Assembly (NCBI RefSeq): GCF_000152785.1
Contig: NZ_CH672414.1
Location: forward strand, 1,195,202 to 1,259,201
DNA from: Yoonia vestfoldensis SKA53
GTDB taxonomy: Bacteria > Pseudomonadota > Alphaproteobacteria > Rhodobacterales > Rhodobacteraceae
DNA length: 64,000 bases
Direction: 5' to 3'
Shown: positions 1 through 64,000 of the stretch, piece after piece
Layout: each line of letters begins with the position of its first letter
Numbering within the stretch: the first letter of the stretch is position 1
The notes under the pieces: model-generated
Seen by the model: the letters and a program-made list of their open reading frames with translations, nothing else
What the model was told of the DNA's origin: nothing
Database searches by the model: none
Position numbers and translations under genes: made by a program

Positions 1-257
1 CGCCCTTCGACGCGCAGGGTGGCAAAACCGCTGAATTGCGCGCTGCCATCGACGGGCAGCGCGCCGGTCGTGGGGGCCACCCCCATGACACCGGCCCCGG
101 GATCGCCCAGCACCCTGACCCGCTGTGCGGCATAGATGTCCAGCCGCGCCAGTCGCGGATCAATCCCGCTGCCGGGGCTGTCGCCACCGCCACCACCCCC
201 GCCGCCACAGCCCGACAGGATCACGCAGATCGCCAGCCTTCGCGCCAAGAAACCCAT
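1..257 (-). CDS. putative lipoprotein, 5' end only (runs off left edge)
   Basis: The minus strand reads open from an ATG at 257 to the window edge, about 85 codons. The N-terminus is a lipoprotein signal: two arginines near the start, a short hydrophobic core and the lipobox LSGC, followed directly by a run of seven glycines and DSPGSG, a flexible linker typical of exported lipoproteins in Rhodobacteraceae. The visible mature part (DPRLARLDIYAAQRVRVLG, then TTGALPVDGSAQFSGFATL) contains strand-like stretches and may be a beta-rich surface protein, but no family can be named from this fragment. It is divergent from prfC, with about 100 bp between the two starts that must hold both promoters; no clear -35/-10 pair was seen there. 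Confidence 0.7.
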   Translation of the reverse strand, partial: MGFLARRLAICVILSGCGGGGGGGGDSPGSGIDPRLARLDIYAAQRVRVLGDPGAGVMGVAPTTGALPVDGSAQFSGFATLRVEG

Positions 258-359
258 TCTTCCGCCTTTCGCGCCCTGCCTAGCGCGAAATCGTTTATCT
301 TGCGTCAAGACGGGCCGACACATTGCCCTTTTGCAGCGAAACGCCTAAAGCGTGACGCC

Positions 360-1955
360 ATGACCAACCGCCCCGCCTTACCGCCCGAAATCGCCCGCCG
401 TCGCACCTTTGCGATCATCTCGCATCCCGATGCGGGCAAGACGACGCTGACTGAAAAATTCCTGCTTTATGGTGGTGCGATCCAGATGGCCGGTCAGGTC
501 CGCGCCAAGGGCGAGGCGCGGCGCACACGGTCTGATTTCATGCAGATGGAAAAGGATCGCGGCATTTCGGTATCCGCATCGGCCATGTCGTTCGATTTCG
601 GCAAATACCGGTTCAATCTTGTTGACACCCCCGGCCACTCTGACTTTTCCGAAGACACCTATCGCACGCTGACCGCTGTTGATGCCGCCGTGATGGTGAT
701 CGACGGGGCCAAGGGTGTCGAAAGCCAGACCCGCAAATTATTCGAGGTCTGCCGGTTGCGCGACCTGCCGATCTTGACGTTTTGCAATAAAATGGACCGC
801 GAAAGCCGCGACACTTTCGACATTATTGACGAAATTCAAGAAAATCTGGCGATTGACGTGACCCCCGCGTCCTGGCCCATCGGCGTGGGCCGTGATTTCA
901 TCGGCTGTTACGATATCCTGCGTGACCGGCTGGAACTGATGGACCGCGCCGACCGCAACAAGGTCGCTGACAGCATCCAGATCAACGGGCTGGATGACCC
1001 CAAACTGGCCCAGCATGTGCCTGCGGACCTGTTGGCAAAATTCCGCGATGAAATTGAAATGGCCAAGGCATTGCTGCCAAAGCTCGACCCCGCCAGCGTG
1101 CTGAACGGATCGATGACGCCGATCTGGTTCGGCTCGGCGATGAACAGCTTTGGCGTCAAGGAATTGATGGACGGGCTGGCCACCTATGGGCCGGAACCGC
1201 AGATCCAGTCGGCGCAACCGCGCAATGTGGCCCCCGAAGAAATACCCGTGACCGGTTTCGTGTTCAAGGTGCAGGCCAATATGGACCCCAAGCACCGCGA
1301 CCGCGTGGCCTTTGTTCGGCTGGCGTCGGGGCATTTTGAACGTGGCATGAAACTGACCCATGTGCGCAGCAAAAAGCAGATGGCGATCACCAATCCGGTG
1401 CTGTTTCTGGCCGCCGACCGCGAACTGGCCGAAGAGGCCTGGGCCGGCGATATCATCGGCATCCCCAACCACGGCCAATTGCGCATCGGCGACACATTGA
1501 CCGAGGGCGAGGCGATCCGCGTCACGGGCATCCCGTCATTCGCACCGGAATTGCTGCAAACCTGCCGCGCGGGTGATCCGATGAAGGCCAAGCATCTGGA
1601 AAAAGCCCTGATGCAATTCGCCGAAGAAGGCGCGGCCAAAGTGTTCAAACCGACGTTCGGATCAGGGTTCATCGTCGGCGTCGTGGGGGCCTTGCAATTC
1701 GAGGTTCTAGCCAGCCGGATCGAGCTGGAATACGGCCTGCCTGTGCGGTTCGAAAGCTCGCAATTCACCTCTGCCCGCTGGGTGGCAGGGGACAAGATAG
1801 CGGTGGACGCCTTTGTCGCGGCCAACAAACAGCATATCGCCACCGACAACGACGGCGACACCGTGTTCCTGACCCGCCTGCAATGGGACATCGACCGCGT
1901 CGGCCGCGATTATCCGGCAATCACCCTGACTGCGACCAAGGAAATGATGGTCTGA
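360..1955 (+). CDS. prfC: peptide chain release factor 3 (RF3)
   Basis: Cytoplasmic GTPase that removes RF1/RF2 from the ribosome after termination. The 531-residue length matches the family. The GTP-binding domain is clear: P-loop SHPDAGKTT at 21-29, the RGISVSAS switch region at 67-74, DTPGH at 89-93 and NKMD at 143-146. The C-terminal half has the RF3 signature stretches (FKVQANMDPKHRDRVAFVRL; GVVGALQFEVL). The frame is open far upstream, but homology begins with MTNRPALPPEIARRRTFAIISHPD, so the ATG at 360 is chosen. It is monocistronic as far as can be seen. A mismatched stem-loop covers the stop codon. Confidence 0.96.
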   Translation: MTNRPALPPEIARRRTFAIISHPDAGKTTLTEKFLLYGGAIQMAGQVRAKGEARRTRSDFMQMEKDRGISVSASAMSFDFGKYRFNLVDTPGHSDFSEDTYRTLTAVDAAVMVIDGAKGVESQTRKLFEVCRLRDLPILTFCNKMDRESRDTFDIIDEIQENLAIDVTPASWPIGVGRDFIGCYDILRDRLELMDRADRNKVADSIQINGLDDPKLAQHVPADLLAKFRDEIEMAKALLPKLDPASVLNGSMTPIWFGSAMNSFGVKELMDGLATYGPEPQIQSAQPRNVAPEEIPVTGFVFKVQANMDPKHRDRVAFVRLASGHFERGMKLTHVRSKKQMAITNPVLFLAADRELAEEAWAGDIIGIPNHGQLRIGDTLTEGEAIRVTGIPSFAPELLQTCRAGDPMKAKHLEKALMQFAEEGAAKVFKPTFGSGFIVGVVGALQFEVLASRIELEYGLPVRFESSQFTSARWVAGDKIAVDAFVAANKQHIATDNDGDTVFLTRLQWDIDRVGRDYPAITLTATKEMMV

Positions 1956-1976
1956 GGTGGCGGACCGCCTGAGACC
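1949..1976 (+). terminator. stem-loop across prfC stop codon
   Basis: GGTCTGAGG pairs with CCTGAGACC with one mismatch and a GC-rich interior. A second hairpin (GACGCG-TCGG-CGCGTC) follows immediately. No T-run follows, so if this ends transcription it would need Rho; it may simply be an mRNA 3' structure. Confidence 0.3.
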
Positions 1977-2189
1977 AGACGCGTCGGCGCGTCCCGCCTG
2001 TGCAGTGTCCATTGATCTGTACGATCTTACGGGTTGCAAATAAGCTGCGCTTTGGCGATGATCACGTCATGGTTGTGCGTGAGAATGAGTAAGCAGTTGT
2101 CACTATATTGCCCGAAGATTTTATGTCCGCCGGTCGCCGGCCTGTGTTTCATGGCGCGCTGACGATCATGGATTTGCCCGCCGCCCACC

Positions 2190-3230
2190 GTGATGCGCTT
2201 TGCGCAAATGGGTTGTGACGGCGTGAATACCTACACATCGGCCACGCTGATCACCTGTCTGCGCGACGAGGGGCCATTTCTGATCGAATGGCTGGCCTAT
2301 CACCGGGCCATCGGGTTTGACCGTTTCATCATCGGCGCGAATGATTGCACCGATGGGTCGCATGACATGCTGCTGCGCCTGGCGGAAATGGGCGAGGTGA
2401 TCTATCTGCCCTTTTCCCGCGACCCCGCAGGCAAAGGGCCGCAACATCAATTCGCCGATCTGCTGGCCGCGACAGACCATATCAAGAATGGCGAGTGGTT
2501 GGCATGGCTGGATATGGATGAATTCCTGCTGGTCCATCGCGGGGATGGCACCGTGCAAACGCTGATCCGCGATCTGCGCAAGGCGGACGGGATCAGGATC
2601 AACTGGCGGTATTTTGGCGTACCTGCGGGGGTGAAATGGCCAGGACGGCAAATCCACCCCGATCTATGCCGCTGCGCGCCTGCAGATTTAGCGCTGGACG
2701 GGCGACTGGGTCACCAGACGTTCAAATCCCTTTACAGGCATCGTGATGGTCTGGCGTTCTATTGGCACGGGCCGATTTACAGTGCCGCATCTCTTGAACG
2801 GCAACCTGACTGGCGCGACGGCAACGGCAAAGCGCAACGTCGCCGCGCATGGCCACGCAAACGCGTGAAAATCCAGGCTGATCTGGAACTGGTGGCGACA
2901 AGCTTTGTCCGGCATGGCTGGGCGCAGATCAACCATTACGCCACGCGCCATCCGGCATTCGCGCATATGCGCCGCCAGCGCGGCCGTGGCAGCGCCTATG
3001 TGCCCACAGACCCGACCATGCCCCATTATCAGGATTTCGCCGCGCGCCATTCCGATGCCTATTTCGCCACCTACAACCAGCACAGCCATCACGACCCACG
3101 GATACTGCGGCACCTGCCGGCCTGCGATGCACAGATGGAGCGGCTTCTGGCGGATAGGGCGTTGCGGCATTGGCATGAGCATGCGCTGCGCCATCTGCCG
3201 ACAGAAGCGCTTGCCAAGCCTGTAGCTTGA
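2190..3230 (+). CDS. glycosyltransferase family 2-like protein
   Basis: Probable glycosyltransferase of the Glyco_tranf_2_4 type, often found with polysaccharide or surface-glycan genes. It opens with the strand-loop TLITCLRDEGPFLIEWLAYHRAIGFDRFIIG, typical of this group, and has the metal-binding motif as DMDEF at 108-112. The C-terminal third (RHGWAQINHYATRHPAFAHMRRQRGRG) is basic and matches the tail of such proteins. No signal peptide or membrane segment is seen. The start is uncertain: GTG at 2190, ATG at 2193, ATG at 2208 and GTG at 2223 are all in frame, and none has a strong ribosome-binding site. The 234-bp stretch before it holds only a weak promoter candidate (TTGTCA at 2097, TTTTAT at 2119). 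It stands alone, so its acceptor is unknown. Confidence 0.75.
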   Translation: MMRFAQMGCDGVNTYTSATLITCLRDEGPFLIEWLAYHRAIGFDRFIIGANDCTDGSHDMLLRLAEMGEVIYLPFSRDPAGKGPQHQFADLLAATDHIKNGEWLAWLDMDEFLLVHRGDGTVQTLIRDLRKADGIRINWRYFGVPAGVKWPGRQIHPDLCRCAPADLALDGRLGHQTFKSLYRHRDGLAFYWHGPIYSAASLERQPDWRDGNGKAQRRRAWPRKRVKIQADLELVATSFVRHGWAQINHYATRHPAFAHMRRQRGRGSAYVPTDPTMPHYQDFAARHSDAYFATYNQHSHHDPRILRHLPACDAQMERLLADRALRHWHEHALRHLPTEALAKPVA

Positions 3231-3347
3231 CGATCACGCACATTTCCGATACCGCCTGCGCAGGCCATTGTTGGCCTATGACGCCGGGACGCCGGAAAAT
3301 TGCGTCCTTTCACATCTTGCGGACCGATCCGCAAATACAGGACGCAT

Positions 3348-4844
3348 ATGACCAAATTCTCTGACATGAACCTTGACCCCAAGGTTCTCAAGGCTGTCGC
3401 CGAAACCGGCTACGATACCCCTACCCCTATTCAGGACGGCGCGATCCCACCCGCGCTTGAGGGGCGCGATGTGCTGGGGATCGCCCAGACCGGCACCGGC
3501 AAGACCGCCGCCTTTACCCTGCCGATGATCACGCTTTTGGGCCGTGGCCGTGCGCGCGCGCGGATGCCGCGCAGCCTTGTTCTGGCGCCGACGCGGGAAC
3601 TGGCGGCACAGGTGGCCGAAAATTTCGACACCTATGCCAAATATACCAAACTGACCAAGGCGCTGCTGATCGGCGGCACGTCGTTCAAGGATCAGGACAA
3701 ACTGATCGACAAGGGCGTTGATGTGCTGATCGCGACCCCCGGTCGTCTGCTGGACCATCTGGAACGCGGCAAGCTGATCCTGACGGACGTCAAGATCATG
3801 GTGGTCGACGAGGCGGACCGGATGCTCGACATGGGGTTCATCCCCGATATCGAGGAAATCTTCAAACGCACGCCGTTCACCCGCCAGACGCTGTTTTTCA
3901 GCGCGACCATGGCACCCGAAATCGAACGGATCACCAACACGTTCCTGTCGAACCCCGCCAAGGTCGAGGTGGCCCGCGCCGCCACCACCAATGTGAATAT
4001 CAAGCAAGGTGTCGTCATGTTCCGCGCCAGCGCCAAGCTGCGCGAAGCGACCGAGAAACGCGCCCTGTTGCGCGCGCTGATCAATGCCGAAGGCGACGCC
4101 TGTTCGAACGCGATCATCTTTTGCAACCGCAAGGCCGATGTCGATGTCGTGGCGAAATCGCTGAACAAATACGGCTATGACGCAGCCCCGATCCACGGCG
4201 ATCTGGAACAAAGCCACCGCACGCGCACGCTGGAATCCTTCCGCGACAACAAGCTGCGGTTCCTTGTCGCCTCTGACGTAGCGGCGCGGGGGCTGGATAT
4301 TCCTGCGGTGACGCATGTGTTCAATTTCGACGTCCCCAGCCATGCCGAAGATTATGTCCACCGCATCGGGCGCACGGGTCGTGCCGGACGGTCGGGCGTG
4401 GCGATCATGATCTGTTCGGGGCGGGATGAGAAAAACCTCGAAGACGTGGAACGTCTGGTGCAAAACCCGATCCCGCGTCTGGACAACCCGCTGGGCGTGA
4501 CAGCCCCCGTGGCCGAAGAAGCGACCGAGGAAGCGCCAAAGCGCAGCCGCAGTCGCAGCCGCCGTGGGGCCGCCACGGACACACCCGCTGCCCCAGCACC
4601 GGTCGAGGCGGCAGCTGTAGACGCGCCCATCGCAACGCCTGTCGCAGCGCCTGTCGAAAAACCAGCCGAACCGCAGCAGCAACGTGCGCCCCGCCCGCCC
4701 CGCGACGAACCGGCAAAGCCGCGCGACGACCAGCCGCGCGCGCGCTATCAGGATCGCCGTGACAATGGCCCGCGCATCATCGGCCTGGGTGACGATACCC
4801 CCAGTTTCATTGCAAAAAGTTTCGAAGAGCGCGCCAAAGGCTAA
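3348..4844 (+). CDS. DEAD-box ATP-dependent RNA helicase (RhlE-like)
   Basis: RNA helicase of 498 residues. Motifs in order: Q-motif GYDTPTPIQ (21-29), Walker A AQTGTGKT (46-53), PTRELAAQ, the DEAD box in VDEADRMLDMGF, SAT in FFSATMAPE, and HRIGRTGRAG near the end of the helicase core. The last roughly 125 residues form a low-complexity tail: an RSRSRSRR patch, an Ala/Pro-rich linker, then Arg/Asp-rich sequence, like the tails by which RhlE-type helicases bind RNA. The ATG at 3348 is preceded by AGGA and replaces an in-frame TTG at 3300. Such helicases act in ribosome assembly and RNA turnover; RNase J lies convergently downstream, but I do not infer a partnership. The gene ends at the nested repeat/terminator. 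Confidence 0.95.
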   Translation: MTKFSDMNLDPKVLKAVAETGYDTPTPIQDGAIPPALEGRDVLGIAQTGTGKTAAFTLPMITLLGRGRARARMPRSLVLAPTRELAAQVAENFDTYAKYTKLTKALLIGGTSFKDQDKLIDKGVDVLIATPGRLLDHLERGKLILTDVKIMVVDEADRMLDMGFIPDIEEIFKRTPFTRQTLFFSATMAPEIERITNTFLSNPAKVEVARAATTNVNIKQGVVMFRASAKLREATEKRALLRALINAEGDACSNAIIFCNRKADVDVVAKSLNKYGYDAAPIHGDLEQSHRTRTLESFRDNKLRFLVASDVAARGLDIPAVTHVFNFDVPSHAEDYVHRIGRTGRAGRSGVAIMICSGRDEKNLEDVERLVQNPIPRLDNPLGVTAPVAEEATEEAPKRSRSRSRRGAATDTPAAPAPVEAAAVDAPIATPVAAPVEKPAEPQQQRAPRPPRDEPAKPRDDQPRARYQDRRDNGPRIIGLGDDTPSFIAKSFEERAKG

Positions 4845-4849
4845 ATCAG

Positions 4850-4935
4850 TGTCGGGCTGAAGCCCGACCTACACAATGACAAAAGGCCCCTGCAGATGCA
4901 GGGGCCTTTTTCGTAGGTCAGGGTTCACCCCGACA
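4850..4935. repeat. nested inverted REP-like repeat pair
   Basis: A 23-bp unit at 4850-4872 (begins TGTCGGGCTGAAGCCCGA, ends CCTAC) recurs in inverted orientation at 4913-4935 with three differences. Each unit contains its own small hairpin (GTCGGGCT-GA-AGCCCGAC at 4851-4868). Together they bracket the terminator, so the region could fold as a long cruciform. The unit resembles dispersed intergenic palindromes with a GTAGGTCGGGCTT core in proteobacterial genomes; copy number cannot be judged from this window. Confidence 0.65.
4881..4911. terminator. bidirectional intrinsic terminator
   Basis: AGGCCCCTGCA pairs perfectly with TGCAGGGGCCT around a GA loop, with AAAA on one side and TTTTT on the other, so it can end transcripts from both directions. 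It sits between the convergent RNA helicase and rnj genes. Confidence 0.9.
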
Positions 4936-4944
4936 CCCCTGAAT

Positions 4945-6624
4945 TCACGCCAGACGGCTGATGATCACGGTGACTTCGGGCTTTTTGCCAATCTCGCCTT
5001 GTGCGGATTTGCGCGCGATCATCTTGATCTCTTTTTCCAGCTTATCGTCATCGGCCAGCGTCTTGGCATGGGCGCGCCCGATGAATTGCGCCAGATCTTC
5101 TTCGACGACATCGACTAGCGGCACATCGTTGCGCCCGGTTTCAGGCAGGCCCATGATCTCGACCCATGGATCGCCCAGCATATCACCGTCTTCGTCGATG
5201 ATCAGCGTCACGATCATATGCCCGTTCAGCGCCATGCGGATCCGGTCGCGCACCACCCCGTCCAGCGCGCCGACCTGCACCGACCCGTCAAGATAGGTGC
5301 GGCCGGTTTCGATATATTCGGCGACCTTGGGGCGGTTGCCGGACAGATCAATCATCATGCCATTCACGGCCACGATACCGGTCATGCCGCTGGCCTCGGC
5401 CAGTTTGGCATGTTCGCGCAGATGGCGGTGTTCGCCATGCATCGGGATCAGCACCTGCGCCTTGATGATCTTGTGCATGCGCACCAGATCGGGGCGGTTG
5501 GCATGGCCGGAAACGTGGTATTTCCCGCCCGCATCATCGACGACATCGACGCCCAGTTCCGACAGCTGGTTCATGATCTTGATCACGCCGCGTTCGTTGC
5601 CGGGGATGGTTTTGGAGGAAAACAGGAAAGTATCGCCTTCTTTCAGCTTCATCCCCAGATAGGACCCCTGCGCCAGCTGCGCCGAGGCCGCACGCCGTTC
5701 GCCCTGCGACCCTGTCACCAGCAGCATCAGGTTTTGCCGTGGCACCGACAAAGCATCCTCGACCGAGATGACAGCAGGGAAATCCGTCAGCAGACCTTCT
5801 TTTGTGGCGGCATCGACCATCGCACGCATCGCGCGGCCCAGCAGCACAATCGACCGGCCGGCGGCCTTGGCGGCGGTGGCAAGGGTCTGCAACCGTGCCA
5901 CGTTGGACGCGAATGTCGTGGCCACGACCATGCCGGTGGCATGCCGCATCATTTCGGTGATGGCGGGTGCCAGCGTGCTTTCGGACCGGCCTGCGTTTTC
6001 GGAAAACACATTCGTGCTGTCGCAGATCAGCGCCTTGACGCCGGGCTGGGCCACCTCTTCCCAAAGTGCGGCGTTCCACGGATCGCCGACAACGGGGTTT
6101 TCGTCGATCTTGAAATCGCCGGTATGCACCAGCCGCCCGTCAGGCGTGTCGATCAGCAAACCAGCACTTTCGGGGATCGAATGGCTGATCGGCAGATAGG
6201 ACACTTTGAACGGGCCGCAGGTGATGACATGCGGATAGGGGTCCACGACCTTGACCACATTGGGCGACTGCCCATGTTCTTCCAGCTTGCGCCGGGCGAT
6301 ATTGGCGGTAAAGGGGCGCGCATAGACCGGTGCGCCCAGCTGCTGCCAGCAATGGCCGACAGCGCCGACATGGTCTTCATGCGCATGGGTGATGAAAATC
6401 CCGTCGATCTGGTGACGCCGGGCTGTCAGCCACGAAATATCGGGCAGAATGATATCGACCCCTGGCGTGCTGTCCATATCGGGAAAGGTGATGCCCAGAT
6501 CGACCACGATCAACCGCTCTTTCCCTGCTGGCCCATAGCCGTAGACATAGGCGTTCATGCCGATTTCACCGGCACCCCCGAGAGGCAGATAGATCAGGCG
6601 GTTGGCGGTCTTGGCGTTGCTCAT
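4945..6624 (-). CDS. rnj: ribonuclease J
   Basis: Metallo-beta-lactamase/beta-CASP ribonuclease (559 residues) with 5'-3' exonuclease and endonuclease activity in RNA maturation and decay. The N-terminus has the family signature YLPLGGAGEIGMN. The zinc motif HAHEDH is at 80-85, a downstream HSIPE supplies the next metal ligand region, and the beta-CASP part has TTFASNVARL and PMHGEHRHL. It is the last gene of the run birA-coaX-rnj. Its ATG overlaps the coaX stop in an ATGA, so it is probably translated by coupling. Coexpression with nuo genes is likely because no terminator separates them. It ends at the bidirectional terminator. Confidence 0.95.
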   Translation of the reverse strand: MSNAKTANRLIYLPLGGAGEIGMNAYVYGYGPAGKERLIVVDLGITFPDMDSTPGVDIILPDISWLTARRHQIDGIFITHAHEDHVGAVGHCWQQLGAPVYARPFTANIARRKLEEHGQSPNVVKVVDPYPHVITCGPFKVSYLPISHSIPESAGLLIDTPDGRLVHTGDFKIDENPVVGDPWNAALWEEVAQPGVKALICDSTNVFSENAGRSESTLAPAITEMMRHATGMVVATTFASNVARLQTLATAAKAAGRSIVLLGRAMRAMVDAATKEGLLTDFPAVISVEDALSVPRQNLMLLVTGSQGERRAASAQLAQGSYLGMKLKEGDTFLFSSKTIPGNERGVIKIMNQLSELGVDVVDDAGGKYHVSGHANRPDLVRMHKIIKAQVLIPMHGEHRHLREHAKLAEASGMTGIVAVNGMMIDLSGNRPKVAEYIETGRTYLDGSVQVGALDGVVRDRIRMALNGHMIVTLIIDEDGDMLGDPWVEIMGLPETGRNDVPLVDVVEEDLAQFIGRAHAKTLADDDKLEKEIKMIARKSAQGEIGKKPEVTVIISRLA

Positions 6625-7394
6625 GCAATTTCCTTGTTATGGCGGTAGATGACGGTCAGGCCGTGCATCGTCAAATCGTCTTCGAACACGTCGAACAGGG
6701 TTTCCGTTTGTTGAAACAAGGCAGCTAAGCCCCCCGTCGCGATCACCAGCATGTCACTGCCGCGTTCGGCTTTTATCCGTGCGCATATCTCACGGACCAG
6801 ACCGATGTAACCCCAAAAGACGCCCGATTGCATGCAGGCGACGGTGTTGGTGCCGACCACGGATTGCGGTTTGGTGATATCGACATGCGGCAGGGCGGCG
6901 GCGGCATTGTGCAAGGCCTCCAGGCTGAGGTTCACGCCCGGCGCGATCACGCCGCCGACATAGGCGCCGTCTTTTTCCACCACGTCAAATGTCGTTGCCG
7001 TGCCAAAATCCACCACGATCAGGTTGCCACCATGCCGGTCAAACGCCCCCGCCGTATTGACCAGCCGGTCCGGCCCGACCTGCGTGCCGATATCGACGCG
7101 CGGTGCCACGGGCAGCGCGCAATCGGGCTTGCCCACCACCAGCGGGCGGCAGTTGAAATAGCGATCCGCAAGCACACGCAGGTTGAACACCACCCGCGGC
7201 ACGGTGGAACTGATGATCACCGCGTCGATGGTGACATCCACGTTCTGCAACCGCATCAGCGTGGTCAGCCAGACGTAATATTGATCCGCCGTGCGCTGCC
7301 ATTCGGTGCTGGTGCGCCATGTGGCCAGAAACTGGTCCCCGTCCCAGATCGCAAAGACGGTATTGGTATTGCCGCAATCAATCGCCAAAAGCAT
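6621..7394 (-). CDS. coaX: type III pantothenate kinase
   Basis: Phosphorylates pantothenate, the first step of coenzyme A synthesis. At 257 residues it has the normal CoaX length. The N-terminal phosphate-binding motif LAIDCGNTNTVFAIWD and the second motif VDFGTATTFDVV are present, followed by GGVIAPGVNLSLEAL, typical of the acetate/sugar kinase fold of CoaX. The frame extends 27 bp upstream, but the ATG at 7394 is preceded by GGGGG at a good distance and starts the conserved sequence. It lies 13 bp after birA and overlaps rnj by four bases. Clustering with birA is common in Rhodobacteraceae. Confidence 0.95.
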   Translation of the reverse strand: MLLAIDCGNTNTVFAIWDGDQFLATWRTSTEWQRTADQYYVWLTTLMRLQNVDVTIDAVIISSTVPRVVFNLRVLADRYFNCRPLVVGKPDCALPVAPRVDIGTQVGPDRLVNTAGAFDRHGGNLIVVDFGTATTFDVVEKDGAYVGGVIAPGVNLSLEALHNAAAALPHVDITKPQSVVGTNTVACMQSGVFWGYIGLVREICARIKAERGSDMLVIATGGLAALFQQTETLFDVFEDDLTMHGLTVIYRHNKEIA

Positions 7395-7407
7395 GGCATC
7401 CCCCCGT

Positions 7408-8169
7408 TTAGAAATAGACATCCGCCGCTGAAATCACGCGTGGTCCGGCCCCTGTTGTCAGCACCAGATTGCCGTCATCGTCGATCGTGTCAAAGGTGCC
7501 GATAATCTCTTCGCGCATGGTGCGCGCGGTAATCACCTCGCCCAGTCGCGCGGCATGGGCCAGCCAGTCCTGACGGATACGTGCAAACCCCATCTGTGCC
7601 AGCCGGGCCTCTTGCGTGGCATAGGCATCGGCCAGCGTGGTCAGGAAATCCACAGGCTCCACCTCCCAGCCGCCCATCTGGGTCAGGCTGACGGGGGCAA
7701 AGGCCGCATCGGCCAGATCCTGCGGCGCATGGCGCAGGTTCACGCCCACCCCGATGGACAGCCAATCGACATTGCCGCCCTGCCCGCTGCTTTCCAGCAA
7801 GATCCCCGCGACCTTGCCACCCGACAACAGGACGTCATTTGGCCATTTCAGCGACAGTTTTTCCGCAGGCACATAGATCGACAAGGCGGCGAATAGCGCA
7901 TTGGCCGCCAGAAACGACCGGCGCGCGGCCTCGGCCGGGGTAGCGTCGGGTTTGAAGATCAGCGTCGCGTTCAGATTGCCCGCAGGGGCCTGCCAGACCC
8001 GGCCCCGCCGCCCGCGTGCGGCGGTCTGGGTCTGTGCGATGATCCATGTCGGCCTGTCGATATCGCCCGCGCGGCGCGCGGCCTCGGCCATGGTGCTGTC
8101 CACGTTGTCCAGCATGATCCGGCCATAGGCATCGGGCCAATGGCCGTGACCTGACGGGTCAGTTGACAA
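7408..8169 (-). CDS. birA: biotin--[acetyl-CoA-carboxylase] ligase (BirA-type, no DNA-binding domain)
   Basis: Transfers biotin to carboxylase carrier domains, such as acetyl-CoA and methylcrotonyl-CoA carboxylase; a biotin-carrier subunit is encoded at 28820-30730. The enzyme domain starts at once ([11 protein letters not shown]), with the biotinyl-AMP loop ARGRRGRVW, then LKWPNDVLL and KVAGILLE. The N-terminal helix-turn-helix of bifunctional BirA is absent, so it should be only a ligase. The start is uncertain: TTG at 8169, overlapping the nuoN end by 11 bases, gives 253 residues and includes [11 protein letters not shown]; the next ATG (8114) would leave only three residues before the conserved strand. 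It follows nuoN directly, so it is probably the tail of the nuo transcript. Confidence 0.88.
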
Positions 8170-9604
8170 GCGTTGCCGCCGCAGCAGCGGCAATCGGGTC
8201 CAGCCCGAACAGGTTGACCCCCGGTATCCACGCCAGCCCAACGATCCCCGCCGTCACCACCGCCGTCACCCACAGCATCGGCGGCACGCGGCCATCCAAC
8301 GCTTGGGTATCTTCGCCGAAATACATGTAATAGACGATGCGCAGGTAATAGAACGCACTGATCACCGAGGCGATCACACCGGACACAGCCAGCCATGCCA
8401 ACCCGCCTTCATAAGCGGCCAGCAGCACGGCATATTTGCCAAAGAAACCCAGCATCGGCGGCACGCCCGCAAGGCTGAACATCATCACCAGCATGACCAG
8501 CGCCATCAGCGGCTGGCGCTTGGCATGGGATTTCAGCGCGGCGATATCGGTCACGGGGCGCCCATCCTTTTCCATCGACAGGATCAGGGCGAAGGTGCCG
8601 ATATTCATCGTCACATAGATCACCATATAGACCAGCATTGCCTGCACACCGCCGACCGTGCCTGCGGCCAGACCCATCAGCGCGAAGCCCATATGCGAGA
8701 TCGAGGAATAGGCCATCAGCCGTTTGATATTTCCCTGCCCGATGGCGGCAATCGCGCCAAGGAACATCGACACCAGCGCAAGGAAGGCCACGATCTGCTG
8801 CCAATCCCCGATGATCCCGCCGAATGCGTCATGCACGACGCGGGCAAACAGCGCGATCGCCGCAACCTTGGGCGCGGTCGCCATAAAGGCTGTGATCGGG
8901 GTTGGCGCACCCTCATAGACATCGGGTGTCCACATGTGGAACGGCGCGGCCGATACCTTGAACGCGAAACCCGCAATCAGGAAGGCCATGCCGAACAACA
9001 GGCCCAGCGATGCGCCACCTTCGGCAGCCGCAATGATCCCGGTGAACAAGGTCGTGCCAGCAAAGCCATAGGTCAGCGATGCACCATAAAGCAACAGACC
9101 CGAGGACAGCGCACCAAGGACGAAATATTTCAGCCCCGCCTCGGTGGATTTGGCGCTGTCACGGCGCAGCGACGCGATCACATACATCGCCAAGGATTGC
9201 AGCTCCAACCCCATATACAGCGCCATCAGATCGCCCGCGCTGACCATGACCATCATGCCTACGACGGCCAGCGTGATCAGCACCGGATATTCGAACCGCA
9301 ACAGCCCGCGCCGCAGCATATAGCCTTCGCTGATCAACAACACGGCGGCGGCGGAAATCAGGATCGTGATCTTGGCAAAGCGCGCGAAACCGTCATCGAC
9401 GAACATCCCGCCAAACGCGATATGGGTGCCTTGGCCATTCATGCCGATGGCAATGGCGACCAGCACGAACAGGCCCGCCGTCATCCATGTCAGCAAGGAG
9501 GCGGCCCCGTCCTTGGTCGTATAGACAGCGCCCAGCAAGGCCACCATCGCATAGACCGACAGCACGACCTCGGGCATCAGGATCTGGATATCAGCGCCAA
9601 TCAT
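8159..9604 (-). CDS. nuoN: NADH-quinone oxidoreductase subunit N
   Basis: Antiporter-like proton-pumping membrane subunit of complex I, 481 residues with about 14 predicted membrane helices. The Proton_antipo_M core is visible ([20 protein letters not shown], then [19 protein letters not shown]), including the lysine and glutamate positions used in proton transfer. The N-terminus [20 protein letters not shown] is typical. It is the last core nuo gene, 11 bp after nuoM, and its end overlaps birA. Confidence 0.97.
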
Positions 9605-9615
9605 CGTCAGCTTCC

Positions 9616-11157
9616 TTAATTCGCAGCGACTTGGCTGGCGGCATCGAAGGCCGCCAAGGCCGCGTCGTAATTATCAATCAGCGCCGCAACGCTCGGACCG
9701 ATCATGTCCAGCACCAAGGCGGGATAGACACCTAACAGCAGGGTCATCACCACCAGCGGCGCAAAGATCAGGCGTTCACGCCGCGTCATATCGGTAATGG
9801 AGCGCAGGCTTTCCTTGATCAGATCGCCCAGCACCACGCGGCGGTACAGCCACAGCGCATAACCCGCCGAAAAAATCACGCCCGATGTTGCCACCAGCGC
9901 CACCCAGGTATTGACCTGGAACACACCGACCAGCGTCAGGAATTCACCCACGAACCCCGACGTCCCCGGCAGGCCCACGTTTGCCATGGTGAAAAACAGG
10001 AACACCAGCGCATAGGCGGGCATCCGGTTGACCAGACCGCCATAGGCGTCAATCTCGCGCGTGTGCATCCGGTCGTAGATCACGCCGACACAGAGAAACA
10101 GCGCGCCAGAGATGAAACCATGGCTGATCATCTGGAAAATCGCCCCGTCCAGACCCTGCTGGTTGAAGGTAAAAATCCCCATGGTCACAAACCCCATATG
10201 GGCCACGGATGAATAGGCAATCAGCTTTTTCATATCCGCCTGCACCAAGGCGACCAAGGATGTATAGACGATGGCGATAGCGGACAGCCACAGCACCAGC
10301 GGCGCCATCACCTCGGACCCCACAGGGAACATCGGCAGGCTGAAGCGCAAGAAACCGTAACCGCCCATTTTCAGCAGGATCGCGGCCAGCACGACAGACC
10401 CGGCCGTCGGGGCCTGCACGTGGGCGTCGGGCAACCACGTGTGGACCGGCCACATCGGCATCTTGACGGCAAAGCTGGCAAAGAACGCCAGCCACAGCAA
10501 TGTCTGCATCCCGCCGACGATCTGGACGCCCAGAATGCTGAAATCTTCGGTCCCGAAGGCAAAACCCATCAGCGTTGGAATGTCGGTGGTCCCCGCCTGA
10601 CTGAACATCGACACCATGGCGACCAGCATCAGCACAGAGCCAAGGAACGTATAAAGGAAGAATTTGAACGAGGCGTAGATCCTGTCCTTGCCGCCCCAGA
10701 TGCCGATGATCAGGAACATCGGGATCAGACCAGCCTCGAAGAACAGATAGAACAGCACCAGATCAAGCGCGAGGAACACGCCCAGCATCAGTGTTTCCAG
10801 GATCAGGAAGGCGATCATATATTCCTTGACCCGTGTCGTCACATTCCAGCAAGAGGCGATGACCAAGGGCATCAGGAAGGTCGTCAGCATCACGAACAGG
10901 ATCGAAATGCCGTCCACGCCCATCTTGTATTGCAGACCCATGATCCAGTCAGCGGTTTCCACCATCTGGAAATCGGTGTTGGCGGGGTCGAAATTGGTCA
11001 GGATGAACAAAGAACAGATAAAGGTGACGATGGTCGTGACCAAAGCCACCCATTTGGCATTGCGCTGTGCCGCGGCATCATCGCCACGCAGGCCAAGTGC
11101 AAGAATGACCGCGCCCAGAACAGGCAGGAAGGTCGTCAGCGTCAGGATATTGCCCAT
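9616..11157 (-). CDS. nuoM: NADH-quinone oxidoreductase subunit M
   Basis: Second antiporter-like subunit, 513 residues. It contains [20 protein letters not shown] and [20 protein letters not shown], both hallmarks of the MrpD/NuoM family. The chosen ATG at 11157 shares one base with the nuoL stop (TGATG) and has GGAGG at about the right distance within the end of nuoL; an in-frame GTG three codons earlier lacks such a site. Translation is thus probably coupled to nuoL. Confidence 0.97.
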
Positions 11158-13274
11158 CAGTTCCACCCTCCGTTCAGGGTGACAATGGTCAACAGCACCG
11201 TGATCCCCAGCACCATCGCAAAGGCATAGGTGAACACATACCCCGATTGTGCCCGCCCCGCGAGGCGGGTGAAGAACGGGATGATCCCCATGGCGACGCC
11301 GTTGATCCCGCCGTCAATCATTATGGTATCGCCCTGTTTCCACAGGATACGCCCAAGGGCCAGCGCGGGCCGCACGAAGATGAAGTTATACAATTCGTCA
11401 AAATACCACTTGTTCAGCAGGAATTCATACAGCGGGGCCTGTTGCTTGGCCAGCTGCGCCGGCAGTTCGGGCCGCCGGATATACATCTGATAGGCCAGCG
11501 CCAGACCGCCCAGCATCGCCACGAAAGGCGCAAGGCGGACCCAGGTCGGCACCTCATGCGCATCGTTCAGCACGTGGTTGCCATCGCGGGCATGGATCGC
11601 CCCTTCGCCCGGCGCGCCGGTCAGGTTGTAATGCGGTTTCGCGTGTTCGCCCTCGGCCTCATGTGCGCCTTCGGCTGCGGCGCCATGATCGCCTTCGACT
11701 GCGACTTCGGCGGCGGCATAGGGGACGCCGAAAAACTTTCCAACCTTATCATTCGATCCAAAGAAACCGCCATACCAGACCATCCCGCTAAAGATCGCAC
11801 CGATCGCCAGCACATAAAGCGGGATCAACATGCTGCGGGGCGCGTCATGGGCATGGTCATGCGTGTGCTTGTCGCCGCGCGGGGTGCCGAAAAACGTCAG
11901 GAACATCAGCCGCCAGCTGTAGAAACTGGTCATCGCGGCTGCGATCACCAGCATCCAGAAGGCATAGCCGCCCGCGGTGCCGGCATAGGCGCTTTCGATA
12001 ATCGCATCCTTGGACACGAAACCGGCAAAGCCGATGGGAAAGCCCACATAAAGCAGCGGAACACCCACGCCAGTGATCGCCAAAGTGCCGATCATCATCA
12101 TCCAGAAGGTCTGCGGGATCTTGTGGCGCAGCCCGCCATAGTTCCGCATGTCCTGTTCATGGTGCATCGCATGGATCACCGACCCTGCCCCCAGAAACAG
12201 CATCGCCTTGAAAAACGCATGGGTCAGCAGGTGGAACATGGCGACCGAATAAACACCAAGGCCCGCAGCCACGAACATATAGCCCAGCTGCGAACAGGTC
12301 GAATAGGCGATGACGCGCTTGATGTCGTTCTGCACCAGCCCCACGGTCGCGGCAAAAAACGCGGTCGTGGCACCAAGAAAGACAACAAAGCTCATCGCCT
12401 CTGGTGCATATTCCATCAAGGGCGACATGCGGCAGACGAGGAACACACCCGCCGTCACCATGGTTGCGGCATGGATCAGGGCGGATACAGGGGTCGGCCC
12501 TTCCATCGCGTCGGGCAGCCAAGTGTGCAGGAACAATTGCGCCGATTTGCCCATCGCGCCGATGAACAGCAAGAAAGCGATCAGGTTCGCAGCGTTCCAG
12601 TCGCGCCACAAAAAGGTGATGGTCGTGTCGGCAATCGCAGGCACGGCGGCGAAAATATCGTCAAACTGGATGCTGTCGGCCAACAGATACAGCCCGAAAA
12701 TCCCCAACAGGAACCCGAAATCGCCCACACGGTTAACCACGAAAGCCTTGATCGCCGCGGCATTGGCGCTGGGTTTGCGGTAATAGAACCCGATCAGCAG
12801 GTAAGACGCGACGCCCACACCTTCCCAGCCGAAAAACAGCTGCAACAGATTGTCCGCCGTCACCAGCATCAGCATCGCAAAGGTAAAGAACGACAGATAG
12901 GCAAAGAACCTTGGGCGATAGCTTTCGTGTTCTTTGAAATTCTCGTCATGCGCCATGTAACCGAAGGAATACAGATGCACGAGCGCCGACACCGTCGTGA
13001 TCACGACCAGCATGATCGCGGTCAGCCGATCCATACGGATCGCCCAATCGGTGGTCAGCGTGCCACTGTCGATCCAGCGCAGGATCGACAGGCTGTAGCG
13101 GCCATTGTCATGCAGCGACGGATCGAAGGTCAGGAAAACAACCCAGGACAAGAACGCCGCCAGAAACAAAAGGCTGGTCGCGGTCCATTGGGCTGCGGTT
13201 TCACCGATGATTTTCCAACCAAAGCCACAGAGGATCGCACCGACCAGCGGGGCAAAAAGAATGATACTTTCCAT
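11157..13274 (-). CDS. nuoL: NADH-quinone oxidoreductase subunit L
   Basis: Largest antiporter-like subunit, 705 residues, with the extra C-terminal lateral helix. Motifs include [49 protein letters not shown] (in part) and [19 protein letters not shown] His/Glu/Ala-rich cytoplasmic or periplasmic loop ([16 protein letters not shown], near residue 540) precedes the C-terminal region and looks like a lineage-specific insertion. It lies 4 bp after nuoK. Confidence 0.97.
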
Positions 13275-13278
13275 CTGG

Positions 13279-13584
13279 TCAGCCCTTCATCACGTTGACG
13301 TCTTCAACGTCGATGGTCCCGCGGTTGCGGAAGAAACACACAAGGATCGCCAAACCAATCGCCGCCTCGGCGGCCGCGACAGTCAACACGAACAGCGTAA
13401 AGACCTGCCCCACCAGATCACCAAGAAAGCTGGAAAAGGCGACAAGGTTGATATTCACCGCCAGCAGCATCAATTCGATGCTCATCAGCAGGATGATCAC
13501 GTTCTTGCGGTTCAGGAACAGCCCGAAAATGCCGATGATGAACAGCGCCGCTGCCACCGTCAGATAATGTTCAAGTCCGATCAT
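13279..13584 (-). CDS. nuoK: NADH-quinone oxidoreductase subunit K
   Basis: Small membrane subunit of 101 residues with three helices. [17 protein letters not shown] contains the conserved membrane glutamate, and the second glutamate lies in [13 protein letters not shown]. Length and sequence match the family fully. The gene is separated from nuoJ by an 85-bp spacer with an inverted repeat, unusual in this otherwise compact operon. Confidence 0.97.
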
Positions 13585-13612
13585 ACCGTCACCTTTGCCG
13601 CAGCGTCAGGAA

Positions 13613-13655
13613 CAAGAAATTTTGACAAAATTCCGTGTCGCGCCAAAATTTCTTG
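13613..13655. repeat. perfect 12-bp inverted repeat between nuoJ and nuoK
   Basis: CAAGAAATTTTG (13613-13624) and CAAAATTTCTTG (13644-13655) are perfect reverse complements with a 19-nt spacer. The arms are AT-rich, in contrast to the flanking genes. In the nuo transcript this forms a stem-loop inside the nuoJ-nuoK spacer. It could be an mRNA processing or stability element, or an operator; no T-run follows. Confidence 0.7.
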
Positions 13656-13669
13656 GGAAAAACTAGTCA

Positions 13670-14275
13670 TCACAACCCCTGCCCCGGCTTTACATCGCGC
13701 AGTTCCATCGCCTTGGCGGGATCGCGGTACATCTGGTTCAGCACGTTCTGGCGCTTGATATCAACGCGGTGGCGCAGGGTCAGCACGATGGCCCCGATCA
13801 TTGCCACCAGCAGGATCAGACCCGACAGCTGGAACAGCAGGAAATACTGGTCATAAAGCAGCATGCCCAAGGCGCGGGTATTGTCCAGCTCGCCCACGGG
13901 GGCGGCGATCCGGCCTTCGACACCTTCGGAAAAGCCCCAAACCCCCAGCGCCATCGCCAGCTGCATCAGGATCACGACGCCAATCAGCAAAGCAAGCGGG
14001 AGGTATTTGGTCATTTCAGCCTTTAACCCGGCGAAATCCACGTCCAGCATCATCACGACGAACAAAAACAGCACCGCGACCGCGCCGACATAGACGATGA
14101 TCATCAGCATGGCGACAAATTCTGCCCCCAGCGTCACGAACAGCCCGGCCGAGGACAGAAAGGCAAGGATCAGCCACAGCACCGAATGTACAGGGTTGCG
14201 GCTGATCACGGTGAACAGCCCCCCGGTGACAGTCGATATGGCGAATAGATAAAAGGTGAAGGCGAACACACTCAT
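13670..14275 (-). CDS. nuoJ: NADH-quinone oxidoreductase subunit J
   Basis: Membrane subunit of 201 residues with five predicted helices. The conserved third helix region is clear in [25 protein letters not shown] (in part), which carries the pi-bulge helix implicated in coupling. The ATG overlaps the stop of the preceding CMD-like gene (ATGA). Confidence 0.96.
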
Positions 14276-14670
14276 GCGTCATCGTCCTTTTGCAAGACTT
14301 CATTGGCCAGTTCCATCGCCTTGGTCATCGCCGGCACGCCCGCGAACATGCCCATCTGCGCGATGGTTTCGGCGATTTCCTGTTTGGTGGCCCCCGCCTC
14401 GACCAGATGGCGCACGGTCAAACGAATCTGCGCCTCGGCCTGCGCGCCCAAAACGGTCAGCCCCGCCAGCGTCAGCAACAGCCGCGTCTTGGCATCCAGA
14501 CCATCGGGGTTGATGCCCTTGCCAAAGAACATCTCCATCGCGTCCTTGGGCATGGTCGGCCAGAGGTTTTCAAACCCCTTGGGCGTAAACGCCTCCATGT
14601 CGAAATTCATCGACTTGGCCCAATCCTGGCTCATCTTCATCATCGATTCAAAGGGGTTCTGATCGCTCAT
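14272..14670 (-). CDS. carboxymuconolactone decarboxylase-like protein in nuo operon
   Basis: A 132-residue protein whose C-terminal two thirds fits the CMD/AhpD-like fold: [20 protein letters not shown], then [20 protein letters not shown] and a [16 protein letters not shown] tail. The redox C-x-x-C of AhpD is absent (no cysteine at all), so thiol peroxidase chemistry is unlikely. The N-terminus ([18 protein letters not shown]) resembles phasin-like leaders. It has four-base overlaps with both nuoI and nuoJ, so it is an integral part of the operon and probably linked to complex I, but its role is not known to me. Confidence 0.8.
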
Positions 14671-15167
14671 CTGTAAGGCGCGTCCAAAGCAAGGTTGCGC
14701 GCGATCTCTGATTCCCAGCGGTCGCCGTTCTCCAACAGCTTGGCCTTGTCATAATACAATTCTTCGCGGGTTTCGGTGCTGAATTCGAAATTCGGCCCTT
14801 CGACGATGGCATCCACGGGGCAAGCCTCTTGGCAGAAACCGCAATAGATACATTTGGTCATGTCGATGTCATACCGCGTCGTGCGGCGCGACCCGTCATC
14901 GCGCGGTTCGGCGTCGATGGTGATGGCCTGCGCGGGGCAGACAGCCTCGCACAATTTGCACGCAATGCAGCGTTCCTCGCCATTGGCGTAGCGGCGCAGC
15001 GCATGTTCGCCACGGAAACGCGGGCTTAGCGGGCCTTTTTCATGCGGATAGTTCAGCGTTGCCTTGGGTGCGAAAAAGTATTTCATCCCCAGCTTGAAAC
15101 CGGCCCAGAAATCCTGAAGCAGGAAATACTTGGCCGCGCGGGTGTAATCCATATTGGTCTTGGACAT
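14667..15167 (-). CDS. nuoI: NADH-quinone oxidoreductase subunit I
   Basis: Ferredoxin-like subunit carrying clusters N6a and N6b, 166 residues. Two complete CxxCxxCxxxCP motifs are present: [12 protein letters not shown] and [12 protein letters not shown]. The alphaproteobacterial/mitochondrial TYKY-type N-terminus ([19 protein letters not shown]) is clear. It lies 3 bp after nuoH and overlaps the next gene by four bases. Confidence 0.98.
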
Positions 15168-15170
15168 ATC

Positions 15171-16211
15171 TTAGCCTCCGATCGTCCAGCGGGCCCAAAA
15201 GCCCCCCAGCACTTCGTATTTCGCCAGAAACGCCACCAGCACCACCCAGCCAAGCGACAGCGGCAGGAACACTTTCCAGCCGATCCGCATCAACTGGTCA
15301 TAGCGGTAACGCGGGGTGATCGCCTTGACCATGGCAAAGGCGAAGAACACCAGCATCATCTTGCCCACCATCCACAGGATGCCATCGGGCAGGCCGGGGA
15401 TCGGTGACAACCAGCCCCCCAGGAACAACAACGTGACCAGCGCACACATCAGCACCACGGCCATCAATTCGCCGATCATGAACAGCAGGAAGGGAGTGGA
15501 TGAATATTCCACCTGATAGCCTGCAACCAATTCTGATTCAGCCTCTGGCAAGTCAAACGGCGGACGGTTGGTTTCGGCCAGCGCCGAAATGAAGAACAAG
15601 AACAGCATCGGGAAATGCGCGATCAGATACCAGTTGAACAGCCCCGCATTGCCGCGCTGCGCATTCACGATATCGGTCAGGTTCATTGATCCTGTAGAAA
15701 TAATCACGCCAATGATGATCAGGCCGATCGATACCTCATAGGAAATCATCTGTGCTGCGGACCGGAGCGAGCCGAGGAACGGATATTTGGAGTTCGACGC
15801 CCAACCACCCATGATGATGCCATACACACCCAAGGATGAGATCGCGAGGATATAGAAAATCGCGATATTGATATCGGCCAGCACCCAGCCATCGTTGAAC
15901 GGGATCACCGCCCAAGAAATCACCGCCACGACAAAGGTGATCATCGGGGCCAGGAAAAACACGAACTTATCTGCCCCCGCAGGGACCACGATTTCCTTGA
16001 CGATATATTTCAGGAAATCCGCAAAGGATTGCAGCAACCCGAACGGCCCCACGATATTCGGCCCCCGCCGCATCTGGACCGCGGCCCAGACCTTGCGGTC
16101 GGCATACATCAAGAACGCCAGCGCCAAAAGCAGCGGGATCAGCACCAGCAGCGATTGCCCAAGGATCAGCAGGACAATCCCAAGGTTGGTATTGGTAAAG
16201 AATTCGACCAT
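15171..16211 (-). CDS. nuoH: NADH-quinone oxidoreductase subunit H
   Basis: Membrane subunit that forms the quinone pocket entrance, 346 residues with eight helices. Signatures include [32 protein letters not shown] and the quinone-site loop [20 protein letters not shown]. The ATG at 16211 is preceded by AAGGA and starts [16 protein letters not shown]; the longer frame overlapping nuoG is rejected. Confidence 0.98.
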
Positions 16212-16221
16212 TGTGTCGTCC

Positions 16222-18240
16222 TTATTCCGCAGCCAGCGGTGTGGTTTTGCGCGCCTTGGCATTGGCGCTGAGTTCGGCCATCAGGCTGGACGCACGCGCA
16301 ATCGGGTTGGTCAGATAGAAATCGGTCACAGCCAGCACAAAATCGGCCTTGCCGGGTTTTGCCACCGGCAGTGGTTGCCAATCGTTCTCGGCCACCTCGT
16401 CAAGGGCGGCCAGATGCGGATGCGCCGCAACCAACGCCTGCCGCAATTGCGCCATGCTGTCATAGGGCAGTGTCGCCCCCAATTCAGCCGACAAGGCCCG
16501 CAGGATCGCCCAGTTTTCCTTGGCCTTGCCCGGTGGGAAACTGGCGCGCAGGGCCAGTTGTGGCCGCCCTTCGGTGTTCACGAAAAGGCCGTTTTCCTCG
16601 GTATAAGCGGCGGCAGGCAGGATGATGTCGGCGCGATGCGCGCCACGGTCGCCATGACTGCCCTGATAGATCACAAAAGCGCCCGGTTTGATCTCAACCT
16701 CATCGGCGCCCATGTTATAGACGACCTCGGCCCCGTCCAATGCGGCGTCCATGCCACCATCCGTGACAGCGCCCACATCCATCGCACCGACACGGCCAGC
16801 GGCAGTATGCAGCACAAGGAAACGCGATTTGGTCTTGTCGGCCAGCGCCATCGCTTGGGATAGCACCGCCTCACCATCAGCTTCGCGCAGCGCACCCATG
16901 CCGATGATGACAAGGCTGTCCATATCCTTGACCGCGCCCATATCCTTGGCGGCGGTATCGACCAGCGCCTGACGGTCAGTGCCGACATGCGCGACATCAT
17001 AGGTCAGATCGACCTGCGGCCCGATCAGCCCGACATTGGCACCGCGCGCCCAGGCCTTGCGGATGCGCGCGTTCAGCACGGGGGCCTCATTGCGCGGGTC
17101 GGTGCCGATCAGCTGGATCATCTGCGCCGTGTCGATATCTTCGATCGCAGCGGTGCCGACATAGGCAGAGCGGTTGCCGATGGGCAGCTTCGCGCCATCG
17201 GTGCGACATTCGACGTGGCCACCCTGCCCTTCGATCAGTTGTTTCAGCGCGAAGGCCGCCTCGGTCGGGGCCAGATCACCGACCAGACCGGCGATTTTCT
17301 TGCCCTTCATCGCGGTGGCAGCGGCGGCCAGCGCCTCTGGCCAGGTGGCTTTGCGCAATTTGCCGGCTTCACGGATGTAAGGCGTGTCCAGCCGCTGTTT
17401 ACGCAGACCGTCCCAGACGAAACGGGTCTTGTCGGAAATCCATTCCTCGTTCACGCCGTCATGGTTGCGCGGCAAAAAGCGCATCACTTCGCGCCCCTTG
17501 GTATCGACGCGGATATTGGACCCCAGCGCATCCATCACGTCGATGGATTCGGTCTTGGTCAATTCCCAAGGCCGGGCGGTAAAGGAATAAGGCTTCGACA
17601 CCAGCGCCCCCACGGGGCACAGATCAATGATGTTGCCCTGCAGGTTGCTGTCGAGCGTTTCACCCAGATAGCTGGTGATCTCTGCATCCTCGCCACGGCC
17701 GGTCTGGCCCATCTGCGAAATCCCCGCGACCTCGGTCGTGAACCGCACGCAGCGGGTGCAGGAAATGCAGCGCGTCATGTGGGTTTCGACCAGCGGGCCA
17801 AGGTTCAGATCCTCGGTCGCGCGCTTGGGTTCGCGGTAGCGTGAAAAATCGACGCCGTAAGCCATCGCCTGATCCTGCAGATCGCATTCGCCGCCTTGGT
17901 CGCAAATCGGGCAATCCAGTGGATGGTTGATCAGCAAAAATTCCATCACGCCTTCGCGGGCCTTTTTGACCATCGGGCTGTTGGTTTTTACAACCGGAGG
18001 CGTACCATCGGGGCCAGGCCGCAGATCCTTGACCTGCATGGCGCAGGAGGCGGCAGGTTTCGGCGGGCCGCCTACAACCTCGACCAGACACATGCGGCAA
18101 TTGCCGGCGATGGTCAGCCGTTCATGATAGCAGAACCGCGGAATTTCGATGCCCGCGACTTCACAGGCCTGGATCAGGGTCATTGCCCCATCCACCTCGA
18201 CCTCGGTTCCATCGATGATGACTTTGCGCAGATCAGACAT
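16222..18240 (-). CDS. nuoG: NADH-quinone oxidoreductase subunit G
   Basis: Peripheral subunit of 672 residues with several iron-sulfur clusters. The N-terminal [2Fe-2S] domain ([21 protein letters not shown]) is followed by [17 protein letters not shown] and by a CxxCxxC stretch ([12 protein letters not shown]). The remainder is the molybdopterin-oxidoreductase-like domain. The ATG has AAGG upstream. It is the first gene after the DUF5333 gene and a 135-bp spacer with hairpins. Confidence 0.97.
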
Positions 18241-18362
18241 GGCGTGCCTTTTTGTTCCCGTCGCGCCGTGTGCCGCATAAGGGGTAGGCGCGTTGAGGGC
18301 GTTCTAACCCGCGAGCGCCCCTGACGCCAGTGCGATCCGTAAAAAAGACGGCAATTTGTCAC

Positions 18363-18381
18363 CGCTGACCTGCGGTCAGCG
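18363..18381 (-). other. stem-loop over the DUF5333 gene stop
   Basis: CGCTGACC-TGC-GGTCAGCG is a perfect 8-bp stem that includes the stop codon. On the transcribed strand a TTTTTT run follows only after about 15 nt, so it is not a textbook terminator; it may stabilise the upstream mRNA or pause transcription before nuoG. Confidence 0.45.
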
Positions 18382-18783
18382 CAGAAGCCAGCCAACGCGC
18401 GTATTTGCAGCGATTTGTGCTTGTCCAACGGCGCAATAGCTGGCGGGATCATCGGTTGCGGCCCCCAATGCGGCCAGCTGCGCCCTTGCGATATCTTCCA
18501 GCCGCCGCTTTTCGGCGCTGTCGTCGATATAGGCGTCGATCGCTGCCTGACTATAGCCCAGATCGCGGGCCGTTGCGCGCAGCGATTGCAGATAGGTCAG
18601 ACCCCGAAAGGTCCGCGCGCGAATGCTGTCGCATTTTTCTGCAATCTCGTAAGCCATGCCGACATAAATGATTCCGTCACGCACTGCCGGTTCATCGCGC
18701 AGCTGCGATTGCGCCGACAACGTCCCTGCCAGGCTGACCATCGCCAGCAGAATTACCATGATCGCGATTGTTGTTCTTGTCAT
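18376..18783 (-). CDS. DUF5333-like exported protein
   Basis: A 135-residue protein with a signal peptide (TIAIMVILLAMVSLAGTLSAQS) and a helical body with two conserved-looking cysteines (EIAEKCDSI and PASYCAVGQAQI). It resembles the Rhodobacteraceae family catalogued as DUF5333. The start at 18783 has GAGG at the right distance. The preceding lipoprotein gene encodes a similar layout ([11 protein letters not shown] near the start, [12 protein letters not shown] near the end, spacing nearly the same), so the two appear to be paralogs. Position inside the nuo operon suggests a periplasmic factor connected to complex I or its assembly; function unknown. Confidence 0.75.
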   Translation of the reverse strand: MTRTTIAIMVILLAMVSLAGTLSAQSQLRDEPAVRDGIIYVGMAYEIAEKCDSIRARTFRGLTYLQSLRATARDLGYSQAAIDAYIDDSAEKRRLEDIARAQLAALGAATDDPASYCAVGQAQIAANTRVGWLLR

Positions 18784-18908
18784 GTCATGCCTCTTGTCCG
18801 GATGCTCGGGGCGGCATCCTTGGCCATCAGATTGCGACGGATGGCGCGTTATTCAATATCAACAGAATGACAGCGGGGATTTTCCGCCCATCACGGGTAT
18901 CATCGCAT

Positions 18909-18941
18909 GAAAAAAGGCCGCTCCAAGGCACGACCTTTTTC
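18909..18941 (-). terminator. intra-operon terminator/attenuator upstream of the DUF5333 gene
   Basis: On the minus strand GAAAAAGGTCG pairs with CGGCCTTTTTTC with one mismatch, ending in TTTTTT. It lies about 30 nt after the lipoprotein stop and before the DUF5333 gene, so part of the nuo transcript may end here. No strong promoter was seen between it and 18783. Confidence 0.6.
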
Positions 18942-18969
18942 AAAAGCATCACAAATTGTCAGCAGATCG

Positions 18970-19380
18970 TCAGACCGGGACCAACATCACGCTGATCAAG
19001 CTGCCTTGCAGCACTTCGGCATCGGCAGCAGGGCACAAATCCGCCCCCTGCAATGCAACGCCGTGTTTGGCGGTGAAACTGCGCTGGCTGACATCTGTTT
19101 CCAATTCGATCCCGTCGCGCTGCGCAATGGCCGACAGCGACCCGCGGCCCAATTCATTGCGGCGTTCGTTCATCGCGGAATCAAGTTCCGCATCATAGCG
19201 ATAGCGCGCGCAATTCTGTGCCACCTGCGACGCGATGGTCAACGTGGCGTAATATGCAGGCGTCGGCATCATCACCAAGCGTTGCACCGCAGAATCGGTC
19301 AACTCGCGTGTGGGGCCAGAGCCTGTCGTGCAGCCGGCCAGAACGAGCGCCGCACAGATCGCGCCGCCCCGCTTCGTCAT
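18970..19380 (-). CDS. small lipoprotein, probable paralog of the DUF5333 protein
   Basis: A 136-residue protein with lipoprotein signal ([18 protein letters not shown], lipobox LAGC). The mature part is helical and repeats the layout of the adjacent DUF5333-like protein: A-x-x-V/I-A-x-x-C, a basic middle, an LG turn (NELGRG versus ARDLGYS), and a late cysteine after a GA(D) turn. Its ATG overlaps the nuoF stop (ATGA), so it is coupled to nuoF. Likely anchored in a membrane facing the periplasm. No enzymatic motif is seen. Confidence 0.75.
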
Positions 19381-20663
19381 TCCGCAGCCAGCCCCGCGAT
19401 CCGTTTATGTTTGATCCGGTCTTCGATTTCGTCGCGGAAATTCTTGATCAGCCCCTGAATGGGCCAAGCCGCCGCATCGCCAAGCGCACAGATCGTATGG
19501 CCTTCAACCTGTTTGGTCACATCGAGCAACATATCTATTTCATCAACTGACGCATTGCCTTCGACCAACCGCGCCATCACACGCATCATCCAGCCGGTGC
19601 CTTCGCGGCAGGGCGTACACTGGCCGCAGCTTTCGTGTTTATAGAATTTCGACAGACGCCAGATCGCCTTGATCATATCGGTGGAATTATCCATCACGAT
19701 CACGGCTGCGGTGCCAAGCGATGATCCTTTTTCCTTCAAAGCATCAAAATCCATGATCGCATCGCGCATGTTTTCACCGCGCACGCACGGCACCGATGAC
19801 CCACCAGGGATCACCGCCTTGAGGTTGTCCCAGCCACCACGAATGCCGCCGCAATGCTTTTCGATCAGTTCCTCGAAGGGAATCGACATTTCCTCTTCGA
19901 CGACGCAGGGGTTGTTCACATGGCCCGAAATCGCGAACAGCTTGGTGCCCGCGTTGTTGGGGCGGCCAAAGCCGCTGAACCACGCGCCACCCCGGCGCAG
20001 GATCGTCGGCACCACAGCGATGGATTCGACATTATTCACAGTGGTCGGGCAGCCATAAAGGCCGGCACCGGCGGGGAATGGCGGTTTCATCCGCGGCATG
20101 CCCTTTTTGCCTTCAAGGCTTTCGAGCAGGGCCGTTTCCTCGCCACAAATATAGGCCCCTGCCCCGTGGGTCAGGTAAATTTCAAAATCCCAGCCCGATT
20201 TGCAGGCGTTCTTGCCCACAAGCCCTGCGGCGTAAGCTTCGTCAATCGCGGCCTGCAGCGCCTCTTTCTCGCGGATATACTCGCCACGGATGTAGATGTA
20301 GCAGGCATGGGCATTCATCGCGAAAGACGCAATCAGGCAACCCTCGACCAGCGTGTGGGGGTCGTGGCGCATGATCTCGCGGTCTTTGCAGGTGCCGGGT
20401 TCGGATTCGTCGGCGTTCACCACCAGATAGGCGGGGCGACCATCGCTTTCCTTGGGCATGAAGGACCATTTCAGACCAGTCGGAAACCCTGCACCGCCGC
20501 GCCCGCGCAGACCGGAGGCTTTCATCTCATTGACGATCCAATCGCGGCCTTTCTTGATGATGTCAGCGGTGCCATCCCAATGGCCACGCGCCTGCGCGCC
20601 TTTCAGCGTGCGGTCATGCATCCCGTAAAGGTTGGTGAAAATCCGGTCTTGATCCTTGAGCAT
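19377..20663 (-). CDS. nuoF: NADH-quinone oxidoreductase subunit F
   Basis: NADH- and FMN-binding subunit, 428 residues, carrying cluster N3. [16 protein letters not shown] is the NADH-binding glycine loop; FMN-site stretches include [17 protein letters not shown]; cluster ligands are in [11 protein letters not shown] plus a later cysteine in HTICALGD. The ATG at 20663 starts [21 protein letters not shown] and shares one base with the stop of the DUF5337 gene (TGATG). Confidence 0.98.
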
Positions 20664-20893
20664 CAGTTCTCGCCCTTGTCGTTCCGGCGCATGCGCCAGA
20701 GTTGAAACGTCTTCCACAGCGCAAAGCCGAAACCGGCCAGCGCTGCAAGGTCAAATATGGCCCGTGTCCGGTTGGACCAGCCGTATTGCGACCCGATCAT
20801 CGTGACCAGCACCCACAAACCACCAACCGCAGCAACCGTCAACGCGACGCGTTGTCCGGCCTTCGCCTGATCTGTGTCGCCGTGCCGGGCCAT
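20663..20893 (-). CDS. DUF5337-like small membrane protein
   Basis: A 76-residue protein with two predicted membrane segments ([19 protein letters not shown] and [20 protein letters not shown]) and charged ends. It resembles a family listed as DUF5337 in Rhodobacteraceae. AAGGA precedes the ATG. It is coupled to nuoF by a one-base overlap and lies 8 bp after the HHH gene, so it is a stable part of the operon. Function unknown; an assembly or membrane-arm accessory role is only a guess. Confidence 0.75.
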
Positions 20894-20901
20894 GGTAATC
20901 C

Positions 20902-21471
20902 TTATGCGCTGGCGGCCAGTGTCTTGGCCTGCGCGACCCAGCCATCACGGCTGGCACGGCCTTTGAACCCCTGCAGATTGGCGTCCATCCACGCCAATTC
21001 CTCTGGTCCCCAAGACGCGATCTGGTCGAAATGAAAAATCCCCATGCCATGCAGGGTCTGTTCCAGCTTTGGGCCAACGCCACTCAGCTGGCGCAGGTCG
21101 TCAGGCTGGCCGCCACGCGCTGCAGACAGCATTACGGGCTTTGTACCAGCACCGGATGTCGCGGCAGATGCGGCGGGTGCGGCAGGCGCGGGTGCAGCTG
21201 CTGGTGCAGGTGCAGCTGCTGGTGCAGGTGCAGCTGCTGGTGCAGGTGCTGCTGCCGGTGCAGCCGCCTCGGGGGCCGCAACGCCATCATTGCGCGCCGG
21301 ACGCCAGCCCAATGCAAGCGCCAGACCCGCGACACCGGCCACGATGATGGCCACGAAAACCGCGCCAACCAGGCCAAGGTCATAAAGCACATAGGCCACA
21401 CCAAGTGCGACAACAAAGACAAGGCCCGCAATCGCGGCAATCCCCATCCAGATCGGTGCTGTGTTGTTCAT
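20902..21471 (-). CDS. membrane protein with Ala/Pro linker and C-terminal helix-hairpin-helix domain
   Basis: A 189-residue protein with three parts. Two N-terminal membrane helices (IWMGIAAIAGLVFVVALGVA; GAVFVAIIVAGVAGLALALG) are followed by an (AAPAPAAAP)n linker encoded by an 18-bp tandem repeat, and then by a compact domain (DLRQLSGVGPKLEQTLHGMG, then FDQIASWGPEELAWMDANL). The last is a helix-hairpin-helix of the type also found with NuoE and ribosomal-protein-like domains. The start at 21471 has GAGGAG upstream. It follows nuoE after a 171-bp spacer and precedes the DUF5337 gene. Membrane tether plus long linker suggests it reaches out to the peripheral arm; this is inference. Confidence 0.78.
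   Translation of the reverse strand: MNNTAPIWMGIAAIAGLVFVVALGVAYVLYDLGLVGAVFVAIIVAGVAGLALALGWRPARNDGVAAPEAAAPAAAPAPAAAPAPAAAPAPAAAPAPAAPAASAATSGAGTKPVMLSAARGGQPDDLRQLSGVGPKLEQTLHGMGIFHFDQIASWGPEELAWMDANLQGFKGRASRDGWVAQAKTLAASA
21191..21262. repeat. 18-bp tandem repeat encoding Ala/Pro linker
   Basis: The unit GGTGCAGCTGCTGGTGCA occurs three times exactly and a fourth time with three changes (21245-21262). It encodes the Ala/Pro repeat of the HHH protein in the opposite strand. In-frame unit length means copy-number change would only lengthen or shorten the linker. Confidence 0.85.
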
Positions 21472-21509
21472 CTTTTCAATTCTCCTCTCAGGGGGTTGCC
21501 CGTGCAATC

Positions 21510-21538
21510 AATTCATCGCGGAACCGGTTCTGCGTCAA
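21510..21538 (-). promoter_or_regulatory. candidate internal promoter before the HHH gene
   Basis: TTGACG, a 17-bp spacer that contains the palindrome GAACCGGTTC, and TGAATT. It lies in the only long gap (171 bp) of this operon section, about 40 nt before the start codon. The -10 element is weak. Confidence 0.35.
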
Positions 21539-21642
21539 AGGATCACAGCACAACCCGCACTGCAACTTTTACCTGAAATGGTGGCATTGCGTAAATATTT
21601 TGCAAGATCCCGTATCACCGCCCCAATCGGCCCGCAAAGCGC

Positions 21643-22572
21643 CTAAGTCTTGGGCTGTTTCGGCGCAGGTTTGGCGCGCGGTTTCTTGGTAACGGCCTTT
21701 TCGGCGGCTCCGGCCTGTTCGGGGTTGGATTTCGACACCGGCTTGGCCTTGGAAGATGCTTGCGCTTCTTGCTGGGTAACGCCGCTGTCATCGGCTGGCA
21801 CATCGGCAGATGGTTTGGGGTCTTTGCGCGGCTTTCTGGCGACGGGCGCTTTGGGTTTTGGCGCATCGGTGATCCAAGGGGTCAGCAAAGGCACCTCTGT
21901 CCCGTCAATCCGCTTGACCGTGTCGCCAATGTCAACAGCGGCTTGCGCGCTGGCATTGTATTGCGCCTTGCCGGATGTGAAATCCTTGAGCGTGGTCAGC
22001 CCGCCCTTCGGCTCGGCGGCGAAACGGCCGTTCTGGGGGCCAGGTGTCGGCACACGACCAGCGGCCAGTTCGTCGATGATCTCGGTCAGCCGTGCGGCGG
22101 TCAGGTCTTCGTAATAATCCTTGCCGATCTGGGCCATCGGCGCATTGGCGCAAGAACCGAGGCATTCGACCTCTTCCCACGAAAACTTGCCGTCAGCGGA
22201 CAGGCTATGCGCCTTGGGGGCGATCTTGTCCTTGCACACGCCAATCAGATCCTCGGCACCGCAGATCATGCAAGACAGCGTCCCGCAGACCTGAATATGC
22301 GCAACAGACCCAACCGGCTGCAACTGGAACATGAAATAGAATGACGCGACTTCGAGCGCGCGCATATAGGCCATGTCGAGCATCTTTGCGACATATTCGA
22401 TGGCGGGCCGTGTCAGCCAGCCTTCTTGTTCCTGCGCACGCCACAGGATCGGAATGATCGCCGAGGCCTGGCGGCCTTCGGGGAATTTTTTCATCTGCGC
22501 CTCGGCCCAGGCCAGATTGGCATCGGTAAAGGCAAAGGTCGCGGGCTGGTCGTGGTAAAGGCGGCGTAGCAT
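21643..22572 (-). CDS. nuoE: NADH-quinone oxidoreductase subunit E with long C-terminal extension
   Basis: [2Fe-2S] (N1a) subunit. The first ~160 residues are the thioredoxin-like NuoE domain: [20 protein letters not shown], cluster ligands in [11 protein letters not shown] and [11 protein letters not shown] further ~150 residues follow, first a conserved-looking stretch ([20 protein letters not shown], then [12 protein letters not shown]), then a Lys/Pro/Ala-rich tail, so the protein (309 residues) is about twice the length of E. coli NuoE. ATG at 22572 overlaps the 40-aa ORF stop by one base; the frame continues upstream but that part overlaps other genes and is rejected. Confidence 0.95.
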
Positions 22573-22694
22573 CAATTCATCCCGGTCATCATGACAGCGC
22601 CAGTGATCGGCGCAAACAAAGCGGCGGAAACGCTCCCGCCAAGGTTCGTCCCACCCATTAGCACAAGCACGCTTGCGGGCAAGCCGATTGACAT
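22572..22694 (-). CDS. candidate 40-aa hydrophobic small protein
   Basis: An ATG-to-TGA frame that joins its neighbours base to base: its ATG shares a base with the lipoprotein stop (TGATG) and its TGA shares a base with the nuoE ATG (TGATG). The peptide begins [20 protein letters not shown] and continues as a hydrophobic, Gly/Ala-rich chain with one possible membrane segment. Codon third positions are less GC-rich than in the neighbours, so it may instead be untranslated spacer. Nothing about function can be said. Confidence 0.4.
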
Positions 22695-23023
22695 CACAGG
22701 CAGGCCCCTGTGGTGATACGGAACGACCGGCCATCTGACCCGATCTCGCCCCGGCCTTCGGCGCGCAATTCGGTCATGATGCGGGCCATGTCCTGCTGGG
22801 ACAGGGTCGCGCTGGCCAGCACGGTCTGCGTATTTGCGCTGGTCAGCTCGCACCCATTGGCGGTGACAGCAGCGATAAAGCGGTCCTTGGACGATCCGGG
22901 ATTGACCGGGGTCGGCAGTGTTTGCGGCGCAACCCTCGCACTCGGGTATGGCGCGGGCATCACCATCGGATAGGCGCAGGCCGACAGGGCGATAAAGGCG
23001 ATGAAAGGCAGCTGGCGGATCAT
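22694..23023 (-). CDS. small lipoprotein in nuo operon
   Basis: A 109-residue protein with signal peptide [18 protein letters not shown] (lipobox LSAC), a Pro-rich linker, and a C-terminal domain ([20 protein letters not shown], then [20 protein letters not shown]) ending in TTGACL with a second cysteine that may pair with the earlier one. The start ATG at 23023 is preferred to an in-frame TTG at 23038. It is similar in style to the other nuo-operon lipoproteins, but I see no clear homology to them. Function unknown. Confidence 0.7.
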
Positions 23024-23067
23024 GGTGTCATCTTTCAATTAACGGGTCGCGGCGGGCCATGCCTGCA

Positions 23068-23265
23068 TCATTCGGCAAGGACCACGCCATCACGACCGGC
23101 CACTTCGGTCAGCCCATAACTCAGCACGGCCACGGATAAAGCAATCCCCGCCACGCCGCCAAAAATGATACCGGCAACAGGCCGCCGAAACCAGCGCGAC
23201 ACGGCCGCCGACAGGAAAAACCCGACAGCCACCGCCGCGCCAAGCACGACCTGTTCCATCGTCAT
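23068..23265 (-). CDS. 65-aa membrane protein coupled to nuoD
   Basis: Starts with ATGA overlap on the nuoD stop. The peptide has two membrane segments ([18 protein letters not shown] and [20 protein letters not shown]) joined by a basic turn (RWFRRP), consistent with both ends outside the cytoplasm or both inside. It is too short for named families. The perfect coupling to nuoD and position among other small proteins make translation likely. Confidence 0.7.
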
Positions 23266-24500
23266 CTGTCGATTTCCCCGAACACCACGTCCAGCGTGCC
23301 GATGATCGCCGCCACATCGGCCAATTGATGGCCAGTGGCGATATGATCCATCGCCTGAAGATGCAGAAAGCCCGGCGCACGCAGTTTGGCGCGATACGGC
23401 TTGTTGGTGCCATCGGCCACCAGATAAACGCCGAATTCGCCCTTGGGGGCCTCGACCGCGGCGTAAACTTCGCCCGCGGGGACGTGAAAGCCTTCGGTGT
23501 ACAGCTTGAAATGATGGATCAAGGCTTCCATGGATGTTTTCATCTCGCCACGGCTGGGCGGGGTCATCTTGCCACGCGCCATCACATCGCCCTTTTCCAC
23601 CCGCAGCTTGGCGCAGGCCTGACGGATGATATGGGTGGATTGGCGCATTTCCTCCATCCGGCACAGGAACCGGTCGTAACAATCACCGTTCTTGCCGACC
23701 GGCACCTGAAATTCGAATTCATCGTAACATTCATAGGGCTGCGCACGGCGCAGATCCCATGCCAGCCCCGACCCGCGCACCATGACGCCGGAAAAGCCCC
23801 AATCATGGATATCCTGTTCTGTCACCACGCCGATATCGCAATTGCGCTGTTTGAAGATGCGGTTCTCGGTCAGCAGGCTGTCGATATCATCCAGCACCTT
23901 GGGGAAAGTCACGGCCCAAGCGTCGATATCCTCGATCAAGGCATCGGGCAGGTCCTGATGCACACCGCCGGGGCGGAAATAGGCAGCATGCAACCGCGCC
24001 CCGCAGGCGCGTTCGTAAAACACCATCAGCTTTTCGCGTTCCTCGAACCCCCACAGCGGCGGGGTCAGCGCACCCACGTCCATCGCCTGCGTGGTGACAT
24101 TCATCAAATGGTTCAGAATACGGCCAATTTCGGAATACAGCACGCGGATCAGGCTGGCGCGGCGCGGCACCACAGTGCCGGTCAGCTTTTCAATCGCCAG
24201 ACACCAGGCATGTTCCTGATTCATCGGCGACACATAATCCAGCCGGTCGAAATAAGGCAGGTTTTGCAGATAGGTCCGGCTTTCCATCAGCTTTTCGGTG
24301 CCACGGTGCAAAAGGCCGATATGCGGATCGCAACGTTCGACAATCTCGCCATCAAGCTCCAGCACCAGCCGCAACACGCCGTGCGCCGCAGGGTGCTGGG
24401 GGCCAAAGTTGATGTTGAAATTGCGGATCTTCTGTTCGCCGGTCAGCGCGTCGACTGACCCGTCGTCATAGGTGTTCACGCGGATATCGCCGTCCATCAT
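23262..24500 (-). CDS. nuoD: NADH-quinone oxidoreductase subunit D
   Basis: Quinone-site subunit related to hydrogenase large subunits, 412 residues. Signatures: [37 protein letters not shown], and the C-terminal GEIDR ending typical of the family. ATG at 24500 is preceded by AAGGA and overlaps the sulfotransferase stop (ATGA); an in-frame GTG-type start six codons upstream is less likely. Confidence 0.98.
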
Positions 24501-25393
24501 GCTGTCATCCTTACACAATTGTTCTGCCAGTTCGCTGGCAAGGGGCCGACGTTACGCGCGACCCAGTCATATTGTTCAAATAGTAGCTTTTGCGCAGGTG
24601 TGCGCAGCTTTTCAAGCATCGCCACCGGCCGGCCATCATGCACCGCCTGTGCGGGGACATCGACAGGCCCGATCCCCAGAAAGGCACAGACCCGCGCCAG
24701 ACCGTCCGCCGTCAGCAGCGTTTCGGCAAAAGCCACCAGCAGCCGGTCGGCAGGCACCACGCGGCGCAGCTTGCTGATCACGCCAGCATAATCACCGCGC
24801 GCGAGGATATGCGTCTCTTGCCCACGGTTCAACATCCGGTACAGGATATTATTTGCCTTTTTTTCGTAAATTTCGTGGCTTTGCCGCTGGCGATGCGCCT
24901 GCATCCGGATATGTGACCACAGCCGGTCTAACGGATCGCGGATCAGATAGATCACCTTGGTCAGGGGCGCTGCCGCAACCATCCGGTCCAGCAGCGCGTC
25001 AGACAAGGTGGCGTAATTGGGGGTCATATCGGCATAGATCCGCGCCACACCCCGCCCCTGTGTCAGCCATGCCAGATAGGCCGTATCATCATTGCGGTCA
25101 CCGGCGACAACATCCATCAACGCCGCCATATCCCCGATCCGCCGGTCAAGGTTGCGGATCTGCCAGCCGCGATCTGCGGCTTCGGCCAGTACTTTGGCGG
25201 CGCGCAATTCGTTCAGCCGCAAATCGAAAGCGGCCAGTTGCTTGTCACGCTCGGGGGTGGTGAATGTGTCCCAATAATGCGCCTCTTTCACTGCGGGCAG
25301 CGCGCAATCGGGATGATCGTGCAGCAAACGGTAAAACCACGACGTCCCCGCCTTGGTCGCACCGACGCAGTAAAGAACGGCAGGCTCGGTCAC
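24497..25393 (-). CDS. sulfotransferase family protein inserted between nuoC and nuoD
   Basis: A 298-residue cytosolic PAPS-dependent sulfotransferase. The 5'-phosphosulfate loop is [15 protein letters not shown] at 10-24 and the 3'-phosphate motif is [19 protein letters not shown] near 146-164. [18 protein letters not shown] stretch between them is typical of bacterial (Sulfotransfer_3-like) members. The acceptor is unknown; bacterial relatives act on glycans, lipids or proteins. The start overlaps the nuoC stop and the stop overlaps the nuoD start, each by four bases, so it is cotranslated with two essential complex I subunits. G+C and codon use look like the neighbours. This placement is not part of the standard nuo order. 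Confidence 0.9.
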
Positions 25394-26001
25394 TTGCCTT
25401 CGGCCTTTGCCTTGTCATCGCCGGGCAGGACGTATTTGGCCCCTTCCCATGGCGACATGAAATCGAACTGGCGGTATTCCTGCACAAGGCTGACCGGTTC
25501 ATAGACGACGCGTTTCTGCACCTCGTCATAGCGAACCTCAGTATAGCCGGTGGTCGGGAAATCCTTGCGCAACGGATGCCCGCGAAAGCCGTAATCGGTC
25601 AGGATGCGGCGCAGGTCGGGATGGCCGGTAAACAAGATGCCGAACATGTCGAAGACTTCACGCTCGAACCAATTGGCCGACGGATGCACCCCGATGATGG
25701 ATGGCATCATATCGTCGTCACGGATCTGGACCCGCACACGGATACGCTGGTTCTGATACATGCTCAGGAAATGATAGATCATGTCGAACCGCTTGGCGCG
25801 GCTCGGATAATCCACCGCCGTGATATCCACCAGCGAGGTGAACAGGCAATTCGCATCCGTTTTCAGGAATTCCACGAAACTGACCAATGACGACGGTGCG
25901 ACCGTCACGGTCAATTCGCCATGGGTGACATCCCAGGACTGAACGCAATCAATACGCTTGAGGTCCAGATGCGCGCCCAATTCTTGCAAGGCTTCGGTCA
26001 T
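25390..26001 (-). CDS. nuoC: NADH-quinone oxidoreductase subunit C
   Basis: Peripheral-arm subunit (30-kDa type), 203 residues, not fused to NuoD. The signature [20 protein letters not shown] followed by [20 protein letters not shown] is present. AAAGGAA lies upstream of the ATG. It lies 11 bp after nuoB. Confidence 0.97.
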
Positions 26002-26012
26002 GTGTCGTTCCT

Positions 26013-26543
26013 TTAGCGCGTGATGGTGCCGGTGCGGCGCATTTTACGCTGCAATTGCAGGATGCCGTACAGCAGCGCCTCTGCCGTGGGCGGACAGCCA
26101 GGGACATAGATATCCACCGGCACGATCCGGTCACAGCCGCGCACCACCGAATAGCTGTAATGGTAATAACCGCCGCCATTGGCACAGGACCCCATCGAGA
26201 TCACATAACGCGGCTCTGGCATCTGGTCGTAAACCTTGCGCAAAGCGGGGGCCATTTTATTGGTCAACGTGCCAGCGACGATCATCAGATCCGACTGGCG
26301 CGGGGAGGCGCGCGGGGCCGTCCCGAACCGTTCCAGATCATAGCGCGGCATCGAGGTATGCATCATTTCCACCGCACAACAGGCCAGACCAAAGGTCATC
26401 CAGTGCAGGCTGCCGGTGCGCGCCCAGTTGATCACGTCTGCGGTCGAGGTGACAAGAAACCCCTTGTCCTGCAGTTCCGCGTTCAGCAATTGCGCGCCAT
26501 GTTCCTTGTCGGCGCCTACGGCCGTTCCGGTCATCACTCCCAT
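26013..26543 (-). CDS. nuoB: NADH-quinone oxidoreductase subunit B
   Basis: Subunit carrying cluster N2, 176 residues. Ligands are in [11 protein letters not shown] (tandem cysteines), [20 protein letters not shown] and [35 protein letters not shown] is also diagnostic. ATG at 26543 has AAAGGGGC upstream and gives the MGVMTGT start usual in the family; an ATG at 26534 inside the nuoA stop is an alternative. Confidence 0.97.
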
Positions 26544-26899
26544 TCGAGCGCCCCTTTCTTCCATTCATAGGCAAAGCCGATCGTCAGCACGCCCAGAAAA
26601 ATCATCATCGACCAAAACGCTGTCATGCTGATGTCACCAAAAGCCACGGCCCAAGGAAACAGGAACGCGACTTCAAGATCGAAGATGATGAACAGGATCG
26701 ACACCAGATAGAACCGGACATCGAATTTCATCCGCGCATCGTCAAAGGCGTTGAACCCACATTCATAGGCCGACACTTTTTCAGGGTCGGGGTTGCGCAC
26801 AGCAATCACAGCTGCCGCAATGATCAAGAGCAGGCCCAGCGCGATGGCAAGGCCCAGAAAAATCATGATCGGCAAATAGTTGGACACGATATCAGGCAA
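26534..26899 (-). CDS. nuoA: NADH-quinone oxidoreductase subunit A
   Basis: First gene of the operon: three-helix membrane subunit of 121 residues with the conserved [20 protein letters not shown] loop and [12 protein letters not shown]. The start is a TTG at 26899, strongly supported by AAAGGAA eight bases upstream and by absence of an in-frame ATG nearby; an in-frame GTG at 26887 is possible but has no such site. A TTG start for the first subunit may limit expression. Confidence 0.95.
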
Positions 26900-26955
26900 G
26901 ATGCGTTCCTTTCAAAAAAGCGCGCAGTCCGGCGCGCCCTTTAATGGCTTGCCCC

Positions 26956-26984
26956 CACATACCGCCGCACCCTGCAAGGGTCAA
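26956..26984 (-). promoter_or_regulatory. nuo operon promoter
   Basis: TTGACC, 17 bp, TATGTG on the minus strand. The predicted transcript would start about 50 nt before nuoA. It is the best promoter match upstream of the operon and fits sigma-70 spacing. Confidence 0.65.
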
Positions 26985-26990
26985 CCGAAT

Positions 26991-27016
26991 GCGGTGTCGC
27001 AGCGGCGCGACACCGC
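26991..27016. promoter_or_regulatory. perfect 10-bp palindrome upstream of the nuo promoter
   Basis: GCGGTGTCGC-AGCGGC-GCGACACCGC, arms perfect, ends 7 bp before the -35 box. It may be an activator/repressor site for the nuo operon or a Rho-independent-looking hairpin without T-run ending the leucine operon transcript, which stops 70 bp upstream. Confidence 0.5.
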
Positions 27017-27084
27017 CTCTTTGCGCTGCTCTGGCACAGCTGCAAATGGGTCGCATTTTATGCATCGCGGGTGACGTTGCGGCC

Positions 27085-27864
27085 TCAGGCAGATCCGGGC
27101 CAATTTGGTACCCGTTTGCCGAAAAAAGCGGCAATGCCTTCGGCCGCCTCGGCCCCATCCCAGCAGGCGAGCAGCGCATCGACAGAGCGCGCGATAATGG
27201 CCTCGTCAATCACCGGACCCAGCGACCGGGCATAGGCTTTGGCCGCCGCCACCGCCTCTGGCCCGCAGGACAGATAGGGCGCAACCTCGGCGGCGATAGC
27301 GTCATCGAGCGCGTCAGCAGGCACCGCGCGTGCCAGAACATCCAGCGCCACAGCCTCATCCGCGCCGAATACACGCCCAGACATAAAAACACGCCGCGCC
27401 TTGGCCGCGCCGATCCGCGCCAGCACATAGGGGCCAATGGTCGCGGGAATGAGGCCCAGCCGCGTTTCGGTCAGCCCGAACTTGGCCGTCTGCACGCCGA
27501 TGGCCACATCACAAACGCAGGCCAGCCCGACCCCGCCACCAAAGGCATTGCCCTGAATGCGCCCGATCAAAGGCTGCGGCAAGCTGTTCAGCGCCCCCAG
27601 CATCTGTGCCAGCGACGTGGCCGCCGCGCGCCGCGCGGCGCGATCCGCTGCCATCTGGTCACGCATCCAGCCCAGATCGCCACCTGCACAAAACGTAGGC
27701 CCCGCAGCCGCCAGCACGACAACACGGATGCGCCGGTCCGCTGCAATCCGCGCGGCGGCCTGCGTCAGCGCGTCAATCATCGCCTGCGACAGCGCATTGT
27801 GTTTGTCCGCGCGCGCCAGCGTCAGCGTCGCCACCCCGCGCCCGTCCACCACCAGATCAATCAT
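27085..27864 (-). CDS. liuC: enoyl-CoA hydratase family, probable methylglutaconyl-CoA hydratase
   Basis: Crotonase-fold enzyme, 259 residues. Oxyanion-hole segments ADKHNALSQ and GPTFCAGGDLGWM are present, followed by RIQGNAFGGGVGLACVCDVA and a catalytic-glutamate region FGLTETRLGLIPA. In the context of isovaleryl-CoA dehydrogenase, methylcrotonyl-CoA carboxylase and HMG-CoA lyase it should convert 3-methylglutaconyl-CoA to HMG-CoA. It is the last gene of the operon; its ATG overlaps the HMG-CoA lyase stop. Confidence 0.9.
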   Translation of the reverse strand: MIDLVVDGRGVATLTLARADKHNALSQAMIDALTQAAARIAADRRIRVVVLAAAGPTFCAGGDLGWMRDQMAADRAARRAAATSLAQMLGALNSLPQPLIGRIQGNAFGGGVGLACVCDVAIGVQTAKFGLTETRLGLIPATIGPYVLARIGAAKARRVFMSGRVFGADEAVALDVLARAVPADALDDAIAAEVAPYLSCGPEAVAAAKAYARSLGPVIDEAIIARSVDALLACWDGAEAAEGIAAFFGKRVPNWPGSA

Positions 27865-28718
27865 CGCATTCTCCTTGCCAGTGCCGCAGCCTCTGCAATG
27901 ACATCTGTATCAATGCCGGTCTGAAACCCCGCGCCATGCAACAGCGCCAGCACCTTTTCTGTCGCCACATTGCCGGGCGCACCGGGCGCATAGGGACACC
28001 CGCCAAGCCCGCCCACCGCCGAATCAAACGCGCGCAGGCCCTTGCCAAGTGCCGTTTCGATATTGGCCAGCGCCTGCCCGCCCGTGTCATGGAAATGGCC
28101 CGCCAGTTGATCGGCGGGCGCAATCTCAAGCACCGCATCCAGCATCGCCGCGACCGTCTCTGGCGTGGCTTTGCCGATGGTGTCGCCCAGCGACACAGGC
28201 ATCGGGGCCAGCGCGCGTACCATCGCCGCGACCTTGGCCACGGCGTCGGGGGCGACAGGCCCGTCAAAGGGGCAATCCGTTACGCAGGAAATATAGCCGC
28301 GCAAGCCTACCCCCGCCGCCTGCGCCGCTGCGACCACCGGGACAAGCCGCTCGACCGATTCCGCGACCGAGCAATTCAGGTTGCTGCGCGAAAACCCCTC
28401 GGAGGCAGCCACAAAAACGGCGACCTCATAGACCACCCCCGGCACACGCGCGGCGATAAACCCGTCCCAACCGCGCAGATTGGGCACCAGTACCGCGTAA
28501 CGCACCCCCGCCACCGGCGCTATTCCTGCCATGACCTGCGGCGTGTCGGCCATCTGCGGCACCCATTTCGGGCTGACAAAACTGCCGATCTCGATATCGC
28601 GCAGCCCCGACCGGCCCAAAAGGTCAATCAGCGCCACTTTCTCGGCCACCGGAATGATGCGCTTTTCGGTCTGCAACCCGTCACGCGGGCCGACTTCATG
28701 CAGCCTCACAAATGTCAT
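27861..28718 (-). CDS. liuE: hydroxymethylglutaryl-CoA lyase
   Basis: Cleaves HMG-CoA to acetyl-CoA and acetoacetate, the last step of leucine breakdown. It is 285 residues, TIM barrel of the DRE-metallolyase group: VGPRDGLQTEKRIIP, SPKWVPQMAD, GHFHDTGGQALANI and the catalytic-cysteine loop GGLGGCPYAPGAPGNVATE. ATG at 28718 with GGGGG upstream is the start; the frame further upstream runs into the repeat region and is rejected. Also called mvaB. Confidence 0.95.
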   Translation of the reverse strand: MTFVRLHEVGPRDGLQTEKRIIPVAEKVALIDLLGRSGLRDIEIGSFVSPKWVPQMADTPQVMAGIAPVAGVRYAVLVPNLRGWDGFIAARVPGVVYEVAVFVAASEGFSRSNLNCSVAESVERLVPVVAAAQAAGVGLRGYISCVTDCPFDGPVAPDAVAKVAAMVRALAPMPVSLGDTIGKATPETVAAMLDAVLEIAPADQLAGHFHDTGGQALANIETALGKGLRAFDSAVGGLGGCPYAPGAPGNVATEKVLALLHGAGFQTGIDTDVIAEAAALARRMR

Positions 28719-28760
28719 CGCTACCCCCATCGTTCGAGCCCAAATATCCCGGGGGAGCAC

Positions 28761-28815
28761 CGGATCGGGTCCGGGGCCTGCCCCGGATCGGGTCCGGGGC
28801 GGGGGCAGCGCCCCC
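28761..28815. repeat. 17-bp direct repeats with GC hairpins between mccA and HMG-CoA lyase
   Basis: CGGATCGGGTCCGGGGC occurs at 28761-28777 and 28784-28800. Two hairpins overlap it: CCGGGGC-CT-GCCCCGG at 28771-28786 and GGGGGC-AGC-GCCCCC at 28801-28815, the latter 4 nt after the carboxylase stop codon. The unit resembles dispersed intergenic palindromes of alphaproteobacteria and may protect or attenuate the transcript within the operon. Confidence 0.65.
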
Positions 28816-28819
28816 TGCC

Positions 28820-30730
28820 TCAGATCGGCGCAAGGGCCACCATCAGATCGCCTGCCGCGACCTGATCCCCCGGCTCTGCACACATGCTGGCAACGACACC
28901 ATCGCGCGGCGCGCGCAGCACATGTTCCATCTTCATCGCCTCCAGCACGATCAGGCGCGCCCCTTGGACAACATGATCGCCCTCCTGTACCGCGACCTCG
29001 CGCACCAACCCCGGCATGGGTGCCAGCACCACGTCACCACCGGCGATATCGGACCCGCGCGCCAGCGGATCGACAATGCTAAACGTCACCGTCTGCGCGC
29101 CAAACACGCTGACCTGCCGCACCCCGTGCCGCAGCGCCCGCGCGCCCCAATCGGCCCCGTGCCGCCGCAGGCTGACCTGCGCCCCTGCCACATCAGCGGT
29201 GATCTGATCGGGGCCAAGCACCTGCAAGCTGACCTCATGCACCACGTCGCCCTGCCCCAGCACAATCCGCCGCACCAGCGGCTGCCACAGCGTGAATCCC
29301 ACCAGCGGGCCTGCGGCAATATACGCCGCAACCACCGCCGCGATGGCGATCATCTGCGCATCCGGCACAGGCGCGGCACAGAGCCTGCCCTGCCCGCGCG
29401 CGATCAGGCCAGTGTCGACCACGCCCGCGACAAAATCTGCATCCCGCGCCAGCAGACGCAGAAAATCAAGGTTCGTGACACTCCCCGCCACTTCGGTTGC
29501 ATCCAATGCGGCCTGCAGCTTGCGCAAAGCGGTGGCACGGTCCGGCCCCTGCACCGTGACCTTGGCGATCATCGGATCGTACCACGGCGCAATTTCGGAC
29601 CCGGCCACCACACCACTGTCAATCCGCGCATCGCTCGGAAACACCAGATGGTCGAGCCTGCCTGTCGCCGGCAAAAACCCTGCTGGCACATCTTCGGCAT
29701 AAAGCCGCGCCTCGAAGGCATGGCCATTGATCCCCAACTGATCCTGCCGCATCGGCAGCGGTTCACCCGCCGCCACGCGCAATTGCCATGCCACCAGATC
29801 GACGCCCGTAATGGCCTCGGTGACGGGGTGTTCCACCTGCAAGCGCGTGTTCATTTCCATGAACCAAAACCCGTCGGGGCGCAGACCGCCCGCGCCATCG
29901 ACGATGAATTCCACAGTCCCCGCACCGGCATAGCCGATGGCCTTGGCCGCCGTCACCGCCGCCTGCCCCATGGCGTCGCGCAGCGCCACCGTCATGCCGG
30001 GGGCTGGCGCTTCCTCGATCACCTTTTGGTGGCGGCGTTGCAGCGAACAATCGCGCTCGAACAGATGCACCGCGTCTGTGCCGTCACCGAAGACCTGCAC
30101 CTCGATATGGCGGGGCGTGGTGATATATTTCTCGATCAACACGGCAGGATTGCCAAAGGCGTTGCGGGCCTCGGCTTGGGCAGAGGCCAGATGTTCCGCA
30201 AACTGGGCAGGCCCATCAACAAGCCGCATTCCCTTGCCACCGCCGCCCGCCACGGCCTTGATCAGCACCGGATAGCCGATTTTCGCGGCCTCGCGTGCCA
30301 GAAACGCCCCATCCTGATCCGCGCCGTGATAGCCCGGCACCACCGGCACGCCCGCCTTGACCATCAGCGCCTTGGCCGCATCCTTCAGCCCCATCGCGCG
30401 GATCGCCTGCGCTGACGGCCCGATAAACACCAGCCCCGCCTGCGTGACCTGTTCCACGAAATCGGGGTTTTCCGACAAAAAGCCATAGCCCGGATGGATC
30501 GCTTGCGCGCCCGTATCCAGCGCCGCCTGCACGATCAGATCACCGCGCAGGTAACTGTCAGCGGCAGGCGCAGGGCCAAGCCTGACCGCCTGATCCGCCT
30601 GCTGCACATGCAGCGCACCGGCATCGGCATCCGAATAGACCGCGACCGTGCGCACACCCATCGCGCGGGCGGTGCGGATGATCCGGCAGGCAATCTCGCC
30701 CCTGTTGGCGATCAGGATCTTGGTGAACAT
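28820..30730 (-). CDS. liuD: methylcrotonyl-CoA carboxylase, biotin-containing alpha subunit
   Basis: ATP-dependent biotin carboxylase plus carrier, 636 residues. [21 protein letters not shown] opens the biotin carboxylase domain, which has the glycine-rich ATP loop KAVAGGGGKGMRLV and catalytic EMNTRLQVEHPVTE. The C-terminal carrier has the biotinyl lysine in LIVLEAMKMEHVLRAP. Together with the beta subunit upstream it converts 3-methylcrotonyl-CoA to 3-methylglutaconyl-CoA. ATG shares one base with the beta-subunit stop. Biotin would be attached by the BirA of this window. Other names: mccA, accC-like. Confidence 0.95.
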   Translation of the reverse strand: MFTKILIANRGEIACRIIRTARAMGVRTVAVYSDADAGALHVQQADQAVRLGPAPAADSYLRGDLIVQAALDTGAQAIHPGYGFLSENPDFVEQVTQAGLVFIGPSAQAIRAMGLKDAAKALMVKAGVPVVPGYHGADQDGAFLAREAAKIGYPVLIKAVAGGGGKGMRLVDGPAQFAEHLASAQAEARNAFGNPAVLIEKYITTPRHIEVQVFGDGTDAVHLFERDCSLQRRHQKVIEEAPAPGMTVALRDAMGQAAVTAAKAIGYAGAGTVEFIVDGAGGLRPDGFWFMEMNTRLQVEHPVTEAITGVDLVAWQLRVAAGEPLPMRQDQLGINGHAFEARLYAEDVPAGFLPATGRLDHLVFPSDARIDSGVVAGSEIAPWYDPMIAKVTVQGPDRATALRKLQAALDATEVAGSVTNLDFLRLLARDADFVAGVVDTGLIARGQGRLCAAPVPDAQMIAIAAVVAAYIAAGPLVGFTLWQPLVRRIVLGQGDVVHEVSLQVLGPDQITADVAGAQVSLRRHGADWGARALRHGVRQVSVFGAQTVTFSIVDPLARGSDIAGGDVVLAPMPGLVREVAVQEGDHVVQGARLIVLEAMKMEHVLRAPRDGVVASMCAEPGDQVAAGDLMVALAPI

Positions 30731-32292
30731 CACATCCGGAACACGCCGAAGCGTGTCTCCTCTATGGGCGCATTGCAGGCGGCGGCCAGCGACAGCGCCA
30801 GCACCTCGCGCGATTTGCGCGGGTCGATGATACCGTCGTCCCAAAGCCGGGCAGAGGCATAAAGCGGGTGTGACTGTTCGGTGAACATATCAATGGTAGG
30901 TTGCTTGAACGCCGCTTCATCCTGCGCCGACCACGCACCGCCCGCGCGTTCGATCGCGTCGCGTTTCACAGTGGCCAGCACCCCTGCCGCCTGTTCGCCG
31001 CCCATGACACTGATCCGGCTGGTCGGCCATGACCACATGAAATGCGGCCCATAAGCCCTTCCTGACATGCCATAATTCCCCGCGCCGAACGATCCGCCGA
31101 CGACCATCGTGATCTTGGGTACCTTCGTTGTGGCCACCGCTGTGACCATCTTGGCACCATGCCGCGCGATGCCTTCGTTTTCGTATTTCTGGCCCACCAT
31201 GAAGCCGGTGATGTTTTGCAAGAACACCAAAGGGATGCGCCGCTGGCTGCACAGCTCCACGAAATGCGCGCCCTTTTGCGCGCTTTCCGAAAACAGCACC
31301 CCATTATTGGCGACGATCCCGCAGGGCCAGCCGTCGATATGGGCAAAGCCCGTGACCAGCGTTTCGCCGAACCGCGCCTTGAATTCGTCAAAGCGCGATC
31401 CGTCCACGATGCGGCGGATCACCTCGCGGATGTCGTAAGGCGTGCGCAGATCGGCGGGGATCGCGTCGAACAGGCTCGCGGGATCAAGTGCCGGAGGTTC
31501 GGATGCCAAGCGATTGACATTGCATGTATTCCGCATTGCACAGGACGCAACCGCCTGCCGTGCCAGCGCCAGCGCATGGGCGTCATCCTCGGCCAGATAA
31601 TCGGCGACACCGGACAGGCGGGTATGCACATCGCCGCCGCCCAAAGCCTCGGCTGTCACCACCTCGCCCGTTGCGGCCTTGACCAAGGGCGGGCCTGCCA
31701 GAAAGATCGTGCCTTGACCCTTCACAATGATCGACACATCGGCCATGGCAGGAACGTAAGCGCCGCCCGCCGTACAGGACCCCATGACCACGGCGATCTG
31801 GGGGATACCCAGTGCGGACATCTGCGCTTGGTTATAAAAGATGCGCCCGAAATGGTCGCGGTCGGGGAATACCTCGTCCTGATTGGGCAGGTTCGCACCG
31901 CCGCTATCGACCAGATAGACGCACGGCAGGCGGCAGGCTTGGGCAATCTCTTGCGCGCGCAGGTGCTTTTTCACCGTCATCGGGTAATAGGTGCCGCCCT
32001 TGACGGTGGCGTCGTTGCACACGACCATGACCTGCACACCGCCAACAAGCCCCACGCCCGCGATCACGCCAGCGCAAGGGGCGGCCCCGTTATAAAGCCC
32101 ATGCGCCGCTGTTGCCCCAACCTCAAGAAACGGCGAGCCGGGGTCGAGCAGCCCCGCCACACGGTCGCGGGGCAGCATCTTGCCACGGGCCAGATGGCGG
32201 TCGCGCGCGATCTGCCCGCCGCCCAAGGCTGCGGCGGCGGCGGCATCACGCACTTGTGCAAGGGCCGCTTCGTGCAAGGCGCGGTCACTCAT
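30730..32292 (-). CDS. liuB: methylcrotonyl-CoA carboxylase, carboxyltransferase beta subunit
   Basis: Crotonase-superfamily carboxyltransferase of 520 residues. Typical segments are [50 protein letters not shown] (in part), [40 protein letters not shown] (in part) and [21 protein letters not shown] (in part), all of the MccB group rather than propionyl-CoA carboxylase. ATG at 32292 overlaps the upstream small gene's stop by four bases. Confidence 0.95.
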
Positions 32293-32582
32293 ATGGCGGG
32301 TCCTTGTGGTGGCGGCAGCGCCTCTCCGCGCGGGCCGGCATAGAAGGTCGTGGTCAGCCCGTTGGGATTGGCGCAGTTGATGACCAAACGGATCGCCGGA
32401 TCGGGATGAATGGTGGCGGCGCAATCGGTCAGCGCCGCACCATTACCCGCCATGGCGACATAGCTAGCGGCATAGCGGGTGATGATCTCCGTCTCGGACG
32501 GCACCTGCCCCATGCGATAGCCGATGATGCCAGCCACCACGACCAGCCCCGCAACGGGGATGAAAAACATCCAGCGGGTCAT
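32289..32582 (-). CDS. small signal-anchored protein inside the leucine operon
   Basis: A 97-residue protein: one N-terminal membrane helix ([20 protein letters not shown]), then a short extracytoplasmic domain with two cysteines ([11 protein letters not shown] and [10 protein letters not shown]) that could form a disulfide. It overlaps the carboxylase beta gene by four bases and lies 34 bp after the dehydrogenase. No catalytic motif. Its presence among cytosolic enzymes is odd, but the coupling argues that it is translated. Confidence 0.75.
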
Positions 32583-32616
32583 GCTATGGCGTTCAGCGAT
32601 GCGCGCGCTGCCATCC

Positions 32617-33780
32617 TCATCCCATCGCCCCCATCAATTCACGGCCGACCAGCATCCGGCGGATTTCGGATGTGCCGGCGCCGATTTCCATCAGCTTGGC
32701 GTCACGGAACAGCCGCGCGACAGGGGCGTCGGCCAGAAAGCCTGCACCGCCCATCGCCTGCACGGCCTGATGCGCCTGTTTCATCGCCTCCTCGGAGGCA
32801 TAAAGACAGCAGGCCGCCGCATCCTGACGGGTGACAGTGCCACGGTCGCAGGCCGCAGCCACCGCATAGACATAGGCGCGCGCGGAATTCATCGCGGTAT
32901 ACATATCCGCGATCTTGCCCTGCATCAGTTGGAAATTGCCGATGGGCTGGCCGAATTGTTTGCGGCTGGCCAGATAGGGCATGATTTCATCCAGACAGGC
33001 GGCCATGATCCCCAGACCGATCCCCGCCAGCACAACGCGTTCGTAATCCAGCCCCGACATCAGGACCGCCACGCCGCGCCCTTCCGCGCCCAGCACGTTC
33101 TCGAACGGGACTGCGACATCGTCGAAAATCAACTCGGCGGTGTTGGACCCGCGCATGCCAAGCTTGTCGAAATGGGGCGACGTGCTGAAGCCGGTCATTT
33201 CCTTTTCAATCAGAAAGGCGGTGATGCCTTTGGACCCTGCATCGGGGTCTGTCTTGGCATAGACCACCAGCGTGTCGGCATCCGGCCCATTGGTGATCCA
33301 GTATTTGTTGCCGTTCAGGCGATAATGATCGTTGCGCTTTTCCGCGCGCAGCGCCATCGACACAACGTCAGACCCGGCACCTGCCTCTGACATGGCCAAG
33401 GCACCTACATGATCGCCCGAAATCAGGCGCGGCAGGTATTTCGCCTTTTGCGCCTCGGTCCCGTTCAGCTTGATCTGGTTGACGCAAAGATTGGAATGCG
33501 CGCCGTAAGACAGGCTGACCGAGGCGCTGGCGCGCGCGATTTCCTCGATCGCGACGGTATGGGCGAGATAGGTCATGCCCGCGCCGCCGTAAGATTCGTC
33601 CACCGTCACACCCAACAACCCCAGATCGCCCATTTCGCGCCAGAGCGCGGCAGGAAACAGGTTGTCGCGGTCGATCTGTGCGGCCATCGGTTTGACACGG
33701 GTCTGCGCCCAGTCATGGACCATGCCGCGCAGGGCGTTCACATCCTCGCCCAGATCAAAGCTCATGGAGGCGTGAAACAT
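32617..33780 (-). CDS. liuA: isovaleryl-CoA dehydrogenase
   Basis: FAD enzyme, 387 residues, that starts the operon. ACAD motifs are [16 protein letters not shown] and [19 protein letters not shown]. The [20 protein letters not shown] segment carries the catalytic glutamate at the position found in isovaleryl-CoA dehydrogenases, and the tail has [20 protein letters not shown]. Reaction: isovaleryl-CoA to 3-methylcrotonyl-CoA. ATG at 33780 has AGGAG seven bases upstream; an ATG at 33765 is a weaker choice. Confidence 0.94.
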
Positions 33781-33798
33781 TGGCCTGCTCCTACGGTT

Positions 33799-33818
33799 AA
33801 TTGAACGCTTGTTCATTT
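33799..33818. promoter_or_regulatory. palindromic operator candidate for the leucine-degradation operon
   Basis: TGAAC-GCTT-GTTCA within a longer symmetric AT-rich frame, ending about 20 nt before the liuA start codon. The form fits TetR-family repressor sites that control acyl-CoA dehydrogenase operons. A loose promoter (TCGACA, 18 bp, TACAAA, minus strand) would place it near the transcription start. No regulator gene is in the window. Confidence 0.55.
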
Positions 33819-33870
33819 GTAGGCATGACAAACCCGCCCTGTCGAGTCATTTCTGCACGATTTATAGGCA

Positions 33871-34533
33871 CTAGCCGATAAGCCGCGCCACGACGGCAGG
33901 CAGGTCCGCGAAATCGTCGATGGTGGCGTCAGCCTCTAGCGCCAGAACGCTGTCGCGCCCCGGCCCGAAGGTCACCAGCACCGATGGCACGCCCGCATTG
34001 CGCGCGGTGTCGCGGTCTGTGATCGTGTCGCCTACCAGCAAGGATTGTGCAGGGTCACCGCCGGCGCGCAGAACCGCCTCGATATGATGCGCGGGGTCGG
34101 GTTTGCGCACCTTGAGCGTATCGGCCCCGATCAAAGACGCGAAATGGTCGCGCACCCCAAGGCTGCGCATCAGGGTTTCGGCCAAGGCGGCAGGTTTGTT
34201 GGTGGCGATCCCCACGGCGTAACCGCTGGATTTCAGGGCCATCACGGCCTCCATCGCGCCCGGATACAGCACGGTGTGGATGTCGATCGCCTGCGCATAG
34301 GCTGCCAGCAGCAGGGGATATTGGCGGTCAACCTCGGCCTCGTCGATGCCTTGCAGGCGCGAAAACCCCAGCCGCAGCATCGCCCGCCCGCCACAAAGGG
34401 CGGTTGCGGCATCGGTCGCGGGGTCAAGCATGTCACCCAGCCCCAGATCGCGGAAACAGGCATTGGCGGCGGCGATCAGGTCGCCGCTGGTATCGGCCAA
34501 GGTGCCGTCGAGGTCGAAAATCACACTGCGCAT
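33871..34533 (-). CDS. gph: HAD-family phosphatase, probable phosphoglycolate phosphatase
   Basis: 220-residue HAD hydrolase: nucleophile motif VIFDLDGTLADT at the N-terminus, GIATNKPAALAETLMRSLG in the motif II area, lysine in KVRKPDP, and motif IV LLVGDTITDRDTARNAGV. The all-helical cap after motif I matches phosphoglycolate phosphatase. The start at 34533 is fixed by the motif. Divergent from glmU, an arrangement common in Rhodobacteraceae. Substrate specificity cannot be proven by sequence alone. Confidence 0.88.
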   Translation of the reverse strand: MRSVIFDLDGTLADTSGDLIAAANACFRDLGLGDMLDPATDAATALCGGRAMLRLGFSRLQGIDEAEVDRQYPLLLAAYAQAIDIHTVLYPGAMEAVMALKSSGYAVGIATNKPAALAETLMRSLGVRDHFASLIGADTLKVRKPDPAHHIEAVLRAGGDPAQSLLVGDTITDRDTARNAGVPSVLVTFGPGRDSVLALEADATIDDFADLPAVVARLIG

Positions 34534-34602
34534 GGGCGGCCTTTCTGTGCTGCGGTGCCGCCATCTGTAACGCGCTGTAAACTGATGTGAAGCCCCTGCC
34601 CT

Positions 34603-34611
34603 TGTGATAAT
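34603..34611 (+). promoter_or_regulatory. candidate extended -10 promoter of glmU
   Basis: TGTGATAAT is an extended -10 (TGn then GATAAT). The -35 region at 17 bp is poor (TGATGT). The start codon lies about 43 nt downstream. Confidence 0.4.
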
Positions 34612-34654
34612 CGAAAAGGCCAGTAGAACGCAGGCAACAATGAATGGGGCAAAG

Positions 34655-35998
34655 ATGGCAAACGCAGTGATTATCCTTGGCGCGGGGCTTGGCACGCGGA
34701 TGAATTCGGACCTGCCCAAGGTGTTGCACCCGATCGCGGGCGCGCCGATGCTGGTGCATGCGATGCAGGCCGCGATGGTGCTGGACCCTGCGCGCCGCGT
34801 GGTTGTGGCCGGATATGAGGCCGCGCAGGTCGAAAAGGCCGCTTTGGCCCATGATCCCGATGTGACGGTCGTGGTGCAGGCCGAACAGCTGGGCACTGGC
34901 CATGCGGTGGCGCAGGCGCAAGCGGCGCTGGCCGATTTTGTCGGCGATGCGCTGGTGCTTTATGGTGACACGCCCTTCATCCGCCCCGATACGCTGGAGG
35001 CGATGATGGAGGCCCGCCAGACCCATGATATCGTGGTCTTGGGGTTCGAGGCCGAAGACCCTGCCCGCTATGGACGCCTGATCCTGAAGGACGGCCAGCT
35101 TGACCGGATCGTCGAATATAAGGATGCGACAGAGGCAGAACGCGCCGTGACCCTGTGCAATTCGGGTGTCATCGCCGCCGATGCCGCGACCTTGTTCGAT
35201 CTGGTCGCCGCTATCGGCAACGACAATGCGGCGGGCGAATATTACCTGACCGACATCATCGACATCGCGCGGGCGCGCGGATTGACCGCCACCGTCGTCG
35301 AATGTGCCGAGGCTGAAACCTTGGGCATCAATTCGCGGTTCGAGCTGGCACAGGCCGAAGCCCTGTTCCAGAATGGCGCGCGGATGACAGCCCTTGACGA
35401 TGGCGTGACGCTGATCGCGCCTGAAACCGTCTATTTTGCCTATGACACCGTGATCGGGCGCGATGCGGTGATTGAACCCAATGTCGTCTTCGGCCCCGGT
35501 GTGACGGTCGAATCCGGCGCCACCATTCGCGCCTTTTCGCATCTCGAAGGTTGCCATGTGTCGCGCGGTGCAATTGTCGGCCCTTATGCCCGCCTACGCC
35601 CCGGTGCGGAACTGGCCGAAAACACCCGTGTGGGCAATTTTGTCGAGGTCAAGAATGCCGTGATTGCCGAAGGTGCCAAGGTCAACCACCTGTCTTATAT
35701 CGGCGATGCCGATATCGGGCCGCGCAGCAATATCGGCGCAGGCACGATCACCTGCAATTATGACGGCGTGTCCAAGCACCATACCACGATTGGCGCGGAT
35801 GTGTTCATCGGGTCCAACACCATGCTTGTTGCCCCCGTCAGCGTGGGCGATCAGGGGATGACGGCCAGCGGGTCGGTCATCACCCGCGATGTGCCCGCGG
35901 GTGATCTGGCGGTGGCGCGGGCGCGGCAGGACAACAAGGCAGGGTTTGCCGTGCGGCTGTTCGACAAGCTGCGCGCGCAAAAGGCGAAGGGTCAGTAA
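34655..35998 (+). CDS. glmU: bifunctional UDP-GlcNAc pyrophosphorylase / glucosamine-1-P acetyltransferase
   Basis: 447 residues. N-terminal uridyltransferase with VIILGAGLGTRMNSDLPKVLH (Gly instead of the more usual Ala in the L-A-A-G loop), GTGHAVAQA and YGDTPFI. C-terminal left-handed beta-helix with hexapeptide repeats and the acetyltransferase segment NFVEVKNAVIAEGAKVNHLSY (in part) plus IGAGTITCNYDGVSKH. Makes UDP-GlcNAc for peptidoglycan and lipid A. Two in-frame ATGs (34640 and 34655) are possible; 34655 has GGGG close upstream and begins the conserved strand. Two bases separate it from glmS. Confidence 0.96.
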   Translation: MANAVIILGAGLGTRMNSDLPKVLHPIAGAPMLVHAMQAAMVLDPARRVVVAGYEAAQVEKAALAHDPDVTVVVQAEQLGTGHAVAQAQAALADFVGDALVLYGDTPFIRPDTLEAMMEARQTHDIVVLGFEAEDPARYGRLILKDGQLDRIVEYKDATEAERAVTLCNSGVIAADAATLFDLVAAIGNDNAAGEYYLTDIIDIARARGLTATVVECAEAETLGINSRFELAQAEALFQNGARMTALDDGVTLIAPETVYFAYDTVIGRDAVIEPNVVFGPGVTVESGATIRAFSHLEGCHVSRGAIVGPYARLRPGAELAENTRVGNFVEVKNAVIAEGAKVNHLSYIGDADIGPRSNIGAGTITCNYDGVSKHHTTIGADVFIGSNTMLVAPVSVGDQGMTASGSVITRDVPAGDLAVARARQDNKAGFAVRLFDKLRAQKAKGQ

Positions 35999-36000
35999 AT

Positions 36001-37821
36001 ATGTGCGGTATCGTTGGCGTTCTGGGCAATCACGAAGCCGCCCCCCTGCTGGTCGAGGCGCTGAAACGGCTGGAATATCGCGGCTATGACAGCGCGGGCA
36101 TTGCCACGATCAACGGCATGACCCTCGACCGCCGCCGTGCGGTGGGCAAGCTGGTGAACCTGTCGGACCTGCTGGTGCATGACCCGCTCGCAGGCAAGGC
36201 GGGCATCGGCCATACCCGCTGGGCCACGCATGGCGTGCCGAACGCGGGCAATGCGCATCCGCACAGATCCGGCGGTGTCGCGGTCGTGCATAACGGGATC
36301 ATCGAGAATTTCCGCGAATTGCGCGCCGATCTGGCCGCCCTTGGCATCGCGCATGAAACCGATACCGATACCGAAACCGTGGCCTTGCTGGCCAATCATT
36401 ACATCACTGAGGGCCTGTCACCGCGCGACGCGGCACAAGCGACCATCGCCCGCCTGCACGGGGCCTATGCGCTGTGTTTCCTGTTCGAAGGGCATGACGA
36501 CCTGCTGATCGCCGCGCGCAAAGGGTCGCCTTTGGCCATCGGGCATGGCAACGGCGAGATGTTCGTCGGCTCGGATGCCATCGCCCTTGCGCCGATGACC
36601 GACCGGATCACCTATCTGGACGAAGGCGATTGGGCGATCATCACGCGCAATTCCCTGGAAATCCGCGATGCGGCGGGCAATCTTGCCAACCGCGATCTGC
36701 GCCAGATCCATATCGACGCGGCACAGGTGGACAAGGGCGGCTATAAACATTTCATGGCCAAGGAAATCGCCGAACAGCCGCAGGTGTTGCAAGGCGCGTT
36801 GAACCATTACATCAATGCGGATGCTACCGGCATGGCGATGCCAGAAGGGCTGGATTTTACAGCCGTCAATCGCCTGACCATGGTCGCCTGCGGCACCGCA
36901 TTTTATGCCTGCATGGTGGCGAAATACTGGTTCGAACAGGTGGCGGGCCTGCCGGTCGAGGTCGATGTCGCCTCTGAATTCCGCTACCGCGAACCGCCTG
37001 TCACCGACGGCACCATGGCGATTTTCGTCAGCCAGTCGGGCGAGACGGCGGATACTTTGGCCGCCCTGCGCTACATGGCGGGCAAGGCCATGCAGATCGT
37101 ATCGGTCGTCAATGTCCCCGAAAGCAGCATCGCGCGCGAAAGCGATATCGCGCTGCCGATCCTTGCAGGGGTGGAAATCGGCGTCGCATCGACCAAGGCG
37201 TTCACCTGCCAGCTGACGACGCTGGCCGCACTGGTGCTGCATGCCGCGCGCCAGCGAGGCCGGATTGATGATGCCGCCCTTGCGGGCAAACTGGCCGCCC
37301 TGCGCGCTTTGCCGGGGTTGATGAATACCGCGCTGGGGATCGAGGATCGCACCGTCGCGCTGTCCCGCGATCTGGCCGAGGCGCGCGATATCCTGTTTCT
37401 GGGGCGCGGGGCGATGTATCCGCTGGCCCTTGAGGGCGCGTTAAAACTAAAGGAAATCAGCTATATACACGCCGAAGCTTATGCATCAGGCGAGCTGAAA
37501 CACGGCCCCATCGCGCTGGTCGATCCGCATGTGCCGGTGATCGTCATGGCCCCGCGCGATGCCTTGTTCGAAAAAACCGTGTCAAACATGCAAGAGGTCA
37601 TGGCGCGCGGCGGCAAGGTGTTGTTGATCACCGACAGCCAAGGCGCGGCAGAGGCCGGCGATGGTGTCTGGCAGGTGCTGCTGATGCCGGCCGTCGATCC
37701 GTTTCTGGCGCCGATCCTTTACGCGCTGCCTGCGCAACTTTTGGCCTATCACACGGCGATCGCCAAGGGGACCGATGTGGACCAGCCCCGCAATCTTGCG
37801 AAATCGGTGACAGTGGAATGA
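36001..37821 (+). CDS. glmS: glutamine--fructose-6-phosphate aminotransferase
   Basis: 606 residues. Class II glutamine amidotransferase domain starts with the catalytic cysteine (MCGIVGVLGNHE), followed by RLEYRGYDSAGIA and the HTRWATHG loop. Two SIS domains bind fructose-6-phosphate (VACGTAFYACMVAKYWFE; FVSQSGETADTLAAL), and the tail DQPRNLAKSVTVE is diagnostic. It begins 2 nt after the glmU stop, so the two steps of UDP-GlcNAc synthesis are co-expressed. The stop overlaps the next gene. Confidence 0.98.
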   Translation: MCGIVGVLGNHEAAPLLVEALKRLEYRGYDSAGIATINGMTLDRRRAVGKLVNLSDLLVHDPLAGKAGIGHTRWATHGVPNAGNAHPHRSGGVAVVHNGIIENFRELRADLAALGIAHETDTDTETVALLANHYITEGLSPRDAAQATIARLHGAYALCFLFEGHDDLLIAARKGSPLAIGHGNGEMFVGSDAIALAPMTDRITYLDEGDWAIITRNSLEIRDAAGNLANRDLRQIHIDAAQVDKGGYKHFMAKEIAEQPQVLQGALNHYINADATGMAMPEGLDFTAVNRLTMVACGTAFYACMVAKYWFEQVAGLPVEVDVASEFRYREPPVTDGTMAIFVSQSGETADTLAALRYMAGKAMQIVSVVNVPESSIARESDIALPILAGVEIGVASTKAFTCQLTTLAALVLHAARQRGRIDDAALAGKLAALRALPGLMNTALGIEDRTVALSRDLAEARDILFLGRGAMYPLALEGALKLKEISYIHAEAYASGELKHGPIALVDPHVPVIVMAPRDALFEKTVSNMQEVMARGGKVLLITDSQGAAEAGDGVWQVLLMPAVDPFLAPILYALPAQLLAYHTAIAKGTDVDQPRNLAKSVTVE

Positions 37822-38540
37822 TGGATGAACATAGCACAACAGACGCTCTGGCGGATCACGCGGGTATGACATTGGATGATGCATTGGCCGCCCTTGGCAG
37901 CGACCCCGCGAAAGCCGCCGAAATGGCGCGCCATCACAAGGTGGACCGCGCCTATCTGGGTGTGACACCCCCCGCGATTGAGGCTGTCGCCAAAGGCTGG
38001 CGCGAAGCGCTGGATCTGGAGGCGCGGCTGGCGCTGGCAGCGGCACTTTGGGCCAGCGATGTGCATGAAGGCCAGATCGCCGCGGCGAAATTGCTGACAC
38101 AGGCGCGGATCAGGCCCGATGACAGCGCCGCTTGGGATATGATCACCGCTTGGGTGCCTGCATGCGACGGTGCCGCGATTGCCGATCAGGTCGCCATCGC
38201 GGGGCAGAAACGGCTGGTGGCGGACCCTGCCCGCTTTGACGTGCTGGCGGATTGGGTCGCGTCCGACCATCTGTGGACGAAGGCCGCGGTGCTGGGCTTT
38301 ACCCTGCCATGGACCAAGCAGACCCATCCCAAACCCGCCGATCTGGCGCTGCGTGATCGCGCGCTGGATTGGGCAGGCACACTTGCCGGTGATCCTCACA
38401 AGGTGATCCAGACCGCATTGGTCAGCTGGCTGGCCAGCCTTGCCAAACATGATCCGGCCAGCGCATCTGGTTTTGTTGACCGGCACGGGGCGGCGATGAA
38501 ATCCTATGCGCTCAAATCCGCGCGGCACCGGCTAGGCTGA
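37818..38540 (+). CDS. DNA alkylation repair (AlkD-like, HEAT-repeat) protein
   Basis: 240-residue all-helical protein of the DNA-alkylation-repair family. Family stretches are YLGVTPPAIEAVAKGW, HEGQIAAAKLLTQ, WDMITAWVPACDGAAIADQVA (in part), and DHLWTKAAVLGFTLPWTK. AlkD-type glycosylases remove alkylated bases with HEAT repeats; here the aromatic residues around LWTKAA support membership, while activity is untested. Its ATG overlaps the glmS stop (ATGA), so it is co-translated with cell-wall precursor genes, an unexplained but probably conserved order. Confidence 0.8.
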   Translation: MMDEHSTTDALADHAGMTLDDALAALGSDPAKAAEMARHHKVDRAYLGVTPPAIEAVAKGWREALDLEARLALAAALWASDVHEGQIAAAKLLTQARIRPDDSAAWDMITAWVPACDGAAIADQVAIAGQKRLVADPARFDVLADWVASDHLWTKAAVLGFTLPWTKQTHPKPADLALRDRALDWAGTLAGDPHKVIQTALVSWLASLAKHDPASASGFVDRHGAAMKSYALKSARHRLG

Positions 38541-38972
38541 TCAGCGCAGCAGGGTTAGTGCGACCAGACCGGTCAGCGGCGCCGCGATCAGGCGCATCGC
38601 GGCAAGGCTGATCTGGCTGCCCGATCCCGCCACCCCGCCCGAGGGGCGCAGTTCGGCATTGATCACGCGGCCTTAGTACCTGATGCGGCCCTGGGTCACT
38701 TGCGTCACCAGCGGCGTTTTCACCCAGATCCCCGGATCAGCGGGCGCGCCAAGCGTGGCAATTGTGGTGCCGATCGCGGTGCCACCGGCCACCACCTGCG
38801 TCGCCGCCTGTCGCGCGGCGGCGGTGGTGGTATCAAAATCGTCTACATTGCGCGCACTGCGGGGCGCGGCCGCTGGCAGGTTTGTCGCAATTTCCGCCGT
38901 GGCGGGTGTATCGGCGACAGGCATCGCGCAGGCGGCGAGTATCATCAAGGACAAGATCAAGATGCATTTCAT
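38541..38972 (-). pseudogene. lipoprotein gene interrupted by an in-frame TAA
   Basis: The first 99 codons encode a lipoprotein (signal CILILSLMILAACAMP, lipobox LAAC; body with DFDTTTAAARQAAT, GTTIATLGAPADPGIWVKTPLVT). A TAA at 38673-38675 follows QGRIRY. The same frame then stays open 43 more codons (GRVINAELRPSGG, then GSGSQISLAAMRLIAAPLTG) to a TGA at 38541. The joined product of about 142 residues has the layout of Rhodobacteraceae lipoproteins often misnamed D-galactarate dehydratase, in which this C-terminal part follows directly. So the TAA is most likely a nonsense mutation or a readthrough stop. The same segment alone could start at a GTG (38666). Confidence 0.65.
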
Positions 38973-38984
38973 CCCCCGACGCTA

Positions 38985-39007
38985 TTGTGCGCAATGACCG
39001 CGCACAA
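38985..39007. promoter_or_regulatory. 8-bp inverted repeat in the moaA divergent region
   Basis: TTGTGCGC (38985-38992) and GCGCACAA (39000-39007) with a 7-nt gap, lying between the divergent lipoprotein and moaA genes. Possible operator; no regulator is adjacent. Confidence 0.4.
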
Positions 39008-39057
39008 CCGGGCCGATCACGCTTGCGCAAGGTGACGCCCATCTTTAGCTTATCCGC

Positions 39058-40062
39058 ATGATGACACCTTTGATTGACCCATTCGCCCGCGCCATTTCGT
39101 ATTTGCGGGTCTCTGTGACGGACCGCTGCGATTTCCGCTGCGTCTATTGCATGTCCGAAAACATGACGTTTTTGCCCAAAAAGGACCTGCTGACGCTGGA
39201 AGAACTGGACCGGCTGTGTTCGGCCTTCGTGCGGCTGGGTGTGAAAAAGCTGCGCATCACGGGGGGTGAACCCTTGGTGCGGCGCGACATCCTGACTTTT
39301 TTCAAAGCGATGGGCCGGCATCTGGACAGCGGCGCATTGGAAGAACTGACGCTGACGACAAACGGCAGCCAGTTGGAAAAATACGCAGCCGATCTTTATG
39401 CCGCCGGTGTGCGGCGGATCAACGTCTCGCTCGATACGCTGGACGAGGCGAAATTCGCGCAGATCACCCGCTGGGGGAAGCTGCCACAGGTGCTGCGCGG
39501 GATCGACGCGGCACAGGCGGCGGGGCTGCGGGTCAAGATCAACACCGTGGCGCTGAAAGGTTTTAACGAGGAAGAACTGTTCACCCTGACCGATTGGTGT
39601 GCGGCCCGCGACATGGACCTGACCTTTATCGAGGTCATGCCGATGGGCGATATCGGCAACGAGGACCGGATCGACCAATATTGGTCATTGAACGATCTGC
39701 GCGCGCGGCTTGCGGCGCGCGGCACGCTGACCGACCTGCCCGACCGCACCGGCGGGCCTGCGCGTTATCTGCGCGTCGATGCGACGGGCCAGAAAATCGG
39801 GTTGATCACACCGCTAAGCCATAATTTCTGCGAAAGCTGCAACCGTGTGCGGATCACTTGTACCGGCGAGATTTACACTTGTCTGGGGCAAGAAGGCCAT
39901 TCCGACCTGCGCGCGCCCCTGCGCGGGTCAGAGGCGGATCAGGATCTGGAAAACGCGATCCGTGCCGCGATTGCGCTGAAACCCAAAGGCCATGATTTCG
40001 ACTATTCGCGCCAAAAGGTCGATGGTCAGGTCAGCCGCCACATGAGCCATACCGGCGGCTGA
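39058..40062 (+). CDS. moaA: GTP 3',8-cyclase (molybdenum cofactor biosynthesis)
   Basis: Radical-SAM enzyme, 334 residues, catalysing with MoaC the first step of molybdopterin synthesis. The SAM cluster motif is CDFRCVYC (24-31), and the second cluster is bound by [33 protein letters not shown] is typical. It starts [22 protein letters not shown]; the second ATG is also possible. No other moa gene is in the window. Confidence 0.97.
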
Positions 40063-40068
40063 CACGGG

Positions 40069-40680
40069 TCACACCGGCGGTGATGCTTCGGGCTTGCGGG
40101 CGATGAAATCAATCAGCGCAGCAGGCCCAACATGGCCAGAGCCCGCCTGCTGGACCTTTTCATAAGACGCACAACGTTCAACATGCCAGCCCGCGAAGGC
40201 AGCGCGCAGCATGTCTTCGGTATACATGTTTTCCACAAAAGGCGGCCCACCGGTGCCGCGCCCGACCTGTTCGGGGCGATAGCCATGCAGCACCAACCGC
40301 CCGCCGGGGCGCAAGGCGCGGGCCATATCGGCGAATTGGCGCGCGCGCAGATCGGGCTCGGCAAACTGGATGAAAATCGCGGCGATCATGTCGAATGGCT
40401 GCGCCCAGTCCCAATCGTCCCAACCCGCGACATGGGTCTGCACTGCGACTGCGCTACGATCTGCCAGCGCCTGCGCGCGCGCAACGGCGGTCGGGGCCAG
40501 ATCAAAGGCTGTCACCTGCATCCCCAGCACAGCCAGATGCACTGCATTGCGCCCTTCGCCATCGGCCACGCAAAGCACGCTTTGCCCCTGCAGGGCCAGC
40601 CAGGGGTTATCCGCCAGCACCGCCGCAGGGGCAGTGCCGAACAGGTAATCATCGCTGGCGCTGTAACGGTCTTCCCACAT
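40069..40680 (-). CDS. class I SAM-dependent methyltransferase
   Basis: 203 residues. The SAM-binding strand-loop is LCVADGEGRNAVHLAVLG with acidic residue in FDLAPTAV, then MIAAIFIQFAEPDLRA and ALRPGGRLVLHGY. The N-terminus WEDRYSASDDYLFGTAPAAVL places it with TehB/thiopurine-methyltransferase-like proteins; substrate unknown. Shares one base with the amidohydrolase stop (TGATG), forming a two-gene operon convergent with moaA. Confidence 0.88.
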   Translation of the reverse strand: MWEDRYSASDDYLFGTAPAAVLADNPWLALQGQSVLCVADGEGRNAVHLAVLGMQVTAFDLAPTAVARAQALADRSAVAVQTHVAGWDDWDWAQPFDMIAAIFIQFAEPDLRARQFADMARALRPGGRLVLHGYRPEQVGRGTGGPPFVENMYTEDMLRAAFAGWHVERCASYEKVQQAGSGHVGPAALIDFIARKPEASPPV

Positions 40681-41843
40681 CAGGCGGCAGGCATGCGTTG
40701 TTCAACGATACCCGCCCACCACGAACAGCCAGTCGGAATAGCATCATCATTGAAATTGTATTCGGGGTGGTGGACAGACGCCCCGTCACCATTGCCCACA
40801 AGGATATAGGCGCCGGGCCGTTCTTCGAGCATGAAGGCGAAATCCTCGCCACCCATGATCAAGGGCGCATCGGTGCAATCGCCCGCGACCGAACGCGCCA
40901 CATCGGCGGCAAAGGCGGTCTGGTCCACATGGTTGACCATGCACGGATAGCCCCGGTGATAGCTCACCTCGGCCACGGCACCGAATGCACCCGCCGTGCC
41001 GGTGCTGATCGCCTTGAGCCGCGCCTCGGCCAGATCGCGCATATCCTTGGACATGGTGCGCACGGTGCCTTTCATATGCACCCGCTGTGCAATGACGTTG
41101 AACGCCTTGGACGAAGATTCAATTGCCGTGACCGAAACGACGACCTGATCCACGGGGTCGGCATTGCGGCTGGCGATGGATTGCAGCGCGGTGATCACAT
41201 GCGCCGCGACCAGCGTGCTGTCCACGGTTTCCTGCGGTTTGGCGGCATGGCCGCCCTTGCCTTCGATCACGATCTCGAACTGGTCGGTCGCGGCAAAAAA
41301 CGCGCCCGGACGGATCGAAAAGCTGCCCACCGGACGGCCCGGCCAATTATGCATGCCGTAAACTTCGCTGATGTTCCAGCGGTCCATCATGCCATCGGCG
41401 CACATCTCGCGGCCACCGCCGCCGCCTTCTTCGGCGGGCTGAAAAATCACGACGACCTGTCCATCAAAATTACGCGTCTCGGACAGGTATTTCGCGGCCC
41501 CCAGCAGCATCGCGGTATGCCCGTCATGGCCGCAAGCATGCATCGCGCCGGGTGTTTTGGAGGCATAGGGCAGCCCTGTCGCCTCATGGATCGGCAGCGC
41601 GTCCATATCGGCGCGCAGCCCGATCACCTTGCCCGCTGTATCCGTTTTGCCCTTGATGACGCCGACAACGCCGGTGCGCCCGATGCCGGTGACCACCTCG
41701 TCACAGCCAAATTCCCGCAGCTTGTCGGCGACCAATGCGGATGTGCGATGCGTGTCGAACAGGATTTCGGGGTTTTCATGTAGGTCACGCCGCCATGCGG
41801 TGATTTCGGGCAGCAATTCGGCAAAGCGGTTCTTGACGGGCAT
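40680..41843 (-). CDS. M20-family amidohydrolase (hippurate hydrolase-like)
   Basis: 387-residue zinc-dependent amidase. The ACGHDGHTAMLLGAAKYL motif has metal ligands, followed by IFQPAEEGGGGGREM, GMHNWPGRP, and a final MGGEDFAFMLEERPGAYI segment. Such enzymes remove acyl groups from N-acyl amino acids (hippurate, N-acetyl or IAA conjugates). Two consecutive ATGs exist; the second at 41843 is best spaced from GGAG. First gene of a pair with the methyltransferase. Confidence 0.92.
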   Translation of the reverse strand: MPVKNRFAELLPEITAWRRDLHENPEILFDTHRTSALVADKLREFGCDEVVTGIGRTGVVGVIKGKTDTAGKVIGLRADMDALPIHEATGLPYASKTPGAMHACGHDGHTAMLLGAAKYLSETRNFDGQVVVIFQPAEEGGGGGREMCADGMMDRWNISEVYGMHNWPGRPVGSFSIRPGAFFAATDQFEIVIEGKGGHAAKPQETVDSTLVAAHVITALQSIASRNADPVDQVVVSVTAIESSSKAFNVIAQRVHMKGTVRTMSKDMRDLAEARLKAISTGTAGAFGAVAEVSYHRGYPCMVNHVDQTAFAADVARSVAGDCTDAPLIMGGEDFAFMLEERPGAYILVGNGDGASVHHPEYNFNDDAIPTGCSWWAGIVEQRMPAA

Positions 41844-42065
41844 CATCTTCTCCAAAATTTTATCCGGCCTGCGAACGCGCGCATGGGGCGGGTCGGCACG
41901 ATCTGCCATACAGGGGGCGGTGGTGCCATCTTTGCCGGAATTGGCGCTATGTGCAACGTCACCTTTGCCGCAGCCCGCCGCAAGATCAGGGGTTTGTGAT
42001 CAGCGCCTGATTGACATAGCTGACAGAAATAATCAGATACAAGCCGTAATCAACGAGTATCTGCC

Positions 42066-42314
42066 ATGGCAAAAACCCCGTCCCCCTGTATCAGCGTGTG
42101 CAAGTTCCGGCGCGAAGGCCATTGCATCGGCTGTTCGATGACCAAGGCGCAGAAATCCATGTTCAAGGCGCTGAAAAAACCCGCCCATCAATCTGCCTTT
42201 GTCACCATGCTGATGGCGCAACAGGCGGTGATGGGCAAGTTCAGCCATTGGCGGCGCGCCTATGAAAAAAAATGCGCCAAGAAAGGCGCATCTTTTCCAC
42301 CGCAGGCCGGTTGA
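42066..42314 (+). CDS. DUF1289 protein (small four-cysteine protein)
   Basis: 82 residues. Cysteines in the pattern C-x3-C-x7-C-x2-C at 8, 12, 20 and 23 (SPCISVCKFRREGHCIGCSMT) define DUF1289 and may bind iron-sulfur or zinc. A TTGACA hexamer at 42011 lies about 50 nt upstream, though no clear -10 follows. The 3' end of the reading frame contains the terminator of the convergent dps gene; the stops of the two genes are adjacent. Confidence 0.85.
   Translation: MAKTPSPCISVCKFRREGHCIGCSMTKAQKSMFKALKKPAHQSAFVTMLMAQQAVMGKFSHWRRAYEKKCAKKGASFPPQAG
42265..42291 (-). terminator. dps intrinsic terminator embedded in the DUF1289 coding sequence
   Basis: On the minus strand ATGCGCC-TTTCTT-GGCGCAT is followed by a run of seven or more T. 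It begins about 24 nt after the dps stop and lies within the last 17 codons of the DUF1289 gene, where it encodes KKCAKKGAS. Confidence 0.85.
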
Positions 42315-42785
42315 TCAGGCCAGATGCGCGCGCAGCATCCAGGCAAATTTTTCATGCGTCTGCCCGCGCGCGATGCACAGGTCTTCGGTCAGCGCATCAC
42401 CATGTTCGGCGGCCAGTTCGCCCGCAGCGGCCAGCGTCGCGGCCAGCGTTTCCTCGGCCTGTTGCAGCGTCTTGATCATGGTGCGGTCATCGGCATGGCC
42501 CGCATATTCAGCGACCTTGGACCGTTTGATCATGCCGGCCAGCGTGCCTTCGGCATGACCGTCCAGCGCCTTGATCCGTTCGGCCAGATCATCCTGTCCG
42601 GTGAAATGATCCTCATAGATCGTCTGGAATAAGGCGTGCAGCGACCCAAAGGCCATGCCGGTCACGTTCCAATGAAAATTCTGCGCCAGCATCGTCGTCA
42701 CCGTGGTTTCGGCCACGCATTGGTTCAGCGCATCGGCAATGGCGGCTTGGGCGGTCGGGCTTAGGTCTGTGGCTGTCTGTGTCAT
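42315..42785 (-). CDS. dps: Dps family ferritin-like DNA-protection protein
   Basis: 156 residues, ferritin fold. The ferroxidase region is FHWNVTGMAFGSLHALFQTIYEDHF (in part) with DDLAERIKALDGHAEG, typical of Dps dodecamers which store iron and shield DNA in stress. No long basic tail, so DNA binding may be weak. A palindrome TTGAATTCAA lies upstream in the 45-bp gap from the preceding gene, but no clear own promoter was identified. Confidence 0.93.
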   Translation of the reverse strand: MTQTATDLSPTAQAAIADALNQCVAETTVTTMLAQNFHWNVTGMAFGSLHALFQTIYEDHFTGQDDLAERIKALDGHAEGTLAGMIKRSKVAEYAGHADDRTMIKTLQQAEETLAATLAAAGELAAEHGDALTEDLCIARGQTHEKFAWMLRAHLA

Positions 42786-42830
42786 ATGGAGTCTCCTTTG
42801 ACGTGTAACCTATGCATTCGGTTCTTGAAT

Positions 42831-43187
42831 TCAACCACCCGGTTGCGTCAGATGCGCGGCCTTGCAGACCAGAAAATGCAGCGCCGAGGCTTTTTCACGC
42901 GACATCCGGCTGAGCAGCGCAAAGCGGTAACGCGCCTCGTCGCCTTGGCGCACGGCGTCGAACAGGTTTTCCAGCCAGATTTCGTCAAAGGATTTTTCGG
43001 CCGCCTTGGGTTCATGAAACCGCAAGCGCCGCCCCAGCGCCTTGGGCAGGGCCGACAGCAGGTCTTGCATCGCGTCACCCGTGGTCACACCGCTCAGCCG
43101 GGCCTTGCGGCCTGCGACGCGCAGGGCATGCGGCCCATCCGGGGTTGGGGCTGCGGGCGTGTGGATAAGGGCGGGGGATGCGGACAT
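42831..43187 (-). CDS. hypothetical protein upstream of dps
   Basis: 118 residues, cytosolic, no recognised domain. N-terminal 20 residues are Pro/Ala-rich; the rest is mostly helical and charged (KALGRRLRFHEPKAAEKSFDE; GDEARYRFALLSRMSREKAS). ATG with GGAG upstream and a good promoter (43209-43237) support it as a real gene. It is co-oriented with dps and may be co-transcribed. Confidence 0.7.
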   Translation of the reverse strand: MSASPALIHTPAAPTPDGPHALRVAGRKARLSGVTTGDAMQDLLSALPKALGRRLRFHEPKAAEKSFDEIWLENLFDAVRQGDEARYRFALLSRMSREKASALHFLVCKAAHLTQPGG

Positions 43188-43208
43188 GGACGACTCCTAT
43201 TCCCGACA

Positions 43209-43237
43209 AATATAGTCAGCCAAATTGCAGCTGGCAA
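43209..43237 (-). promoter_or_regulatory. sigma-70-type promoter
   Basis: TTGCCA, 17-bp spacer, TATATT on the minus strand; five of six matches in each box. Predicted start about 15 nt upstream of the ATG at 43187. Confidence 0.65.
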
Positions 43238-43273
43238 CCGGAACCGCTGCGGCAGATCGCACCCCGAAACGCA

Positions 43274-43300
43274 AAAGGCCCGCCACAAGGGCGGGCCTTT
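43274..43300. terminator. intrinsic terminator after pntB
   Basis: AAAGGCCCGCC and GGCGGGCCTTT are perfect inverted repeats around a 5-nt loop, with TTTT after the stem on the minus strand. It ends the pntAB transcript about 20 nt after the pntB stop. Confidence 0.88.
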
Positions 43301-43320
43301 CAGGATCGTGGCACCCAAGA

Positions 43321-44754
43321 TCAGTCGATCTTAGGCAGCAATTCATCCAGCGACTTTTTCGCATCGCCATAGAACATCCGCGTGTTTTCTTTGTAAAACA
43401 GCGGGTTCTCGATACCGGAATAGCCTGTCCCCTGCCCGCGCTTGGACACGAAAACCTGTTTGGCCTTCCAGCATTCCAGCACCGGCATACCGGCGATGGG
43501 GCTGTTGGGATCGTCCTGTGCGGCAGGGTTCACGATATCGTTGGACCCGATCACGATCGCCACGTCGGTCGTGGGGAAATCATCGTTGATTTCGTCCATT
43601 TCCATGACGATGTCATAAGGCACCTTCGCCTCGGCCAGCAGCACGTTCATATGACCGGGCAAACGGCCTGCGACGGGGTGAATGGCGAAACGCACATTCT
43701 TGCCTTTGGCGCGCAGTTTGCGGGTCAGTTCGGCGACGGTTGATTGCGCCTGTGCGACGGCCATGCCGTAGCCGGGGATGATGATGATGCTATCGGCCTC
43801 GTTCAAGGCCGCAGCCACACCGTCGCTGTCGATGGCGATCTGTTCGCCTTCAACCGCCATCTGTTCACCGGCAGGGCCGCCAAAGCCACCCAGAATCACC
43901 GACACGAAACTGCGGTTCATCGCCTTGCACATGATATAGGACAGGATCGCACCAGAGGAGCCGACCAGCGCGCCGACCACGATCAGCAGGTCGTTGCCAA
44001 GGCTGAACCCGATCGCCGCCGCAGCCCAGCCCGAATAGCTGTTCAGCATCGACACCACGACAGGCATATCCGCCCCGCCGATGCCCATGATGAGGTGATA
44101 ACCGATGAACAGGGCCGCCAGCGTCATCACCATCAGCGGCACAAAGCCACCAGTACTGAAATACCAGATCAGGCACAGCACCGAAATCGCAGCCGCCGTC
44201 GCGTTGAGCACATGCCCGCCGGGCAGTTTCGCGGCAGCGGTGTTCACCTTTCCGGCCAGCTTGCCATAGGCAATGACCGATCCGGTAAAGGTGATCGCGC
44301 CGATAAAGACGCCCAAGAACAGCTCGACCCGCAGGATATTGATCTCGACCGGGGATTTATAGGCCAGAAGCGCGGCAAAACCGTCAAGGCTCGCGCGTGC
44401 GATGGCATCCATCCCCGCCACGCGGCCCAGTTCGAAATGTGCGATGAACCCGACCAGCACGGCGGCCAGACCCACAAGGCTATGCATCGCTGCGACCAGT
44501 TCGGGCATCTGCGTCATCTGCACCTTGGTGGCCAGTTGATAGCCGATGATCCCGCCCAACCCGATCAGGACCAGCGACAGCAGCCAGAACCCCGCACCGG
44601 GGCCAACCAGCGTGGCACAGATGGCAAGCGCCATGCCTGCCATGCCGTACCAGACCGCGCGCTTGGCGCTTTCCTGCCCTGACAGACCGCCAAGCGACAA
44701 GATAAAGAGAATTGCCGCGACAACATAGGCCGCTGTTGTGAAACCGTATTCCAT
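43321..44754 (-). CDS. pntB: NAD(P) transhydrogenase subunit beta
   Basis: 477 residues. Membrane domain of about nine helices followed by the cytosolic NADP(H)-binding domain III, with [21 protein letters not shown], the site [28 protein letters not shown] (in part), and [26 protein letters not shown] (in part). Uses the proton gradient to make NADPH. 14 bp after pntA. Confidence 0.97.
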
Positions 44755-44768
44755 GTCTCTTTACCCCT

Positions 44769-46343
44769 TTACGACTTTTGGAACATGGCAAGCATGCGCC
44801 GTGTCACCAAAAAGCCGCCGAAAATATTGATACCGGTCATAAAGACCGCCAAGGCCGCAAGCACCACGACAAGCCAGGAGCCTGACCCGATCTGTGTCAG
44901 CGCGCCCAGAATGATGATGCTGGAAATCGCGTTGGTGACCGCCATCAGCGGTGTATGCAAGCTATGCGCCACGCCCCAGATGACCTGAAAGCCCACGAAA
45001 ACCGCCAGCACGAAAACGATGAAATGCTGCATGAAACTGGCAGGCGCCACCAGACCGACACCCAAAAGCAGCACAGCACCGACCGTCAGCAAAGTCACCT
45101 GATTGCGGGTCTGCGCCTTGAAATCGGCGGTTTCCTTGGCGCGCTTTTCTTCGGCGGTCAGTTCTTTGGGCTGGTTCTTTTTGGCGACCTGCGCGATGGC
45201 ATTGATCTTGGGCGGCGGCGGCGGGAAGGTGATCGCGCCTTGATGGGTTGCCGTCGCGCCACGGATCACGTCGTCTTCCATGTTATGCACCGGCACACCG
45301 TCCTTGGCCGGTGTCAGATCGGTCATCATATGGCGGATGTTGGTGGAATAGAGCGTCGAGGCTTGCGCCGCCATCCGACTGGGATAATCGGTGTATCCGA
45401 TGATGATGACGCCGTTGTCGGTGACGATCTTTTCGTCCTTGACGGTCAGTTTGCAATTGCCGCCACGTTCGGCGGCAAGGTCGATGATCACCGACCCCGG
45501 TTTCATCGCGGCCACCATGTCAGGCGTCCACAATTCGGGCGCATCACGGCCGGGGATCAGCGCTGTGGTGATCACGATATCCATATCCGGCGCGATCTCG
45601 CGGAATTTTGCCAATTGGGCCGCGGCAAATTCAGGGCTGGACACAGAGGCATAGCCACCGGTTTTCGCGCCGTCCTGCTGTTCTTCCTTGAAATCAAGAA
45701 ACACGAATTGCGCGCCCATCGATTCGACCTGTTCGGCCACTTCGGGGCGCACGTCAAAGGCATAGGTGATCGCGCCAAGGCTGGTCGCTGTCCCGATCGC
45801 GGCCAGACCCGCGACACCCGCACCGACGACCAAAACCTTGGCCGGTGGCACCTTGCCTGCGGCTGTGATCTGGCCGGTAAAGAAGCGACCAAAGTTATTG
45901 CCCGCCTCGATCACCGCGCGGTAACCCGCGATATTGGCCATCGACGACAGCGCGTCCATTTTCTGCGCGCGGCTGATGCGTGGCACCATATCCATGGCAA
46001 TGACGGTGGCGCCCTTGGCGTTGGCGGCTTCCATCAAATCCTTGTTCTGCGCGGGATAGAAGAAAGAAATCAGTGTCTGGCCTTCGCGCAGGCGCTTGAC
46101 CTCCACGTCCTCGGGGGGGCGGACCTTGGCGATGATATCGGCGGCCTTGTAAAGCGCAGCAGCGGTCTTGACGACCTCGACACCGGCGTCCTTATAGGAT
46201 TGATCGGTGAAACCTGCGGCCACGCCAGCCCCGGTTTCAATCACGCAATCATAGCCCAGTTTTTTTAGGTCTTGCGCCGAAGCAGGCGTCATTGCGACGC
46301 GGTCTTCGCCGGCAAATATCTCTTTTGGTGTGCCGATTTTCAC
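44769..46343 (-). CDS. pntA: NAD(P) transhydrogenase subunit alpha (fused form)
   Basis: 524 residues. The NAD(H)-binding domain I starts [20 protein letters not shown] and has [22 protein letters not shown] (in part); four membrane helices follow at the C-terminus (from [16 protein letters not shown]). This is the fused E. coli-like form, not the split PntAA/PntAB found in some alphaproteobacteria. The start is GTG at 46343 with a GGGGGATGG stretch upstream. The 105-bp upstream gap contains a TTGACT hexamer but no convincing -10. Confidence 0.97.
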
Positions 46344-46448
46344 AGACCATCCCCCATATTTGTGTCAGCAGTCAAAACGGACTTAGCGCGCGAAAGATTG
46401 TTTCACAAGGGAACGGCTGCAAAGTCTATTCCTGTCGTGCGCTAACAG

Positions 46449-46898
46449 TCACAGCCAGCGGCGGGTCTTTTCACAATAGCGCGCAAAATCAGCGTGAAAC
46501 TTGCGACGCAGGCGGTTTTCCTCGGGGAGGATGAACCGCTGGATCAGGGTTGCCATGAACAAAGGCACCAGCATCAGCGCGACAGGCGCATCCCAGCGCA
46601 GGGCCAGCCCCGCAAGGACCAATGCATCACCCAGATAGATCGGGTTGCGGCTGCGCGCAAAGACACCTGTGGTCACCAGCGCATCGGCCTCTTTATGCGG
46701 GATGACAGTGGTCTTGCGCCGGCGCATCTCGGCCACGGCCAGCAGCATCAGCACCAGCCCCGCGCCCACCAACAAACCGCCCAGCAAATCCAGCATCGGA
46801 TGCCCGATGGCCAGCACCTGCGGTTGCAGCACACTGATCTGCCATGTGGTGGCCACAGCCAGCAGCAACCAGACAGGGGGAATGTCGATCCATTTCAT
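46449..46898 (-). CDS. isoprenylcysteine carboxyl methyltransferase/phospholipid methyltransferase-like membrane protein
   Basis: 149 residues with four to five membrane segments. The C-terminal signature FARSRNPIYLGDALVLAGLAL (in part), followed by LPEENRLRRKFHADFARYCEKTRRWL (in part), is diagnostic of ICMT/PEMT-like methyltransferases, with the R-x-P-x-Y and E-E cofactor residues. Substrate in bacteria is unknown. ATG at 46898 begins the first helix. Divergent from the SDR gene, with a 78-bp gap. Confidence 0.85.
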   Translation of the reverse strand: MKWIDIPPVWLLLAVATTWQISVLQPQVLAIGHPMLDLLGGLLVGAGLVLMLLAVAEMRRRKTTVIPHKEADALVTTGVFARSRNPIYLGDALVLAGLALRWDAPVALMLVPLFMATLIQRFILPEENRLRRKFHADFARYCEKTRRWL

Positions 46899-46976
46899 AC
46901 CTGATCTTGTGACCCGCCGCTTTGCGCTTGTCCATGCCCGCCGCGCAGGTAGCATGGGCGCAAATCATAGGGGGCC

Positions 46977-47738
46977 ATGATGGAACACGCAGGCAAACAC
47001 GCGCTGGTGACCGGCGGCGGGACAGGTATCGGCAAAGGCATCGCGCTGGCCCTGGCCGAGGCTGGCGCAGAGGTGACGATCACAGGGCGCAATGCCGACC
47101 GGCTGTCGCAGCTCGCGGCCAGCCATCCGCGCCTGCATGTCTTGGTCATGGATGTGGATAACGAATCTTCCGTCCGTGATGGCATCGCCGGTGCCGCCAC
47201 CGCCCGCGGCCCGGTGCAGATCTGCGTGGCCAATGCGGGGATCGCCGAAGGTGGGCCTTTTGCGCAAACCTCGCTGGCGGCATGGCGCAAGACGATGACG
47301 ACAAACCTTGACGGCGTGTTTCTGACCTTTCAGGCCGCGCTGGCCAGCCTGCCGCCCGATATGGCGGCGCGTATGATCGTCGTCAGCTCTATCGCGGGGG
47401 TGCGGGGTTTGAAAAACGCGGTCCCCTATACCGTCACCAAACACGGCGTGATCGGCCTGATCCGCGGCTTGTCCGAAGAATATATGCGCAGCCCCGTGAC
47501 CTTTAACGCGCTCTGCCCCGGCTATGTGGACACGGCCATCGTGCGCAACCAATTGCCCGGCCTGATGAAACGCTTTGATCTTGATGAGGCCGGTGCCGTG
47601 GATCTGATTGCCAAGGGCAACCGGCATCGCCGCCTGCTGGAAGTCGATGAAACCACCGCCGCCGCCATGTGGCTGTGTTCGGACGGCGCGCGCAGCGTGA
47701 ACGGGCAGACGATCCAGATTTCAGGGGGACAAGTATGA
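46977..47738 (+). CDS. short-chain dehydrogenase/reductase upstream of kynU
   Basis: 253-residue classical SDR. TGGGTGIGKG binds the cofactor, NAGIAEGGPF follows, catalytic SSIAG and YTVTK are present, and the tail ...VNGQTIQISGGQV is typical. The Arg/Asn after the second strand (TGRNADR) suggests NADP(H) preference. The ATG pair at 46977/46980 follows GGGGG. The stop overlaps the kynU ATG, so it probably acts in the same pathway, perhaps on a tryptophan- or aromatic-derived compound, though annotation in related genomes often reads 3-oxoacyl-ACP reductase-like. Confidence 0.88.
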   Translation: MMEHAGKHALVTGGGTGIGKGIALALAEAGAEVTITGRNADRLSQLAASHPRLHVLVMDVDNESSVRDGIAGAATARGPVQICVANAGIAEGGPFAQTSLAAWRKTMTTNLDGVFLTFQAALASLPPDMAARMIVVSSIAGVRGLKNAVPYTVTKHGVIGLIRGLSEEYMRSPVTFNALCPGYVDTAIVRNQLPGLMKRFDLDEAGAVDLIAKGNRHRRLLEVDETTAAAMWLCSDGARSVNGQTIQISGGQV

Positions 47739-48943
47739 TCACCAGTTTCATTCGGGATTTTTCCCAGACCAAGGCGCTGTTCCAGATGCCTGCCGATATG
47801 ATTTATCTGGATGGCAATTCGTTGGGGCCATTGCCGCGCGCGGCCGCCGCACGGATCAATGATTGCGTGACCCGCGAATGGGGCGAGATGGTGATCACCG
47901 GCTGGAACCGCGCAGGCTGGATGGCGCAACCCACCACCTATGCCGACCGGATCGGACGGTTGATCGGGGCGGAAACGGGGCATTGCGTGCTGGGTGATAC
48001 GCTGTCGGTCAAGGTCTATCAGGCGCTGGCCGCCGCCCTTGATCTGGTCCCTGACCGGCGGGTGATCCTGACCGACAGCGGCAATTTCCCCTCCGATATC
48101 TATATGGCCGAAGGGCTGATCAAATCGCTGGACCGCGGCTATGAATTGCGCGTGGTCGCCCCACAGGATGTCGCGGACCATATCGACAGCGATCTTGCCG
48201 TGCTGATGCTGACGCAGGTCGATTACCGCACCGGGCGGATGCATGACATGGCCGCGCTCACGCAAAAGGCGCATGATGCCGGTGCCATCACGATCTGGGA
48301 TCTGGCGCATTCCGCAGGCGCGCTGCCCGTCGATGTGGCGGGCTGCGGCGCGGATTTCGCGGTGGGTTGCACCTATAAATACCTCAACGGTGGGCCGGGT
48401 GCGCCCGCCTTCATCTATGTCGCCCCCCGTCATATCGACCGCTGCGAACCTGCGCTTTCCGGCTGGCTTGGCCATGCCGCACCTTTCGCGTTCGAGGCGG
48501 GCTACCGGCCCGGCACCGGGATCGAACGGATGCGCGTCGGCACGCCGCCGGTGCTGCAACTCGCGGCACTCGATGCATCGCTCGACATCTGGGACCGCGT
48601 CGATCTGCACGACATCCGCAAAGCCTCCATCGCGCTGACAGACCAGTTCATCGCCGGGATCGAGGCCGCCTGCCCCATGCTGACGCTGGCCAGCCCGCGC
48701 GACCCCGCCCAGCGCGGATCGCAGGTGTCGTTCCGTTTCGCCGACGGCTATGCCGCGATGCAGGCCTGTATCGCGCATGGGGTGGTCGGCGATTTCCGCG
48801 CGCCCGACATCATGCGCTTTGGCTTCACGCCGCTTTTCATCGACGCAGGCGACGTGGCACGCGCGGTCGAGATCATCGCCAAGGTGATGACCGACAAGCT
48901 CTGGGACAGGGCGGAATTCCGGCAAAAGGCGGCTGTGACCTAA
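47735..48943 (+). CDS. kynU: kynureninase
   Basis: PLP enzyme of 402 residues that cleaves kynurenine to anthranilate and alanine in tryptophan degradation. MIYLDGNSLGPLPRAAAARI is characteristic; IWDLAHSAGALPVDV and the PLP lysine in GCTYKYLNGGPGAPAF are followed by GIERMRVGTPPVLQL. It begins with ATGA overlap on the SDR gene. The other kynurenine-pathway genes (dioxygenase, formamidase) are not adjacent. Confidence 0.96.
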   Translation: MITSFIRDFSQTKALFQMPADMIYLDGNSLGPLPRAAAARINDCVTREWGEMVITGWNRAGWMAQPTTYADRIGRLIGAETGHCVLGDTLSVKVYQALAAALDLVPDRRVILTDSGNFPSDIYMAEGLIKSLDRGYELRVVAPQDVADHIDSDLAVLMLTQVDYRTGRMHDMAALTQKAHDAGAITIWDLAHSAGALPVDVAGCGADFAVGCTYKYLNGGPGAPAFIYVAPRHIDRCEPALSGWLGHAAPFAFEAGYRPGTGIERMRVGTPPVLQLAALDASLDIWDRVDLHDIRKASIALTDQFIAGIEAACPMLTLASPRDPAQRGSQVSFRFADGYAAMQACIAHGVVGDFRAPDIMRFGFTPLFIDAGDVARAVEIIAKVMTDKLWDRAEFRQKAAVT

Positions 48944-49032
48944 ACATCATCTTCCGAGTGCGTCAATTCGTGCAAAGCGCGATTTGACGTGATCCCCGCC
49001 GGAGGCTCCGTGCCCCAAAGGGGCGCGGAAAA

Positions 49033-49771
49033 CTAGGCCGCTTCTTGCGCTTGGGCCTGCTTGCCATGCACATGCATGTTCAACGCCGCCCCCAGCAGGA
49101 TCAGATAGGCGCTGACATATAGCCACAGCATCATGCCGATCACCGCCCCGATCGAGCCGTAGACCTCGTTGTAGCTGGCGAAATTCGTCAAATAGAACGA
49201 CAGCCCCGCCGAGGCCGCGATCCACAGCACGATCACCACCAGCGCGCCCAGCGTCACCCAGCGCCCGCGGCTTTCGATCCGCACCGGACCAAAGCGGTAA
49301 AGCAACCCCAGCGCCGCCAGCAATACGCCCAGCGCCACGCTCCAGCGCAAAGGTCAAAAGCAGCGCCACGATCACCTGCCGCAGCCCGCTGCGCTGCTGT
49401 TGTCCGGCGATGGCATTCAGCCCGCTGATCAACGCCCCGACAGCTGCCCGGCAGGACCACAGCGCCACAAGGATCGACACCACGCTGGCCCAGCCAAGCG
49501 TCTGCGACGGCGCATTGACCAACCCGTTCACCTGCGTCTGCAACAGCCGGTAGGCATCTGCGGGGATGATGTCAGCCATCAGCGTCAGTTGATCCGCGAT
49601 GACGACAGGGTCCGCCATCAGCCCGAAAATCGCGATGATCGCGGCCAGCCCGGGGAAAATTCCGAACATCCCGAAAAACGCAACACCCGCCGCGATCAGC
49701 CCCAGATGCTTTTCGCTGGCCGTGTGCAGCACGGCGCTGCCTGTCTGCCAGATTGCCCTGAACGCGGCCAT
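49033..49771 (-). pseudogene. YihY/BrkB-family membrane protein, disrupted
   Basis: The N-terminal part (AAGVAFFGMFGIFPGLAAII, then LGWASVVSILVALWSCRAAVG and ALISGLNAIAG) and the C-terminal part (YRFGPVRIESRGRWVTLG, FASYNEVYGSIGAVIGMMLW, LLGAALNMHVHG) both match YihY/UPF0761 proteins but lie in different frames. The switch is at about 49345-49355, where LLLTFA is followed directly, one frame over, by LRWSVALGVLL. In intact members roughly 35-40 residues with a membrane segment separate these two motifs, so a short deletion (not a multiple of three) rather than a single-base error seems to be the cause. Read on in the first frame, the protein becomes Gly/Arg-rich to a stop at 48947. It has a promoter and ribosome site. 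Confidence 0.75.
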
Positions 49772-49791
49772 GACCCATCTTCCCTCGGAAT

Positions 49792-49797
49792 ATTATA
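49792..49797 (-). promoter_or_regulatory. consensus TATAAT -10 box before the YihY pseudogene
   Basis: Exact TATAAT on the minus strand about 20 nt upstream of the ATG, with GAGGGAAG between. No good -35 box at 17 bp (CCTGCG), so strength is unclear. Confidence 0.4.
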
Positions 49798-49878
49798 CAC
49801 TTGCGGTTGTCTGCGCAGGGCAGCCCGTCACGCTACCATAGCGGTCTGCCAGCGCAAAGGTTCCACAGGCATCTTGCC

Positions 49879-50847
49879 TCAGGAGCGGTTCGCCGCCGCA
49901 GGATGCCGCCGCTGCGACAGCAGGAACCAGACACCGGGCAGGCTGGCCACAAGAATGACAAGGCCAAAGGCGATGCTGGCAGCGATCCCCGCCTCGGGCG
50001 CTGCGCCCACGACAGGCCAGATCGCGGCAGCAGCCCCTTCGCGCAGCCCCCAGCCGCCTACCGACAACGGGATCATCATCACGGTCAGGATCAAGGGCAG
50101 GACCGTCACCACCGCGACCAATGGCAGATCGGTGCCGGTGGCGATGGCGCAAAAGGCAAAGCTAGACAAATTGCAGGCAACAATCGCGATACTCAGCCCG
50201 ACCTGACGCGGCCAGACCCCGCGCGCCAGCAGCCCCAGCCGCAGCGCAGCCCCAAACCCTGCCGTCGCATGCGCCACCGGGCCGGGCACGCGCGCCAGCA
50301 CCGCGCCCAGCACAACCACCCCCGCCAACCCCAGCGCCAACCAGCCGACGATATCGCTGACCCAACCGGGCAACACCAGGCCACCAGGCACGGCAATCGC
50401 CGCGATGAACCCGCAAAACAGCACCACAAACAGCGCCACCTGCCCGACCAGCCGTTCCAGCACCACGGCCTGTGCCGCACGCAGCATCCCTGCCTGATGG
50501 CGCTGGCGCAGCGCACGGCCCGCATCACCCAGCACGCCCCCCGGCACCGCCAGATTGACGAATTGCGACAGGTAATATTCGCCGATCGCGTCACGCTTGC
50601 GCAAGGATTGGTCCAGCTGCGCGGCCGTCAACCGCCAGCGCAGCGCCGACAACAGCACCTGCCCATGCGCGCTGACCAAAGCGGCCAGCAACCACGGCCA
50701 TTCGGTTTGTACCACGAGCGCCAGCACCTGCGGCCCGTCGGTCAGATGCCACAACAGCCCAAGAATGGCGAAGGTCACGCAAATCCGCAGCACGGCCCCG
50801 AAAAGCTTATGGCGCAGACCTGTATCGGGATCGGGGCGTTCGGACAT
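49879..50847 (-). CDS. lysylphosphatidylglycerol synthase TM-region-like (UPF0104) membrane protein
   Basis: 322 residues with about eight membrane helices. Family stretches: ALRWRLTAAQLDQSLRKRDAI (in part), YYLSQFVNLAVPGGVLGDAGRALR (in part), VVLERLVGQVALFVVL and PLSVGGWGLREGAAAAIW (the G-G-x-G-x-R-E motif). Only the flippase-like membrane part is present, without the aminoacyltransferase domain, so it may move a lipid across the membrane. Start ATG at 50847. The upstream 292-bp gap before the next gene holds the hairpin GCGCAAT-CGCCA-ATTGCGC at 50979-50997 but no other recognised element. Confidence 0.85.
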   Translation of the reverse strand: MSERPDPDTGLRHKLFGAVLRICVTFAILGLLWHLTDGPQVLALVVQTEWPWLLAALVSAHGQVLLSALRWRLTAAQLDQSLRKRDAIGEYYLSQFVNLAVPGGVLGDAGRALRQRHQAGMLRAAQAVVLERLVGQVALFVVLFCGFIAAIAVPGGLVLPGWVSDIVGWLALGLAGVVVLGAVLARVPGPVAHATAGFGAALRLGLLARGVWPRQVGLSIAIVACNLSSFAFCAIATGTDLPLVAVVTVLPLILTVMMIPLSVGGWGLREGAAAAIWPVVGAAPEAGIAASIAFGLVILVASLPGVWFLLSQRRHPAAANRS

Positions 50848-51139
50848 TGGACGAGATATCCGCCAGTTGCCCGCAATTGCAAGCATCCTCGGTCATTCAG
50901 CCGGCATCTGCGCGCATGGCAGTGATGACCCGTATCGCTGTCGCCCAGAGGTGGAGGGGTGCATCGGTGGCCCACAACGCGCAATCGCCAATTGCGCTCA
51001 CGACCGCGGCAGGACATCGATCCCCGCTGCGATATCTTAAGAGAACACGGGGTCGTGTGCTTCAAAACACGATGACGTTCTGCTAGGGGTATGGAGCGGT
51101 TTTACCTTGCCAACCGCGCGGCGCAACGAGATCGTGACA

Positions 51140-52114
51140 ATGACTGCAACATCCCTCTTTTCAGCCACCGGGCGCGTGATTGGTGCGATCAGCAGCCTTG
51201 GCTTGCTGTCGGCCTGCCTTGGCGGTGGTGCAGGCGGAAACACGGTGCAGCCGACCGATAATGTGTCTGCCAACACCAATCTGGTGTCATCGGGCGTCTA
51301 TTACAGCTGGATGCATCCGGATATTCAAACGGCCTGGGATCAGGGCTATGTTGGACAAGGCACCCATGTTATCACCATTGACGATTTTATCACTGATGTG
51401 ACCTCGGTTGGCCGGTTGACCGATGTCAGCGCCGATATGCGGCACGGTGAGTGGATTGATATGCAAGTCGGGCTGATGGCCCCGGATGCCACACGTGTGC
51501 AGCAAGATTTCACCGCCACCGCATCCGTGCAGCTGGACGCGGGCGCACTGAATATCGTCAACCTGAGCTTTGGGATGTTCGCAGCCAATGGCTTAGCCGA
51601 TTCCCAGATCGACTGGACCGCGCGCGAAAGCTCTGTCATCACTTATGCGCAGAACGGGGCAGCTGTCGTGGTCAAGGCCGCGGGCAATCATGCTGTCGCA
51701 ATAGGCTCTGTCAATTCCAGCGGCGAGGTTGATTACCTTGACCGCGCCCTGATCGGGGCTGATGCTGCGATTTTCGTAGGCGCGTTGAATGGCAACGGCA
51801 CCGTCGCCAACCCCACAAGCCTGACCACGTTTTCCAACTATGCCGGCACCAACCTGACTGTGCAAAACCAATTCATCGCCGTCGGCGTGCGCGATGACCT
51901 GACCAGCCTGAACGGCACATCCTTTGCCGCCCCCATCGTCAGCGGCTATGCCGCTGTGCTTGGCAGTAAATTCACGACGGCAACGCCGACCCAGATCACC
52001 AATCAGCTGCTCAACACCGCGCGCACCGACACGATCCTGAATTATTCCACCGCCATGCACGGGCGGGGCGAGGCCAGCATTGCCCGCGCTCTTGCGCCTG
52101 CATCAATCAATTAG
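51140..52114 (+). CDS. subtilisin-like (S8) serine protease lipoprotein
   Basis: 324 residues. Lipoprotein signal (VIGAISSLGLLSACLGGG, lipobox LSAC with Cys26), then a Gly/Thr-rich linker and a compact S8 domain. Probable triad: Asp in HVITIDDF (about 81-82), His102 in RHGEWID, Ser261 in NGTSFAAPIVSGYAAVL; oxyanion Asn183 in KAAGNHA. There is no propeptide or autotransporter domain. The protease is likely held on the outer membrane or in the periplasm. Starts at TTG 51107 or GTG 51134 are also open; ATG 51140 makes the best signal. The A+T content is a bit above its neighbours. Confidence 0.85.
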   Translation: MTATSLFSATGRVIGAISSLGLLSACLGGGAGGNTVQPTDNVSANTNLVSSGVYYSWMHPDIQTAWDQGYVGQGTHVITIDDFITDVTSVGRLTDVSADMRHGEWIDMQVGLMAPDATRVQQDFTATASVQLDAGALNIVNLSFGMFAANGLADSQIDWTARESSVITYAQNGAAVVVKAAGNHAVAIGSVNSSGEVDYLDRALIGADAAIFVGALNGNGTVANPTSLTTFSNYAGTNLTVQNQFIAVGVRDDLTSLNGTSFAAPIVSGYAAVLGSKFTTATPTQITNQLLNTARTDTILNYSTAMHGRGEASIARALAPASIN

Positions 52115-52138
52115 CGGCATAGGGGCGGTCGCGGGCCG

Positions 52139-52738
52139 CTAAAAGCGGATCTCGTAGCGCAAGGAAAATGTCGTTTCGATCGCCCCCCGTTCGCTGACCA
52201 GAAACGGCAGTGTTTCTTCGGGGGGCAATGGTGACGCCGCAAGACGGCAATTCACCTGCGCGAAATCATTCAGAATGGTGTAAAAGGCAACGCAGGATTG
52301 TTCCTGCAAAGCCCCGCCCAACAAGGTTGTGGCCGAGACTGTCAAAGCTTGATTATCGTCCAAATCCGCCCGGTACACGAACCCGACCCATAGGCCGGGA
52401 TCAATGGTGTACTTCTGGCCGGTCTCGCCGGTGCTGAACCCCCAGATCGCGCCAAAAGAGGGCTGGATCTCGGTCAGGAACAGGATGTTGAGATCCAAAA
52501 ACCGCGGCCGGTACCAATCGGACAGTTCAACCATTGTCCCGTCTTCGAGCGCATACCGCCCTGCCGACAGATCCAGTGCAATACCCGACCGGACCGAGCC
52601 TGTGCGGACGTCGAGCACAGAGGTCTGGCTCCAGACATCCTGCGCGCCCGCCGCCTGTGCCTGAAACGTGCTGCCGATGGCCAGACCGACCCGCCCAAAC
52701 CAGCGATGCATATGACGAAGACGGTGAATGTCGGGCAT
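52139..52738 (-). CDS. possible outer-membrane beta-barrel protein
   Basis: 199 residues with a signal-like N-terminus (GRVGLAIGSTFQAQAAGAQ), alternating polar/hydrophobic strands (GTMVELSDWYRPRFLDLNIL; PGLWVGFVYRADLDDNQAL), and the C-terminal ending FSLRYEIRF, with the terminal phenylalanine expected of outer-membrane barrels. There are two cysteines in a loop (SCVAFYTILNDFAQVNC). Function unknown. The start is uncertain (52738 or 52711). Convergent with the S8 protease, 24 bp apart. The 248 bp upstream to 52986 show nothing recognisable. Confidence 0.55.
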   Translation of the reverse strand: MPDIHRLRHMHRWFGRVGLAIGSTFQAQAAGAQDVWSQTSVLDVRTGSVRSGIALDLSAGRYALEDGTMVELSDWYRPRFLDLNILFLTEIQPSFGAIWGFSTGETGQKYTIDPGLWVGFVYRADLDDNQALTVSATTLLGGALQEQSCVAFYTILNDFAQVNCRLAASPLPPEETLPFLVSERGAIETTFSLRYEIRF

Positions 52739-52986
52739 CCTTGCGTTCGTGTCGTGTTGCCTGCGCGGCCATCACGGCACATGAAGAAATGAAGCAACCA
52801 CATCACCCGGAAACACAATACACAGCGCGGTGCCGCCCGCCGCCTCCGGCAGGTCACTGCACCACATGTTTTCGATGCGACACATATCATGCAACGGTGC
52901 CACGTCCATATCTGCGCCGCGCACAAGTCAGGATGCGGCGGTGATCTACCCCCGCTGACCGTTGCGCCATTCCTCTGGGCGGCGGA

Positions 52987-53667
52987 TCAAAACACCTGCA
53001 AATCCGATACGCGTGCCACAACGCGGGTGCCGCTGTTTTCGCTGTTCGATGAAATCGCCACTGCGACCAGCTGTTGCAGGTCTTGGCCGAACACGCGCGG
53101 AAAATCCCGCGTCAGATCGACATCTTCCGAAAACCGCCCCGCCTGTGCAGGCCGCGTGATCAGATTGCGCAAACGGTCGGGGGCATGCGGGCTGGGCACC
53201 ACAGCGCCCGCAGGCTGGCCACCGCCCCACGTATACATCAGCACCTGCGCTGCGCTGTTCAGCATCATCCGCCGGATGCTGGTGTTCGGCCCCACCCTTG
53301 CGGCGGCCTGCGCTGGCATACTGACAAAGAACATGCCCAGATTGCGGTCGTCATTGCCGATCTGCGACAGGTCGGATGGCGGAACGGAATTTTCCACCTC
53401 CCAGACCCATGTGGCGCGGGTCGCGCCGCGCAACGCCTCTGGCAGCACGCGGTACAGGATCGAGGAGGACGAATCCGCCACCACATCAACCGCCGTGCCG
53501 TGCAGGGTAAACCGGTTCGGCGTCAGGCGACGAAAGGTCAGATGATCCCATGCCGCGTCAAAAGCCACGGTATTGGCCACCGCGCGACCTGGTGCCAACA
53601 GCACGCCGCTGGCCGCCAGACCAAGGCCGCTGACGAGCGCCTGACGCCGGGTGAACACTGCGGACAT
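52987..53667 (-). CDS. DUF3047-like Tat-exported protein
   Basis: 226 residues. Twin-arginine-type signal (TRRQALVSGLGLAASGVLLA) followed by a beta-rich domain. ATWVWEVENSVPPSDLSQIG with NDDRNLGMFFVSM and LMYTWGGGQPAGAVVPSP match the DUF3047 pattern (W-x-W core, D-D-x-x). Function unknown; folding before export suggests possible ligand or cofactor. The frame is open far upstream over another gene; the ATG at 53667 starts the signal. Divergent from the four-gene operon, with a 186-bp gap with no clear promoter. Confidence 0.75.
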   Translation of the reverse strand: MSAVFTRRQALVSGLGLAASGVLLAPGRAVANTVAFDAAWDHLTFRRLTPNRFTLHGTAVDVVADSSSSILYRVLPEALRGATRATWVWEVENSVPPSDLSQIGNDDRNLGMFFVSMPAQAAARVGPNTSIRRMMLNSAAQVLMYTWGGGQPAGAVVPSPHAPDRLRNLITRPAQAGRFSEDVDLTRDFPRVFGQDLQQLVAVAISSNSENSGTRVVARVSDLQVF

Positions 53668-53853
53668 GGCACAATCCTTTCGCGGGAATGACACTGAGGT
53701 GTCTAACAGATAGGGCAGCGGCATGACAGAACTGTGCCAGCCAGACACAACTTGGTGATTTCCCGAAGGCTTTTGGTGGTATTGCTTTGCATGGCAGGGT
53801 CGGTATGCAAGCGGTGACCCAATGACAGGGCAGCACAAAGGCCACCCAGACCC

Positions 53854-54603
53854 ATGTTCGACACCCACCCGATCCAGGATAACGACCAGCCCTTGCAGCT
53901 GCCGCCACAGGGCAGGCAGACATGGCTGGTGACAGGTGCCAGCGCGGGCATCGGGCTTGCGGTGTGCCAGATCCTGCATGCGGCGGGGCATGATGTGACA
54001 GGCTTTGGCCGCAGGCAGGCGCAGGACCTGCCCGCCGGTTTCCCCGATATCGCCTATCACACAGCCGATCTGGCCACATCGCAAGGCTGCGACCTGCTGG
54101 CAGAGCGCGCGCCGCGCAGGCTGGACCGGGCGCTGTTGAATGCGGGGCTGGGCCATTACCGCCCGCTCTGCCGCGAAACACCCCAAGCGATCAACGATGT
54201 GCTGGCGGTGAACCTGCTCGCACCGATAATGGCGGCGCATGGGCTGTTTGGCGCGCTTCAGGCGGGTCAGGGCGTGCTGGGGCTGGTTGGATCTGTCGCC
54301 TATCGCGGGGCGGCGGGCATGCCGGTCTATGCCGCCAGCAAGGCGGGGCTGGACGGGTTTGGCCGGTCGCTGCGCAGCGAATGGCAAGGCCGCGTCGATG
54401 TGCGCGTCATTCACCCCGGCCCCACCGCAACCGGCATGGCCATGCGCGCAGGGCTGACATCGCCGCTGGCGCAGCGGATGATGCTGCCGGTCGATGCGGT
54501 TGCAGCAGGGGTGATCGCCGCGATGCAGGGGCAAGGCCGGATGCGGCAGCGTATCTCGTTTGGCGCGCTCCTCCGGCACAAGATCACGGGCCGCGCGGCA
54601 TGA
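53854..54603 (+). CDS. short-chain dehydrogenase/reductase, first gene of a coupled four-gene operon
   Basis: 249-residue SDR: cofactor loop TGASAGIG, LLNAGLGHY in place of the usual NNAG, catalytic Ser in LGLVGSVAYRG and Tyr-Lys in YAASK. An Arg-rich FGRRQAQ after the second strand suggests NADP(H). The ATG at 53854 lacks a close Shine-Dalgarno. The stop overlaps the next SDR start (ATGA). Confidence 0.88.
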   Translation: MFDTHPIQDNDQPLQLPPQGRQTWLVTGASAGIGLAVCQILHAAGHDVTGFGRRQAQDLPAGFPDIAYHTADLATSQGCDLLAERAPRRLDRALLNAGLGHYRPLCRETPQAINDVLAVNLLAPIMAAHGLFGALQAGQGVLGLVGSVAYRGAAGMPVYAASKAGLDGFGRSLRSEWQGRVDVRVIHPGPTATGMAMRAGLTSPLAQRMMLPVDAVAAGVIAAMQGQGRMRQRISFGALLRHKITGRAA

Positions 54604-55328
54604 GGGCGCTGATCACCGGCGGCAGCGACGGGCTGGGGGCCGCTGTCGTGCGGCAATTGACCCAAGCTGGCGCGCAGATCTGGATCATTGATAAATCCGC
54701 GCCGCAGACCAACCCGTCCCTGCGATTTCTGCCCTGCGATCTGGCGCAACCGGATGATATCGCCAGTCTGCCCGCCAAAGTGCAGCAGGCGGGCCCGTTC
54801 GATCTGGTCGTGATGTCCGCAGGGATCAACGCGGTCGGCCCGTTCGAGGCCATGCCGCTGACCACGATCCGCAACCTGCATGCCATCAATTGCGCAGCGC
54901 CGATCCTGCTGGCGCAACACCTGTTGGCGCAGGATATGATCGCAGCGGGCGGGCGGCTGATCTTTATCGCCTCGGTGTCGCATTTCACCGGCTATCCGGG
55001 GGCCAGCGTCTATGCCGGGGGCAAGGATGCGCTGGTCGCTTTCGCCCGTTCATTGCGCCGCCCGCTCTGGGCCGATCAGCGGATCACGGTGCAAGTGGCC
55101 ACCCCCGGCCCGATGCGCACCGCCCATGCCGCGCGCTATGCGCCACCCGGCAGCACCGGCCGTGGGCGGGCCTGCCCTGACCGTATCGCCCGCGCGATCC
55201 TGCGCAGCAAACGGCGCGCGGTGATCGTGCCGGGGGTGGCGGCACGGATGATGGCGCTTTTCGGGCGTCTGTTCCCCGTTCAGGCCACACAGGCGATGCG
55301 CAAAACATTGTACGAGCGTTTGCCATGA
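54600..55328 (+). CDS. short-chain dehydrogenase/reductase, second gene of the operon
   Basis: 242-residue SDR with ITGGSDGLGAAVV, VVMSAGINAVG, SVSHFTGYPGAS and YAGGK (Tyr-Lys). An aspartate after the second strand (IIDKSAP) suggests NAD(H), in contrast to the preceding SDR. Overlaps both neighbours by four bases. The basic C-terminus (ILRSKRRAVIVPGVAARMMALFGRLFP, in part) has an amphipathic helix and may touch the membrane, as in lipid-modifying SDRs. Confidence 0.88.
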   Translation: MRALITGGSDGLGAAVVRQLTQAGAQIWIIDKSAPQTNPSLRFLPCDLAQPDDIASLPAKVQQAGPFDLVVMSAGINAVGPFEAMPLTTIRNLHAINCAAPILLAQHLLAQDMIAAGGRLIFIASVSHFTGYPGASVYAGGKDALVAFARSLRRPLWADQRITVQVATPGPMRTAHAARYAPPGSTGRGRACPDRIARAILRSKRRAVIVPGVAARMMALFGRLFPVQATQAMRKTLYERLP

Positions 55329-56392
55329 ACCGGCTGATCCTGATCGGCGCGGGCCTTGTGCATCTGGAGGTGCTGCGCCGCCTGACAAAAACACAATTCC
55401 CCGACACCGAAATCACCCTGATCAGCAAGGACAGCCAAGCCGTCTATGCAGGCATGTTGCCCGGTGTCGTGGCGGGCCATTATGCGCCCGAACAGATGAC
55501 CGTCGATGCCGCCCGCCTTGCCGCTGCCGCACAGGTCGGTTTCCGGCAAGGCGCGATCAGCGGCCTTGATCTGGCCGCGTCCAAGGTCATTCTGGCTGAT
55601 GGCGCAGCACTGGATTTCACCCATCTGAGCCTGAATGTCGGGGCATGGCCGCGCGACATCGGGCAGGCCAGCGCGGTGCAGAGCCTTTCGATCAAGCCTG
55701 CCCCCGCCTTTTTCGATGCTTTGCAGGCTTGGGAAAGACAGGCCGCCCCCGCAGCGCGGGTTGGTGTGATCGGCGGCGGGGCTGCGGGTGCCGAACTGGT
55801 GCTGGCGCTGGCGCATCGCTGGCGTGACAGCCGCCCTGCCCCGATCCTGATCGAACGCTCGGGCCTGCGGCTTGACCGGATTGCAGCCGCCGCGCGCAGG
55901 CCGTTGCGCCGCCATCTGGCGCGCGCGGGCATTGCCGTGCATACCCCCGACACGGCACCCGATCTGGCGCTGGCGATCAATGCGGCGGGTGCGGCACCGC
56001 CGGGCTGGTTGGCGCAGACCGGCCTTGCGCGCAATGCGCTTGGCTATCTGGCGATCGGCCCGAGCTTGCAGGTCACGGGGCAGGATCGCATCTTTGCCAG
56101 CGGCGATGTGGCCAGCATGGCCGATCATCCGCGCGCCAAGGCCGGTGTTTTCGCCGTCCGGCAGGGACCGGTGCTGTTTGCGAACCTGCAACGCGCGCTG
56201 GCGGGGGAACCCTTGCTGGCGCATCGCCCGCAGACCGACTGGCTGAGCCTGATCGGCACCGGCCCCAAACATGCCATCGCCACGCGCAACGGGATCGCGC
56301 TGCAAGGGCGCTGGGTCTGGCGGATCAAGGATATCAACGACCGCAGCTATCTGGCGCGCTACCGCGACATTGTGGAAAAGGACAGCCCATGA
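55325..56392 (+). CDS. FAD-dependent pyridine nucleotide oxidoreductase (NDH-2/SelD-N-like)
   Basis: 355 residues. N-terminal FAD site LILIGAGLVHLEVLRRL, a redox-centre region YAGMLPGVVAGHY, second nucleotide site VGVIGGGAAGAELVLALA, and late FAD contact IFASGDVASMADHPRAKAGV. AGMLPG-VAG-Y is typical of the oxidoreductase domain sometimes fused to selenide-water dikinase, and more widely of type-II NADH dehydrogenase relatives. There is no redox CxxxxC. It overlaps both neighbours by four bases. Electron acceptor unknown. Confidence 0.85.
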   Translation: MNRLILIGAGLVHLEVLRRLTKTQFPDTEITLISKDSQAVYAGMLPGVVAGHYAPEQMTVDAARLAAAAQVGFRQGAISGLDLAASKVILADGAALDFTHLSLNVGAWPRDIGQASAVQSLSIKPAPAFFDALQAWERQAAPAARVGVIGGGAAGAELVLALAHRWRDSRPAPILIERSGLRLDRIAAAARRPLRRHLARAGIAVHTPDTAPDLALAINAAGAAPPGWLAQTGLARNALGYLAIGPSLQVTGQDRIFASGDVASMADHPRAKAGVFAVRQGPVLFANLQRALAGEPLLAHRPQTDWLSLIGTGPKHAIATRNGIALQGRWVWRIKDINDRSYLARYRDIVEKDSP

Positions 56393-57138
56393 CCACCCCA
56401 GACCCCGCCCCGCCCCGCAAAAACCGGTTGCTGCGCTTTGCGCCCGTTGCGGCGATCCTTGCAGCCCTTGGCGCGATGTATGCGGCAGGCTTGCAGGATA
56501 TCTTCAACCTTGACTGGCTGGCTGCCCAGCGCGACACCCTGCGCGCGCTGATCGCAGATCATTATGCGCTCAGCCTGATCAGTTTCGCGCTGATCTATGT
56601 GCTGGCGGTGGCCACGGCGTTTCCGGCGGCATCCATGTTGACGATCAGCGGCGGGTTTTTGTTTGGCTGGCTGGTGGGCGGCAGCGTTGTGGTTATCAGC
56701 GCGACCTGTGGTGCGTCGCTGTTGTTTCTGGCGGCGCGCACTTCCTTTGGGGCGGGCCTGCGCGCGATCGCGGGGCCACGGGTGAACCGTCTGGCAGAGG
56801 CGTTCGAGAACAACGCCTTTTCCACGCTGATCGTGCTGCGGCTTGCGCCGGTCTTTCCGTTCTTTGCGATGAATATCGCGCCTGCGCTGTTTCGTGTACC
56901 GCTATCGACCTATGTGCCTGCGACGCTGATCGGCATCGCACCCGGCACCTTTGCCTTTGCCTATCTGGGGTCGGGCATCGACAGCGTGCTGGCCAGCGCC
57001 GAGGCCGCGGGCCAAAGCGTGCAGATCGGTGATCTGGTCACGCCCGAACTGACCATCGCCTTTGGTGCGCTGGCGCTGGTCGCGGCGATCCCGCCGGTGA
57101 TCCGCAAGCTGTATCCAAAGCGCACGCCAAAGGCGTGA
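56389..57138 (+). CDS. TVP38/TMEM64 family membrane protein
   Basis: 249 residues, five to six membrane helices. The VTT (DedA-like) core reads FPAASMLTISGGFLFGWLVGG (in part), then GASLLFLAARTSFGAGLRA and FSTLIVLRLAPVFPFFAMNIAPAL (in part), GTFAFAYLGSGIDSVL. Related proteins are thought to be lipid scramblases or ion/solute transporters. It is the last gene of the ATGA-linked operon; only two bases separate its stop from the convergent ABC transporter gene, and no terminator was seen. Confidence 0.9.
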   Translation: MTTPDPAPPRKNRLLRFAPVAAILAALGAMYAAGLQDIFNLDWLAAQRDTLRALIADHYALSLISFALIYVLAVATAFPAASMLTISGGFLFGWLVGGSVVVISATCGASLLFLAARTSFGAGLRAIAGPRVNRLAEAFENNAFSTLIVLRLAPVFPFFAMNIAPALFRVPLSTYVPATLIGIAPGTFAFAYLGSGIDSVLASAEAAGQSVQIGDLVTPELTIAFGALALVAAIPPVIRKLYPKRTPKA

Positions 57139-57140
57139 CG

Positions 57141-58127
57141 CTAGCTGATCCGCCCTTCTTGCACGGCATGACAGGCAACACCGCCCAGAACCTGCGGCAC
57201 GTCACGCTTGCAGCGGTCATTGGCAAAAGGACAGCGCGGATGGAACGCACAGCCAGACGGCGGATCAATGGGCGATGGAATCTCGCCTTCGACCTGTTTG
57301 CGCCGCCGGCCCGTCATTTCGATATCGGGCACCGCATCCAGCAACATGCGGGTATAGGGGTGTTTGGGCGCATCGAACAGCGCGCCCGCCTCGGCCACTT
57401 CGGCCAGACGGCCCAAGTAGAGCACGCCGATATCATTGGCCATGTGCCGCACGACCTGCAGGTTATGCGAGATGAACACATAGGTCAGGCCAAAATCTTT
57501 TTGCAAATCCTTCATCAGGTTCAGGATCTGCGCCTGCACCGACACATCCAGCGCCGAAGTCGGTTCGTCACAGACGATGAAATCAGGGTTGGCAGCCAGC
57601 GCGCGCGCGATGGCGATCCGCTGGCGCTGGCCACCCGAAAACTGATGCGGGAATTTCACGCCGTCTTCGGGGGCAAGGCCCACAAGCGTCAGCAACTCGC
57701 CCACGCGCAACCGCTGGTCACGGTTGCTCATCGCGCGTTCGAACACGCGCAGCGGTTCGGCCACGATATCAACCACCCGCCAGCGCGGGTTCAGGCTGGC
57801 CAGAGGGTCTTGAAAGATCATCTGGAACCGGCGGCGCAAGGCCCGCGCCTTGGCCCCGTTCAACCCATCCTTAAGAGAGGTGCCGTCAAACACGATATCG
57901 CCGCCGCTGGGTTTGAGCAGGCCCACAATCAGCCGCGCGATGGTGGATTTGCCCGACCCGCTTTCGCCGACAAGGGCAAAGGTTTCGCCCTGTTTGACGG
58001 TAAAGCTGACGTCATCGACGGCATTGACATAAAGCTTGCCGGTGCCTTCGATCTTGCGGTTCAGCCAGGGCTGCGACACGTCAAAGCGGCGCGACAGGCC
58101 GCGGACATCAAGAAGAACCTTGGTCAT
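57141..58127 (-). CDS. dipeptide/oligopeptide ABC transporter, ATP-binding protein (DppF/OppF type)
   Basis: 328 residues. Walker A GESGSGKSTIARLI, signature QFSGGQRQRIAIARALAA, Walker B DFIVCDEPTSALD. C-terminal CAFHPRCPFANDRCKRDVPQ is the cysteine-bearing tail of the Opp/Dpp family, which can bind an iron-sulfur cluster. Last gene of the operon, coupled by ATGA to the other ATPase. The longer upstream frame is rejected. Confidence 0.95.
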   Translation of the reverse strand: MTKVLLDVRGLSRRFDVSQPWLNRKIEGTGKLYVNAVDDVSFTVKQGETFALVGESGSGKSTIARLIVGLLKPSGGDIVFDGTSLKDGLNGAKARALRRRFQMIFQDPLASLNPRWRVVDIVAEPLRVFERAMSNRDQRLRVGELLTLVGLAPEDGVKFPHQFSGGQRQRIAIARALAANPDFIVCDEPTSALDVSVQAQILNLMKDLQKDFGLTYVFISHNLQVVRHMANDIGVLYLGRLAEVAEAGALFDAPKHPYTRMLLDAVPDIEMTGRRRKQVEGEIPSPIDPPSGCAFHPRCPFANDRCKRDVPQVLGGVACHAVQEGRIS

Positions 58128-59134
58128 TGCGCGCTCTGCCTTTCTGTATTTGCGCCGGTGCCATCCTGCGGCGGATAAAGCCAGCAGGCCACACGGCGGC
58201 CAGGGGCGGTTTGTACGGCCTGCGGCTGGTCGATGTGGCATTTGTCCATCACATGCGGGCAACGCGGGTTAAAGGCGCAACCGCGCGGAATGGCCGACAG
58301 GCGCGGCATTGATCCGGGGATCTGGGTCAGACGGTCAAGGTTCGCACCCAGACGCGGGATCGCGCCCATCAGCCCCGATGAATAGGGATGTTGCGCATCC
58401 TTGATCACATCGCGCACGGGGCCGATTTCCGCGATACGGCCCGCATACATCACGGCTACACGGTCGGCGGTTTCAGCGATCACGCCCATGTCATGCGTGA
58501 CCAGCATGATCGAGGCGCCATTTTCCGCGCAAAGCCGTTTCATGACATCAATGATCTGCGCCTGCACCGAGACATCAAGCGCGGTCGTCGGTTCATCCGC
58601 GATCACCAGATCAGGCCCCGCGCAAAGTGCCAGCGCGATCACCACGCGCTGGCGCATCCCGCCCGAAAACTGGTGCGGATAATCGTCGATCCGGCGGCTG
58701 GCATCGGGGATGCCCACGTCATCGAGCAGGCCAATGGCCTTTTTGCGAGCCTGTGCTTCGGACAGCGGCAGATGGGTGCGGATCGTCTCGATCAGCTGTT
58801 CGGAAATCCGGTACAGCGGGTTCAGCGATGTCAGCGGGTCCTGAAAGATCATCCCGATCTTGCGGCCCCGGATCTTGCGCATCTCGGCATCGGGCAAATT
58901 GTCGATGCGGCGGCCTTGCAAGATCACCTCGCCCTGCGCGATCCGGCCGGGGCGGTCGATCAGCCCCATGATGGCAGACCCGGTCATCGACTTGCCAGCG
59001 CCGGATTCTCCCACAACGCCCAGCACTTCGCCGGGCATGATGTCGAATGAGATATCCTGCACGGCGGTCAGGACGCCGCGGCGCGTGGGGAATTCTACCG
59101 TCAGGTTGCGGACGGACAAAAGCGGTTCGGTCAT
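58124..59134 (-). CDS. dipeptide/oligopeptide ABC transporter, ATP-binding protein (DppD/OppD type)
   Basis: 336 residues. Walker A GESGAGKSMTGSAIMG, signature QFSGGMRQRVVIALALCAGP, Walker B DLVIADEPTTALD, and the tail CAFNPRCPHVMDKCHIDQP with family cysteines. It forms a heterodimer with the neighbouring ATPase to drive import. 8 bp after the permease. Confidence 0.95.
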   Translation of the reverse strand: MTEPLLSVRNLTVEFPTRRGVLTAVQDISFDIMPGEVLGVVGESGAGKSMTGSAIMGLIDRPGRIAQGEVILQGRRIDNLPDAEMRKIRGRKIGMIFQDPLTSLNPLYRISEQLIETIRTHLPLSEAQARKKAIGLLDDVGIPDASRRIDDYPHQFSGGMRQRVVIALALCAGPDLVIADEPTTALDVSVQAQIIDVMKRLCAENGASIMLVTHDMGVIAETADRVAVMYAGRIAEIGPVRDVIKDAQHPYSSGLMGAIPRLGANLDRLTQIPGSMPRLSAIPRGCAFNPRCPHVMDKCHIDQPQAVQTAPGRRVACWLYPPQDGTGANTERQSAQ

Positions 59135-59142
59135 AAAACGTC

Positions 59143-60120
59143 CTATCGCAATTTGGGGTTCAGCGCATCGCGCAGCCAGTCACCCAACAGGTTGACCGAC
59201 AGCGCCAGCGCGATCAGCGTGACGGCGGGAAAGAACAAGATCCACCATTCGCCGGAAAACAGGAATTGCTGCCCGATCCGGATCAGCGTGCCCAGGCTTG
59301 GCTGCGTCGGCGGCACACCCACGCCAAGAAATGACAAGGTCGCCTCTTCGATAATGGCCAAAGCCAGCGAAATCGTCCCGATCACAAGCACCGGACCCAG
59401 CACATTGGGCAGCACATGGCGCAAAAGGATCAGGATCGGATGCACGCCCATGATGCGCGCGGCGGAAACGTAATCTTTCTGCCGTTCGACCATCGTGGCC
59501 CCCCGCACTGTGCGCGCAAACTGCGCCCAATTCGACAGGCCGATGGCCAGAATCAACACCCAGACCGCCATGCTTTCCTGCTGGTTGGCAGGGATCAGGC
59601 CCCGCGCAATCCCGAAGATCAGCAGCGCGATCAGGATCGCGGGAAACGACAGCTGGATATCGGTGACGCGCATGATGACAGCATCAATCGTGCCACCATT
59701 ATAGCCCGCGATCAGCCCCAGCGACACACCCAGCGTCATCGCGAACAGCGTGGCAAGGATACCCACGAACAGCGACACGCGGCTGCCGTACATGATCGTG
59801 GAAAGCACATCGCGGCCCTGATTATCGGCGCCCATCAGGAAATAATTGTCGGTGAATGCCCCTGTGCTGGCGGGCGGCGTGAACCCGTCCATCAGGTTCA
59901 AACTGGCAGGGTTGAACGGGTTATAGGGCGCGATCAGCGGCGCAAAGACCGCCAACAGGATCAGCGACAGGGCAACAAAAGTCGCCACAACCGTCACCGG
60001 CGATGTGCGCCAGGAATAGAAAATATCGCTATCCAGCGCGCGGGCCAGCCGCCCTTGGGCGCGGACCGGCACGATCAGATCCTCGGCGGGGATGTCTTTG
60101 ACGAGTTTGCGGTTTTCCAT
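59143..60120 (-). CDS. dipeptide/oligopeptide ABC transporter, permease (DppC type)
   Basis: 325 residues, six membrane helices. A long cytoplasmic N-terminus precedes the first helix; the FTDNYFLMGADNQGRDVLSTIMYGSRVSL stretch (in part) and the EAA loop RIMGVHPILILLRHVLPNVLGPVLV (in part) are typical. 3 bp after the other permease. Confidence 0.94.
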   Translation of the reverse strand: MENRKLVKDIPAEDLIVPVRAQGRLARALDSDIFYSWRTSPVTVVATFVALSLILLAVFAPLIAPYNPFNPASLNLMDGFTPPASTGAFTDNYFLMGADNQGRDVLSTIMYGSRVSLFVGILATLFAMTLGVSLGLIAGYNGGTIDAVIMRVTDIQLSFPAILIALLIFGIARGLIPANQQESMAVWVLILAIGLSNWAQFARTVRGATMVERQKDYVSAARIMGVHPILILLRHVLPNVLGPVLVIGTISLALAIIEEATLSFLGVGVPPTQPSLGTLIRIGQQFLFSGEWWILFFPAVTLIALALSVNLLGDWLRDALNPKLR

Positions 60121-60123
60121 GGT

Positions 60124-61104
60124 TTACTTCCCTGCCCCGCCATCAACGCGCAGGCGCGGATCGACGACGTAATACAGAATATCGACGACAAGATTGATCA
60201 GCACGAACACCAGCGCGATGAACATCAGATACGCGGCCATCACAGGCACATCCACGACCTGCACCGACACGATGAAAAGCGAGCCGACACCCGGCCATTG
60301 GAACACGGTTTCCGTCACGATGGCAAAGGCGATGACCGAGCCGAGTTGCAAGCCCGTGATCGTGATCACCGGCACCATGGTGTTTTTCAGCGCATGGCCG
60401 AAATTGATCGCACGCTGGCTTAGCCCGCGGGCCTTGGCGAAACGGATATATTCGGTGCGCAACACTTCGAGCATTTCCGCGCGCACCAGCCGCATGATCA
60501 GCGTCAACTGGAACAGCGACAGCGTGATCGCGGGCAGGATCAGCGATTTCAGCCCGCTTTCGGTCAGAAACCCCGTGCGCCACCAACCCAGATCGACGAC
60601 ATCACCCCGCCCGAAGGACGGCAGCCAGCCCAATTCGACCGCGAAAATATAGATCAGCCCGATCCCGATCAGGAATGTCGGCAGGCTGACACCCACCAGC
60701 GACAGCGCCATGATCCCCGCCGAAGACCATGCCTTGGGCCGCAGCGCGGTATAGACGCCAAAGATCACGCCAAAGACCAGCGCGATCGTGGCCGACACCA
60801 GCGCCAGTTCGATGGTCGCGGGCAGACGGCTGAGGATCAATTCGGTCACAGGTTGTTGCAGACGGTAGGAAATGCCGAATTCGCCCTGCATCGCATTGCC
60901 GATAAAGCGCAGGAACTGCACGATCACGCTGTCGTTCAGCCCAAGCCTTTCGCGCATGATTTCCTGATCTTCCAGCCGCGTGTCGACACCGACCATGCTG
61001 GCGATCGGATCACCCACATAGCGGAATACGACAAACGCGATCAGCGCCACAAACAGCATGACGACAACAGATTGCGCAAGCCGTCGGATGATGAAGGCCA
61101 GCAT
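60124..61104 (-). CDS. dipeptide/oligopeptide ABC transporter, permease (DppB type)
   Basis: 326 residues. Starts LAFIIRRLAQSVVVMLFVA, as DppB proteins do; has RLGLNDSVIVQFLRFIGNAMQGEFGIS (in part) and the EAA loop FAKARGLSQRAINFGHALKNTMVPVI (in part). ATG at 61104 has AAGGG eight bases upstream. It is separated from the substrate-binding gene by a strong stem-loop. Confidence 0.94.
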   Translation of the reverse strand: MLAFIIRRLAQSVVVMLFVALIAFVVFRYVGDPIASMVGVDTRLEDQEIMRERLGLNDSVIVQFLRFIGNAMQGEFGISYRLQQPVTELILSRLPATIELALVSATIALVFGVIFGVYTALRPKAWSSAGIMALSLVGVSLPTFLIGIGLIYIFAVELGWLPSFGRGDVVDLGWWRTGFLTESGLKSLILPAITLSLFQLTLIMRLVRAEMLEVLRTEYIRFAKARGLSQRAINFGHALKNTMVPVITITGLQLGSVIAFAIVTETVFQWPGVGSLFIVSVQVVDVPVMAAYLMFIALVFVLINLVVDILYYVVDPRLRVDGGAGK

Positions 61105-61128
61105 CAGGCGACCCTTTCGTGAATAAAA

Positions 61129-61166
61129 GAACCGCCTTGCGTCGGTAACCCGAGACAAGGCGGTTC
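61129..61166 (-). terminator. partial terminator/attenuator between binding protein and permeases
   Basis: GAACCGCCTTG (61129-61139) and CAAGGCGGTTC (61156-61166) are perfect 11-bp arms with an inner CGG-GTTA-CCG. TTTTATTC follows on the transcribed strand. It lies 17 nt after the binding-protein stop, consistent with making more binding protein than permease. Confidence 0.82.
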
Positions 61167-61182
61167 ATGGTAACGTAACGGA

Positions 61183-62766
61183 TCAGTCTGCGAAAGTGAC
61201 GCTGGTCATCAGCGGCTGGTTCTCAGGGTGAACCGGCAGGGTGATACGGTCGTTCATCGCATATGCCAAAACCTGATTGTGGATTGGCAGCAGCACGCGG
61301 TCCGCCTTGACCACCTCCCAGATTTCCGCAACCGTCGCAGCGCGGGCCTCAAGGTCGGTCTCGGTGCCCAGCGATTTGATCATCGCGTCAAGTGCGGGGT
61401 TGGAATAAAGCCCGCCGTTATAGGCACCATAGCTGCCTTCTTTCGAATGCACCAAGTCATTGAAAACATAGGCAGAATCAAAAGTAGGCACACCCCAGCC
61501 CAGCATGTAGAAATCGGTTTCGTTGGCGGTCACCAATGGCGAATGCTGTGCGACAGGGCGCGACGCCAGGGTCACGTTGATCCCGATCCGGCCCAGCATC
61601 CCGACAACGGCCTGGCTGATCGCCTCGTCGTTGACATAGCGGTTGTTGGGTGTGTCCAGCGTGACGCTGAACCCGTCGGGGTAACCTGCCTCGGCCAAGA
61701 GCGCCTTTGCACGGTCCAGATCGACGGCAGGATAGGCATCCAGCTCTGGGGTCCAGCCTGCGACGAAAGGCGGGTTGGGAATGCCGGTCGGGAACGACTG
61801 GCCGCGCATCACGACCGCCTTGATCGCATCACGGTCGATGGCCAATTCCATTGCTTCACGCACAGCGGGGTGGTTGAACGGGTTGCTATCCGTGATGTTG
61901 GACGAGGCCAAAGGTGCATCGCCGAACTTGTAGCCGAAATAGATCACACGGTTTTCTGCACCCGTTTCGACCTTGATCCCGTCGGTTCCGCTCAGGCGTT
62001 CGATATCCTGCACCGGCACGTCCTGCACGACGTCCACTTCACCCGACAGCAGGGCTGCAACGCGGGTCGCGGCATCGGAAATCGGCAGATAGATGATCTC
62101 GGTCACTTCAGGCTTTGTTTCGGCCCAATGGTTGTCGTTCACCGTCAGCACAGAGCGCACATCGACTTCACGCGATTGCAGGATATACGGGCCGGTGCCG
62201 TTGGTGTTGCGCACGGCGAAATTGTCTTCACCTGCGGCGTAATCCTGCACTTCGACGACGTTGTTCGCCTCGGACCAATCCTTGTCCATCATGAAGGTGT
62301 TGGTCAGGTTGTTGGGATAAAGCGGCGACGGGCCGGTCATGCGGACTTCGACGGTGTAATCATCCACGGCTGTGACTTCGGCCACATCGACATGCAACTG
62401 ACGCATGTTGGATTTTTCCGACCGCGCACGGTCGAGCGAGAATACAACGTCTTCGGCGGTAAAGGCCGCACCATCATGGAAGGTCACACCTTCGCGCAGG
62501 GTGAATACCCAAGTGTCCGGCGCACCGTCCTTGATCGCCCATGATGTCGCCAGACGTGGCGTCAACGTGCCTTCAGCGTCGCGATCCATCAGCGTTTCAT
62601 AGACATGATGGGCAAAGTTGTGGGTCACGCCCTGGTTTTGCGAATGCGGGTCCAGCGTCAGCGCATCGGACGCACGCGCCCAGCGGATCGTTTCTGCCGA
62701 TGCCTGCGACACGATCAATGTCGAAGACAGCAGCATCGCAGAAAGACTAAGAATTTGTCGGGTCAT
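61183..62766 (-). CDS. ABC transporter substrate-binding protein, family 5 (peptide/nickel/opine type)
   Basis: 527 residues with a Sec signal peptide (ILSLSAMLLSSTLIVSQASA, cut before ETIRWA). The SBP_bac_5 core: TLTPRLATSWAIKDGAPDTW, VFTLREGVTFHDGAAFTAEDVVFSL (in part), and HPAVREAMELAIDRDAI. First gene of the operon; ATG at 62766 with GGAG nine bases upstream. The 206-bp upstream gap has a weak promoter (TTGGCC, 17 bp, AATCAT) and an inverted CATGCA/TGCATG pair that may be an operator. Substrate not predictable. Confidence 0.94.
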   Translation of the reverse strand: MTRQILSLSAMLLSSTLIVSQASAETIRWARASDALTLDPHSQNQGVTHNFAHHVYETLMDRDAEGTLTPRLATSWAIKDGAPDTWVFTLREGVTFHDGAAFTAEDVVFSLDRARSEKSNMRQLHVDVAEVTAVDDYTVEVRMTGPSPLYPNNLTNTFMMDKDWSEANNVVEVQDYAAGEDNFAVRNTNGTGPYILQSREVDVRSVLTVNDNHWAETKPEVTEIIYLPISDAATRVAALLSGEVDVVQDVPVQDIERLSGTDGIKVETGAENRVIYFGYKFGDAPLASSNITDSNPFNHPAVREAMELAIDRDAIKAVVMRGQSFPTGIPNPPFVAGWTPELDAYPAVDLDRAKALLAEAGYPDGFSVTLDTPNNRYVNDEAISQAVVGMLGRIGINVTLASRPVAQHSPLVTANETDFYMLGWGVPTFDSAYVFNDLVHSKEGSYGAYNGGLYSNPALDAMIKSLGTETDLEARAATVAEIWEVVKADRVLLPIHNQVLAYAMNDRITLPVHPENQPLMTSVTFAD

Positions 62767-62972
62767 TTGGGGAACTCCATTACTTGTTTTCCGGGCATGC
62801 ATCTTTGGTGCATGGCGTCCTGCAGCGTAAAAGAAATGATTCATCCGCCTTTTGCAATGGCCAAGACGTGGACCGCCCGACATCGGGGCGATCCGGGGCC
62901 GTGCCTTTGAAGGAGCGGCGCTATTGCACAAAACCTGTGCGCTGTGTGGATGATCTTGCCTGATCCGCCGTG

Positions 62973-63809
62973 TCAGGGACGCCCCAAGAATTCAAAGCTG
63001 AATGCCATCTGCGCCCCTGCGGGCGGGGCGGGAAAGGGGGCGGCGCGGCGGATATGGTCCAGCGCCAGCCGGTCCAGCGCCGCTGAGCCGGAGGATTGCG
63101 CCACGCTCAGATCGGCCAGCGCGCCCGATGCGGCAATCGCAAAGCGCACAAGCACAGAGCCCCGCGCCGGTGCGCGTTGCGCGCGCAGCCGCGTGATCTG
63201 GCGCAGTACCTGACCGGGATAGGCCGCTGCCGCCGCCTGCCCGCCCGTGCTGTCGGGGGCCGCTGCCGCCCCCGCCGCCGCGGCCTGCCCCTGCGCCTGC
63301 GCCTGCGTGCTGCCGCGCGCGGCGTCCGTGTCGGCATTGCCTGCGGGGCGCGGCGGGGCTGCGGGTTGCGCAGTTTGGGACGCGGGTCTTGCTATGGGGC
63401 GCAGCGATGTCGCGGGCGCGGTGTCAGGCAAGGCGCTGGTTGTGTCGGGGGCGGGCTGCGGCGTGGTTTCCCGCGCAGTCACCGGGGTCGCGCCTGTGGC
63501 GACAGGGGCGCTGGCGGATGGGTCCGGCGTCACCGGCACCGCCAGATCGGCCACCGCAGATGCGGGCAGCGCAAGGCTGCGCTGTGCGGGCGCGGGTGCG
63601 ACGGCGGGCTGTGCGGCGGGACTGACAGGTGACGCGCCTGCGACGAAATCCGCGAAGGCGGCGCCAATCGCGGCGATATCGGGCGTGCCGCCGCCTGCGA
63701 CCTCGATGCGCTGCGGCGGCGCTGCGACAATCAGCAGGCCCGCCGCATGCAAGGCCCCCGACAGCGCCAGCGCCGCAATCGCGCCGCCACAGGCCCGCAG
63801 GCGGGTCAT
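62973..63809 (-). CDS. tonB: TonB-like energy transducer
   Basis: 278 residues. One N-terminal membrane helix (GGAIAALALSGALHAAGLLI), a long Ala/Pro/Gln/Thr-rich periplasmic spacer, and a C-terminal TonB_C domain (QVLRQITRLRAQRAPARGSV, then IAASGALADLSVAQSSGSAA, DHIRRAAPFPAPPAG). Couples inner-membrane proton flow to outer-membrane receptors. Its ATG overlaps the upstream exbD-like stop (ATGA). Confidence 0.88.
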   Translation of the reverse strand: MTRLRACGGAIAALALSGALHAAGLLIVAAPPQRIEVAGGGTPDIAAIGAAFADFVAGASPVSPAAQPAVAPAPAQRSLALPASAVADLAVPVTPDPSASAPVATGATPVTARETTPQPAPDTTSALPDTAPATSLRPIARPASQTAQPAAPPRPAGNADTDAARGSTQAQAQGQAAAAGAAAAPDSTGGQAAAAAYPGQVLRQITRLRAQRAPARGSVLVRFAIAASGALADLSVAQSSGSAALDRLALDHIRRAAPFPAPPAGAQMAFSFEFLGRP

Positions 63810-64000
63810 GGCGCAAGCCCCTGTCGGGTGACCAGCCGCACATCCTGACCGGTTTGCGCGCGCAGGGCGGCGGCAACGGCGATCAGGTCGCGCGCAGGCA
63901 GATAACGGTCCGGCAGGATGCGTAAGGCCCCCGTTTGATCCGGTTGGGCCGCGACGAAATCGGTTAGTGTTGTTGCCAGACCGTGCCAGATCAGCGTGCC
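63806..64000 (-). CDS. exbD: ExbD-like biopolymer transport protein, 3' end
   Basis: The minus strand is open from the right edge to a TGA at 63806, 64 codons. The peptide (GALRILPDRYLPARDLIAVA, then AALRAQTGQDVRLVTRQGLAP) has the C-terminal ExbD layout: a residue pair for the D-R-x-x-x-x-x-x-L-x-x-V/I strand-helix and the closing V-x-L-V-T strand. Coupling to tonB supports the call. The rest lies outside the window. Confidence 0.65.
   Translation of the reverse strand, partial: GTLIWHGLATTLTDFVAAQPDQTGALRILPDRYLPARDLIAVAAALRAQTGQDVRLVTRQGLAP

Follow-up and report, generated by a model that had tools for sequence, protein, structure and literature searches.

A sulfotransferase gene of patchy occurrence at the nuoC-nuoD junction of the complex I operon in Yoonia vestfoldensis and related Rhodobacteraceae

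Inside the nuo operon of the window (the whole stretch of 64,000 nucleotides of Yoonia vestfoldensis SKA53 DNA analyzed here), an open reading frame at 24497-25393 on the minus strand starts with GTG and encodes a sulfotransferase of 298 amino acids, hereafter ST. The protein scores above the Pfam cut-offs for PF13469 (Sulfotransfer_3; 46.7 bits versus 27) and PF00685 (Sulfotransfer_1; 25.2 versus 22); an NCBIfam search returned no model at an E value of 0.01 or better. Both flanks are unambiguous, with nuoC upstream (25390-26001, minus strand; NF004733, 342 bits) and nuoD downstream (23262-24500, minus strand; NF004739, 616 bits), in agreement with the location given in an earlier note made on this DNA from the sequence alone. 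That note had also described ATGA overlaps with both neighbours. This holds for nuoD, whose start coincides with the ST stop codon at 24497-24500 (minus strand), provided that the first of two adjacent ATGs (24500-24498) is the start, as is inferred here; the mechanical call extends nuoD to a TTG at 24518. At the nuoC stop, on the other hand, the overlap reads GTGA (25390-25393, minus strand), owing to the GTG start of ST. The base composition of ST (GC 0.599, GC3 0.686) is similar to that of nuoB, nuoC, nuoD and nuoF (GC 0.559-0.605, GC3 0.682-0.739) and is as ordinary as had been stated.

Other genes in the window lie among the nuo genes as well. A DUF5333 protein (124.5 bits) is encoded at 18376-18783. 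Between nuoE and nuoF, positions 20902-21507 encode a protein that has an Ala/Pro-rich repeat tract and a helix-hairpin-helix match falling short of the Pfam cut-off, and a cluster of 30 ORFs from the nuoE-nuoF gap of other loci resembles it. The stretch from nuoD to nuoE holds two small ORFs, at 22694-23038 (114 amino acids, lipoprotein-like by eye) and 23068-23268 (66 amino acids, membrane-like by eye), neither of which gave a match in a Pfam scan; they have counterparts at the equivalent place in many loci of the Yoonia group. In Rhodobacter capsulatus and Paracoccus denitrificans, too, non-subunit genes (URFs) lie between nuo genes; ST resembles them in being an extra gene inside the operon, and we know of no sulfotransferase among those URFs.

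Both sulfotransferase motifs that the earlier note had read in ST, of 10 and 11 residues, are present. The loop VGATKAGTS (residues 10-18; 25340-25366, minus strand), which from family knowledge we take to bind the 5'-phosphosulfate, carries K14 in 113 of 117 nuo-linked STs of at least 250 amino acids and R in the other four. RDPLDRLWS (residues 152-160; 24914-24940, minus strand), presumably the 3'-phosphate-binding motif of the family, has R152 and S160 in 117/117 of this set, and Glu37, the presumed catalytic base within KEAHYWD (residues 36-42; 25268-25288, minus strand), is equally invariant (117/117). Purifying selection is evident from dN/dS values of 0.067-0.176 in 10 close pairs, above those of nuoC in 10/10 pairs and of nuoD in 9/10. 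An AlphaFold2 model (pLDDT 89.8, pTM 0.86) begins straight at the P-loop strand (residues 5-9), and since this leaves no space for a signal peptide the protein is probably cytosolic. Taken together, the motifs suggest an active PAPS-dependent sulfotransferase.

The genome encodes a bifunctional ATP sulfurylase/APS kinase (1023 bits) which, by its predicted activities, can furnish PAPS to ST. An APS kinase is found in 56/56 genomes of the Yoonia/Loktanella genus group, ST present or absent, and thus lends no support to ST function. The type of CysH was considered as a sign that PAPS serves sulfotransfer only; this was dropped, the sole NCBIfam model above cut-off being phosphoadenylyl-sulfate reductase. 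The protein has CC and CxxC cysteines, and the APS-reductase model lies below cut-off. When the source genome was scanned with PF13469 and PF00685 at E 1e-3, each yielded a single gene, the nuo-located ST.

The predicted fold of ST was compared with known structures using VIA-align Z scores on the AlphaFold2 model, and Foldseek was also run. The closest structure is 3rnl of Alicyclobacillus acidocaldarius (Z 18.1 over 229 residues), likewise a Sulfotransfer_3 (PF13469) protein, which shares the PAPS loop, the overall fold and the Glu motif (KEAHYWD aligns with KEAHFF at 26.8 bits), but only 21-23% identity; we know of no acceptor for it. Heparan-sulfate 3-O- and N-sulfotransferases (3-OST and NDST) follow at Z 17.1-17.9 over 225-234 residues. 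These enzymes are eukaryotic and only 15-21% identical to ST, and the Glu at the KEAHYW position is shared in a very weak stretch of alignment (EPHFFD of 3-OST-3, 2.5 bits). Tyrosylprotein sulfotransferases (TPST) are a clear fold match at Z 12.4-12.9, but stand below 3-OST/NDST. Of the tyrosine and glycan sulfotransferases, which the earlier note had named as relatives that would support a function, those of the glycan (heparan-sulfate) type are closer to the ST fold as modelled. Fold resemblance alone does not determine the acceptor, as the non-glycan, polyketide-type sulfotransferases of CurM and olefin synthase score Z 13.8-13.9 and CurM is the second-best match of a sequence profile (E 2.3e-6), ahead of HS 3-OST-3 (E 5.6e-5). 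Judged by the model together with the contexts of unlinked relatives described below, a glycan is nevertheless the best bet.

Lower ranks are taken by the SULT enzymes (Z about 9-10.5; SULT and Stf types together about 9-11) and by the mycobacterial Stf9, Stf1 and Stf0 chains (Z 9.8-10.9; Stf3 is not among the rows listed). This bears on the idea that ST sulfates a respiration-linked small molecule of the membrane, for example a hydroxylated quinone or a lipid. Its seat in a respiratory operon would suit such a role, and bacterial sulfotransfer to a quinone has a precedent in mycobacterial sulfomenaquinone, made by the sulfotransferase Stf3. Given the low rank of the Stf chains, however, and with no small-molecule-modifying gene recognised beside ST among the part of the window's neighbouring ORFs that was scanned, we regard this role as improbable.

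Relatives of ST away from the nuo genes offer a second view of the acceptor. Three of these loci have polysaccharide-type neighbours by Pfam: an ABC transporter ATPase and a nucleotidyl transferase at L141, an ABC-2 transporter at L142, and a family 2 glycosyltransferase at L133; a Pfam scan of one neighbour each at L130 and L140 gave no match. These contexts are a partial sample, with the neighbours of L114, L132, L134, L137-L139 and further loci outside the annotated set. A search of plasmids with ST returned 17 records, all below 60% identity, and the contexts of four were inspected. Two of the four, from Tateyamaria omphalii and Leisingera thetidis, lie in polysaccharide clusters, and two do not, that of Ruegeria pomeroyi being beside fab genes and that of Dinoroseobacter shibae beside transposon and RTX-type genes. 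The cousins in polysaccharide clusters are matched by the same profile or protein query, and L141 and L142 are placed in the ST tree; they differ from the window ST in lying outside the nuo operon, in falling outside the main nuo-linked group (L141 and L142) or in being only 27-28% identical (the plasmid genes). The polysaccharide-export family PF02563 occurs in 55/56 genus-group genomes regardless of ST and so gives no support for a glycan role. One study counts PF13469 among the marker families by which it recognises sulfated-EPS production in mats (PMC9723792).

Some of the unlinked relatives have features of their own. The D. shibae plasmid gene (L262; NC_009956.1, pDSHI02) is shortened, its match spanning query residues 118-296 only, and adjoins the transposon and RTX-type calcium-binding genes. 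A close relative of ST at L140 (G389:C24; 335 bits), which scores highest among the unlinked matches of the family sample, lies away from nuo genes. At L132 (G060:C16) the match falls inside a 561-codon open frame, and the best plasmid match, in Sulfitobacter guttiformis, falls under a gene annotated as an alpha/beta hydrolase; from these two observations a hydrolase-sulfotransferase fusion in genes of the L132 type is possible.

Comparison of the nuoC-nuoD junction across Rhodobacteraceae, proposed in the earlier note, reveals conserved presence of ST. In named genome contigs, 41 ST loci (41-96% identical, the closest in a Yoonia MAG at 96%) were found in Yoonia, Loktanella, Marivivens, Paradonghicola, Limimaricola, Oceanicola granulosus, Rubellimicrobium, Sediminimonas and others. 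When neighbour order was scored on nuo genes and two small URFs only, other ORFs intervening in many loci, nuoC is upstream in 41/41 and nuoD is next downstream in 40/41, the exception (L071) being cut by the contig end. The gene is neither confined to this strain nor, in its close relatives, placed elsewhere, the two outcomes that had been named as speaking against a link to complex I. In the literature searched, which leaves most subscription journals outside, no paper joins sulfotransferase, nuoC and nuoD, and among the matches listed there is none on a sulfotransferase inside a nuo operon.

For a broader view, 295 genomes of the family group (which we take to be Rhodobacteraceae in the broad sense), about one per genus, were searched with a profile built from 34 ST relatives. 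At E 1e-3, 160 of them had a match. For 106 ST rows paired with the listed NuoD places, 55 were adjacent, 11 were not and 40 had no listed NuoD; most of the unclear matches were fetched for context typing, with G247, G337 and G124 left out. Counting matches near contig ends and weaker unfetched ones as unlinked, at least 82/295 genomes carry a nuo-linked ST, and among matches of at least 200 bits the linkage is nearly complete (72/75, the exceptions being G389, G142 and G264). The context of 148 distinct ST ORFs was nuoC>ST>nuoD in 107, a tandem pair in 8, nuoB>ST>nuoC in 2 (L129 and L136), cut in 1 and unlinked in 30; this set is enriched for nuo-linked loci by the choice of fetched places, and 72/75 and 82/295 are the fairer figures. 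The four tandem pairs lie between nuoC and nuoD (L055, L092, L212 and L218), with the second ST of L055 situated between nuoC and the first. Beyond the family, 29/240 genomes of a class sample match the profile, including the source genome and one more of the family group, and the short flanks of 14 new loci from this search (13 outside the family group) contain no nuo genes.

The tight coupling to both neighbours noted in the window is general on one side. Across the 107 nuoC>ST>nuoD loci, with gene ends taken from homology matches and hence in error by a few codons, the distance from ST to nuoD is at most 60 bp in 101/107. From nuoC to ST, in contrast, it is at most 60 bp in only 67/107 and exceeds 230 bp in 25/107.

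Within the Yoonia/Loktanella genus group (G000-G055; 56 genomes including the source), ST is present in 39/56 genomes, and there is none at the nuoC-nuoD junction in 16 of the 55 examined there (all except G054). In 14 of those 16 there is no space between nuoC and nuoD, which abut or overlap, and in two a gap of about 290-350 bp separates them; a genome-wide search found no ST relative in 15 of them and a weak one in G043 (E 1.2e-6). An ST of the window type (at least 62% identity) occurs in 33/56 genomes, always in the nuo slot, three having been assigned to named loci by contig position, and the 17 rows labelled window-type (among them L053, whose genus is unproven) form one supported clade. 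The remaining 6/39 carriers have a divergent ST, 37-43% identical, in each case downstream of nuoC, with a gene of the GFA family intervening in 4/6; 3/6 show nuoD on the downstream side, the other three loci being cut. Five of the six make up a separate clade (support 100), and the closest row outside it is at a path length of 1.57-1.73 (three rows shown). The sixth is identical to L067 and groups with alleles of Marivivens, Paradonghicola and Limimaricola. Three distinct ST lineages thus occupy one slot within one genus group. Since NuoC around the divergent STs is ordinary for the group (78-84% identical to that of the window, versus 80-87% in the sixteen genomes without ST), the sequences suggest either that ST was swapped in place or that ancient alleles were sorted.

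ST is an accessory gene, conserved across the family yet patchy. Its carriers in the genus group have larger genomes than the non-carriers (mean 3.84 Mb, n=39, versus 3.09 Mb, n=16; Mann-Whitney p 7.5e-6, a test that ignores kinship in a comparison where many non-carriers are incomplete drafts). On a tree of NuoC and NuoD (126 rows), itself weak with 7/123 branches starred, ST presence requires 20 changes compared with a shuffled mean of 33.5.

After removal of 17 Yoonia rows and 2 that were short, the 148 ORFs gave a tree of 129 STs, of which 100 are nuo-linked and 29 are not. Nuo-linkage changes 6 times on this tree, compared with 26.5 times in shuffles (0/500 as low), and 85 nuo-linked STs fall in a single group of 87 rows, whose support of 94 is below the star. 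A single clade of all 88 nuo-linked STs is nevertheless rejected (AU p 0.0013) in a set of 108 rows, from which 8 long-branch and 13 other rows had been removed. Given this rejection, the trees indicate that nuo-linkage is strongly clustered but of more than one history.

Over 100 of the 107 loci, ST distances correlate with those of NuoC (r 0.57) and NuoD (r 0.54), with 0/999 permutations as high. General vertical co-inheritance was rejected as an explanation, as the correlation is nearly gone in the 69 loci from L057 on (ST-NuoC 0.10 and ST-NuoD 0.11, versus 0.38 for NuoC-NuoD), where distances are partly saturated. Judged by these distances, co-inheritance is visible in close relatives only. 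In the same number of loci the mean distance of ST is 1.27, against 0.31 for NuoC and 0.15 for NuoD.

The earlier note had suggested selection for fixed stoichiometry with complex I. In its most specific form, ST would modify a tyrosine or other residue of a peripheral-arm subunit and stay in the operon for that reason. The long-standing synteny with nuoC and nuoD is in line with this, as is the fact that more than one sulfotransferase lineage is found in the nuo operon, including the two loci between nuoB and nuoC. A component of complex I should, however, be present wherever a lineage has the complex, and the 16/55 genus-group genomes lacking a junction ST have both nuoC and nuoD; in the wider sample of 295 family genomes, the majority yielded no nuo-linked ST. 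ST also diverges far faster than NuoC and NuoD, is replaced by distant sulfotransferases, and has a fold nearer to glycan than to tyrosine sulfotransferases. A scan for acceptor residues (Y, S, T, K and N against ST presence in NuoC and NuoD residues 14-118; 126 rows, 131 tests) found no tyrosine present in more than 90% of carriers and less than 70% of non-carriers. Its strongest signal, Asn at NuoC column 39 (residue 38; 15/87 with ST versus 27/39 without, Fisher p 2.5e-8), was set aside as an ST-linked site, with only 2 independent pairs on supported branches, and possibly reflects kinship. Fixed stoichiometry is poorly supported by these results, and we consider modification of complex I very unlikely. 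The patchy presence, the larger carrier genomes, the fast divergence and the divergent slot alleles, drawn from sequence comparison, argue against a part or dedicated modifier of complex I and favour a housekeeping operon that expresses a product varying between strains.

The alternative offered in the earlier note, that the operon serves as an expression site, agrees better with the data than stoichiometry does, as the nuoC-nuoD junction houses other cargo as well. Both nuoC and nuoD are visible in 39 family genomes without ST (from 40 fetched of 89 such places), and a gap of more than 230 bp separates them in 13/39, compared with 1/37 for nuoA-nuoB and 1/39 for nuoB-nuoC. GFA-family (PF04828) ORFs lie between nuoC and ST in 36 cases and between nuoC and nuoD in 2, in a count where loci L003-L031 and L032-L072 are in part the same places. 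A lumazine-binding-like and a fluoroacetyl-CoA-thioesterase-like protein, one example each having been scanned, are further cargo between nuoC and nuoD. These gaps and their contents suggest that in this family the complex I operon tolerates cargo at the junction, which would be a cargo slot. At one locus, L036, a GFA-like protein is encoded between nuoA and nuoB, so that GFA-type genes occupy more than one nuo junction.

A tolerated slot raises the possibility that ST is a pure passenger, a mobile gene kept by recombination through its nuoC and nuoD flanks, its position without meaning and its acceptor lineage-specific. The divergent alleles within one genus group, the scattered presence on the NuoC and NuoD tree, the GFA, lumazine-binding-like and thioesterase-like cargo and the larger genomes of carriers, with the reservations on kinship and drafts given above, would all be expected of a passenger. 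The purifying selection on ST and the invariance of E37, R152 and S160 would not, and sulfotransferases far exceed the other cargo. Such a passenger overlaps moreover with the reading that we prefer, differing mainly in denying a stable surface-glycan role; we think it unlikely.

The reading that we prefer, to which we give about an even chance of being right, is that ST is a glycan-type sulfotransferase of the cytosol, that its acceptor is a surface glycan varying from strain to strain, and that its gene occupies a cargo slot of the nuo operon. An active, PAPS-dependent Sulfotransfer_3 enzyme with a fold of the heparan-sulfate N-/3-O-type would most likely sulfate a sugar in the precursor of a surface polysaccharide or glycolipid, on the cytoplasmic side. 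Read-through of the complex I operon would give it steady expression tied to respiration. Over time the slot may have been filled, emptied and refilled by different sulfotransferases, a turnover that would follow from an acceptor on the cell surface that differs between strains.

The strong excess of sulfotransferases over other cargo is left unaccounted for by a strain-variable product and is the main reason for caution about this reading. A slot indifferent to its cargo should not show such a preference, so that a functional tie to complex I retains some probability. Conceivably, although we doubt it, the junction is a standing sulfotransferase slot, refilled because sulfation is tied to respiration, be it that a complex I subunit or a molecule of the quinone pool or inner membrane is sulfated, or that surface sulfation is matched to the energy gained from NADH.

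In either case ST offers a clean handle on bacterial sulfation: two models find a single gene in the source genome, its locus is known and a source of PAPS is present, so that deletion of one gene could reveal what such bacteria sulfate. The arrangement also occurs in G138 (L214), taken as Dinoroseobacter shibae DFL 12, a member of a genetically tractable species. That a respiratory operon has repeatedly housed sulfotransferases of different descent raises the question of whether the surface chemistry of these bacteria is wired to their energy metabolism.
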